A stretch of DNA of 39,905 nucleotides from Singulisphaera sp. GP187 (GTDB lineage Bacteria > Planctomycetota > Phycisphaerae > Phycisphaerales > SM1A02), in assembly GCA_945888705.1 (NCBI GenBank), contig CAMDAQ010000009.1:1-39905 (forward strand). The letters run 5' to 3'. Shown piece by piece: positions 1-39,905 of this stretch. Position numbers and translations under genes: made by a program. A model generated the notes under the pieces. It was not told the origin of the DNA and did no database searches. It saw nothing but the letters and a program-made list of their open reading frames with translations. The number at the start of each line of letters is the position of its first letter. The stretch's first letter is position 1.

Positions 1-1863
1 CCCGTCACGACCCTGCTCGCCATCGCCACCACAGCCATCGCCCACGACGGCATCGAGGAGCACGGTCGCCGCCATCGGCTGCCGTGGTTCCATGCGCAGT
101 CGCAGCAGGAGCGCGTCTACGGCCAGGGCGGCGAGGGCGGCCGGATGGACCAGCGATCGCTCGCCGGTTTCTCGCTGCTGCAGGATGGGTTCACCGTCAT
201 CGGCCTGCCCGACACGCAGAACTATGCCAGTGACTTCCCCCAGATCTTCACGGCCCAGACCAACTGGGTCGTCGCGAGCCGCGATGCGCTCGACATCCGC
301 TTCGTGTCGCACTACGGCGACATCGTCAACAATGCCGACCAGGTCCTGCAGTGGGATCGCGCGGATGTGTCGATGCGGGTGCTGGATGACTCGGGCCTTG
401 CCTACGGCGTGTGCCCCGGCAACCATGACCTGACGCCCAGCGGTGGATCGGGCCAGCCATTCATCCCGCAGGAGTATGTGGCGCGCTTTGGACCCGCGCG
501 CTTCGCTGGCGATTCCTTCTTCAAGGGTGGGAGCGCCAGCGGCCTGAGCAGCTACCAGTTCTTCACTGCCGGCGGCGTGGACTTCCTTGCGCTCCATCTC
601 GCCTGCGACATGCCGATCGAGGAACTTGCCTGGGCACAGGGCGTGCTCGATGCGAACAAGCGCCGATGCGTGATGGTCACCACGCACCGCTACCTGCAGG
701 ATGCCGAGGACTACACCGCGGGCGTGCCGCTCGTGTCATCGGGTCGCTATCCGTCGGTCTGGTACGGCGTCGAAGGCACGTACCACCCGCAGGGCATCCA
801 GAGCGAGGAAGCCTGGCAGTGGTTCCTGCGCAAGAACACGAACATCTTCCTCGTGAACTGCGGGCACTTCCACGAGGAGTTCCGGCAGGTCAGCCAGAAC
901 GTGGCGGGCAAGCCGGTGCACGAGGTGCTCGCCGACTTCCAGGACGATCCCAACGGCGGTGACGGCTGGCTGCGCATCATGAAGTTCGACACCGTCAGCG
1001 GCACGATCGATGTGGACACGTACTCGCCCACCCTTCAGGCGATCCGCACCGCCGACGAGAGCGACTTCACGCTCGCGGTCAACTTCGCGGACTACCGGTT
1101 GCCGATCGACCGCGGCTTCAAGGCCTACCAACAGGGCGTGAACGGATACCAGGGCACGCAAGACACCTGGGTGAGCCAGCAGAATCCCAACACGAGCTAC
1201 GGCAACAACGACACGCGCGTCTCCGACGACGACACCGCCAACTCGATCTTCACCGACTACCGCGGCCAAGCCCTCGTGCGGTTCGACGGCATCATCGGGC
1301 CGGGTCAAGTGCCCGCGGGCTCCACGATCAGCAACGCGACCTTGGTGATCGACGTGCCGGACGACATCGACACGCCCCTCTATAACCCGTCGTTCTTCGT
1401 GTACGAGGTGATCCGCAGTTGGAACGAGTCATCGACCTGGAATTCGCTCGGTGGTGGGCTCTCGCCGGGCGCCGACCTCGGCGCGCAGGTGGGCTCGTTC
1501 CTTGGCGACAGCGTCCCTAACGGTGACGCGATGCGCCGCATCAACGTCACGGCGGCGGTGCAGGCGTGGGCGAACGGCTCGCCGAACTACGGGCTCGCCA
1601 TCCTGCCGCAGATCATCAGCGGCAACGACGATGGCATCGAGATCCGTTCGAGCGAGAACGGCAATACGATCCTCCGCCCTCGGCTGGAGATCACCTATGC
1701 CGTCACGCCGACCGGCCCTGACCTCGACGGCGACGGCGTGGTGGGCGGCTCCGACCTGGCGGTCCTGCTCGGCGCGTGGGGTGGAAGCGGCGCGGCCGAC
1801 CTCGACGGCAACGGCGTGGTCGATGGCGGGGACCTGGCGATCGTGCTCGGCTCGTGGGGCTGA
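1..1863 (+). CDS. Secreted calcineurin-like metallophosphoesterase with DNRLRE-like domain and C-terminal dockerin-like tag (5' partial)
   Basis: The ORF track starts this gene at the internal ATG at 145, but the frame is open to base 1. The extra codons read as the end of a signal peptide (TLLAIATTAIA, then HDG), so the true start lies before the window and 620 residues are visible. Counting from base 1, metallophosphoesterase metal-site motifs follow: PDTQNY near residue 70, HYGD near 104, GNHD near 140, and NCGHFHE near 286. Residues of about 377-569 resemble the DNRLRE/CBM96 beta-sandwich found in surface proteins (NTSYGNN, AVQAWANG, SSENGN). The last 48 residues are two dockerin-like calcium loops ending in WG, without the cysteine pair present in the next two tagged genes. 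By family it would hydrolyse phosphoesters outside the cytoplasm; the substrate is unknown. Gene and fold are secure, exact specificity is not. Confidence 0.9.
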   Translation, partial: PVTTLLAIATTAIAHDGIEEHGRRHRLPWFHAQSQQERVYGQGGEGGRMDQRSLAGFSLLQDGFTVIGLPDTQNYASDFPQIFTAQTNWVVASRDALDIRFVSHYGDIVNNADQVLQWDRADVSMRVLDDSGLAYGVCPGNHDLTPSGGSGQPFIPQEYVARFGPARFAGDSFFKGGSASGLSSYQFFTAGGVDFLALHLACDMPIEELAWAQGVLDANKRRCVMVTTHRYLQDAEDYTAGVPLVSSGRYPSVWYGVEGTYHPQGIQSEEAWQWFLRKNTNIFLVNCGHFHEEFRQVSQNVAGKPVHEVLADFQDDPNGGDGWLRIMKFDTVSGTIDVDTYSPTLQAIRTADESDFTLAVNFADYRLPIDRGFKAYQQGVNGYQGTQDTWVSQQNPNTSYGNNDTRVSDDDTANSIFTDYRGQALVRFDGIIGPGQVPAGSTISNATLVIDVPDDIDTPLYNPSFFVYEVIRSWNESSTWNSLGGGLSPGADLGAQVGSFLGDSVPNGDAMRRINVTAAVQAWANGSPNYGLAILPQIISGNDDGIEIRSSENGNTILRPRLEITYAVTPTGPDLDGDGVVGGSDLAVLLGAWGGSGAADLDGNGVVDGGDLAIVLGSWG

Positions 1864-1968
1864 GCGGATCGGCTTGCGAGATGTGAGCGGAACGCTTACG
1901 AGCTCCTGACCCATCCCCATCACAGCCCTTGCATCGGACGCGAATACTCCTGACGGCCTGCGTGCCAC

Positions 1969-1974
1969 AAGGAG
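1969..1974 (+). promoter_or_regulatory. Ribosome-binding site fixing the PhoD-like start
   Basis: AAGGAG lies 5 nt before the ATG at 1980. It supports that start over the upstream start at 1929 in the ORF track, because a signal peptide begins at the same ATG. Confidence 0.75.
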
Positions 1975-1979
1975 AAACC

Positions 1980-3830
1980 ATGCTGCAGACAGCCTCGATC
2001 ACCGCGTCCGTCCTCGCTCTGTCTTCAACCGCCCTCGCCGGATCGGCCCTGCCCACCATCGCCGTGGGCGACGTCGTCGGTGGCCGAGCGGTCCTGATCG
2101 CTCGCCCCAGTGCCGGTACCGGCACGCTGACCATCGAGGTCGCCCGCGACAGCGCCTTCTCCGACCTCGTCTCGGCGTCGTCGGTTGATGTCGACAACGC
2201 CTTGGTCCCCGGCAAGATCGTCGTCAACGGTCTGCAGGCGGGCCAGTACTTCGCACGCGTGATCGATGGATCGCAGTCACGGACCGCGACCTTCACGATG
2301 CGCGCCACGCCGGTGGCGCAGGCTGATCGCTCCGAGGGTGCGCGCTTCGGCGTGACCGGAGACTGGCGCGGCGACGTCGGGCTGTTCACCGCCATCGGCA
2401 ACGCCGACGAGCGTGGCCTCGAGTTCTTCGTCAAGTTGGGTGACACGATCTACGGGGACGTGGCGAGCCCAGCCGTGCCCAATGGTCCGGCGGCGACCCT
2501 CGATGAGTTCCGCGCCAAGCACATCGAGAACTATGCACCGAGCTACGGCATCGACCCGTGGGGCGAGCTCGCCTCGGCCATGCCCACGTTCGCGATGATC
2601 GATGACCACGAGGTGACCAACAACTTCTGCGGTGGCGCGTTTGACGCGGCGAGCGGCTGGTACAACCAGGGCAGCCTCTACGTGAACGGACTGCAGGCCT
2701 TCGTCGAGCACAACCCGATGGTCGCCGCGACCTGGTCAGCCACGGGCAATCCCGCGTTCGACGCGCGCATGGCGGGCCGTCCCGACCTCTACCGTTCGTT
2801 CGCGTGGGGCGAGGATGCCGCCGTGTTCATGGTAGATGCGCGCAGCTTCCGTGACGCGAATCTCACGCCTGTCGTGAACCCGTTCGACCCGGCCGAAGTT
2901 GGAGCATTCCTTCAGGCGAGCTTCGATCCCACGCGCACGATGCTCGGGGTGCCGCAGGTCCAGCGGCTGCTTGCCGACCTTGCGCAGGCTCAGGCGCGTG
3001 GCGTGACGTGGAAGTTCCTGATGACGTCGATGCCGTTCCAGAACTTCGGACCGCTGGCGGGCGAGGATCGCTGGGAGGGCTACGCCGCCGAGCGCGCGTT
3101 CATCCTGCAGCAGGCCGCGGCGCTGGGAATCACGAACCTCGTCTTCGTGACGGCCGACTTCCACGGAACGATCGTCAACGACATCACCGTGCCGAACCCG
3201 GCGAACCCGTTCCAGCAGCTCTTCACGGGCGCGTTCGAGATCATCACGGGATCGGTCGCCTACTCGGCGCCCGCTGGCCCGACCTTCGCGCAGCTTGGCT
3301 TGGCGACCGGTGCACTGACTCCTCAACAGTTCGCGTTCTACCAGACGCTGCCGAATGCGTCGAAGGATGTGTTCGTGCAGGGCTTGCTCGATCAGGTGAT
3401 CGGTGGCTACGGCTATTCGCCGACCGGTATCCAGGATCCGTCGATCGACGCGACCTTCAGCGTCGGTGGTCCGGTCGCCGTGCACCACTATGGTTGGACC
3501 GAGTTCGATGTCGATGCCCAGACCAAGGACCTGACGCTGACGACCTACGGCGTCGATTGGTACTCGCCTGCCGAGGTCATTGCCGACCCTCAGGCAATCA
3601 TCGCCCGTCCCATCACCATCCGCCAGCAGTTCACCGTGAAGGCGCGTGGCCTGCCGGCCTGCCCTGGGGATCTCAACGGTGACCGCGTCGTCGACGGTGC
3701 CGACCTGGGTGCCATGCTCGAGTCCTGGGGAACCTGCGCAGGCTCCTGCGCCGCCGATCTGAACGGCAGTGGCAGCGTCGACGGCGACGATCTCGCCGTG
3801 CTGCTCGCCTCGTGGGGCGGTGACTGCTGA
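1980..3830 (+). CDS. Secreted PhoD-like alkaline phosphatase with C-terminal dockerin-like tag
   Basis: This 616-residue protein starts at the ATG at 1980, behind a clear AAGGAG; the 1929 start in the ORF track adds 17 residues ahead of the signal peptide. Residues 1 to about 22 are a signal peptide ending in ALAG. A fibronectin-like N-terminal part is followed by the PhoD metallophosphatase core: GDWRGD near 126, KLGDTIYGD near 151, IDDHEVTNN near 207 and VTADFHG near 389. The C-terminus (about 560-616) holds two dockerin-like loops (DLNGDRVVDGADL, DLNGSGSVDGDDL) joined by a segment with two cysteines (TCAGSC). PhoD enzymes are calcium/iron-dependent phosphomono- and diesterases that release phosphate outside the cell. 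It sits between two other exported phosphoester-hydrolase-like genes with the same tag, which suggests a phosphorus-scavenging group. A hairpin follows 30 nt after the stop. Confidence 0.92.
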   Translation: MLQTASITASVLALSSTALAGSALPTIAVGDVVGGRAVLIARPSAGTGTLTIEVARDSAFSDLVSASSVDVDNALVPGKIVVNGLQAGQYFARVIDGSQSRTATFTMRATPVAQADRSEGARFGVTGDWRGDVGLFTAIGNADERGLEFFVKLGDTIYGDVASPAVPNGPAATLDEFRAKHIENYAPSYGIDPWGELASAMPTFAMIDDHEVTNNFCGGAFDAASGWYNQGSLYVNGLQAFVEHNPMVAATWSATGNPAFDARMAGRPDLYRSFAWGEDAAVFMVDARSFRDANLTPVVNPFDPAEVGAFLQASFDPTRTMLGVPQVQRLLADLAQAQARGVTWKFLMTSMPFQNFGPLAGEDRWEGYAAERAFILQQAAALGITNLVFVTADFHGTIVNDITVPNPANPFQQLFTGAFEIITGSVAYSAPAGPTFAQLGLATGALTPQQFAFYQTLPNASKDVFVQGLLDQVIGGYGYSPTGIQDPSIDATFSVGGPVAVHHYGWTEFDVDAQTKDLTLTTYGVDWYSPAEVIADPQAIIARPITIRQQFTVKARGLPACPGDLNGDRVVDGADLGAMLESWGTCAGSCAADLNGSGSVDGDDLAVLLASWGGDC

Positions 3831-3859
3831 GACGTGGGTTCGAAACTTCGGTCGGAGCG

Positions 3860-3887
3860 GCACGGGCGTCCTTCGGGGCGCCCGTGC
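3860..3887 (+). terminator. Hairpin terminator with UUCG tetraloop and GCGTT tail
   Basis: A 12-bp GC-rich stem (one T-G pair) closes on a TTCG tetraloop 30 nt after the PhoD-like stop. It is followed by TGCGTTG rather than a run of T. Nearly the same element occurs at 7757-7784, and a related one at 38949-38980. Confidence 0.75.
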
Positions 3888-3981
3888 TGCGTTGCGATTC
3901 GGCAGTCGGCGATGCCGATTCTCATGATTCCCTTGTCCGATCTTGACCAATTGCTTGCGGATGGTGACGAGGCTCCCACCC

Positions 3982-3985
3982 GGAG
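3982..3985 (+). promoter_or_regulatory. Ribosome-binding site of the phytase-like gene
   Basis: GGAG lies 6 nt before the ATG at 3992, in the leader GGAGACCATC. The same leader words precede the protease gene at 32333. Confidence 0.65.
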
Positions 3986-3991
3986 ACCATC

Positions 3992-6931
3992 ATGATCACC
4001 GCTGCCATTGCGATCGTTGCCCTTGCCGGAACCCCAGACATCACGCTCGAGTTCCTAGGCCGGACCATCTCGGGCGGGTACGACGTCTCGGCCGCCGAGG
4101 TGGTGGCCTATGACCCTGCGACGCAGCGCGCCTTCGTGGCCAACGCCCTCGCGAATGCCGTCGACCTGGTCGACCTCTCCGACCCGTCTGCGCCGGTGCG
4201 AGTCGGCTCGATCTCGCTGCTTCCCTTCGGTGGTGGGCTGCAGAGCGTGGCGACCCGCAATGGACTCGTGGCGCTCGCGGTCGAGGCTATTCCGAAGACC
4301 GATCCCGGCAAGGTGGTCTTCATGGACACATCCGGCACGATCATCACGGCGGTGACCGTTGGGGCACTCCCGGATCATGTCTCATTCACGCCTGACGGGA
4401 CGCGGCTGGTCGTCTGCAATGAGGGCGAGCCCGACCTGAACTATGCCGTCGATCCCGAAGGATCGATCTCGGTCATCGACGTCAGCGGAACGACGATCGA
4501 GCAGTCGGATGTCGTGACACTGGGTTTCAACGGGCTCCCCGCAGGCACGGTCGATCCCTCGATCATCGCGTTCGGCGCCAACGCACCGACCCTCGCCCAG
4601 GACCTTGAGCCGGAGTACGCATCCGTGGCGTCCGACTCCCGGTCGGCGGTGGTGACCTTGCAGGAACACAGCGCCGTGGTCTTCGTCGATCTCACCATCC
4701 CTGCCATCACCGCCATCCGGCCGCTTGGCCTGAAGGACCATGCCGAAGGCGTACCGAGCCTGGTCACGGCCACGCTGTCCAGTGTTCCGTCGCTCGGCTC
4801 GACGGCCGCGGGCCAGGCGATCGAGCTCGGTGGCTTCAGCGGCCTCTGGCTCGACTCCATCAATCCAGCCACCGGTGTGATCACGTTCCTCGCCAATACG
4901 GATCGTGGACCGAACTGCGAACCGGTGAACGTGGATGGCGATCCGGCGCTCGAGCGCCCGTTCCCGTTGCCGGACTTCCAGCCGCGCGTCTGCACACTGA
5001 CGTACGACCCGTCGACCAATGCAGTTGCGTTGGCGGGAGAGATCCTCTTGCGCAAGCCTGACGGATCCCCGCTGACTGGCCTGCCCAACGTGCTCGGTCA
5101 GTCTGCCGGTCTGGCGAACACGGACGAGCAGCCGTGCGATCTGCGGGGCAATCCCATCGCGCTCGATCCGCTGGGTGCGGATCTCGAGGGCATCGTGCGG
5201 ACCAGTGATGGGTCGCTCTGGCTGTGCGATGAGTATCGCCCCTCGCTGTTCCGGTTCGATGCGACCGGCCTGATGCTGGCCCGCTACGTGCCTCTAGGCG
5301 CCAATGCGTACGGGAGCACGTTGGGCACCGAGGCATTCCCCGCGGTCTACGCGCAGCGGCGCGACAACCGCGGCTTCGAGGCGATCGCCGTCTGGAACGA
5401 CCGCGTCTACTGCTTCGTGCAGAGCCCCCTCGACAATCCCGACGTGGCCAATGACGCGAACTCCAAGGCATCCCGGAACATCCGGATTGCCGTGTTCGAT
5501 CCCTCGACCGAGACGGTCGTCGAGGAGTACCTCTACGTGCTCGAAGGCGGAGCAAGCGACAAGATCGGTGATGCCTGTGCGTCCGGCCCCGGCCGATTCC
5601 TGGTGATCGAGCGCGACAGTGCCGTCGGCGCCTCGAGCCTGAAGAAGATCTTCGAGATCGATCTTGCGGGGGCAACGGACCTCTCGACGCTTCCCGCCAG
5701 CGTGACCGGTCCGGGCGGCACGCTCGACCGAATGACGTCGGCCCAGCTCGCCGCCGCGGGCATCGTCCCGGTGAGCAAGTCCGTCCGTGTCGATCTTGCT
5801 GCCGCCGGCTACGCCGCCATCGGCGACAAGGTGGAGGGACTCGCGATGCGCGATCGATCCACGCTGTTCGTGATCAATGACAACGACTTCCAGATGCAGG
5901 GCACGTTCGACCCTTCGACCGGCTTGCTGACACGCAATCCCTCACCCGTCGACTCCGTGCTCGGCATCATCACCTTTGGTGGCAATGGGATCGACCCTAC
6001 GGACCAGGATGGTGGCAACATCATTCGCGCGTGGCCGGTGTTCGGCGCGTACATGCCCGATGCAGTGGCGAGCTTCTCGGCAGGCGGTCAGGACTACTTC
6101 GTGACCGCCAACGAGGGCGACGCCCGCGAGTGGGGAAGCTTTACCGACGGCACGCCTGTCAGCACCGCGACGGTGGTGCTCGACCCGCAGGTCTTCCCCG
6201 GCCGAGCCTGGCTGAAGGGCAACGCGCGTCTGGGTCGCCTGCAGGTCCGGAAGGACCTTGGGGACCTTGATGGGGACGGCGACTACGACCGGCTGGTCGC
6301 CTTCGGGGCACGCAGTTTTTCGATCTGGAATGCGCAGGGCGATCGGGTCTGGGACTCCGGCGACCAGTTGGAGCAGATCACGGCGGCTCGCTTCCCAGCG
6401 AACTTCAACTGCAGCAACACCAACAACTCCCGCGACAACCGCAGCCGGCAAAAGGGGCCTGAGCCGGAAGGTGTGACGGTCGGAACCGTGGCAGGCAAGC
6501 AGTACATGTTCGGTTGCCTTGAGCGTGTGGGTGGCGTCATGGCGTGGTGCATCGACGATCCTGCCGCACCGATCTTCCAGGACTACGTGAATCCCCGTGA
6601 CTTCACCCAGTTGCCCTTCCTTGGCAACGCTGGGGACCTCGGTTCCGAGGGGCTGGCATTCGTACGCGGCGATGACTCCCCCAACGGCAAGCCGCTGGTC
6701 CTGGTGGCCAACGAGGTCAGCGGGACGCTGTCGGTGCTCCAGGTCAACGTGTCATGCTCAACCGTTGGAGACCTGAACGGCGACTGCGCCATCGATGGCA
6801 CTGATCTCGCCGTCCTGCTGGGGGGCTGGGGCCCCTGTGTCCCGGGTGAGGCCTGCCCGGCCGACCTCGACAGCAACGGCCTCGTGGACGGGGGAGACCT
6901 GGCTCAGTTGCTCGGAGTTTGGGGCCTGTGA
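3992..6931 (+). CDS. Secreted choice-of-anchor I / esterase-like phytase-family protein with dockerin-like tag
   Basis: This 979-residue protein starts at the ATG at 3992 with a short hydrophobic start (AAIAIVALAG) that could be a signal peptide. Residues of about 20-260 look like the first part of a choice-of-anchor I beta-propeller (VANALANAVDLVDL, VVCNEGEPDL). Residues of about 265-670 resemble the esterase-like activity of phytase family (GGFSGLWLDS, FLANTDRGPN, DLEGIVRTSDGSLWLCDEY, NRGFEAIAV). Propeller motifs return near 690-890 (YFVTANEGDAREW), so the esterase-like part appears inserted into the propeller. The last 58 residues form the dockerin-like pair with a cysteine-bearing linker (CVPGEAC). 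Family knowledge suggests a calcium-dependent phosphoester or ester hydrolase, but the substrate is unproven. It follows the PhoD-like gene by 161 nt, beyond a terminator, so it probably has its own promoter. Confidence 0.88.
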   Translation: MITAAIAIVALAGTPDITLEFLGRTISGGYDVSAAEVVAYDPATQRAFVANALANAVDLVDLSDPSAPVRVGSISLLPFGGGLQSVATRNGLVALAVEAIPKTDPGKVVFMDTSGTIITAVTVGALPDHVSFTPDGTRLVVCNEGEPDLNYAVDPEGSISVIDVSGTTIEQSDVVTLGFNGLPAGTVDPSIIAFGANAPTLAQDLEPEYASVASDSRSAVVTLQEHSAVVFVDLTIPAITAIRPLGLKDHAEGVPSLVTATLSSVPSLGSTAAGQAIELGGFSGLWLDSINPATGVITFLANTDRGPNCEPVNVDGDPALERPFPLPDFQPRVCTLTYDPSTNAVALAGEILLRKPDGSPLTGLPNVLGQSAGLANTDEQPCDLRGNPIALDPLGADLEGIVRTSDGSLWLCDEYRPSLFRFDATGLMLARYVPLGANAYGSTLGTEAFPAVYAQRRDNRGFEAIAVWNDRVYCFVQSPLDNPDVANDANSKASRNIRIAVFDPSTETVVEEYLYVLEGGASDKIGDACASGPGRFLVIERDSAVGASSLKKIFEIDLAGATDLSTLPASVTGPGGTLDRMTSAQLAAAGIVPVSKSVRVDLAAAGYAAIGDKVEGLAMRDRSTLFVINDNDFQMQGTFDPSTGLLTRNPSPVDSVLGIITFGGNGIDPTDQDGGNIIRAWPVFGAYMPDAVASFSAGGQDYFVTANEGDAREWGSFTDGTPVSTATVVLDPQVFPGRAWLKGNARLGRLQVRKDLGDLDGDGDYDRLVAFGARSFSIWNAQGDRVWDSGDQLEQITAARFPANFNCSNTNNSRDNRSRQKGPEPEGVTVGTVAGKQYMFGCLERVGGVMAWCIDDPAAPIFQDYVNPRDFTQLPFLGNAGDLGSEGLAFVRGDDSPNGKPLVLVANEVSGTLSVLQVNVSCSTVGDLNGDCAIDGTDLAVLLGGWGPCVPGEACPADLDSNGLVDGGDLAQLLGVWGL

Positions 6932-7058
6932 TCTTTGCGACATCTTGACATTGGCTGAACGTGCCGTGAGTGCCAAACCTCGATGCTTCTTCTGGTTGAG
7001 AGGGTCGACAGGGCCCCCGAGCGTCGGGGTGTGTCAAAGCAGTTCACCTTTCCCTTCC

Positions 7059-7072
7059 TGAGAGGACTCTCA
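7059..7072 (+). promoter_or_regulatory. Inverted repeat enclosing the ribosome-binding site of the LTD gene
   Basis: TGAGAG-GA-CTCTCA has 6-bp arms and ends 2 nt before the ATG at 7075. The purine-rich AGAGGA inside it is the only candidate Shine-Dalgarno sequence. If transcribed, the arms could mask the site. Confidence 0.45.
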
Positions 7073-7074
7073 CC

Positions 7075-7725
7075 ATGAAGTTTGCCTGCCTCACCGCCGG
7101 TCTCGTGGCTGTGGTTGCCACGTCGGCCCACGCCAGCATCCGCATCACCGAAGTCATGAGCTCGAGCAACGGTCTCGGCTCCCCGACGCCGGACTGGATC
7201 GAAGTCACCAACTACGGTTCGAGCGCGATCAGCCTTGCTGGCTGGCGCATCGATGACGGCTCGTTCAACTTTGCCGTGTCGGCTGCCCTCAACGGCATCA
7301 CCTCGATCGGCGCTGGCGAGAGCGTCATCTTCATCGAGTCGGCGGCCGGCGCCGGCATTGCGGGCTTCCGCAACCACTGGGGCGGCCTCGCGGGCCTCCA
7401 GGTCGGCTACTACTCGGGATCTGGCCTCGGCTTCTCGTCGGGCGGCGACGGTGCGTGCCTGTTCGACTCGACCAACGCGATCTTGAGCCAAGTCAACTTC
7501 GGTGCAGCCACGTCCGGCTCGTCGTTCTTCTACGGCTGGACCAGCGCTGGCACCCTTGACTCGACCTACAACGGCGTGGTCAGCACCGTCGGCAGCATCG
7601 GGACGCAGATTGGCTTCTCGTCGACCGGCGACACTGGCTCGCTTGGCACTGCCATCGGCGTTCCAGCCCCCGGCGCGCTCGCGCTTCTGGGCCTCGCTGG
7701 CCTCGCAGGCCGTCGCTCGCGCTGA
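7075..7725 (+). CDS. Secreted lamin-tail-domain (LTD) protein with PEP-CTERM-like sorting tail
   Basis: The 216-residue protein begins with a signal peptide (about 1-21, ending AHA). Residues of about 22-140 match a lamin tail domain: RITEVMSSS, then PDWIEVTNYG, then ISLAGWRIDD and GESVIF. The C-terminus (196-216) reads VPAPGALALLGLAGLAGRRSR in effect: a short proline motif, a hydrophobic helix and a terminal arginine cluster, which is the layout of PEP-CTERM sorting signals. Such proteins are thought to be cut and transferred to the cell surface by exosortase/archaeosortase enzymes; none is encoded here. LTD domains occur in nucleases and in structural surface proteins, and no catalytic domain is visible, so a structural role is more likely. 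It lies among genes that use the dockerin-like tag and is followed by a strong hairpin. Confidence 0.88.
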   Translation: MKFACLTAGLVAVVATSAHASIRITEVMSSSNGLGSPTPDWIEVTNYGSSAISLAGWRIDDGSFNFAVSAALNGITSIGAGESVIFIESAAGAGIAGFRNHWGGLAGLQVGYYSGSGLGFSSGGDGACLFDSTNAILSQVNFGAATSGSSFFYGWTSAGTLDSTYNGVVSTVGSIGTQIGFSSTGDTGSLGTAIGVPAPGALALLGLAGLAGRRSR

Positions 7726-7756
7726 GCGTCGGCTCGACGCAACGTCGCTTTGACTC

Positions 7757-7784
7757 GCACGGGCGTCCCTCGGGACGCCCGTGC
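7757..7784 (+). terminator. Near-perfect hairpin terminator with GCGTT tail
   Basis: A perfect stem of 12-13 bp with a CTCG loop lies 32 nt after the LTD stop and is followed by TGCGTTG. It almost repeats the element at 3860-3887. It also argues against the 7750 start in the ORF track for the next gene, because that start would place the hairpin inside the coding region. Confidence 0.8.
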
Positions 7785-7791
7785 TGCGTTG

Positions 7792-9777
7792 ATGGGTTCT
7801 CACCGACCTGCGATGATCGCCGGCATGCTCCTTGCCGCCGCCCTCGCTGTCGCGTCGTCGCACGTTGCCGCTTCGCAGTCCCCCAAGCCATCGACCACGG
7901 TCTTCGTGGCGCGCGAGGTGATCACGATGGACCCAGGCTGGCCCACGGCCACCTGCGTGGCGGTGCAGGACGGTCGCATCATCTCCGTGGGGCGCACGCT
8001 CGATGACCTCAAGCCATGGCTGACCGCAGCGTCGGCCGGCACGGTCACGATCGACGAGACGTTCAAGGACAAGGTGCTCGTGCCAGGTTTCATCGAGGCG
8101 CATGGCCATCCGCTCGTCGGGGCGATCGCGCTTGCGCAGCCGTGCCTCTCCAACATCCCGATGCCCAGTCCGTACGGCCCGGGCTTCCCCGGCGTGAAGG
8201 ACATCGCGGCCGTGAAGGCGGCGATCGTGGGGCAGCTCGCCGCCACCAAGGACAGCAGCGACCCGGCGCTTTTCTGGGGCTACGACGTCATCGCGATGGG
8301 GCGCCACCTGGACGCGGCCTGGCTCGATGCCATCGATGCCAAGCGGCCCCTGATCGTGTGGGATGCCTCGGAGCACTTCGTCTACGCCAACACCGCGGCC
8401 ATGGCCAAGCGCGGCGTGACGAAGGATGCGCTGGCGGTCACTGGCGTGATGGCCGGGGCCGATGGCCTGCCCAACGGGCAGTTCCTGGGCACTTCGGCGG
8501 CGACGTGGTTCCTGGCGCGGATGGTGCAATCGCTCCTCACGCCGGAGCAGTTGCCCGGGATCATGCAGTACCTCGTCGATCTGGGCTGGCGCAACGGCGT
8601 CACCACCACGAGCGAGATGGCGCTCGGCCAGATCGCCGGCGTCGAGCGCGAGGCAGCACTCTTCCAGTCGTTTTTCCACGATCCGCGCGTGCCGCTGCGC
8701 TGCGTGGCGATCACTGCCGCGAGCGTGGCGCGCGACGCTGATGGTGCGCCGGACACCGCTCGCGTGCGCGTGCTCGAGGAATCGAGCAGCGACAAGCTGG
8801 TCTTCCGTGGCGTGAAGTTCTTTGCCGATGATGCGTTCCTGCCCTTGGGCATGGCCGTGGAGCAGCCGGGCTACACCGATGGCCGAAAGGGCCTGTGGAT
8901 CACGAAGCCCGAGGACATGGTGGCCACCTACCGCCCGTGGTGGGAGGCCGGCTTCCACCTGCACACGCACACCAACGGGAATGCTGGCGTGGATGCCGTG
9001 GTTCGCGCGCTCCGCGGCCTGCAGGAGGCGAAGCCGCGCTTCGATCATCGGTTCACGGTCCAGCACTACGGGATCTCGACGCCGGAGAACGCGCGTGACC
9101 TGGCCACGCTTGGTGGCTTGGCCAGCGTGAATCCGTACTACCTGCACAACCGCGCCGATCTCAACGTGCCGTACCTCGGCACGGACCGCGCGGAACTCTC
9201 CTCCCGCCTGGGCACGCTGGTCGGTGCCGGCGTGGTGACGGCCATGCACACCGACACGCCGGTCTCGCCGCCGATCCCGCTCGAGAGCATGTGGATCGCC
9301 GTGAATCGCATTGGCCGATTCAGCGGGAAGGTGCTCGGCGCAGGGGAGCGCGTGAGCGCGATGCAGGCCCTGAAGATGGTCACGATCGATGCTGCCTACA
9401 CGCTCGGGGTCGAGGACCGTGTGGGGAGCATCCGCACGGGCAAGCTCGCCGACTTCACGGTGCTGGCCCGCAGCCCGCTTGCCGTCGAGTCCATGGCGAT
9501 CCGCGACATCCCGGTGTGGGGCATCGTCGTCGGTGGCGTGAAGCACCCGGTCACGGACATCACGCCGCGCCCGGCCGTGAAGGCCGCGGCGTGGGGCACG
9601 GAGCCGATGGCGCCGCAGCGTGCTCCGCGCGCCTTCGGTGGCCGCTATGCCAACGCAGCCGCGCTCGAGGATCCGCAGGCACTCTCACGGCATCTGGCGG
9701 GCTGCTCGATGGAGTTCTGGCGCACGATGGCGCGCGAGCAGGGGCCGCTCCTGATCCTGAAGCCCGCAGAAGACTGA
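7792..9777 (+). CDS. Exported YtcJ-like amidohydrolase (amidohydrolase 3 family)
   Basis: I place the start at the ATG at 7792 (661 residues); 7813 is an alternative, and the 7750 start in the track would translate through a terminator hairpin. The N-terminus (MGSHRP, then IAGMLLAAALAVASS) is a signal peptide. The composite metal-dependent hydrolase fold is shown by PGFIEAHGHP (HxH metal site), the strand motifs FHLHTHTNG and FTVQHYG, and the late MHTDTP. The C-terminal sandwich part includes DRVGSIRTGKLADFTVL, a common amidohydrolase ending. YtcJ relatives hydrolyse amides or similar bonds, with substrates mostly unknown. There is no dockerin-like tag, unlike its neighbours. No Shine-Dalgarno sequence is visible. 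It converges on the next gene with a 38-nt gap. Confidence 0.88.
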   Translation: MGSHRPAMIAGMLLAAALAVASSHVAASQSPKPSTTVFVAREVITMDPGWPTATCVAVQDGRIISVGRTLDDLKPWLTAASAGTVTIDETFKDKVLVPGFIEAHGHPLVGAIALAQPCLSNIPMPSPYGPGFPGVKDIAAVKAAIVGQLAATKDSSDPALFWGYDVIAMGRHLDAAWLDAIDAKRPLIVWDASEHFVYANTAAMAKRGVTKDALAVTGVMAGADGLPNGQFLGTSAATWFLARMVQSLLTPEQLPGIMQYLVDLGWRNGVTTTSEMALGQIAGVEREAALFQSFFHDPRVPLRCVAITAASVARDADGAPDTARVRVLEESSSDKLVFRGVKFFADDAFLPLGMAVEQPGYTDGRKGLWITKPEDMVATYRPWWEAGFHLHTHTNGNAGVDAVVRALRGLQEAKPRFDHRFTVQHYGISTPENARDLATLGGLASVNPYYLHNRADLNVPYLGTDRAELSSRLGTLVGAGVVTAMHTDTPVSPPIPLESMWIAVNRIGRFSGKVLGAGERVSAMQALKMVTIDAAYTLGVEDRVGSIRTGKLADFTVLARSPLAVESMAIRDIPVWGIVVGGVKHPVTDITPRPAVKAAAWGTEPMAPQRAPRAFGGRYANAAALEDPQALSRHLAGCSMEFWRTMAREQGPLLILKPAED

Positions 9778-9815
9778 TCCCGAAGCTGCCGCAGAGGCGT
9801 GCGCTGGGGGTGCAG

Positions 9816-11714
9816 TCAGGGTGCGCAAGGTCCCCAGGCCGACAGGAGCAAGCCGAGATCGGCACCATTGACCGTGCCATCGCCATTCAGGTCGCCGATG
9901 ACGGATCCTTGCTGCCCTGAACTCGCCCAGTTCGAGAGAACGACGCCCAAATCCGCGCCATCGACCGAACCGTTGCCGTTGAGGTCAGCGACACAACCGC
10001 ATGGGGCGCTCGAACTCCCGGCGCTCGTCCACGACGGCGCGTGCACGATCTGGACCAGATCGAACTCCGCCGATGACACGCCCATGGCCGTCATGCGGAG
10101 GGCGATCGCTCCCGCGGGTCCAACCAGCGCTGGTGCATCGATGGGACCAAGCCATGCGGATGATGGCACCCCGGCATCGGACGAGATGGTGCCGATGCTT
10201 CGCCACGAGTTGGCCTGATCCCGCAGAGCGAGATGCGTCGTCGCGCCTTCCGGTGCGGTCCACTCGACCGCCACCCACAGCACGCCTCGATCGGCGCACT
10301 CGTCCGGCTGCTGTGCCGTGGCGTGCACGATGAGGTCGATCCCGCTGGCATCCGAAGTCAGGGCACACGGCAGACGATCCGCGCTCGCCAGCCGCGCGAC
10401 GGCATCAGGGCAAGCGGAGCCGGACAGCACTTCGACCGAGGTGATCGTTGGCGACCAGACCGCATCGATCGACTCGGTGACGCTGGTCCATGTCCCTGCC
10501 GGAGCGGAGGGCCAGAGCATGAACTCATCGATCCCTCGGCTGCGGAAGAGCGCCATGATCCTAAGGAACTCCGCGTCCGAGTAGGCGCGATTGGTCGGCG
10601 GGGCTTCGCCAAAGGGCAGCGCGATCCCCGGAAGCGTGACCCACGGCGTGATCGTGGCTGGATCGGCACCGCCGAACGAGTGCAGGCAGGCATCGAGGTT
10701 GGCGCGGTGCAGCCGCATCTGTTCGTCCATGAACGGCAATGCGCCATCGACGAAGGTCTCTCCAAAGACATAGAAGGCAGGCGCCTGCAGGTCGCCGCGA
10801 CCGACCCACGATGAACGCATCCAGCCTTCGTTCCACCATTCGAAGTCGACATACTCGCGGCGGCTGCCATCAGGTTCCAGGCCGCCATCGAGCTTCATGG
10901 TCTGCGCAAACTCGCTGGACGCGCATGCAGGCCATGCGGCCCGGACACGGGAGTAGAAGGCCTGGTCGAATGCTCCCTCGACCGATTCGCGCATGATGCC
11001 GTCCCACCAGGCGCTCCACGCGCGGTTCACGGGATGGTCACGCGGCATGGATGCATCATGGGCCGGCGAGCCTGCTGCGGCGTAGAGCTCCGCCATCGTT
11101 CGCATGGTCGGCACGCCGCCGGGGTTCATCTCCAGCCGCTCGGTTGTCCAGCGCGGGTCCGCCATCATGGCGTCGAAGACCTGCAGCGGGGCCGTGCCCC
11201 AGCAGTCCCCGATGTTCGGCAGGTAGCAGAGTGCAGGCAGTCGCAGCTCGCTGTCCATGTGGAAGCGCGTCGGTGCGGGCACACCGTGCAGCGCCTGGCG
11301 CTGCTGGTAGCGAGCGATGAAGGCATCAGTCCAGTCCGACATGACGGCGACGCCTTGGGCGGTCCACGGGGTGCCACGGTTGAGATGGTCGGGCAGACCG
11401 GTGCCGACCATGGTGTCGAGTGGGTTGCCCACGAGCGTGCCACGGCCGAAATTGAGGATGGTGATCGCGACCTCACCCTCGCCGAGCCCGCGGGCCAGGA
11501 TGTCGTTGCAGACTTGGTCCGCCGTGGACTGGGGATCCGCGGTTGGTGCGATCCAGATGTTGATCAGCGCGGTGAGCGATGGGTGGTCCGCTGCGGCCCC
11601 CTCCGGCGCGGACCAGCACCACACGCCTGGCGTGTCAGCGTGACAGGCCAGGCCAGCAACCATTGAGCAGGCGCTTGCGATGAGCGAATGGAGTCTTAGT
11701 GCCCGGAGCGACAT
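9816..11714 (-). CDS. Secreted protein of unknown function with dockerin-like tag, possible glycosidase-like fold
   Basis: A 632-residue protein with a signal peptide (LIASACSMVAGLACHA). I do not recognise the family. The central region (about 30-420) has the rhythm of an alpha/beta barrel, with acidic or aromatic residues at likely strand ends: FHMDSELRLP, YVDFEWWNEGW, FYVFGETFVDG and GIDEFMLWPS. This would suit a glycoside-hydrolase-like enzyme, but that is inference from pattern only. Residues of about 425-570 may be a beta-sandwich accessory domain. The last 60 residues form two dockerin-like loops (DLNGNGSVDGADL, DLNGDGTVNGADL) with a linker lacking the cysteine pair. It is transcribed toward the amidohydrolase and stands alone on its strand. 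Confidence 0.85.
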   Translation of the reverse strand: MSLRALRLHSLIASACSMVAGLACHADTPGVWCWSAPEGAAADHPSLTALINIWIAPTADPQSTADQVCNDILARGLGEGEVAITILNFGRGTLVGNPLDTMVGTGLPDHLNRGTPWTAQGVAVMSDWTDAFIARYQQRQALHGVPAPTRFHMDSELRLPALCYLPNIGDCWGTAPLQVFDAMMADPRWTTERLEMNPGGVPTMRTMAELYAAAGSPAHDASMPRDHPVNRAWSAWWDGIMRESVEGAFDQAFYSRVRAAWPACASSEFAQTMKLDGGLEPDGSRREYVDFEWWNEGWMRSSWVGRGDLQAPAFYVFGETFVDGALPFMDEQMRLHRANLDACLHSFGGADPATITPWVTLPGIALPFGEAPPTNRAYSDAEFLRIMALFRSRGIDEFMLWPSAPAGTWTSVTESIDAVWSPTITSVEVLSGSACPDAVARLASADRLPCALTSDASGIDLIVHATAQQPDECADRGVLWVAVEWTAPEGATTHLALRDQANSWRSIGTISSDAGVPSSAWLGPIDAPALVGPAGAIALRMTAMGVSSAEFDLVQIVHAPSWTSAGSSSAPCGCVADLNGNGSVDGADLGVVLSNWASSGQQGSVIGDLNGDGTVNGADLGLLLSAWGPCAP

Positions 11715-11911
11715 GATTGTTCAATCGTGACCGATCAAGTAGAGCCAATCTGAGAGGTCAGCGCAACGGTCGATGGGCAGGATTCGGGGCGTCTTGACAG
11801 GCTCATGCAACCATCCGCGGGTGAGCCGGCGTTGGGCACGACCTGTTCGCGGGGCGGCATCAGCCTGGCGCTGTGGTGCGAGTGTGCGCGCCCCTTGCAG
11901 CCACCCTAGAG

Positions 11912-11927
11912 CGCGGTGGTTGCCGCG
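11912..11927 (-). terminator. Weak hairpin after the SGNH gene
   Basis: A 5-bp stem (CGCGG/CCGCG) with a 6-nt loop lies 14 nt downstream of the minus-strand stop at 11941. It lacks a T-run, so it is only a possible terminator. The rest of the 11715-11940 gap shows no gene. Confidence 0.3.
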
Positions 11928-11940
11928 ATGGGTCAGACAA

Positions 11941-12930
11941 TCAGCGATCGATCGACGCACCCGCCGGGGTCATGCCACCGCTCGGACCCAGGCAGTCCAC
12001 GATGGCTCGAGCGAGCGCACGCTGGCCGGGAACAGATGGGTGAATGTCGTCGCGAAACGGAGACTCCCCGGCGTCGGCTGTCGCCCGAAACTGTCCCTCG
12101 GTGGTGCACCACCTTGCGCCATGGGATTCGACGACGTCGCGGAGCACGGCCGCGTTGCCATGCAGACCGTTCGCCAGCTCGCTCCGATCGATGGAGTAGA
12201 GGACGCTTGTGCGAACCCCGCGCGCAGTGAGTTCTTCAATGAGCGTGCCAAGATCATTGGCGGGGAATGTGGATGACTTCGCGCTCTCCGGAGGCGGCGC
12301 ATCACGCGGCAGAAATCGAAGTCCATAGTTCTCCACCAGGTCATGAATCGCGCAGAGGGGTTGCCTGGTCGGTTGCTCCGGTCCGAGCGGTGCGAAGGTC
12401 GGTCTGTCCTGCAGGTCGGCGGAGTTCAGGACGATCACGGCCTCGGAGCATTGGAAAGCGCCGAATCGCTGAACGTAGGCCAGCATGTTTGCGGGTCCCC
12501 ACGATCCCGCCGAGGCGTTGCAGACCACGAGCGGTACGTCATGTCCCGCCTCACACCACAATCCTGGCAGCAGCTCGGTGGCCAGATCCGACTGATCCAT
12601 GTGGGAGCCACCATTCACCACGCTGTCACCGAGCACAAGTAATCGGTGTGCAGGCTCGGGGCGCGGATGCAGTACGGCTTCATCGCTGCGCATGTGGGCA
12701 GAGTTCACCATCACCCGATGACCGAACCGGTGGTACTGGCCTGGGACCAAGACGTATTCGATGGTCTCATCAGGTTGGTAGAGCAGTGGATCGCCAAGTC
12801 CAAGGGGCCAGCGCAGCAACAACTCGATGGCGAGTGTGCTGACGAGCATGGCGATGCCGATCCGTCGCCATCGATGCGACCGCGGCCTTGGCTGGGTGCC
12901 TGGCTTCGGATCATGATGGTGAAGGCGCAT
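11941..12930 (-). CDS. Membrane-anchored SGNH/GDSL hydrolase-family protein
   Basis: I choose the ATG at 12930 (329 residues) over 12954 because a TAGTGT -10-like box lies 11 nt upstream of it. After a basic cytoplasmic stretch (RPRSHRWRR) there is one membrane segment (IGIAMLVSTLAIELLLRW), then an external domain. SGNH blocks are visible: LVLGDSVVNGG (nucleophile Ser), CNASAGSWGPAN, and DDIHPSVPGQRALA near the end (catalytic Asp-x-x-His). The block III Asn is less clear (VIVLNSADLQD). SGNH proteins with a membrane anchor act as esterases or as O-acetyltransferases on surface glycans. The polysaccharide locus begins 500 bases away beyond a tRNA gene, so a role in acyl editing of that glycan is possible but unproven. 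Confidence 0.82.
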   Translation of the reverse strand: MRLHHHDPKPGTQPRPRSHRWRRIGIAMLVSTLAIELLLRWPLGLGDPLLYQPDETIEYVLVPGQYHRFGHRVMVNSAHMRSDEAVLHPRPEPAHRLLVLGDSVVNGGSHMDQSDLATELLPGLWCEAGHDVPLVVCNASAGSWGPANMLAYVQRFGAFQCSEAVIVLNSADLQDRPTFAPLGPEQPTRQPLCAIHDLVENYGLRFLPRDAPPPESAKSSTFPANDLGTLIEELTARGVRTSVLYSIDRSELANGLHGNAAVLRDVVESHGARWCTTEGQFRATADAGESPFRDDIHPSVPGQRALARAIVDCLGPSGGMTPAGASIDR

Positions 12931-12941
12931 GGTGTCGGGGC

Positions 12942-12947
12942 ACACTA
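12942..12947 (-). promoter_or_regulatory. -10-like box of the SGNH gene
   Basis: TAGTGT on the minus strand lies 11 nt before the ATG at 12930, implying a leader of only about 5 nt. No good -35 hexamer is seen at 16-18 nt spacing. Confidence 0.4.
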
Positions 12948-13032
12948 GCGTCAAGCGAGGGCCGAACGACTCTGGCGTGGCCTCTGGTCATCGGCGACTC
13001 CCCATGACTCACAACCACAGATGCCGCAGCAG

Positions 13033-13080
13033 GTGGCGTACAGGGTGGCGTACACAGTGGCGTACAGGGTGGCGTAGCAG
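13033..13080 (+). repeat. Tandem 12-bp repeat, four copies
   Basis: Four head-to-tail units built on GTGGCGTAC (GTGGCGTACAGG, GTGGCGTACACA, GTGGCGTACAGG, GTGGCGTAGCAG). They lie between the SGNH gene and the tRNA gene. The minus-strand ORF across them (YATLYATVYATLYAT) has no other gene-like property. Confidence 0.85.
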
Positions 13081-13138
13081 GCCGTCGCGCCCCATCGCAC
13101 GCTCTCGCGACGATCGACGCTAACCCCAGAAACGCTAC

Positions 13139-13174
13139 GTGGTTGCGCGAGTCCTTGCGAGACCCTGCAACCAC
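13139..13174 (-). terminator. Hairpin downstream of tRNA-Val with GCGTTT tail
   Basis: On the minus strand GTGGTTGC and GCAACCAC form an 8-bp stem around a 20-nt loop, 16 nt after the tRNA gene. The sequence GTAGCGTTTC follows, so the same GCGTT word trails this hairpin as trails those at 3860, 7757 and 38949. Confidence 0.55.
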
Positions 13175-13190
13175 CTGCGAAACCGACGAA

Positions 13191-13264
13191 TGGGCGATGG
13201 GGGACTCGAACCCTCGACCTCACGGGTGTGATCCGTGCGCTCTAGCCAGCTGAGCTAATCGCCC
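13191..13264 (-). tRNA. tRNA-Val (anticodon CAC)
   Basis: The reverse strand folds as a full cloverleaf: acceptor GGGCGAT/ATCGCCC, D arm GCTC/GAGC with GG in the loop, anticodon stem CACGG/CCGTG around ATCACAC (anticodon CAC, reading GTG), a 5-nt variable loop, and T arm GAGGG-TTCGAGT-CCCCC. The discriminator is A, and no CCA is encoded (TTC follows). One A-C mismatch occurs in the T stem. A good promoter lies just upstream. Confidence 0.93.
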
Positions 13265-13277
13265 TTGCAGGAGCGCA

Positions 13278-13306
13278 AGCATACGCCGGAGCGCACCCGG
13301 TGTCAC
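13278..13306 (-). promoter_or_regulatory. Sigma-70-like promoter of tRNA-Val
   Basis: On the minus strand GTGACA, a 17-nt spacer and TATGCT end 13 nt before the mature tRNA, matching 5 of 6 -35 bases and 4 of 6 -10 bases. Transcription would begin about 7 nt before the tRNA. Confidence 0.75.
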
Positions 13307-13358
13307 GACCCCTACGGTCCTGGTCGTCTGGCTTGTGCGGGGTCAGGGCCGTGGGTTC

Positions 13359-13389
13359 TTGGACCCTGGTCGTGTCGCTCTGGTAGGTT
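13359..13389 (+). promoter_or_regulatory. Possible promoter of the glycosyltransferase-ligase operon
   Basis: TTGGAC and TAGGTT are separated by 19 nt, about 60 nt before the ATG at 13450. The spacer is longer than ideal. It is the only candidate seen in the 185-bp gap before the polysaccharide locus. Confidence 0.35.
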
Positions 13390-13449
13390 CACCAAGCGGC
13401 CACGGATGTCGCATCGTGCTCCGCGCCAGCTCGACCACAGGACGCCTGA

Positions 13450-14544
13450 ATGCCAGACATCGCCGTGATCACGAACTCGCTCTGGACCGAGCCGCCCCGG
13501 CTTCGTCGACAGGTCACGGACCTCCTGGTCAGCGATGGTCACCGCGTGGCGTTCTTCGAGCGGCCAGCGATGCCATGGGTTTCCGTGAAGCCGTTGGAGC
13601 GCGTCTCCGAGTCGGTCATCGTCGCACGGCCGAAGTGCCTGATCCACCCGCAGTTGCGTGTGGTCGGCCCGCTGGCCGAACTGAACGCGATGCACGCATC
13701 GTCATCGATGCGGCCAATGATGCGTGAACTCGATCTTGGACCTGCCACGACGGTCGTGAACTTCAACCACGACATCTTCTTCATCCGTCGACTGTTCCCA
13801 TCCAATCGAATCATCACGATCATCAACGACGACTTCGAGTCGCAGGCCAGGTTCCCGAGGTTTGGCCACGTCACCCGGGCCCTTCGACAGACGTGCATGG
13901 ACAGCGACGAGGTGCACACCGTCTCGACCAGTTTGATGGAGCGGCTGAGCGCGTGGTGCGAGCCCAAATTGTTCCTGCCTTGGGCCGTGCGCCCATACCG
14001 GGCCCCCAGCGAGGACATGGCCCGGCGCAAGACGCTGCTGTTCTGGGGATCGATCGACACGGCGATCGATCCCGCAGTGGTGTCGCGACTTGCCGAGGAG
14101 CTTCAGCGCCGAGGCCCGGACTGGAAACTGATGTTCGTGGGCCCCACCCGCGTTGCACGAACCCGGCAACGGCTTGCCTCCGAGTTGCTGCGCCACCCGA
14201 ACGTGACGCTCCATGACTCCACCCAGCTGGATCAACTCCCGCTGGACGACGTCCTGGCCGCCATCATCCCGTACGGCCGGGAGGAGTGGGTCAAGTCGGT
14301 GATGCTGGCGAACAAGACGCTCTCCCTGCTCGCCGTCGGGTTGCCCTTCATCATCACAGGGATGCCGAACTTCATTCGCAAGCCCTTCATCCTGCGACTG
14401 GATGAGTGTGTAGGCGTCCGTGAAGCGATTGATGCGTGCAGCAGCGGCTTCATAGGCTGGCAGCAGGGCATCCAGTCCTTTTTGGCAGAGCACGATGCCC
14501 AGTCGCGTCTGAACCAGCTCGGCATCCCGCGGGGCGTTGCATGA
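13450..14544 (+). CDS. Glycosyltransferase, GT-B type, polysaccharide locus
   Basis: This 364-residue protein has the two-domain layout of GT-B glycosyltransferases. The N-terminal half begins with a hydrophobic strand (IAVITNSLW) followed by LRRQVTDLLVSDGHRVAFFE, typical of family GT4/GT1-like acceptors domains. The C-terminal half starts after a linker with LLFWGSIDTAIDP and LMFVGPTRVART and contains the acidic-hydrophobic stretch LDQLPLDDVLAAIIPY, which resembles nucleotide-sugar domains. No membrane segment is seen. The stop overlaps the start of the ligase gene (ATGA), so the two are translationally linked. It probably adds one sugar of the locus glycan at the inner membrane; donor and acceptor cannot be told from sequence. 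Confidence 0.8.
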   Translation: MPDIAVITNSLWTEPPRLRRQVTDLLVSDGHRVAFFERPAMPWVSVKPLERVSESVIVARPKCLIHPQLRVVGPLAELNAMHASSSMRPMMRELDLGPATTVVNFNHDIFFIRRLFPSNRIITIINDDFESQARFPRFGHVTRALRQTCMDSDEVHTVSTSLMERLSAWCEPKLFLPWAVRPYRAPSEDMARRKTLLFWGSIDTAIDPAVVSRLAEELQRRGPDWKLMFVGPTRVARTRQRLASELLRHPNVTLHDSTQLDQLPLDDVLAAIIPYGREEWVKSVMLANKTLSLLAVGLPFIITGMPNFIRKPFILRLDECVGVREAIDACSSGFIGWQQGIQSFLAEHDAQSRLNQLGIPRGVA

Positions 14545-15899
14545 TTCAAGCAGTCACCGTCGGCGCCTTCCTGATCGCGTGCGTGCTGAGCCTCCTGCGT
14601 CCGGGCTGGGCCCTGGCGCTCGTCCTATCCATGTACACAGCCGAGCAGGCGCTCCAGGCATCGTCCGGCGTGTTCGTTCGGTTCACCTGGCTCGCGAATC
14701 TGTGCATTGCGGTGGTAGCCGGGCTCTCTGCTCTGGGGTGCCTGCAGCGACAGGAACAGCCATTCGTGGGCTACGCGAATCGTGTCTGGCTCGTTCTCAT
14801 GGGGCTCTACGTCTGGTCATCGGTGTCGCTGCTCTGGACCCCGTCGTTCGAGTCGGCACTGGGTTTCACCACGTGGGGATTGCCTTACCTCATCCTGTTC
14901 ATGCTGGTCTCGCCCCTCCTCATCGACGGACTGGATGATCTCAAGGCCTTTCTCGGGGCCTATGTGGTCTGGGGCACGGTGCTGGCCTTGGTGATCCTCG
15001 CGAACCCTGCCTTCGAGATCCGCGACGGCCGACTGACCATCTCGATCGCTGCCTCGCTGCGTTCCAACCCACTGGCGACGGGCGAGCACGGTGGCCTGCT
15101 GATGGTCATCTGCGTCCTGCTCCGTCCCGAGTCGCGGCCGACCTTGTGGGCCGTCGTGCGGGTCATCGGGTTCCTGGCCGGTCTGGTCCTGGCACTGCGA
15201 TCGGGTTCGCGCGGCCAGCTGCTCTTCGCTGGCATGGCATCCATCGTCTTGCTCCCGTTCGTCCAGCGCTCGCGAAATGTCTTCGCCTTTCTTGGAACGG
15301 TCATCCTGGTCTCGATCCTCTTGTTCGGCGCGCTGCTGATCGCGGGTCAGGTGCTCGACTTCGAGGGCCTCAAGCGTTGGGACGCCTCGACCCTGCTCAC
15401 AGGATCCGCCGTTCGTTCATCCAATGCCACGGACATCCTCAGGGCATTCGCCCGCGATCCGGTGGCGTGGCTGATGGGCCTCGGCTTCAATGCCTTCCCG
15501 TTCTACAGCCCAGCCGTCACGGAGGGCTACTCGCACACGTTGTTCGTCGACATCCTGACTGAACTTGGACTTCCTGTCTTCCTCGTCTTTCTCTGGGCCA
15601 TGTGGATTACATATGGTTCGCTCAGAAGTGTGGCCAATGCGGCCCTCACCGAGAGCGGGCGAGTGTCCGTGCTCGTGCTTGCAGCGCTTCTCCTGTACGA
15701 AGTTCTGTTGGTCAACAAGCAGGGCAATCTCTGGCTCGCCTTCCCGTTCTTCCTCCTTGCTGCGCTTGCTCAGCGGATCGCCGATCGGGAGCGGGCCTTT
15801 GGAGGTCTCGTCCAGGACGGGTTCCCCGAGGGTGGCGGGGACGAGGATGATGCCCCTTCCGAAGACGGCGCGCCTGCCCGGGCTCGGTTGAACGGCTGA
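14541..15899 (+). CDS. O-antigen ligase/polymerase family membrane protein (WaaL/Wzy-like)
   Basis: The true start is the ATG at 14541, overlapping the glycosyltransferase stop by ATGA; the 14436 start in the track lies inside the previous gene. The 452-residue product has about ten membrane segments (for example VTVGAFLIACVLSLL, LVLALRSGSRGQLLFAGMAS, VFAFLGTVILVSILLFGALLI). The SGSRGQ motif and the periplasmic-loop stretch YSHTLFVDILTELGL are typical of the Wzy_C superfamily. Such proteins join undecaprenyl-linked glycan to lipid A core or polymerise repeat units in the periplasm. Ligase and polymerase cannot be told apart here. The hydrophilic tail is acidic and low in complexity. Confidence 0.85.
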   Translation: MIQAVTVGAFLIACVLSLLRPGWALALVLSMYTAEQALQASSGVFVRFTWLANLCIAVVAGLSALGCLQRQEQPFVGYANRVWLVLMGLYVWSSVSLLWTPSFESALGFTTWGLPYLILFMLVSPLLIDGLDDLKAFLGAYVVWGTVLALVILANPAFEIRDGRLTISIAASLRSNPLATGEHGGLLMVICVLLRPESRPTLWAVVRVIGFLAGLVLALRSGSRGQLLFAGMASIVLLPFVQRSRNVFAFLGTVILVSILLFGALLIAGQVLDFEGLKRWDASTLLTGSAVRSSNATDILRAFARDPVAWLMGLGFNAFPFYSPAVTEGYSHTLFVDILTELGLPVFLVFLWAMWITYGSLRSVANAALTESGRVSVLVLAALLLYEVLLVNKQGNLWLAFPFFLLAALAQRIADRERAFGGLVQDGFPEGGGDEDDAPSEDGAPARARLNG

Positions 15900-15921
15900 C
15901 CGACATCCGAGGTCGCAGGGC

Positions 15922-15927
15922 TATACT
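15922..15927 (+). promoter_or_regulatory. -10-like box ahead of the amidino-sugar operon
   Basis: TATACT matches 5 of 6 consensus bases and lies 65 nt before the hisH-type start. No good -35 is seen. The leader it would produce contains a small dyad (CGCGAT-GG-ATCGCG, 15951-15964). Confidence 0.4.
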
Positions 15928-15981
15928 TGCACATCACGTACTTCCGGGTCCGCGATGGATCGCGCGCTCCGGTAGCAGATT

Positions 15982-15991
15982 GAGGTACCTC
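15982..15991 (+). promoter_or_regulatory. Palindromic ribosome-binding site of the hisH-type gene
   Basis: GAGGTACCTC is a perfect 10-bp palindrome ending 1 nt before the GTG start at 15993. Its GAGG half is the Shine-Dalgarno sequence at 7-nt spacing. WbpE has a sister element (22306-22315). Confidence 0.55.
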
Positions 15992-15992
15992 C

Positions 15993-16613
15993 GTGCACGT
16001 TGCCATCCCGGCCATCCAGTGCGGCAACTTCGCCTCGGTGGTGAACATCATCGCCAAGGCGGGTGGAACGGCGCGCCTGATCGAAGACCCCAAGGAACTC
16101 GAGGCGTTCGACCGGGTCATCCTGGCGGGCGTCGGTGCGTTCGACTTCGGCATGTCGTGCCTTGAGGACGGCGGCTGGATTGAGCCGCTTGACCGGCTCG
16201 CGCGCGGGGGGCGTGTGCCGATCCTCGGCATCTGCCTCGGCATGCAACTCTTGTGTCGCCGAAGCGACGAGGGCGTTCGTCCTGGACTCGGTTGGATTCC
16301 CGCTGATGTGCTGCGAATCGACGTTGAGCCCGGCTCTGGACTCAAGGTGCCGCATATGGGCTGGAACACCGTGAAGGTGATGCGACCGAACCCCATCATG
16401 CCGACCGATGGCGAAGAGCAGCGCTACTACTTCGTTCACTCGTTCCATGCCGTCTGTGACGAGCCTTCAGATGTCATCGCCACGGCCCTCCATGGTCAGC
16501 CACTCACGGCGGCACTGGGCCGGGCAAACGTGATGGGCGTTCAATTCCACCCGGAGAAGAGCCATCGATTCGGCTTGGCGCTCATGAGGCGCTTTCTGGA
16601 GTGGACGTGCTGA
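15993..16613 (+). CDS. hisH2: HisH-type glutamine amidotransferase for sugar acetamidino modification
   Basis: A 206-residue class I glutamine amidotransferase, the usual HisH length, starting at a GTG behind a palindromic GAGG site. The catalytic triad is intact: Cys81 in GICLGMQLL, and His186 and Glu188 in FHPEKSHRFG. MGWNTVK is a HisH signature. It would release ammonia from glutamine and pass it to its HisF-type partner. Its place directly before a HisF-type and a WbpG-type gene shows that it belongs to the lipopolysaccharide amidination trio known from Pseudomonas O-antigen loci, not to histidine synthesis; no other his gene is near. Its last codons overlap the next gene. Confidence 0.9.
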   Translation: MHVAIPAIQCGNFASVVNIIAKAGGTARLIEDPKELEAFDRVILAGVGAFDFGMSCLEDGGWIEPLDRLARGGRVPILGICLGMQLLCRRSDEGVRPGLGWIPADVLRIDVEPGSGLKVPHMGWNTVKVMRPNPIMPTDGEEQRYYFVHSFHAVCDEPSDVIATALHGQPLTAALGRANVMGVQFHPEKSHRFGLALMRRFLEWTC

Positions 16614-17368
16614 AGCATCGCGTCATTCCCTGCCTGCTCCTGAAGGAGGGCGGTCTCGTCAAGACCACCAGGTTTTCCGACCCGGTCTACGTTGGAGACC
16701 CCATCAATGCCATCCGCATCTTCAACGATAAGGAAGTCGACGAGCTCATGGTGCTGGACATCGAGGCTTCCCGGAGCGGCAGGGAGCCTGACTACGGCCT
16801 GATCGAGCAGTTCGCTGGCGAGTGCTTCATGCCGTTGTGCTACGGAGGCGGCATTCGGACCGTCGAGCAGGCGCAGCGGCTCTTCGCCTTGGGCGTCGAG
16901 AAGGTCTGCATCCAGTCGGCTGGTCTTGCGGACATGAGCCTGATCCGCCGCATCGCCGATCGATTCGGAAGCCAGAGCGTCCTGTTCAGCCTCGATGTGA
17001 AGAAGGGGCTCCTGGGCGGGCGCGCGGTACACCGGAGATCGGGGAGCCGCACGGAATCGAGGCCATGGCGCTCAGTGATCGACGAAGCCGTTGGGAATGG
17101 GGCAGGTGAAATCGTACTGAATGCCGTGGACCGTGACGGCACGATGAAGGGCATGGACACGGAGCTGATCCGGCAAGGCTCTCAGGGGCTGCCCGTGCCG
17201 CTCGTGGCCGTCGGCGGCGTGGGATCGCTGGCGGACATCCGCAAGGCCGTTGATGCTGGTGCGAGCGCGGTTGGCGTCGGAGCGTGGTTCGTCTTCTACG
17301 GCCCTCATCGGGCCGTTCTCATCACGTACCCCCGTTACGATGAGCTCGTGGCCCTCTTGGAGACATGA
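16607..17368 (+). CDS. hisF2: HisF-type protein (HisF2/AglZ-like) for sugar acetamidino modification
   Basis: I choose the GTG at 16607 (253 residues) over the track's 16601 because the sequence VLKHRVIPCLLLKEGG then aligns position for position with HisF. In HisF residue 11 is the catalytic Asp; here it is Leu (CLLL instead of CLDV). The second catalytic Asp, residue 130, is kept (SLDVKKG). Loss of Asp11 is characteristic of HisF2 proteins, which no longer form imidazole glycerol phosphate but are believed to channel ammonia to WbpG. The (beta-alpha)8 phosphate-binding motifs CYGGGIRT and AVGGVGS remain. It overlaps hisH2 by 7 nt and wbpG by ATGA, so all three are tightly co-translated. Confidence 0.9.
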   Translation: MLKHRVIPCLLLKEGGLVKTTRFSDPVYVGDPINAIRIFNDKEVDELMVLDIEASRSGREPDYGLIEQFAGECFMPLCYGGGIRTVEQAQRLFALGVEKVCIQSAGLADMSLIRRIADRFGSQSVLFSLDVKKGLLGGRAVHRRSGSRTESRPWRSVIDEAVGNGAGEIVLNAVDRDGTMKGMDTELIRQGSQGLPVPLVAVGGVGSLADIRKAVDAGASAVGVGAWFVFYGPHRAVLITYPRYDELVALLET

Positions 17369-18504
17369 TGGAAGTTCATCGCAAGGTTTGTACCCGCTGC
17401 ATCATGGATACTTCCGCTTCGGGCATCACCTTCGATGCCGAGGGACGATGTTCCTATTGCACAGCCTTCATGCACACGTGCTCGCATGTGCTCGCGCCGG
17501 ATGAGATGGAGCGCTCGCGCGCACTCGCGGCGTTCGTGGAGCAGGTGAAGCGTCGAGGGCGCGGGAAGCCGTACGACTGCGTCGTCGGCGTCTCTGGCGG
17601 CGTGGACAGCAGCTGGGTCCTCGTCAAGGCAGTCGAGCTGGGGCTGCGCCCACTGGCGGTCCACATGGACAATGGCTGGAACTCGGAACTCGCCCAGAAC
17701 AACATCGCGAACCTGGTCCGTGGACTTGGCATCGATCTCTACACCCACGTCATCGATTGGACCGAGTACCGCTCCTTGATGCAGGCGTTCTTCGATGCAG
17801 ACGTCATCGACGTGGAGCTGCTCTATGACAACGCCATGCTGGCGGTGAACTACCGGCAGGCGGCCCGTGCCGGTCTTCGTGACATCCTGGCCGGGACCAA
17901 CCGTGCGACCGAAGGCCTCGATATGCCGCCGGGCTGGAGCTGGAACAAGTTCGATCGCCGGAACATCATGTCGCTTGCACGGCGCAACAACGTTCGTGTC
18001 AAGACGTTCCCCGCCATCGGCACCTTCGAGGCAGCATGGCACGCACTCGTCCACCGGACGAAGTGGGTCTGGTTCCTGGACTACCTGCCGTACCGCAAGA
18101 TCGATGCGCTGACCGTGCTTCAGCGTGACTTCGGCTACAAGCCCTATCCGTACAAGCATTACGAGTCGATCTTCACCCGCTTCTACCAGGGCTACATCCT
18201 TCCCCGGAAGTTCGGAGTCGACAAGCGCCGTGTGCACCTCAGTTCCCTGATCATCAGCGGGGAGATGAGCCGGGACGAAGCGCTCAAGATGGTCGCCGGC
18301 ATCCCATATCCCAGCCAACAGGACTTGGATGCGGATATTGCGTACTTCCTCAAGAAGATGAACTGGACCAGGGCCCAGCTCGACGCCTACATCTCCCGGC
18401 CCGGCCAGCCACACGACCGCTATGGCTCCGAGGCTGTGATGTTCGGCAGGGCCATGGGGATCTTCAACCGACTTCGTGGTCGCCCCGCTCCGTCCCGGCG
18501 ATGA
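17365..18504 (+). CDS. wbpG: N-acetyl sugar amidotransferase (WbpG/PseA-like)
   Basis: The 379-residue protein has an N-terminal zinc-knuckle pair (CTRCIMD near residue 10 and CSYC near 30) and a PP-loop ATP-binding motif SGGVDSS at 77-83, which place it in the WbpG/PseA/LegG family of ATP-dependent enzymes that convert a sugar N-acetyl group to acetamidino. The conserved segments VHMDNGWNSELAQNNI and LAGTNRATEG are family-like. The ammonia is expected from the HisH2-HisF2 pair encoded just upstream with overlapping genes. The likely substrate is the 3-acetamido group of the diacetamido-uronic acid made by the WbpB/D/E set encoded 4 kb away on the other strand. PseA-type use on pseudaminic acid is less likely because no pse genes are present. 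Confidence 0.9.
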   Translation: MMEVHRKVCTRCIMDTSASGITFDAEGRCSYCTAFMHTCSHVLAPDEMERSRALAAFVEQVKRRGRGKPYDCVVGVSGGVDSSWVLVKAVELGLRPLAVHMDNGWNSELAQNNIANLVRGLGIDLYTHVIDWTEYRSLMQAFFDADVIDVELLYDNAMLAVNYRQAARAGLRDILAGTNRATEGLDMPPGWSWNKFDRRNIMSLARRNNVRVKTFPAIGTFEAAWHALVHRTKWVWFLDYLPYRKIDALTVLQRDFGYKPYPYKHYESIFTRFYQGYILPRKFGVDKRRVHLSSLIISGEMSRDEALKMVAGIPYPSQQDLDADIAYFLKKMNWTRAQLDAYISRPGQPHDRYGSEAVMFGRAMGIFNRLRGRPAPSRR

Positions 18505-18565
18505 ACTCCGGATCGGACGCCATGCGCCACCCCAGGCCTGAAGGCACCGAGCGGAAGAGGGTGGC

Positions 18566-20083
18566 ATGACGGGATCTGCGCAGCCACCATCCGGTCCGCC
18601 CGAGGGGCTCGCTGGAGTCGCCATCGATGGAACCGCCTGGACGACGGGACAGGCGATCGTGAGCAAGATCGCCGTGCTTGTTGCCACTTGGGTCGTGGCG
18701 CTCGAGCTCCTGGAGAGCGACGTTGCCGTGGCGGCGCTCGTGATGACCGCCACCAAGGTGCTCTGTGTGCTGCCCCCACTCAACATGGGCGACGTGCTCG
18801 TGGCCCGAGGAGCGGGCTTCAAGACGCTGGCTTCGGCGGCATCGAAGGTGGTGCTCTGGTGGTCAGTCGTGATCGCGCTGGGCATCGCCGCGGCGTCGCC
18901 CATCCTCGGCAGCTTCTACAACCACTACCCCCGCACGTTGTTCGTGTCCTTGCTGTGCGTCGCGGGACTCCGAGTGCTCGGTGAATCGCTCCAAGTCGTG
19001 CCTCTGGTCGGGCTGCGGATGGACTTTCGCTACCGCCGCGTTGCACTCGTGGATGGCGCTGCGCAGCTCGGTGCGTCCGTGCTGACGATCGTGCTTGCGT
19101 GGTCTGGTGCTGGCCCTTGGGCACTCGTGGGCCCATTGACCCTTGCCGCCTTCGCCAAGGCGGCGCTCTATCGATGGTCGCTCGGGATCGAACCGGCTCC
19201 GGTGGCGCAGGTCCATGATGACCCATCGATGTCGCGAGACTTTCGCTTCGCAGGCGGTGCCCAGTACGTGCACAGCCTCGTGGACACCGCTCCGTTGCTG
19301 ATCATCGGACGCTGCGCCGATGAGATCCAGACGGGACTCTTTGCCTTCGCCTTCAACCTCGCGGCACAGGCCAACGCCATCGTGGGCAGCCAGCTTTCAG
19401 GGGTGCTTCAGCCGGTTCTGTCCAGCCTTGCGCACTCGGGTGAGCGCCAGGTCGCTGGTTTCCTGCGATCGCTGCGCGTGCTCAGTGCCCTCATCGTCCC
19501 TGTCTGCCTCACGCAGGCTGTGCTCGCCGGCCCGCTGTTCCTCTTGGTGTTTCCCGAACGTTGGCAGCCTGCTGCGCCTGTCTTCGCAGTCCTCTGCCTG
19601 AGCGAAGCGCTCTTCTTCGCAGCCGCGCCGACGATGGCACTGCTCCGTGCGCAGGGGCGATTCCGGGCGTTCTTGGCTTGGCAGGGCGTCCACCTTATGG
19701 TCGCGGTCGTCGTCCTCCCGATGGCAGCCTCGAACGCAGGCGCGCTCGGCATTGCGCTGACGACCACGTGCCTCTGGGCCGTGAGCCTGCCCATCGCGGT
19801 TGGCGTTGCCGCACGACGGGGGGGCGTCGGCTTCGGCATCTCGCTGAAGGTCTTCCTGCTGCCATGGCTGACCTGCCTTCCCGTGGCGGCGGCTTCGTGG
19901 TTCCTCGTCCGCTGGCTCGAGGACCAGGGAAGGTCCGGCTCAGTGGGGGCGTTGTTGTTCGTTGGCCCGGTTGCCCTGGCCTGCATGGTTCTCGCCTTCC
20001 GATGGACGCAGCCCGAGACCTTCGCCGACCTTCGGCTCATTGCCGGTCGGGTCCTTGGCAAGGTCTTCCGTCGACTCGGGTGA
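18566..20083 (+). CDS. Wzx-like oligosaccharide flippase
   Basis: A 505-residue membrane protein with about 12-14 hydrophobic segments and the layout of the polysaccharide transporter branch of the MOP superfamily. The N-terminal part (TTGQAIVSKIAVLVATWVVAL) and the repeated flippase-like pattern, including RCADEIQTGLFAFAFNLA, fit this group. It would move undecaprenyl-linked repeat units to the periplasm, where the ligase/polymerase-like protein at 14541-15899 acts. It follows wbpG by 61 nt and is probably the last gene of that operon, since the next gene converges on it with a 19-nt gap. Substrate cannot be inferred. Confidence 0.85.
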   Translation: MTGSAQPPSGPPEGLAGVAIDGTAWTTGQAIVSKIAVLVATWVVALELLESDVAVAALVMTATKVLCVLPPLNMGDVLVARGAGFKTLASAASKVVLWWSVVIALGIAAASPILGSFYNHYPRTLFVSLLCVAGLRVLGESLQVVPLVGLRMDFRYRRVALVDGAAQLGASVLTIVLAWSGAGPWALVGPLTLAAFAKAALYRWSLGIEPAPVAQVHDDPSMSRDFRFAGGAQYVHSLVDTAPLLIIGRCADEIQTGLFAFAFNLAAQANAIVGSQLSGVLQPVLSSLAHSGERQVAGFLRSLRVLSALIVPVCLTQAVLAGPLFLLVFPERWQPAAPVFAVLCLSEALFFAAAPTMALLRAQGRFRAFLAWQGVHLMVAVVVLPMAASNAGALGIALTTTCLWAVSLPIAVGVAARRGGVGFGISLKVFLLPWLTCLPVAAASWFLVRWLEDQGRSGSVGALLFVGPVALACMVLAFRWTQPETFADLRLIAGRVLGKVFRRLG

Positions 20084-20102
20084 CCCCTGAGAAGCGGCGG
20101 TG

Positions 20103-21206
20103 CTACTTCGTGGCCGCGGGGGTCGGGCCGGCCGGCTCCCGGAGCTTCAGTGCGTGGATGTCCTCCATCGCCTTCACCATGCTGCTGCTCATGCTCGCAC
20201 GGAGGAATGCGGCCATGCCCGGAGCCGACCAATTCGCTGGCTCCCGTCCCCCGAGGTAGTCCTTGACCACGGCTGCACGCCATTCTCGAAATCCGAAGTC
20301 CTTCTCATCGACGAAGCGCGAAGCATCGGCCGCAGTCATGCGGTTGATCTGGTAGCCCAGAGCAGCCCAAACGCCCGCTCCGGATGCGCCTTCGGCGATC
20401 GCCGGAGCGACCTGATCCTCGATGAACTCGATCGGATCCATCAGGCGACAGTACTCAGCCTTGCCTCCGGGAGTCCACCAGGGGCAGACCAACGGAATCA
20501 CCGGCTGGGCGCGGGCCATGACACGGGCCACGCCAACTTGCGCGGAACGCCACGCACGCCCTTGCGAGCGAATCGTCGCGCGTTCGGCCTCGGGGTAGAG
20601 CCGCGGGTCGTACTTGCCGTAGATCGTCGGGCTCACCCAGTCCGACGCGGCAATGATGGGGGCGTAGATCGCGATCGCCCGATCGAGTTCGCGGCGCTTG
20701 ACTGGGTCCGAGGCGGTGGTCCAGTCCTTGCCGCCCTCGAGCCAGTAGGGCAGCCACGGGGCGCCGTAGAAGCACCACTTCGTCCGGGGGAAAGCCTTGC
20801 GGACCGCGTCGATGGTCCTGACCATCTCCGCCACGGTTCGGTTGCATTCCAGGGTCCCAGGACCCTTCTGCAAGAGATCATGGAAGGGATCCTCAAAGTC
20901 CAGCATGCCCCAGGCGGGAAGGTTGTTGGGATCATTTTCGTTCCGAATGGATTTGATGACGGCGGCAGTGTCGATCAGTCCAGTCGATGCGGCCTTGGGA
21001 TCTGCTGACTGGTACACGACGAGGAATCGACGGGCCTCAATGGCTGCCACGCGTGATGCAACATCGCCGTACGCCGGGATCTCATCGAACAGCACGATCG
21101 GTCGCGCGGCAGGTGCGCGGGGCAGCAACGGCTCCTGCGTAGGAGCGCTCATGGAGCCGATCGCGGCAATGCAACCGAGCATCGCCGCGGCCAGAAGATT
21201 GTTCAT
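20103..21206 (-). CDS. Exported protein of unknown function at the end of the wbp operon, possible barrel hydrolase
   Basis: The 367-residue product has a signal peptide (LLAAAMLGCIAAIGSMSA). I cannot name its family. The body shows barrel-like strands with polar or acidic ends: WGMLDFEDPFHD, KWCFYGAPWLPYW, SDWVSPTIYGKYDP, VIPLVCPWWTPGG and GASGAGVWAALGYQ. This spacing suits an alpha/beta-barrel glycosidase-like enzyme, with DFED a candidate acidic site, but this is pattern reading only. Its start overlaps the stop of wbpE by 4 nt, so it is co-translated with sugar-biosynthesis genes. A periplasmic enzyme that trims or checks the locus glycan would suit that context. No dockerin-like tag is present. 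Confidence 0.85.
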   Translation of the reverse strand: MNNLLAAAMLGCIAAIGSMSAPTQEPLLPRAPAARPIVLFDEIPAYGDVASRVAAIEARRFLVVYQSADPKAASTGLIDTAAVIKSIRNENDPNNLPAWGMLDFEDPFHDLLQKGPGTLECNRTVAEMVRTIDAVRKAFPRTKWCFYGAPWLPYWLEGGKDWTTASDPVKRRELDRAIAIYAPIIAASDWVSPTIYGKYDPRLYPEAERATIRSQGRAWRSAQVGVARVMARAQPVIPLVCPWWTPGGKAEYCRLMDPIEFIEDQVAPAIAEGASGAGVWAALGYQINRMTAADASRFVDEKDFGFREWRAAVVKDYLGGREPANWSAPGMAAFLRASMSSSMVKAMEDIHALKLREPAGPTPAATK

Positions 21207-22303
21207 CGTGCCTGGTGCTCCGCCACGCAGTCGACGACGTACCGGATCATCTCGTCGGTCATCTCGGGATAGATGGGCAGGGAGAGGATGCGGTCTTGGT
21301 GGTCGTGCGCCACCGGGAAGTCCGCGGGCGTATGGCCGAGGTACGAGTAGGCCGGATAGAACGGCAGGGCGCGCGGATAGTTCAGCATCGTGGACACGCC
21401 GCGGCTGCTGAGGTGCTTCTGCAGCCCGTTGCGATCCTTGACGCGGATCACGTAGAGATGGAAGACATGCGTGCGACCAGCGGCGATGGCGGGGCGCTCG
21501 ACGCCAGGCACCTTGGCGAAGAGTTCGTCGTAGCGTGCCGCGATCCGCTGGCGCTCAGCCGTCCAGCCACGAAGGTGCGGGAGCTTGGCCGAGAGGATCG
21601 CTGCATGCAGGCCATCGAGCCGGCTGTTGATGCCTTCGATTGTGTGCTCGCCCTTGCCGCCGTGGCGTGCGTAGAGCTCAGACCATGAGGCGAGCTTCGA
21701 GTCATTGGTCACCAGGCAGCCTGCGTCACCCATCGCCCCCAGGTTCTTGCCCGGATAGAAGCTGAAGGTCGCGGCGGTGCCCATTGTGCCGACCTGACGG
21801 CCCTTGTATTCGGCAAGGTGCGCCTGTGCGCAGTCCTCAATCACCCAGAGCCCACGCTTGGCGGCGATCTCCAGGATCGGGTCCATGTCGGCCGGCTGGC
21901 CATAGAGGTGCACCGGAATGATCCCGACCGTGCGCGGCGTGATCTTCGATTCGATCTGCTTCGGGTCGATGGTGAAGGTCTCGCGATCGGTGTCGCAGAA
22001 GACCACGTGACCGCCAGCCTGCGTGATGGTCTCTGAGGTCGAGATCCAGCTGTGCGCGGTGGTGATGACCTCGTCCCCGGGCTTCAGGCCAAGACCGCGC
22101 ATCACGATGTAGATGGCGTCGGTGCCGTTGGCGCAGCTGACGCAGTGGCGAACGCCGACCGTCTTGGCCCACTGCGCCTCGAAGTCGGTGACGTGCTTGC
22201 TGCGAATGAAGGCGGACTGGCGGATCACGTCGGCGATGGCGCCATCGATGTCGGCCTTGATGGTCAAGTACTGGGCGTAGAGATCGACGAAGGGGACATT
22301 CAC
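21203..22303 (-). CDS. wbpE: DegT/DnrJ/EryC1-family sugar aminotransferase (WbpE-like)
   Basis: This 366-residue PLP enzyme starts at a GTG behind a GAGG palindrome. The PLP lysine is Lys186 in FSFYPGKNLGAMGD; VIEDCAQAH gives the cofactor-ring Asp, and NGTDAIYI and GDEVITTAHSW are family motifs. The N-terminus VPFVDLYAQY is WbpE-like. WbpE transfers an amino group from glutamate to the 3-oxo position of UDP-GlcNAc-uronate. The neighbouring WbpB- and WbpD-like genes provide the flanking steps, which supports this assignment over other aminotransferases of the family. It follows wbpD by 18 nt and overlaps the next exported-protein gene. Confidence 0.9.
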   Translation of the reverse strand: MNVPFVDLYAQYLTIKADIDGAIADVIRQSAFIRSKHVTDFEAQWAKTVGVRHCVSCANGTDAIYIVMRGLGLKPGDEVITTAHSWISTSETITQAGGHVVFCDTDRETFTIDPKQIESKITPRTVGIIPVHLYGQPADMDPILEIAAKRGLWVIEDCAQAHLAEYKGRQVGTMGTAATFSFYPGKNLGAMGDAGCLVTNDSKLASWSELYARHGGKGEHTIEGINSRLDGLHAAILSAKLPHLRGWTAERQRIAARYDELFAKVPGVERPAIAAGRTHVFHLYVIRVKDRNGLQKHLSSRGVSTMLNYPRALPFYPAYSYLGHTPADFPVAHDHQDRILSLPIYPEMTDEMIRYVVDCVAEHQAR

Positions 22304-22305
22304 AG

Positions 22306-22315
22306 GAGGATCCTC
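22306..22315 (-). promoter_or_regulatory. Palindromic ribosome-binding site of wbpE
   Basis: GAGGATCCTC is a perfect 10-bp palindrome 2 nt before the GTG start. The GAGG half gives an 8-nt Shine-Dalgarno spacing. It mirrors GAGGTACCTC before hisH2. Confidence 0.55.
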
Positions 22316-22321
22316 GTTAGT

Positions 22322-22786
22322 TCAGAGCGCACGAATGAGGCGGGCAGGGTTGCCAGCGTAGACGCCCGGGACGGTGATCGGCTTGGTGACCACAGCGCCG
22401 GCGCCGATGACCACGCCGTCGCAGATCTCGACCGGCAGGATGGTGGCATTGGACCCAATGGACACCTTCGAGCCGATCCGGGTTGAGCGCCACAGGGAGG
22501 TGTCGCCGCGGGCAGGACCGCCCTTGGAGAAGAGGTCGTTGATGAACATCACGCCATGGCCGATGAAGCAGTCGTCACCGATCGTGACCAGCTCGCAGAT
22601 GAAGGCGTGCGATTGGATGCGGCAGCGCTTGCCGATCGAAACGCTCTTCTGGATCTCGACGAAAGGGCCGATGAAGCAATCGTCCCCGATCGTGCAGCCG
22701 TAGATGTTGGTCGGCTGGACGACCTTCACGCGCTCGCCGAACTGCACGCCGACGATGCCGGCCTGAAGAAGGATCGGATCAGCCAT
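22322..22786 (-). CDS. wbpD: UDP-sugar N-acetyltransferase, left-handed beta-helix (WbpD-like)
   Basis: A 154-residue hexapeptide-repeat acetyltransferase. Repeats run through most of the chain (IGDDCFIGPFVEI, IGKRCRIQSHAFI, IGDDCFIGHGVMF, IGSKVSIGSNATI, VVIGAGAVV), ending in VPGVYAGNPARLI. The loop FINDLFSKGG is typical of WbpD/WlbB proteins. It would acetylate the 3-amino group of UDP-GlcNAc3NA with acetyl-CoA, giving the diacetamido-uronic acid that WbpG can then amidinate. The gene overlaps wbpB by 8 nt and precedes wbpE by 18 nt, in the enzyme order expected for one operon. Confidence 0.9.
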   Translation of the reverse strand: MADPILLQAGIVGVQFGERVKVVQPTNIYGCTIGDDCFIGPFVEIQKSVSIGKRCRIQSHAFICELVTIGDDCFIGHGVMFINDLFSKGGPARGDTSLWRSTRIGSKVSIGSNATILPVEICDGVVIGAGAVVTKPITVPGVYAGNPARLIRAL

Positions 22787-23843
22787 GGCGATGGCCCAGG
22801 CGGCAGCGAGTCGGCCGGAAGCGCAGCGGCACTTCCTTGCCGGTCTCGATGGACTCGTAGATCGCCGAGATCAGCTCGAGGCTGCGGCGGCCCGCAAGCC
22901 CGTCGACCAGCTGGGCGCTGTTGTTCATGATGCAGGAAACCACATGGTCGTAGTAGGCCTGGTGGCCGAAGCCGTACACGCTCGGAGGATTGACCGAGTA
23001 CTTCTCCAGGACTTCGCCATCACCGGGCTCGGCCTTGCCGAAGTTCCAGGTGATCATCTCGTTCACGGCGAAGCCGCCGATGACGACCGTGCCTCCCTCG
23101 CCAAGCACCGAGATGGATCCCTCAAGGTCCTTGGGCCGTGCCGCCGTGGTGGCTTCGATGACCCCGAGCGCGCCGTTGGCGAAGCGCACGGCGACCACGG
23201 CCGTGTCTTCGGTCTCGACATTCACCAGCGCCGTGCGGCTCATCGCGAAGACGCTCTCGACGTCGCCCATCATCCACTCGAGCATGTCGATGTGGTGGCT
23301 GGCCTGGTTGGTCAGGACACCGCCATCCAGTGCCCACGTACCGCGCCAGGAGTCCTGGTCGTAGTACTGCTGCGTGCGGCACCAGCGCACACGGACCGTT
23401 CCCATCACCAGCTTGCCGAAGCGGCCAGCCTCCAGGGCTTCCCGCAGCTTGACCACCGGCACGTTGAAGCGGTTCTGCTTGACCACGAACAGCCGGATCC
23501 GGGCAGCGTCGCAGGCAGCGATCATGCGGTCGGCATCCGGCAGCGTGAGTGCCATGGGCTTCTCGACCACGATGTGCTTGCCGTGCTTGGCCAAGGCCAC
23601 CACATGCTCCGCGTGCAGCCCGCTTTCGGTCAGCACCACCACGACATCGATCGCCTCGCGGCGCATCATGTCGTGCATGTCGGTGTAAAACGGCACGCTG
23701 AACTGCTTCCCGATCGCCTCGGCCTTCGACGCGACGATGTCGCAGACGGCCGCAAGCCGCGCGTTGGCGATCTGGTTGTTCCCCAAGAGCTCCGAGTGAC
23801 GCTTGGCAATGCGGCCACAGCCGACGAGGGCAAAATTCAGCAT
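22779..23843 (-). CDS. wbpB: Gfo/Idh/MocA-family UDP-GlcNAc-uronate 3-dehydrogenase (WbpB-like)
   Basis: I place the start at the ATG at 23843 (354 residues): the Rossmann strand follows at once (LNFALVGCGRIAKRH), while the track's start at 23945 adds 34 residues of non-family sequence reaching into the promoter area. Family motifs are present: DVVVVLTESGLHAEHV, KHIVVEKPMALT (catalytic-region Lys) and GGVLTNQASHHIDML with the active-site His. WbpB oxidises C3 of the uronate using NAD. A TACCAT box lies 6 nt before the ATG, suggesting a leaderless mRNA. It heads the minus-strand operon wbpB-wbpD-wbpE-exported protein, divergent from the GlpD-like gene. Confidence 0.88.
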   Translation of the reverse strand: MLNFALVGCGRIAKRHSELLGNNQIANARLAAVCDIVASKAEAIGKQFSVPFYTDMHDMMRREAIDVVVVLTESGLHAEHVVALAKHGKHIVVEKPMALTLPDADRMIAACDAARIRLFVVKQNRFNVPVVKLREALEAGRFGKLVMGTVRVRWCRTQQYYDQDSWRGTWALDGGVLTNQASHHIDMLEWMMGDVESVFAMSRTALVNVETEDTAVVAVRFANGALGVIEATTAARPKDLEGSISVLGEGGTVVIGGFAVNEMITWNFGKAEPGDGEVLEKYSVNPPSVYGFGHQAYYDHVVSCIMNNSAQLVDGLAGRRSLELISAIYESIETGKEVPLRFRPTRCRLGHRHG

Positions 23844-23849
23844 GCCCTG

Positions 23850-23855
23850 ATGGTA
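23850..23855 (-). promoter_or_regulatory. -10-like box of the wbpB operon
   Basis: TACCAT lies 6 nt before the wbpB ATG on the minus strand, which would put the transcription start on or next to the start codon. No clear -35. Confidence 0.4.
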
Positions 23856-23935
23856 CCGCAGCCCGCCGTCCGGGGGCGGGAGCGAGCGATCGTCCCAAGT
23901 GAGATGGGCAGACGTCCGAATCGTCCGGTCGCTAC

Positions 23936-23941
23936 TAGGAT
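23936..23941 (+). promoter_or_regulatory. -10-like box of the GlpD-like gene
   Basis: TAGGAT lies 6 nt before the ATG at 23948, with no Shine-Dalgarno sequence between. This suggests a leaderless mRNA. No clear -35. Confidence 0.45.
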
Positions 23942-23947
23942 TCAAGC

Positions 23948-25012
23948 ATGCGGATCGCTGTGGTCGGTGGAGGCATCAACGGTGTCATGTGCGCGGCGTC
24001 CCTCGGGAATGCCGGCCACGACGTGGTGTTGCTGGAGCGCTCGACCCTGATGTCGGCTACGTCGTCCGCGTCGACCAAGCTTCTTCATGGCGGTTTGCGG
24101 TACCTGGAACATGGTTCCTTTCGACTCGTCCGGGAGGCGCTTCACGAGCGCCGTTGGTGGCTCGATCAGGCGCCCCAGTTCTGCCATCCGCTGCAGTTGC
24201 TGCTGCCGGTCTGGCGGGGCCAAGGTCGTTCGCGGCACCTGATTCGCGCGGGCCTCTGGATGTACGACCTGTTGGCTGGCTCGGCGAGGCTCCAGCCGCA
24301 TCGGTGGCTGGATCGATCCGAGGCGTTGGCGGTCCTCCCGGGGCTTCGAGCCGACGGCCTCGTCGGAGCCTTTTCGTTCTGGGATGGGCAGATGGATGAC
24401 CTGGCCCTGGGGCTGTGGGCGGCGGAACGCGCGCGAAGTCTCGGCGTGAGCATTCACGAGCACACATCGGTGGACCGCGTGACCACGGATGGTGTCCTTG
24501 AAGGGCCTGGCCTCCACGAGCGGTACGACCGCATCGTGAACTGCGCGGGCCCTTGGGCAGAGGACCTCTTGCGACGCAGTGGTCTGACGCCGCGCCACAC
24601 GCTCGATCTGGTGAGGGGCAGTCATCTGGTGGTGGATCGGCCGCTCGGCACGGGCGTGCTGGCCCAGGTTCCAGGCGGATCGCGCATCGCGTTCGTGCTG
24701 CCGTGGAAGGGGAAATCGTTGGTGGGGACGACCGAGATCCGACAGGGGCTTGGCGATCCCATAACCTGTTCCGACGACGAGCGGTCGTACCTCCGCCAGT
24801 TCCATGACTCGGTCATGGAGCAGTCGTTGCGCGAGGAGGAGGTGGCGTCGACCTTCGCGGGTGTCCGGCCGTTGATCAGGAGCTCGGAGGACCCCGGTCG
24901 CGCCACGCGCGAGTACGCACTGGAGCGGCATGGTGCCCTCCTCACGGTCTTTGGCGGCAAGTGGACGACCGCACGAGCCCTTGGTGAGTTGGTTGCGTCG
25001 AGGGTCGCTTGA
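23948..25012 (+). CDS. Short GlpD-like FAD-dependent glycerol-3-phosphate dehydrogenase homologue
   Basis: The 354-residue flavoprotein begins with the FAD-binding dinucleotide fold (IAVVGGGINGVMCAASLG, VLLERS) and carries the GlpD-typical TSSASTKLLHGGLRYLEHGSFRLVREAL in two adjoining pieces. A second cofactor stretch near the end reads LLTVFGGKWTTARALG. Full-length GlpD/GlpA proteins are about 500 or more residues and have a C-terminal helical domain; here the chain stops after the DAO domain. It may be a minimal dehydrogenase of glycerol-3-phosphate or of a related hydroxy acid. It lies inside the polysaccharide locus with its own -10-like box, divergent from wbpB, so a role in making a glycerol-phosphate or related substituent is possible but unproven. 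Confidence 0.85.
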   Translation: MRIAVVGGGINGVMCAASLGNAGHDVVLLERSTLMSATSSASTKLLHGGLRYLEHGSFRLVREALHERRWWLDQAPQFCHPLQLLLPVWRGQGRSRHLIRAGLWMYDLLAGSARLQPHRWLDRSEALAVLPGLRADGLVGAFSFWDGQMDDLALGLWAAERARSLGVSIHEHTSVDRVTTDGVLEGPGLHERYDRIVNCAGPWAEDLLRRSGLTPRHTLDLVRGSHLVVDRPLGTGVLAQVPGGSRIAFVLPWKGKSLVGTTEIRQGLGDPITCSDDERSYLRQFHDSVMEQSLREEEVASTFAGVRPLIRSSEDPGRATREYALERHGALLTVFGGKWTTARALGELVASRVA

Positions 25013-25035
25013 GCCGACCGACTCGCAGCGCCTCG

Positions 25036-25063
25036 TTGACAGGTGTGCAGAGCGCGTCATACT
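25036..25063 (+). promoter_or_regulatory. Sigma-70-like promoter giving a leaderless methyltransferase mRNA
   Basis: A perfect TTGACA is followed by 16 nt and CATACT. The expected transcription start is 7 nt later, at or next to the ATG at 25071. No ribosome-binding site is present. Confidence 0.75.
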
Positions 25064-25070
25064 CCGACAC

Positions 25071-25937
25071 ATGAGTCAAGCGACGTCAGAGCCGGCTGGG
25101 GTTGAGCGCGTCCCGTGTCCGCTGTGCAAGGGTTTGCAGGATGAGCCCTGGGCCGAGGAGAATGGCTTTCACTGCGTCCGTTGCCGCGGCTGTGGGCTGT
25201 TGTTCGTGAATCCGAGGCCTCGCGCGGAGAGCATCGACCAGGGCGTGCAGCTCGGCGTGCACACCGTTGAATCAACGGCCCTCCACGTCGTCGGCGCACG
25301 GTCAGCATGGAAGATACCGATGTTCAAGAAGGTATTGTCAGATATGTTTCCAGAGTTCAGCCAAGGCGATCGTCCTGTTCGATGGCTCGATGTCGGCGCT
25401 GGTTTCGGTGAACTCTTGGAGAGCCTCAAGGATGTGGTGCCGGCGGGCAGCGTCTGCGAGGGTATCGAACCCATGATTCCCAAGGCAGAGGACTGCCGCC
25501 GCCGGGGGCTCGCCGTCCGCACGAGCTATCTCGCCGATGTGAAGGAGCGGTACGACATCGTGTCCATCATCGATGTCTTCTCCCATGTGCCTGACTTCGC
25601 GGCCTTTCTTGCGGAGATTAAGGGTGTTCTCCACTCTCGCGGCGAGGTCTTCATCAAGACCGGCAACGGAGCCGACATCGGCCCGCGCGGCGTGCTGCCG
25701 GATCCGCTGACGCTACCGGATCACCTGGTCTTCGGGGGGCGTGAGCATCTCAGGCGATTCCTCGACGAAGCGGGATTCGACATGGTGAGCATGTCTGCGC
25801 ACCGGATGGATGGATTCAGGCATACGGTCCGCAACGTGGTCAAGAAGCTCGTCGGAAAGCCGGTGTGCCTGGGCCTTCCCTACACGTCGCCCGCGCGCGT
25901 GCTGTACATCCGCGCGCGGTTGCGGGCAGCCAGCTGA
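25071..25937 (+). CDS. Class I SAM-dependent methyltransferase with N-terminal zinc-knuckle
   Basis: The 288-residue protein starts at the ATG at 25071 next to a strong promoter; the track's 24930 start lies inside the previous gene. An N-terminal CPLCKG and CVRCRGCGLLFVNPRP form a four-to-five cysteine zinc-binding motif typical of the C-methyltransferase-like proteins of sugar loci. The SAM-binding motif I is WLDVGAGFGELLESL, followed by VSIIDVFSHVPDFAAFL and an acidic second motif. Family members methylate sugars or act on surface glycans. No dedicated substrate is visible in the cluster, so it may add an O-methyl group to the repeat unit or to its non-reducing end. Confidence 0.85.
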   Translation: MSQATSEPAGVERVPCPLCKGLQDEPWAEENGFHCVRCRGCGLLFVNPRPRAESIDQGVQLGVHTVESTALHVVGARSAWKIPMFKKVLSDMFPEFSQGDRPVRWLDVGAGFGELLESLKDVVPAGSVCEGIEPMIPKAEDCRRRGLAVRTSYLADVKERYDIVSIIDVFSHVPDFAAFLAEIKGVLHSRGEVFIKTGNGADIGPRGVLPDPLTLPDHLVFGGREHLRRFLDEAGFDMVSMSAHRMDGFRHTVRNVVKKLVGKPVCLGLPYTSPARVLYIRARLRAAS

Positions 25938-25974
25938 CGCGTCCTCCCGCTGCAAAGGCGGCAGGTACCGACGC

Positions 25975-25980
25975 TACACT
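25975..25980 (+). promoter_or_regulatory. -10-like box of the capEFG operon
   Basis: TACACT lies about 94 nt before the capE start. A -35 is not clear. It would give a leader of about 87 nt that contains the hairpin at 26011-26029. Confidence 0.35.
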
Positions 25981-26010
25981 CCCGGGCGAGGTCGGTCGGC
26001 GGTGGGCCGG

Positions 26011-26029
26011 CGGACTCCTGTGGGGTCCG
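26011..26029 (+). other. Leader hairpin before capE
   Basis: CGGACTCC and GGGGTCCG form an 8-bp stem (one T-G pair) around TGT, 45 nt before the ATG. It may be a leader structure or a terminator of the methyltransferase gene; no GCGTT word follows it. Confidence 0.4.
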
Positions 26030-26073
26030 GCTCCGGGCCACGCAGCAACGCGTCACCCACAGGTAACCCCTCC

Positions 26074-27108
26074 ATGCTCACTGGCAGAACCCTCCTCGTC
26101 ACGGGCGGCACGGGCTCGTTCGGCAATGCCGTCCTCCGCCGCTTCCTGAAGACCGACGTCGGCGAGATCCGGATCTTCAGCCGCGACGAGAAGAAGCAGG
26201 ACGACTGCCGCAAGCGGTACTCCAGCAACAAGCTGAAGTTCTACCTCGGCGATGTCCGCGATCCTTCGAGCGTCATGAACGTGATGCGCGGCGTGGACTA
26301 CGTCTTCAGCGCCGCTGCGCTCAAGCAGGTCCCCAGTTGCGAGTTCTTCCCGCTTGAGGCGGTGAAGACCAACGTCCTCGGCATGGAGAACGTGCTCGAG
26401 GCAGCGCTGACCTGCGGGGTGCGCCGCGTGGTCTGCCTGAGCACCGACAAGGCGGTCTACCCCATCAACGCCATGGGCCTGTCCAAGGCCATGATGGAGA
26501 AGGTCATGGTCGCGAAGGCCCGCAACAACGCCGACGACCGCCAGGTCTTCTGCGGCACGCGCTACGGGAACGTGATGGCCAGCCGTGGCTCCGTGATCCC
26601 GCTGTTCGTGAAGCAGGTGCTCGCGGGCCAGCCGATGACGATCACGGACCCATCGATGACTCGCTTCATGATGACCCTCGACGATGCCGTCGATCTGGTC
26701 ATGTTCGCCTTCGACAAGGGTCGCAACGGCGACATCTTCGTGCAGAAAGCCCCTGCAGCCACGATCCATACGCTGGCCAAGGCCATCGCCGAGCTGCTCG
26801 GCCGCCCGGACCACCCGATCAACGTTATCGGCACCCGCCACGGCGAGAAGGTGTACGAGGTGCTCTGCAGCCGTGAAGAGATGGCCAGCGCCGAGGACTT
26901 GGGCGACTTCTACCGCGTCCGTCCCGACATGCGCGACCTGAACTACGGCAAGTTCTTCGAGGAAGGCACGCCGCGGATCACCGAGGCAGGGGACTACAAC
27001 TCCCACAACACGACGCGTCTGGACGTGGAAGGCATGAAGCAGCTGCTGATGAAGCTCGAGTTCATCCGCGAGCTCCTGGCCGGCCGACAGCCGGAACTGG
27101 TGGACTGA
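26074..27108 (+). CDS. capE: UDP-GlcNAc 4,6-dehydratase/5-epimerase (CapE/FnlA/WbjB-like)
   Basis: The start is the ATG at 26074 (344 residues); the track's 25810 start runs through the previous gene. GGTGSFGNAVL is the NAD-binding motif, DVRDPSS and FSAAALKQVP follow, and the active-site region reads STDKAVYPINAMGLSKAMMEK, where the usual SDR Tyr is replaced by Met as in CapE. The enzyme converts UDP-GlcNAc to a 4-keto-6-deoxy-L-talose or L-arabino-hexulose intermediate on the way to UDP-L-FucNAc. The gene is followed by capF- and capG-like genes, which fixes the pathway. It is not WbpM, which is twice as long with membrane segments. Confidence 0.9.
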   Translation: MLTGRTLLVTGGTGSFGNAVLRRFLKTDVGEIRIFSRDEKKQDDCRKRYSSNKLKFYLGDVRDPSSVMNVMRGVDYVFSAAALKQVPSCEFFPLEAVKTNVLGMENVLEAALTCGVRRVVCLSTDKAVYPINAMGLSKAMMEKVMVAKARNNADDRQVFCGTRYGNVMASRGSVIPLFVKQVLAGQPMTITDPSMTRFMMTLDDAVDLVMFAFDKGRNGDIFVQKAPAATIHTLAKAIAELLGRPDHPINVIGTRHGEKVYEVLCSREEMASAEDLGDFYRVRPDMRDLNYGKFFEEGTPRITEAGDYNSHNTTRLDVEGMKQLLMKLEFIRELLAGRQPELVD

Positions 27109-27111
27109 GCC

Positions 27112-28224
27112 ATGCGGATTGCGGTCACGGGAAGCCGGGGCTTCATCGGCGCGAACCTGGTGACACGGCTGCGCGAGCGGCCCGCGACCGATGTCGTCGA
27201 GATCCACCGCGGCGACGAGACTCCATCGTTGGATGGTGTGGACGCCGTGGTGCACCTCGCCGGGGTCAACCGGCCGCCCGATCCGAGCGGTTTCGTGCAG
27301 GGAAACGCGGAGCTCACGGCCCGCCTGGCCCGTTCGCTCCAGGCGATCGGGCGCCCAGTCCCGTTGGTCCTGTCGTCATCGACGCAGGCCGCGCTCGACA
27401 ATCCCTACGGTGCGAGCAAGCGGGCCGCCGAGCAGGCCCTGCAGGACTATGCACGGGCCTCCGGCGCCGACGTGCGCATCTACCGCCTCACGAACGTGTT
27501 CGGGAAGTGGGCGAGGCCGAACTACAACTCGGCGGTCGCGACTTTCTGCCACAACACGGTGCACGGCATCCCCATCACGGTGCACGATCCGTCCGCACCG
27601 CTGCGGCTGGTCTACATCGATGACGTGTGCGAAGCCTTCCTGCGGGACATCGATGACTTCGCGGCCGATGTTCGTGCCGACGGCGGGTTCCGCGAGGCGG
27701 GGCCCGTGCACGAGACGACCGTCGGCGAGGTGGCCGCGATGATCTCCGGCTTCCCGCGCTCGCGGAGCGAGGCGACCGTGGATCGGGTCGGTGCCGGGCT
27801 CTGCCGCGCGCTCTACGCGACGTACCTCAGCCACATCCCGCCGACCGACTTCGCGTATCGCCCCGTGCGCCATGTCGATCCGCGCGGCGAGTTCGCCGAG
27901 ATCGTCCGCTCGGCGGACTCCGGCCAGGTGTCGTACTTCACGGCTCACCCGGGCGTGACACGTGGCGGCCACTACCACCACACCAAGAACGAGAAGTTCC
28001 TGGTGCTTCGAGGCCAGGCGCGGTTCCGGTTCCGCGACATGCGCACCGGCGCGACGCATGAGGTGGACGTATCCGGTTCGGACCCGACGGTCGTCGAGAC
28101 GGTCCCCGGCTGGGCGCATGACATCACCAACATCGGTGACGGCGAGATGCTCGTGATGCTCTGGGCCAACGAAGCCTTCGATCGCGAGCGCCCCGACACC
28201 ATCGCAACGAGGCTTGGATCATGA
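27112..28224 (+). CDS. capF: UDP-2-acetamido-2,6-dideoxy-hexulose C3-epimerase/reductase (CapF/FnlB-like)
   Basis: A 370-residue two-domain protein starting 4 nt after capE. The N-terminal SDR domain (about 1-240) opens with [15 protein letters not shown] and has the active-site [12 protein letters not shown]. The C-terminal cupin domain (about 250-370) contains the metal-binding [15 protein letters not shown]. This combination is specific to CapF, in which the cupin does C3 epimerisation and the SDR part reduces C4 with NADPH. The stop overlaps capG by ATGA. Confidence 0.92.
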
Positions 28225-29357
28225 GCAATCGACTCAAGGTGATGACGATCGTGGGCACCCGGCCGGAGATCATCCGGCTCTCCCGCGTGATAGCACGGCT
28301 CGATGAGCACTGCGACCACACGATCGTCCACACCGGGCAGAACTACGACTACGAGCTGAACCAGATCTTCTTCGAGGACCTTGGCATCCGGGCTCCGGAC
28401 CGATTCCTCGAGGCCGCCGGGGGCAATGCCGCCGAGACCATCGGCCGGATCATCATCGCCGCCGATGCGGTCATGGCCGAGCTGAAGCCCGATGCCGTGC
28501 TGGTCCTTGGCGACACGAACAGCTGCCTCGCCCTGCTGCCGGCCAAGCGCCGCAAGATCCCGACCTTCCACATGGAGGCGGGCAACCGCTGCTTCGACCA
28601 GCGCGTTCCCGAGGAGATCAACCGGCGGATCGTCGACCACATGGCCGACATCAACCTCACGTACAGCGACATCGCCCGCGAGTACCTGCTGCGCGAGGGA
28701 TTGCCTGCCGACATGGTCATCAAGACCGGCAGCCCGATGTGCGAGGTGCTGGCGCACTATGCCCCCAGGATCGAGGCCTCGGACGCGCTGGCCCGGCTCG
28801 GCCTTGTCGAGGGCTCGTACTTCGTCGTGAGCGCGCACCGCGAGGAGAACATCGATGCCGAGGCGAACTTCACCCGGCTTGTCCGGATCCTGAATGCCGT
28901 GGCCGAGCGGTTCGGGCAGCCCGTGATCGTGTCCACGCATCCACGGACGCGCAAGCGCGCCGAGTCCTCCGGCGCGACCTTCCACCCCGGCGTCCAGCTG
29001 CTGAAGCCGCTGGGATTCTCCGACTATGTGCATCTCCAGTCTCGGGCGCGCGCGGTGCTGTCCGACAGCGGAACGATCACGGAAGAGTCCTCGATCCTGA
29101 ACTTCCCGGCGCTGAACATCCGCGAGGCGCATGAACGGCCCGAGGGGATGGAGGAGGCATCGGTGATCATGACGGGCCTCAACGAGGACCGGGTGCTGCA
29201 GGGGCTCGACGTGCTGGCATCGCAGCCACGCGGCAGCCGGCGCCTGCTCAGGCCGGTTGCCGACTACTCGATGCCCAACGTCTCCGACAAGGTGCTCCGC
29301 ATCATCCTGAGCTACACCGACTACGTGCGCCGCGTGGTCTGGCGCCAGTACGCCTGA
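28221..29357 (+). CDS. capG: UDP-N-acetylhexosamine 2-epimerase, L-FucNAc-type (CapG/FnlC-like)
   Basis: The 378-residue non-hydrolysing UDP-sugar 2-epimerase has the family start [17 protein letters not shown], then [35 protein letters not shown] and [13 protein letters not shown]. FnlC/CapG turn UDP-2-acetamido-2,6-dideoxy-L-talose into UDP-L-FucNAc; WbpI, of the same family, epimerises the diacetamido-uronate. Position in a capE-capF-capG unit with ATGA coupling favours CapG. No separate WbpI candidate exists in the window, so either the uronate stays in the gluco form or this enzyme or one elsewhere does both. The glycosyltransferase gene follows by 22 nt. Confidence 0.88.
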
Positions 29358-29379
29358 CGCGGCCGCAGGACCCACGACG

Positions 29380-31803
29380 ATGCGGATCGCGATCATCGCG
29401 GATACCTACCCGCCGCTCCGGATGAGCGGAGCGGTGCAGATGCGGGACCTGGTCCGCGCCTTCGCGGATGAGGGCCACGAGCCCACGGTGATCGTTCCGA
29501 CCACCGGTCTCGATCGCCCGTGGGCCATCGAGTGCGACGGCCGCATCACCGTGCTGCGCGTGCGGACGCTCCTGACCAAGGACGTCGGCCACGTCCGCCG
29601 GGTGATCGCGGAGATGCTGCTGCCGTTCATCCTGCTGCGGGCGGTGACGGCCAGCGGGCTCCGCTCGGTCCGTTGGGATGGCGTGGTGTGGTACGCACCC
29701 ACGATCTTCCTCGGGCCGCTCGTCCGGCGGCTGCGCCGCGAGAGCGGCTGCCGGAGCTACCTGATCCTGCGTGACATCTTCCCCGAGTGGGCCGTGGACA
29801 TGGGGATCATGCGAAGGGGCCTGGCCTACCGCTTCTTCAAGTGGGTGGAGCGACGGCAGTACGAGGTGGCCGACACGATCGGCGTGCAGACGCAGGCGAA
29901 CATGCCGTACATGGCCGGTTGGGCCGCCCAGCCGGGACGTGACCTCGAGGTGCTCCAGAACTGGCTGAGCCCCGCGCCGATCCGGCCGTGCCGCATCGAC
30001 CTCTCGGCGACCCGCCTCGCGGGCAGGAAGGTGCTGGTCTACGCGGGCAACATGGGTGTGGCCCAGGGCATGGACGTGTTCATCGACCTCGCGGCACGCA
30101 TGCGTGCGCGTGCCGACGTGGGGTTCCTCTTCGTCGGCCGCGGCAGCGATGCTGCGCGCTTTGCCGAGGCAGCGGAACGCCAGGGGCTCGACAACGTCGT
30201 GTTCAGCGACGAGATCGAGCCGACCGAGATCCCGGGCTTGCTTTGCCAGTGCCACGCTGGCATCGTGGCGCTCGATCCACGCCACAAGAGCCACAACATC
30301 CCGGGCAAGTTCCTGACGTACATGCAGGCCGGCATGCCGGTGCTCGCACGAATCAATCCCGGCAATGACCTGGAGCAGCTCATCAACGCCGAGCGCCTCG
30401 GTGCCGTCTGCACCGGAGGCGGAGTGGATGAGCTGCAGCAGTGCCTTGAGCGCCTGCTCGATGACCCGTCGCTCGTCGACGGTGTCCGCGAACGGGCCCT
30501 CGCCGTGTCGGAGCGGCTCTTCTCATCCACGGCAGCGGTACGCCAGATCGTTGCCGCGCTCCGCTCGGCCGCACGCGACCCTCGCCAGATGTCCGTGCTG
30601 CTGCTCAACCAGGCCTACTGGCCCGATGTGGTGGCGACCGCCCAGCACGCCGATGACCTGGCGCGATCGCTGGTGGCCCGTGGGGATGTGGTGACCGCCG
30701 TCGCCAGCCGCGCGATCTACGGCGAGAAGGGCTCCGCGCTCAAGCGGCGCGACAGCCACGGCGGCGTGGCGATCCACCGCGTGGGCATGCAGCTCTTCGG
30801 CAAGCAGGGGATCACGCCGCGGGCCTTCGACTTCGCCTTGTTCTATGCCGCCGCCGCGCTGCGCTGCCTCACGCTCAAGCGCCATGACGTGGTGGTCTGC
30901 TTCACGACGCCGCCCTTCATTGCGCTGGTGGGCGTGCTCCTGCGCCTGGTGAAGGGCACGAAGGTCGTCTACTGGACGATGGACCTGTATCCCGATGTCG
31001 CCGGCGCGGCGGGGCTGATGCGGCGGGAGGGGATCCTCTGGCGCGCGCTCCAGTCGATCGATCGCTTCTGCCTGCGGCACAGTGACCGCGTCGTGGTGCT
31101 GGGCGACTGCATGCGCGAGGTCGTCGTGCGCAAGGGCGCCGATCCGTCGCGCGTCTCGGTGATCCCGGTCTGGAGCGGCGCAGAGACATTCCCATCCCGC
31201 GCCCGCACCGACAATCCGCTCCGCAATGCCTGGGGCCTCGGTGACCGCTTCACGATCCTCTACACCGGCAACTTCGGGATCGGCCACGACATGGAAGCGA
31301 TCGCCGGTGCCGTCGAGGCCCTCAAGGACGATGACCGCATCCGCTGGCTCTTCATCGGCGAGGGCAAGGCCAAGCCCAAACTCGAGCGACGCATTGCAGC
31401 GTGCGGTGCGCGCAACGTGGTGCTCGCCGGCTACCAGCCGCGTGAACAGCTCGCGGATGTGCTCGATGCTGGCGATGCCCACCTCGTCTCGCTGCTGCCC
31501 GGCTGGCAGGGGCTGCTGCTTCCGAGCAAGTTCTTCAGCGTCCTGGCGGCTGGCAAGCCTGTGCTCTGGGTCGGGCCAGATGGCACCGAGTGCGGATCCA
31601 TCCTGCGCGAACATGCCTGCGGCTTCGAGGTGCAACCTGGCGATGCAGGCGCCCTGACCGATCGCATCCGCTGGTTGCTCGAGCATCCGGATCAGGCGCA
31701 CGCGATGGGTGAACGCGGACAGCGCGCCTACCGCGAGCGCTACTGCTCGGCCGAGGCCTGCAAGCAGTGGCACCGCGTGCTCGGCGACGTGGTCGGTCGT
31801 TGA
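29380..31803 (+). CDS. Tandem GT4-GT4 fusion glycosyltransferase (WbuB-like N-half)
   Basis: The 807-residue protein contains two complete GT-B enzymes. The first (about 1-400) is WbuB-like: DTYPPLRMSGAVQMRDLVRAF, RDIFPEWAVDMGIM, VLVYAGNMGVAQGM and the donor site SHNIPGKFLTYMQAGMP. The second (about 404-807) repeats the layout: LLNQAYWPDVVATAQHADDL, YWTMDLYPDVAGAAGLM, ILYTGNFGIGHDMEAI and LLPSKFFSVLAAGKPV. They are joined at about residue 404, where an in-frame ATG (30589) marks a possible former start. WbuB proteins act next to fnlABC and transfer L-FucNAc, so the first half may use the product of the genes just upstream. The second half may add the next sugar. No stop interrupts the joint. 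Confidence 0.88.
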   Translation: MRIAIIADTYPPLRMSGAVQMRDLVRAFADEGHEPTVIVPTTGLDRPWAIECDGRITVLRVRTLLTKDVGHVRRVIAEMLLPFILLRAVTASGLRSVRWDGVVWYAPTIFLGPLVRRLRRESGCRSYLILRDIFPEWAVDMGIMRRGLAYRFFKWVERRQYEVADTIGVQTQANMPYMAGWAAQPGRDLEVLQNWLSPAPIRPCRIDLSATRLAGRKVLVYAGNMGVAQGMDVFIDLAARMRARADVGFLFVGRGSDAARFAEAAERQGLDNVVFSDEIEPTEIPGLLCQCHAGIVALDPRHKSHNIPGKFLTYMQAGMPVLARINPGNDLEQLINAERLGAVCTGGGVDELQQCLERLLDDPSLVDGVRERALAVSERLFSSTAAVRQIVAALRSAARDPRQMSVLLLNQAYWPDVVATAQHADDLARSLVARGDVVTAVASRAIYGEKGSALKRRDSHGGVAIHRVGMQLFGKQGITPRAFDFALFYAAAALRCLTLKRHDVVVCFTTPPFIALVGVLLRLVKGTKVVYWTMDLYPDVAGAAGLMRREGILWRALQSIDRFCLRHSDRVVVLGDCMREVVVRKGADPSRVSVIPVWSGAETFPSRARTDNPLRNAWGLGDRFTILYTGNFGIGHDMEAIAGAVEALKDDDRIRWLFIGEGKAKPKLERRIAACGARNVVLAGYQPREQLADVLDAGDAHLVSLLPGWQGLLLPSKFFSVLAAGKPVLWVGPDGTECGSILREHACGFEVQPGDAGALTDRIRWLLEHPDQAHAMGERGQRAYRERYCSAEACKQWHRVLGDVVGR

Positions 31804-31824
31804 GACCGTGGCGGGGGCGGGCCA

Positions 31825-32235
31825 TCACCTCGCGTATACGAACTCGACGCCGGCATCAATCGTTTCCCGCAGGCTCTTGTGGACCGGGCACGTGTGGGCG
31901 GCCTGCTCCAACTTGGCTCGGTGCGGATGGTCGGCGGCGATCGGCAGCGTGATGACGGTGCGAAGGGACGCGATGCGCCGCGGGGCATCGGTCGACATGA
32001 CCTTGTGCGTGGTCGCCGTCATGCCACGGAGATCGATTGCCTCGCGATCCGCCACGATGCCCATGATGGTCATCATGCAGGCCGGCAGCGCAGCGGCGAG
32101 CAGGTCGGTCGGAGAGAAACTCTCGCCTTTGCCGTGGTTGTCGATGGGAGCATCCGTCAGGAGCGTGGTTCCTGACGGGCCGTGCCGGGCGCTGCAGCGA
32201 AGTTCTCCCTCGTACCGGACCGTGATCTCGACCAT
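31825..32235 (-). CDS. OsmC-family peroxiredoxin-like protein
   Basis: The start is the ATG at 32235, preceded by a GAGGAGG site 8 nt upstream; the track's TTG start lies upstream of that site. The 136-residue product has the OsmC fold with both reactive cysteines, in ALPACMMTIMG and AHTCPVHKSL. OsmC/Ohr proteins reduce organic hydroperoxides with thiols in the cytoplasm. The glutamate-rich stretch GKGESFSPTDLLAAAL is typical. It converges on the fused glycosyltransferase with a 21-nt gap and is divergent from the protease gene, with overlapping promoter areas. Confidence 0.92.
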   Translation of the reverse strand: MVEITVRYEGELRCSARHGPSGTTLLTDAPIDNHGKGESFSPTDLLAAALPACMMTIMGIVADREAIDLRGMTATTHKVMSTDAPRRIASLRTVITLPIAADHPHRAKLEQAAHTCPVHKSLRETIDAGVEFVYAR

Positions 32236-32256
32236 GAGCGTGGCCTCCTCTGCCAA

Positions 32257-32262
32257 AGGCTA
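32257..32262 (-). promoter_or_regulatory. -10-like box of the OsmC gene
   Basis: TAGCCT on the minus strand lies 21 nt before the ATG, with the GAGGAGG site in between. The same CGCTAGCCTT word appears before the SulP gene. Confidence 0.45.
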
Positions 32263-32283
32263 GCGCGACGGCTCCGGATTGGT

Positions 32284-32312
32284 TTGGTGCTGACCCGCCC
32301 GTCCACTAGGTT
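32284..32312 (+). promoter_or_regulatory. Promoter of the protease gene
   Basis: TTGGTG, a 17-nt spacer and TAGGTT lie 20 nt before the ATG at 32333, with a GGAG site between. It faces the OsmC promoter. Confidence 0.5.
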
Positions 32313-32332
32313 GCACGTCGGAGACCATCCCC

Positions 32333-33805
32333 ATGACCACTGAGCGCTTCGCCGTCACCTGCATCGCCTCGCTCCTTGCCGCCAGCGGCGCTCTCGCCCA
32401 GACCCCGTGCGAGGAGCGCGTGGCGAGCGATTGCTTCTACTCCGGGATCTATCCCTTCAACGCGATCACGCAGCTCTTCGTGGAGCAGGATGATGGCAGC
32501 CTGAATGCGTACGGCACTGGGTTCCTCGTCAGCCAGCATTGCGCGCTCACCAACGGCCACTGCGTCTACAAGCGCGGCGAGCAGCACTTCTTCTACAAGG
32601 ACATCTGGATGATGCCCGGTGCTTGCCGCAGCGCATCAGGCCTGAGCTTCAACCTGTTCGGGATCCGCGAAGCAATGATCAAGGGCACCAACACCAAGTG
32701 GACGGACTTGTCCTACGACTGGGAGACGGAAGTCGACTACGGCTCGCTGCGCTTCGTCTGCCCATTCGAGGAGCTGACGACGTTCCTGCCGCTCTGCTTC
32801 GATGTCAGCCCGTCTTCGGTGCACATGGCGGGCTATCCACTCGAGGAGATTCCCGACTCGGAAGATGTTTTCAATCAGTGGATCGCGTACGGCGACATCA
32901 TCACGCAGTGGTCGCGCGTGCTTCGGTACGAGGCGCACTCGACTGGCGGCGCGAGCGGCAGCCCGGTCTGGCGGTGGCGCTCCGGCCAGTCGCTGCTCGA
33001 GGTCATCGGTTTCAATTCGACCCACTGGGACTCGTGCGATGGCGGCGGACCGCGGCTGGTCGCGCAGAACATGGACCTGATCCGTGGCTGGATGCAGTGG
33101 GAACCCAGTGCTGCGCAGCGATCGGCGGCTGGCTGTCCGGCGATTCCAGGCCTGACGCTTGCTGGCCTGATCGGCTTCTTCGAAGCCAATCCCGGCAAGT
33201 TGCTCGATGCGCAGGGACTCGGCGTGGTCGATCCGATCGCGCCGCCGCCGACGGGTCCAAGCCGACGCACCATGCAGATCATCGAACGTGGCTTCTACGA
33301 GTGGGTCGAGTTCGATCTGCAGCCGGGTCAGCCCGGCTCGGTGCGCTTGATGCAGCTCCTGAAGGCTCCGGGTGTCGACCTCATCGGCACGCCATGGACC
33401 CCGGGCACGCCCTTCAACCCGCAGGCTTCACAGCAGGGCTGGATGTCCGCGTCGAAGGCTCGCGCGTTGCTCTCGGGGTCGGCAGGTCGCGCCTCGCCGC
33501 CCGTCACCGGAGTCCGCAAGCGCATCGTCGATGCGCAGGCGATCGCGCTGGCGCAGCCGGCTCCCGGCACTCCACCGACCGGCAATCCGAATCCGACGCC
33601 CGACGTGCCGACCGGGGTCGGCAGCGCATTCTGTGCCGCGGACTTCGATGGTGATGGCCTCGTCGCTGGCGGTGACATGGCCATCATGCTCGGCTCGTGG
33701 GGTCCATGCCAAGGGCCATGCGTCGCCGATCTCGATGAAGACCTCGCTATCAGCGGTGGCGACCTTGCGTTGCTGATCGCTGCGTGGGGCCCGTGCGCAC
33801 CCTGA
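32333..33805 (+). CDS. Exported trypsin-like serine protease with dockerin-like tag
   Basis: The 490-residue protein begins with a signal peptide (TCIASLLAASGALAQ). The V8/trypsin-like triad is visible: His in ALTNGHCVYK (near residue 66), Asp in EVDYGSLRF, and Ser in STGGASGSPVW (near 208). Residues of about 260-440 form a low-complexity, proline-rich region without a recognised domain. The last 55 residues hold two dockerin-like loops (DFDGDGLVAGGDM and DLDEDLAISGGDL) joined by a CQGPC linker; the second loop departs from the consensus. It would cut proteins at the cell surface or outside. The tag shared with the phosphatases 25 kb away suggests a common sorting route. Confidence 0.88.
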   Translation: MTTERFAVTCIASLLAASGALAQTPCEERVASDCFYSGIYPFNAITQLFVEQDDGSLNAYGTGFLVSQHCALTNGHCVYKRGEQHFFYKDIWMMPGACRSASGLSFNLFGIREAMIKGTNTKWTDLSYDWETEVDYGSLRFVCPFEELTTFLPLCFDVSPSSVHMAGYPLEEIPDSEDVFNQWIAYGDIITQWSRVLRYEAHSTGGASGSPVWRWRSGQSLLEVIGFNSTHWDSCDGGGPRLVAQNMDLIRGWMQWEPSAAQRSAAGCPAIPGLTLAGLIGFFEANPGKLLDAQGLGVVDPIAPPPTGPSRRTMQIIERGFYEWVEFDLQPGQPGSVRLMQLLKAPGVDLIGTPWTPGTPFNPQASQQGWMSASKARALLSGSAGRASPPVTGVRKRIVDAQAIALAQPAPGTPPTGNPNPTPDVPTGVGSAFCAADFDGDGLVAGGDMAIMLGSWGPCQGPCVADLDEDLAISGGDLALLIAAWGPCAP

Positions 33806-33823
33806 GCCATCGCCACCGGCCGA

Positions 33824-34309
33824 TCAGAACCGCAGCGTGAACCCGACGAGCGCCGAGCCCTCGCCATCGATGGTCGCGGATCCGCCGATCACGCCATCCT
33901 GAGGCGCGGTCCACCACGCCGAGGCATTGATGGATGCATTGGGTGAAAGATCCAGGGACCATGTCGCGCCTGAGCGCCATGCATCGATCGATTCGCGCGT
34001 ACCGAGCAGCTCGGTGCGCAGCGTGAGGTCGATGCGGTGCTCCAGCGGCAGTCGCCAGGCGCTGCCGACGTGGACCGAATCGACGGTCGGTTGCTCGGGT
34101 CCGCTGGTACCTCGTGAACCGAAGACGACGCCGATCGATTCGTTCCACCAAAGCGCGCGCGAGGTCTCGTCGAGCGTGGCGGGCTCGATGGGTGCGATGG
34201 ACCATGGTGACTCGAACGCCGCTGCCGCAGGTATGCCAACGGCGCCCAGGACGAATGCCACCAGGATCGAAGCACAATCAGCCTTCGCGGACATGCGCAT
34301 CATGGACAT
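33824..34309 (-). CDS. Small exported protein, possible beta-barrel or surface protein
   Basis: A 161-residue protein of unknown family with a signal peptide (ASILVAFVLGAVGIPAAAA). The mature part is rich in alternating hydrophobic and polar residues (WRLPLEHRIDLTLRTELLG, NASINASAWWTA) and ends GFTLRF. A terminal Phe after such strands is typical of outer-membrane beta-barrels, but the chain is short for a full barrel. The start is uncertain because three ATGs lie close together (34309, 34303, 34300). It converges on the protease gene with an 18-nt gap. No catalytic motif is seen. Confidence 0.65.
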   Translation of the reverse strand: MSMMRMSAKADCASILVAFVLGAVGIPAAAAFESPWSIAPIEPATLDETSRALWWNESIGVVFGSRGTSGPEQPTVDSVHVGSAWRLPLEHRIDLTLRTELLGTRESIDAWRSGATWSLDLSPNASINASAWWTAPQDGVIGGSATIDGEGSALVGFTLRF

Positions 34310-34351
34310 GCACCATCAGACGCCCCGCTCCGTGCGGTGGGTTCGGTCGCA

Positions 34352-34369
34352 TCCGGGAAAGTCCCCGGA
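34352..34369. promoter_or_regulatory. Dyad in the divergent gap upstream of SulP
   Basis: TCCGGG-AAAGTC-CCCGGA is a 6-bp inverted repeat between the small exported protein gene and SulP. It could be an operator or a small hairpin. The rest of the gap (34310-34550) shows no gene. Confidence 0.35.
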
Positions 34370-34537
34370 ATGAAGGTTGCCGAGTCCATCGAAGTTTCGG
34401 AATGTGCTTGCACTCCCGTCGTCGAAAGGCAGCCCGCCGCTGTGCTGCCGGCCTGCCCCCGATGGTCACCTTGCCACCAGGTGCCGAACGGCGGTCTGCA
34501 CGCCCGGCACCGACCTCTTCGACCTGCCCCGGGTCGC

Positions 34538-34543
34538 TAGCCT
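34538..34543 (+). promoter_or_regulatory. -10-like box of the SulP gene
   Basis: TAGCCT lies 7 nt before the ATG at 34551 with no Shine-Dalgarno sequence, suggesting a leaderless mRNA. No clear -35. Confidence 0.45.
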
Positions 34544-34550
34544 TCAGGCG

Positions 34551-36029
34551 ATGCACCGCACCGGCCTCTTCGCGTACCCGCGCCAGGATGCGCTCGCCGG
34601 CATCGTCGTCTTCCTCGTGGCGCTGCCGCTGTGCTTGGGCATCGCTGTCGCGTGCGGCGTGCCACCGGTGTCGGGCCTCGTCGCAGGCATCGTCGGCGGC
34701 ATCGCGATTCCGATGATCAGTCGCTCGCCGCTCTCGGTGTCGGGCCCGGCAGCTGGGCTGATCGCCATCGTGCTCTTCGAGATCGAGCGCCTTGGCGGCA
34801 TCAACGCGTTCATGACGGCGGTCGCGCTGGCCGGCGCAATGCAGGTCGCGCTTGGTCTGCTTCGGACCGGGAAGTTCTCCGCACTCGTGCCGGGCTCGGT
34901 GGTCAAGGGCATGCTGGCGGCGATCGGCATCACCATTACGCTGAAGCAGCTGCCAGTCGTCTTCGGGGCCTCGGGCGGGCTTGGCTCGATTCCCGGTTCG
35001 ATGCACACCGGTGCGACGGTGATCGGCCTTGCGTCGCTCGCGATCCTGATGGGCTGGAAGCACACGCCGCTTGCGCAGCTGGCGCTGGTGCCGCCGGCAC
35101 TGGTCGTGGTCATCGCAGCGTCGATGGGCGCGACGCTGCTCCACGGCGAGGGTTGGCAGCTCGGCACCGACCAGTTCGTGAACGTTCCGACCGGCGGCTT
35201 CGATGGACTGCGTGCCGCGCTGCCGCTGCCTGACTGGTCGGTCCTGGGTTCATCGGCCGTGTGGATCGCGGCGGCGACGATCGCCGTGGTGGCGAGCATC
35301 GAGACGCTCCTGTCGTGCCAGGCGGTCGATCGGCTCGATCCGCTCAAGCGGCGCACGCCGCCCGATCGCGAGCTCGTCGCGCAGGGTGTCGGCAACGCAC
35401 TCAGCGGTGCGCTCGGCGGGCTCCCCGTGACGGCCGTCATCGTGCGCAGCGGCGCAAACGTGGCTGCCGGCGCTCGCGAACGCCTGTCGGCGGTCGTGCA
35501 TGCGCTGCTGCTCCTGGGCTGCGTGCTGTTCCTGCCCAACGTGCTCAACCACATCCCGCAGGCCTGCCTTGCAGCCGTGCTGGTCCAGGTGGGCCTCAAT
35601 CTTGCCAAGCCATCGCTGTTCGCCGAACAGCGGCGGCTGGGCCTCGATCAGCTCGTGCCGTTCCTCATCACGATCGCGGCCGTGCTCTCCACCGACCTGC
35701 TAAAGGGCGTGATCGTCGGGATCGTCGTCGGAGTCATCGTGGCGCTTCGCAAGCAGGCCAAGGCCAGCGTGGAGCGGATCGATCACGCCGATGGATCCAT
35801 CACGCTGCGGTTGCGTCGTGACGGTACGTTCATCATCAAGCCGGCCCTCGTCGAAGCTTTTGCCAAGATGCCGGAGGGCGCGCGCGTGACCTTCGACGCG
35901 CACGGCGAGCCGGTCGACCAGGATGTCCGCGAGGCCATTGCAGGATTCGTCGAGGATGCACCCAATCGCCGCATCACGGTGAGCGTGGTCGGCGTCGACC
36001 TGACCGGCGTCAGCGCCAGCGGGCACTAG
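34551..36029 (+). CDS. SulP-family anion transporter
   Basis: The start is the ATG at 34551 (492 residues); the track's 34377 start is excluded because SulP proteins begin with the motif seen here (YPRQDALAGIVVFLVALPLCLGIAVA). About ten to twelve membrane segments follow, including PPVSGLVAGIVGGIAIPMI, SRSPLSVSGPAAGL and GLPVTAVIVRSGANVAAGAR, all SulP/SLC26 signatures. A cytoplasmic C-terminal region (about 410-492) is a reduced STAS-like segment with ITLRLRRDGTFIIK. SulP transporters carry sulfate, bicarbonate or other small anions; the substrate is not defined. It converges on the DHS-family gene with a 25-nt gap and a hairpin between them. Confidence 0.9.
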   Translation: MHRTGLFAYPRQDALAGIVVFLVALPLCLGIAVACGVPPVSGLVAGIVGGIAIPMISRSPLSVSGPAAGLIAIVLFEIERLGGINAFMTAVALAGAMQVALGLLRTGKFSALVPGSVVKGMLAAIGITITLKQLPVVFGASGGLGSIPGSMHTGATVIGLASLAILMGWKHTPLAQLALVPPALVVVIAASMGATLLHGEGWQLGTDQFVNVPTGGFDGLRAALPLPDWSVLGSSAVWIAAATIAVVASIETLLSCQAVDRLDPLKRRTPPDRELVAQGVGNALSGALGGLPVTAVIVRSGANVAAGARERLSAVVHALLLLGCVLFLPNVLNHIPQACLAAVLVQVGLNLAKPSLFAEQRRLGLDQLVPFLITIAAVLSTDLLKGVIVGIVVGVIVALRKQAKASVERIDHADGSITLRLRRDGTFIIKPALVEAFAKMPEGARVTFDAHGEPVDQDVREAIAGFVEDAPNRRITVSVVGVDLTGVSASGH

Positions 36030-36031
36030 TT

Positions 36032-36054
36032 CAAGGCGCTGCCTGAGCGGCCCC

Positions 36055-36064
<10 letters not shown>
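36032..36064. terminator. Hairpin between convergent SulP and DHS-family genes
   Basis: CAAG-G-CGCTG pairs with CAGCG-CTTG across a 14-nt loop: 9 pairs with one bulged base. It reaches into the last codons of the minus-strand gene, so it may serve both strands. No T-run is seen. Confidence 0.45.
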
Positions 36065-37095
<1,031 letters not shown>

Positions 37096-37209
37096 GGGCG
37101 CGAAGTTCTATCAGGAAGCGGGGGCGGCCTGCGCGAGCGGCGCGCCCATGCGACAGCGCCGCAGCCCGTCGAGGCCGCGGCGCCAGTCATGATTCGTTGA
37201 GGGTGCCGC

Positions 37210-37470
37210 TCAGGCGCGGTGCTGCTCGGTCGAGTGCGCCTGCGCGCCCTGCGATGGCTGCGAACCGGGCAGGTGCTGCGTCGAGGAGCGGTTGGCTTCC
37301 TGCTCCGCTTCGTTGCCCGCGTCCTTCAAGCCCTTCTTGAACTCCACGATCGACTTGCCGACGTTGCGGCCGATCTCCGGCAGGCGGCGGCCGAACAGCA
37401 GCAGGCCGACGACGAGGATGATGATCCAGTAGGGGCCTTCGATGCCGAACATGGCGAGGGTGGTGGTCAT
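37210..37470 (-). CDS. tatA: Sec-independent translocase TatA/TatB-like protein
   Basis: The ATG at 37470 (86 residues) puts the membrane helix directly at the start (YWIIILVVGLLLFG), as in TatA; the track's longer ORF adds 66 unlike residues. The FGRRLPEIGRNVGKSIVEFKKG stretch in two adjoining pieces is the TatA/E hinge and amphipathic helix. The tail is polar and short, favouring TatA over TatB. It would form the pore of the twin-arginine export system; tatC is not in the window. It is divergent from the MltA gene. A TATCCT box lies 11 nt before the ATG. Confidence 0.92.
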   Translation of the reverse strand: MTTTLAMFGIEGPYWIIILVVGLLLFGRRLPEIGRNVGKSIVEFKKGLKDAGNEAEQEANRSSTQHLPGSQPSQGAQAHSTEQHRA

Positions 37471-37481
37471 GGGAAGTTCCA

Positions 37482-37487
37482 AGGATA
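37482..37487 (-). promoter_or_regulatory. -10-like box of tatA
   Basis: TATCCT on the minus strand lies 11 nt before the ATG at 37470, implying a leader of about 4-5 nt. No good -35. Confidence 0.4.
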
Positions 37488-37589
37488 GCGGGGCGTGGCA
37501 GGATGCCCGGCAGGCGAAGTGGCCGCCGGCCGAGTGGGGGTGTCGCCTTGCGGGGCCGACCAACTGCAGATTCTCGCCAATTCCTCCGC

Positions 37590-37624
37590 CAAAGTGCATG
37601 GGTTTCCGGCACTTTGCCGATAAT
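37590..37624 (+). promoter_or_regulatory. Dyad and -10 box in the tatA-mltA divergent gap
   Basis: CAAAGTGC and GCACTTTG form a perfect 8-bp inverted repeat with an 11-nt spacer, directly followed by GATAAT (37619-37624), a 5-of-6 -10 box. The dyad covers the -35 area, as an operator would. Confidence 0.5.
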
Positions 37625-37670
37625 CCGCAAGACGTATCGCCTTCTCCCGCCCCGTTGCAAGGATGCATCC

Positions 37671-38921
37671 ATGCGTGGAATGACCGCTTCTTTCGTTGCC
37701 TTGGCGCTTGCCGCCGTGGGTTTCACCGGCTGCCAGCGCGAGCATGTTGTCGCCGAGCCTGACTACAACCGCCAGCTGACCTCGGGTCACGCGCTGCGCA
37801 AGCTCGACCCGAGCCAGTGGCCGAGCCTGGCTACGGCCTGGGGCGCGCGCGATGGCTACCTCGACCAGGCGCTCGACCAGAGCATCAGCTGGTTCCAGAA
37901 GCCCAGCAGCCAGCAGTTCTTCCCGTTCCATGAGGTCTCGACCCACGAGCAGGCCGCCGGCAGCGTGGTCGCCTTCAAGGAGTTCCTGAAGTCCTCGTCG
38001 ACCGAACAGGAGTTCCTCGGCCGCATGCAGCAGATGTTCGACTGCTGGCAGACCGTGGGCTACAACGACAAGGGCACGGTGCTCTTCACCGGCTACTACG
38101 CGCCGGAGTTCAAGGCGAGCCTCACGCCCGACAGCACCTTCCGCTTCCCGCTCTACCGCCGGCCCACCGACTGCGTGACCGACCCGGTCACGGGCGAGCC
38201 CAAGGGCCGCCTGCAGGCCGATGGCACCGTCGCTCCCTGGCCCAATCGCGCCGAGATCCAGTCCAGCGGCATGCTGCGCGGGCTCGAGCTCGTCTACCTC
38301 CCGAGCGAATTCGACGTCTACATCATTCAGGTCAACGGCAGCGCGAAGCTCACCCTGCAGGACGGCTCGACGATGTACGTGGGCTATGCAGGCAAGACCG
38401 ACGGCCAGTACGTCGGCCTGGGCCAGACGCTCCTTGACGAGAAGATCCTGACCGAGCGCGACCTGAACCTGCCCAACGTGCGCGACTGGTGCGACAAGAA
38501 CCCCGACCGCGCGATGGAGTACATCAACCGCAACAACTGCTTCGTCTTCTTCACGAAGTACGACGGCTCGAACTGGCCGGCCGGGAGCCTCGGCGTCAAG
38601 GTCACCGAGCGCACCACGCTCGCCACCGACAAGAAGATCTACCCGCGCGGCGGCTTCCTGCTCGTCGACACCAAGTCGATCAACTTTGCGAACCAGCAGG
38701 TGCCCTTCAATCGCTTCATGTGCGACCAGGACACCGGCGGCGCGATCGTCGCGCCGGGCCGAGCCGACATCTTCATGGGTGTGGGCGCCAGCGCCGAGAT
38801 CCTCGCCGGCGCGCAGTACGCCGAAGGCACGATGTACTACTTCTTCCTGAAGCCCGAGTACGCGAGCCAGTACCCGCTGCCACCAGTCGCCAAGAAGGGC
38901 GCACCGGCCAGCGGCGAGTGA
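37671..38921 (+). CDS. mltA: MltA-family membrane-bound lytic transglycosylase (lipoprotein)
   Basis: The start is the ATG at 37671 (416 residues), with AAGGA 9 nt upstream; the track's 37503 start adds unlike residues. The N-terminus is a lipoprotein signal with a lipobox ending FTGC (near residue 20). MltA motifs include FTGYYAPEF, LVYLPSEFDVYIIQVNGSA in parts, YVGYAGKTDGQ and the catalytic-region QDTGGAIVAPGRADIF with the acid Asp. The enzyme cuts peptidoglycan between MurNAc and GlcNAc with anhydro bond formation, working from the outer membrane. Its presence argues for a peptidoglycan wall. A strong hairpin follows 28 nt after the stop. Confidence 0.92.
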   Translation: MRGMTASFVALALAAVGFTGCQREHVVAEPDYNRQLTSGHALRKLDPSQWPSLATAWGARDGYLDQALDQSISWFQKPSSQQFFPFHEVSTHEQAAGSVVAFKEFLKSSSTEQEFLGRMQQMFDCWQTVGYNDKGTVLFTGYYAPEFKASLTPDSTFRFPLYRRPTDCVTDPVTGEPKGRLQADGTVAPWPNRAEIQSSGMLRGLELVYLPSEFDVYIIQVNGSAKLTLQDGSTMYVGYAGKTDGQYVGLGQTLLDEKILTERDLNLPNVRDWCDKNPDRAMEYINRNNCFVFFTKYDGSNWPAGSLGVKVTERTTLATDKKIYPRGGFLLVDTKSINFANQQVPFNRFMCDQDTGGAIVAPGRADIFMGVGASAEILAGAQYAEGTMYYFFLKPEYASQYPLPPVAKKGAPASGE

Positions 38922-38948
38922 TCGAGGGCCACGATCTCCTTCCTTGTC

Positions 38949-38980
38949 GACGCGGGCGGTCCTGGTGGGCCGCCCGCGTC
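38949..38980 (+). terminator. Long hairpin terminator with GCGTT tail
   Basis: A 14-bp GC-rich stem (one T-G pair) with a TGGT loop lies 28 nt after the mltA stop and is followed directly by GCGTTC, the same word seen after the hairpins at 3860, 7757 and the tRNA. Confidence 0.78.
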
Positions 38981-39027
38981 GCGTTCATGGAGTGGGGATC
39001 AAGTGGTGCCCGATCCGCCGTCGCCTC

Positions 39028-39033
39028 TAGACT
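39028..39033 (+). promoter_or_regulatory. -10-like box of the ABC ATPase gene
   Basis: TAGACT lies 6 nt before the GTG at 39040, with no Shine-Dalgarno sequence, suggesting a leaderless mRNA. No clear -35. Confidence 0.45.
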
Positions 39034-39039
39034 TCCATC

Positions 39040-39905
39040 GTGAACGACGCCGCGGCCATCGATCTGCGCAACGTGCGCAAGACCTACAAGGGGCGCATCG
39101 AGGCGCTGCGCGGAGTCGACCTTGCGGTCGGCGCCGGCGAGATCTTCGGGTTGCTCGGCCCCAATGGTGCCGGCAAGAGCACGATCGTCAAGATCATGAT
39201 GACGGTCGTGCGTGCCACGGCTGGCGGCGGCACGCTCCTGGGAAAGCCACTTGGGGACAAGGGTGCGCTCGCGCGTGTGGGGTACCTGCCGGAGCACCAT
39301 CGATTTCCGGCCTATCTAACCGGTCGACAGGTCGTCGATTTCTTCGGTGCCCTTGCCGGCATGCGGCGCACGGAGCGTCGGGTGCGCACGGAAGCGATGC
39401 TCGATCTGGTGCGCATGCGGGATTGGGCCGATCGACGCCTGGTCACCTACTCCAAGGGCATGCAGCAGCGCGTGGGACTGGCGGCGAGCCTCGTCAACGA
39501 CCCGCGCCTGGTGGTGCTCGATGAGCCGACCGACGGCGTGGATCCCGTGGGCCGCAAGGAGATCCGCGATCTGCTGGTCCGGCTGCGCGGCGAGGGCCGC
39601 ACGATCTTCGTCAACAGCCACCTGCTCAGCGAGATCGAGATGGTCTGCGACCGCGTGGCCATCATGGTGCAGGGCAGGGTCTGGGCGCAAGGCACGATCG
39701 ACGACCTCACGCGCGCGAGCAGGCGCTTCGAGATCACCGTGCGGGGCGCCGCCCCTGAGTGGGCCGCGTCCTTGGGAGCGGTGCGCGTGGAGCCAGCATC
39801 CAGCACGATCGCCCTGCAGGTTGCCGATGCGATCGAGGCCCAGCCCGCGATCGACCGCCTGCGCGCGCACGGTGCGATCATTGAACGAGCCGTTCCCGTG
39901 CGCGA
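39040..39905 (+). CDS. ABC transporter ATP-binding protein (3' partial, absent from ORF track)
   Basis: The frame starts at the GTG at 39040 and runs off the window end, which is why the ORF track does not list it. At least 288 residues are visible: start NDAAAIDLRNVRKTYKG, Walker A GPNGAGKST (near residue 44), signature YSKGMQQRVGLAAS, Walker B LVVLDEPTDGVDP and switch NSHLLSEIEMVCD. It resembles the DrrA/CcmA-type ATPases of ABC-2 exporters, often multi-drug, Na+ or lipid/glycan linked. The permease should follow downstream of the window. Confidence 0.9.
   Translation, partial: MNDAAAIDLRNVRKTYKGRIEALRGVDLAVGAGEIFGLLGPNGAGKSTIVKIMMTVVRATAGGGTLLGKPLGDKGALARVGYLPEHHRFPAYLTGRQVVDFFGALAGMRRTERRVRTEAMLDLVRMRDWADRRLVTYSKGMQQRVGLAASLVNDPRLVVLDEPTDGVDPVGRKEIRDLLVRLRGEGRTIFVNSHLLSEIEMVCDRVAIMVQGRVWAQGTIDDLTRASRRFEITVRGAAPEWAASLGAVRVEPASSTIALQVADAIEAQPAIDRLRAHGAIIERAVPVR

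Follow-up and report, generated by a model that had tools for sequence, protein, structure and literature searches.

Exported phosphohydrolase-like proteins with a shared dockerin-like tag form a probable accessory surface cluster in one planctomycete lineage

Introduction

Why do three phosphohydrolase-like genes lie head to tail in a planctomycete genome, all ending in the same short dockerin-like tag? The genes open a stretch of 39,905 nucleotides (hereafter the window), which is contig C9 of the Singulisphaera sp. GP187 assembly (G000; 2.36 Mb in 186 contigs). A preliminary description had seen in them a phosphorus-acquisition module, in which three unrelated folds are displayed by one tag. 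From a survey of 181 genomes of the family, representing 45 genera, we favor with moderate confidence a reading of the locus as a lineage-specific accessory block of phosphoester hydrolases at the cell surface, flanked by two conserved genes.

Results and Discussion

Positions 1-6931 of the window hold three plus-strand open reading frames, all with hydrophobic N-termini. MPE (1..1863, +) is an exported calcineurin-type metallophosphoesterase with a DNRLRE/CBM96 domain; the PhoD-like phosphatase (1980..3830, +) is also exported, its start being taken as the ATG at 1980 and not the mechanically called TTG at 1929; and CHAI_PHY (3992..6931, +) is a choice-of-anchor I/phytase-like (esterase-like) tandem β-propeller. 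Reading frames, N-termini and family matches thus bear out the original impression of three consecutive, head-to-tail exported hydrolase-like genes. Downstream follow LTD (7075..7725, +), a secreted protein that has a lamin-tail domain, a PEP-CTERM-like C-terminus and no dockerin tag, and the amidohydrolase AMID (7750..9777, +), the right-hand flank of the accessory block. Two further tagged proteins lie within the window, one without a phosphatase family match (9816..11714, −) and a fifth at 32333..33805 (+).

The 5′ end of MPE is cut by the contig edge. Its ATG is at position 5291 of contig C131, 18 bases before window base 1, and 147 identical bases are shared by the end of the C131 sequence and the start of the window; the join is supported by the unbroken same order in a congener, G017. 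Another tagged gene, UP_TAG, lies on C131, 145 bp upstream of MPE, extending the tagged run to four genes. UP_TAG is not a phosphatase, and has relatives in 41 of the 45 genera. A scan of 1600-7200 for sigma-70 promoters and terminators was uninformative.

The PhoD-like protein matches PF09423 with 158.6 bits (cut-off 27) and scores 69 bits against the canonical PhoD equivalog NF058638, below its cut-off of 1000. PhoD proteins fall into two subfamilies with either Cys or Asp at an iron-ligand position (PMC4223295), and the alignment places ours in the aspartate subfamily: Asp stands at the position of the B. subtilis PhoD iron ligand Cys-180. In a residue numbering that begins at window base 1983 (alignment A6), D127 (the Cys-180 position), D154, Y157, D207/D208, N213, D392 and H394 are invariant in nine PhoD-like orthologues. 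The protein resembles B. subtilis PhoD (PDB 2yeq) in its PF09423 domain, in the Asp, Tyr and Asn ligand positions, and in the late D-x-H pair; it differs in having Asp for Cys-180, Asn or Asp at the N272 position, and a C-terminal dockerin-like tag, which the Bacillus protein lacks.

MPE has no Metallophos match in Pfam in its G000 form. Its orthologue in G152 (66% identical) passes PF00149 with 23.9 bits (cut-off 21.5), the catalytic motifs PDTQN, GD..NN, GNHD, TTH and GHFH are invariant in ten orthologues, and a low-confidence structure model (pLDDT 58) matches pig purple acid phosphatase (PAP) 1ute with probability 1.00. From the orthologue, the metal motifs and the modeled fold we assign MPE to the calcineurin-like metallophosphoesterases; like purple acid phosphatases it has the fold match and invariant metal motifs, but in G000 it lies below Pfam detection and is fused to DNRLRE/CBM96 and the tag. 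MPE and PhoD belong to one metallophosphoesterase/PAP-like superfamily (PMC4223295), and the three proteins therefore do not represent three unrelated folds, as had been supposed.

CHAI_PHY matches choice_anch_I (PF22494, 431 bits) and Phytase-like (PF13449, 157 bits). It is a tandem β-propeller protein, and “phytase-like” is here the name of a family, not an activity: comparison with solved phytases by sequence and fold found no match. We rejected a phytase assignment based on structure, since the hits of the model are generic propellers and their TM-scores are low.

Each of the three proteins ends in two F-hand-like loops (D-x-N/D-x-D-G-x-V-D/N-G-x-D-L-x-x-L-L-x-x-W-G), confirming the shared dockerin-like pair; the tags lie at 1714..1863 in MPE, 3660..3827 in the PhoD-like gene and 6761..6925 in CHAI_PHY, all on the plus strand. 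The nearest named tags by sequence are the GC-type dockerin NF041540 and Dockerin_1 (PF00404), which likewise are C-terminal duplicated calcium-loop tags on many unrelated exported proteins; ours differ in that they mostly fall below the cut-offs and their loops end in W-G. Against NF041540 (cut-off 29) the MPE tag scores 19.0 and the PhoD tag 24.9, and CHAI_PHY has no match; the PF00404 cut-off is reached by the PhoD tag only, and only as the whole reading frame.

A profile built from six tags gave 109 matches in G000, and removal of five doubtful cases left 89 tagged reading frames, of which 39 match NF041540 at E ≤ 0.01. Most carry the tag exactly at the C-terminus. Among their products are peptidases of the reprolysin and subtilisin types, lectins, propellers of the FG-GAP and sugar-dehydrogenase types, and PETase-like hydrolases; choice_anch_I is found a single time, and because the Pfam tally covers only the 25 commonest families, rarer tagged phosphatases may be missed. 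A tag carried by some 89 proteins of the most varied families, of which five are in the window, does not mark out a phosphorus module, and this part of the earlier proposal falls. In this planctomycete lineage, that proteins have a dockerin-like tag in common tells us nothing of their pathway, a caution against over-reading such loci. Recent tag duplication inside the locus was considered and rejected: the other tags are 49-63% identical to that of MPE, and every orthologue that was checked keeps its tag, clustered or not.

Adjacent same-strand tagged pairs number 14 in G000 (13 plus UP_TAG-MPE), against about two expected by random placement if 2,150 genes are assumed; tagged neighbors are thus normal in this genome. 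Examples are found at L137, L155, L157, L160, L162, L165 and L196, and contig C24 carries a second run of three.

Of the 181 genomes, 22 have an orthologue of the PhoD-like protein, 22 one of CHAI_PHY and 31 one of MPE, the last number including a partial MPE in G102. All three genes adjoin only in G000 and G017, members of one genus, with full synteny in G017; a near-identical relative (G101) has pieces of the same order. Elsewhere the genes separate. The MPE-PhoD pair occurs in G070 and G128; G128 and G081 have CHAI_PHY next to LTD, but on other contigs; MPE, PhoD and CHAI_PHY each lie on separate contigs in G045 and G081, far from contig ends in G045; and the scattered orthologues of two other genera keep the same kind of tag. 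LTD follows CHAI_PHY in three genera. In another congener, G096, the site is empty: AMID directly follows UP_TAG, 186 bp apart.

The three families nevertheless occur together even where their genes are unlinked. PhoD and CHAI_PHY share 16 genomes (genus-level Fisher p = 0.0014), with p = 0.0011 for PhoD/MPE and p = 0.016 for CHAI_PHY/MPE, tests at genus level that do not fully correct for phylogeny. Conservation of the order in relatives accordingly has two sides: it is kept in G017 and the genes co-occur (p 0.001-0.016), but elsewhere they are scattered.

Other genes vary around these units. An ABC transporter and HlyD-type pair (L110:3462-7002; L205:4717-8134) lies upstream of UP_TAG in G017 and immediately behind MPE-PhoD in G070 and G128, and was not seen at that place in G000. 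In the congener G102 (L203:3-1902) a glycosyltransferase-like gene stands between UP_TAG and an MPE cut by the contig end.

G000 encodes PhoR, PstSCAB and PhoU on contig C45, whose edge cuts off phoB; in relatives phoB adjoins. Upstream of phoB in these relatives (L224, L226, L228, L235-L244) is a conserved direct repeat, TTCAC-N6-TTMAC, with an 11-bp period, which may be the Pho box of this family of planctomycetes. Like the Pho box of the Pho regulon it stands ahead of phoB and pstS as a direct repeat phased at 11 bp; it differs in its half-site from the E. coli CTGTCAT, of which the window holds no excess. A search of the window for the E. coli-type box gave four matches against 2.7 expected, one of them inside the PhoD signal-peptide region, and was set aside; a second repeat pattern had no match.

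We built a model from ten sites in phoB promoters of relatives; its p-values are guides only, because the sites were few and chosen by eye, related genomes contributed several sites, and shuffling was by mononucleotide. The model finds sites before pstS in G070 (20.0 bits) and, weaker, in G054, and before MPE in G081 (18.1), G193 (19.5) and G187 (21.4). Apart from the phoB training sites, this pstS site of G070 and these three MPE sites are the only ones of at least 18 bits in about 0.97 Mb scanned, and a model retrained without G017, G054 and G070 again gave MPE and pstS the highest ranks among 522 upstream regions. By genus, MPE has strong Pho-box-like sites in g25 (4/4) and weaker ones in g42 (2/2) and part of g45. 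Some genomes also have one before the phytase-like gene.

At the locus itself the picture is different. No Pho-box-like site precedes the three genes in G000 (MPE p 0.25, PhoD p 0.40, CHAI_PHY p 0.39) or in G017 (p 0.14, 0.68 and 0.30, respectively). Between CHAI_PHY and LTD, at 6934..6960 (+), is a Pho-box-like element of three half-sites in 11-bp phase, TTTGC-GACATC-TTGAC-ATTGGC-TGAAC. Such a site precedes LTD in 6/6 orthologues from three genera (shuffle p 0.0005-0.02), at the corresponding position in G017, G128, G081, G099 and G187 (orthologues at L110, L206, L119, L349 and L350); the G000 site is weak on its own (p 0.02), and its support comes from the orthologues. LTD here, and in three other genera MPE, may thus be under PhoB control; before MPE, PhoD and CHAI_PHY at the locus the anticipated Pho boxes are wanting.

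The cluster that we favor would be composed of two small units, MPE-PhoD and CHAI_PHY-LTD, which are apart in a sister genus and come together here downstream of UP_TAG. Each enzyme would be exported via the Sec route, bearing a duplicated calcium-loop tag that is the lineage's general mark of exported proteins, present clustered or not. MPE and PhoD probably hydrolyze extracellular phosphoesters, CHAI_PHY is a propeller protein of putative activity, and freed phosphate would enter via PstSCAB. The phosphorus theme is partly supported, because the families co-occur and relatives carry Pho-box-like sites; as a phosphorus-acquisition module the locus is weakened by an order confined to one genus and by locus genes without a site. 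Against our favored reading stand the lack of a Pho box at the three genes in this genus, the presence of the non-phosphatase UP_TAG, and the clustering of tagged genes genome-wide.

This last habit could by itself make three adjacent phosphohydrolases a coincidence of an ordinary neighborhood and not a functional unit. The 14 same-strand pairs, the three-gene run on C24, the scatter of the orthologues in two genera and the want of a shared Pho box at the locus are all as such a coincidence would have them, but it does not account for families that co-occur even unlinked, nor for MPE-PhoD and CHAI_PHY-LTD adjacencies kept across genera; we consider it rather unlikely. The enzymes might alternatively remodel phosphorylated surface or environmental polymers, such as polysaccharide phosphodiesters, instead of scavenging. 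Teichoic acid is the presumed target of B. subtilis PhoD. Specialized targets have been suggested for members of the PhoD family (PMC4223295), the DNRLRE/CBM96 domain of MPE is of a carbohydrate-binding type, and the locus genes have no Pho box; the Pho-box-like sites before MPE, strong in g25 and weaker in g42 and part of g45, speak against it, and polymer remodeling is improbable in our view.

The tags could also dock the hydrolases onto surface cohesin proteins, as in the planctosome, a hypothetical structure proposed to hold cohesin-docked peptidases in freshwater Phycisphaerae (PMC6461901). G000 shares with that model its dockerin-tagged exported enzymes and a cohesin-HYR protein on contig C130, which seems to run on into a dockerin-bearing fragment on C68 (L163). 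Adjoining it is a 1516-aa divergent LTD/P-domain/MopE/TSP3 protein; the two, at L201:3-839 (−) and L201:952-5502 (+), match the hypothetical planctosome adaptor and anchor (PMC6461901). The enzymes here differ in being phosphohydrolases, and cohesin is rare among tag-bearing relatives: G000 has one clear cohesin protein against about 89 tags, and its relatives occur in 22 of the 181 genomes. In G017, with the same tagged cluster, none was found, only two weak cohesin matches elsewhere; G054 and G096 have no cohesin match. The cohesin-HYR protein is therefore unlikely to be the general tag receptor, and we give a planctosome-type scaffold little credence. A phosphate-scavenging variant, with tagged phosphohydrolases on a cohesin scaffold and a PhoB-controlled LTD protein as phosphate-responsive surface partner, seems to us highly speculative.

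Searches of the literature for a Pho box in planctomycetes and for any connection between lamin-tail proteins and the Pho system returned nothing relevant. By-products of this work are a Pho-box model, open to testing, in a lineage for which we found none described, and the specific prediction that phosphate starvation elicits a response of an MPE family and of LTD, the lamin-tail-domain protein that has no tag. In G081, a 428-aa protein whose gene precedes MPE in the same orientation (L120:10430-11713) also has a Pho-box-like site; it looks porin-like by eye, an identity that we rejected as it has no family or structure match.
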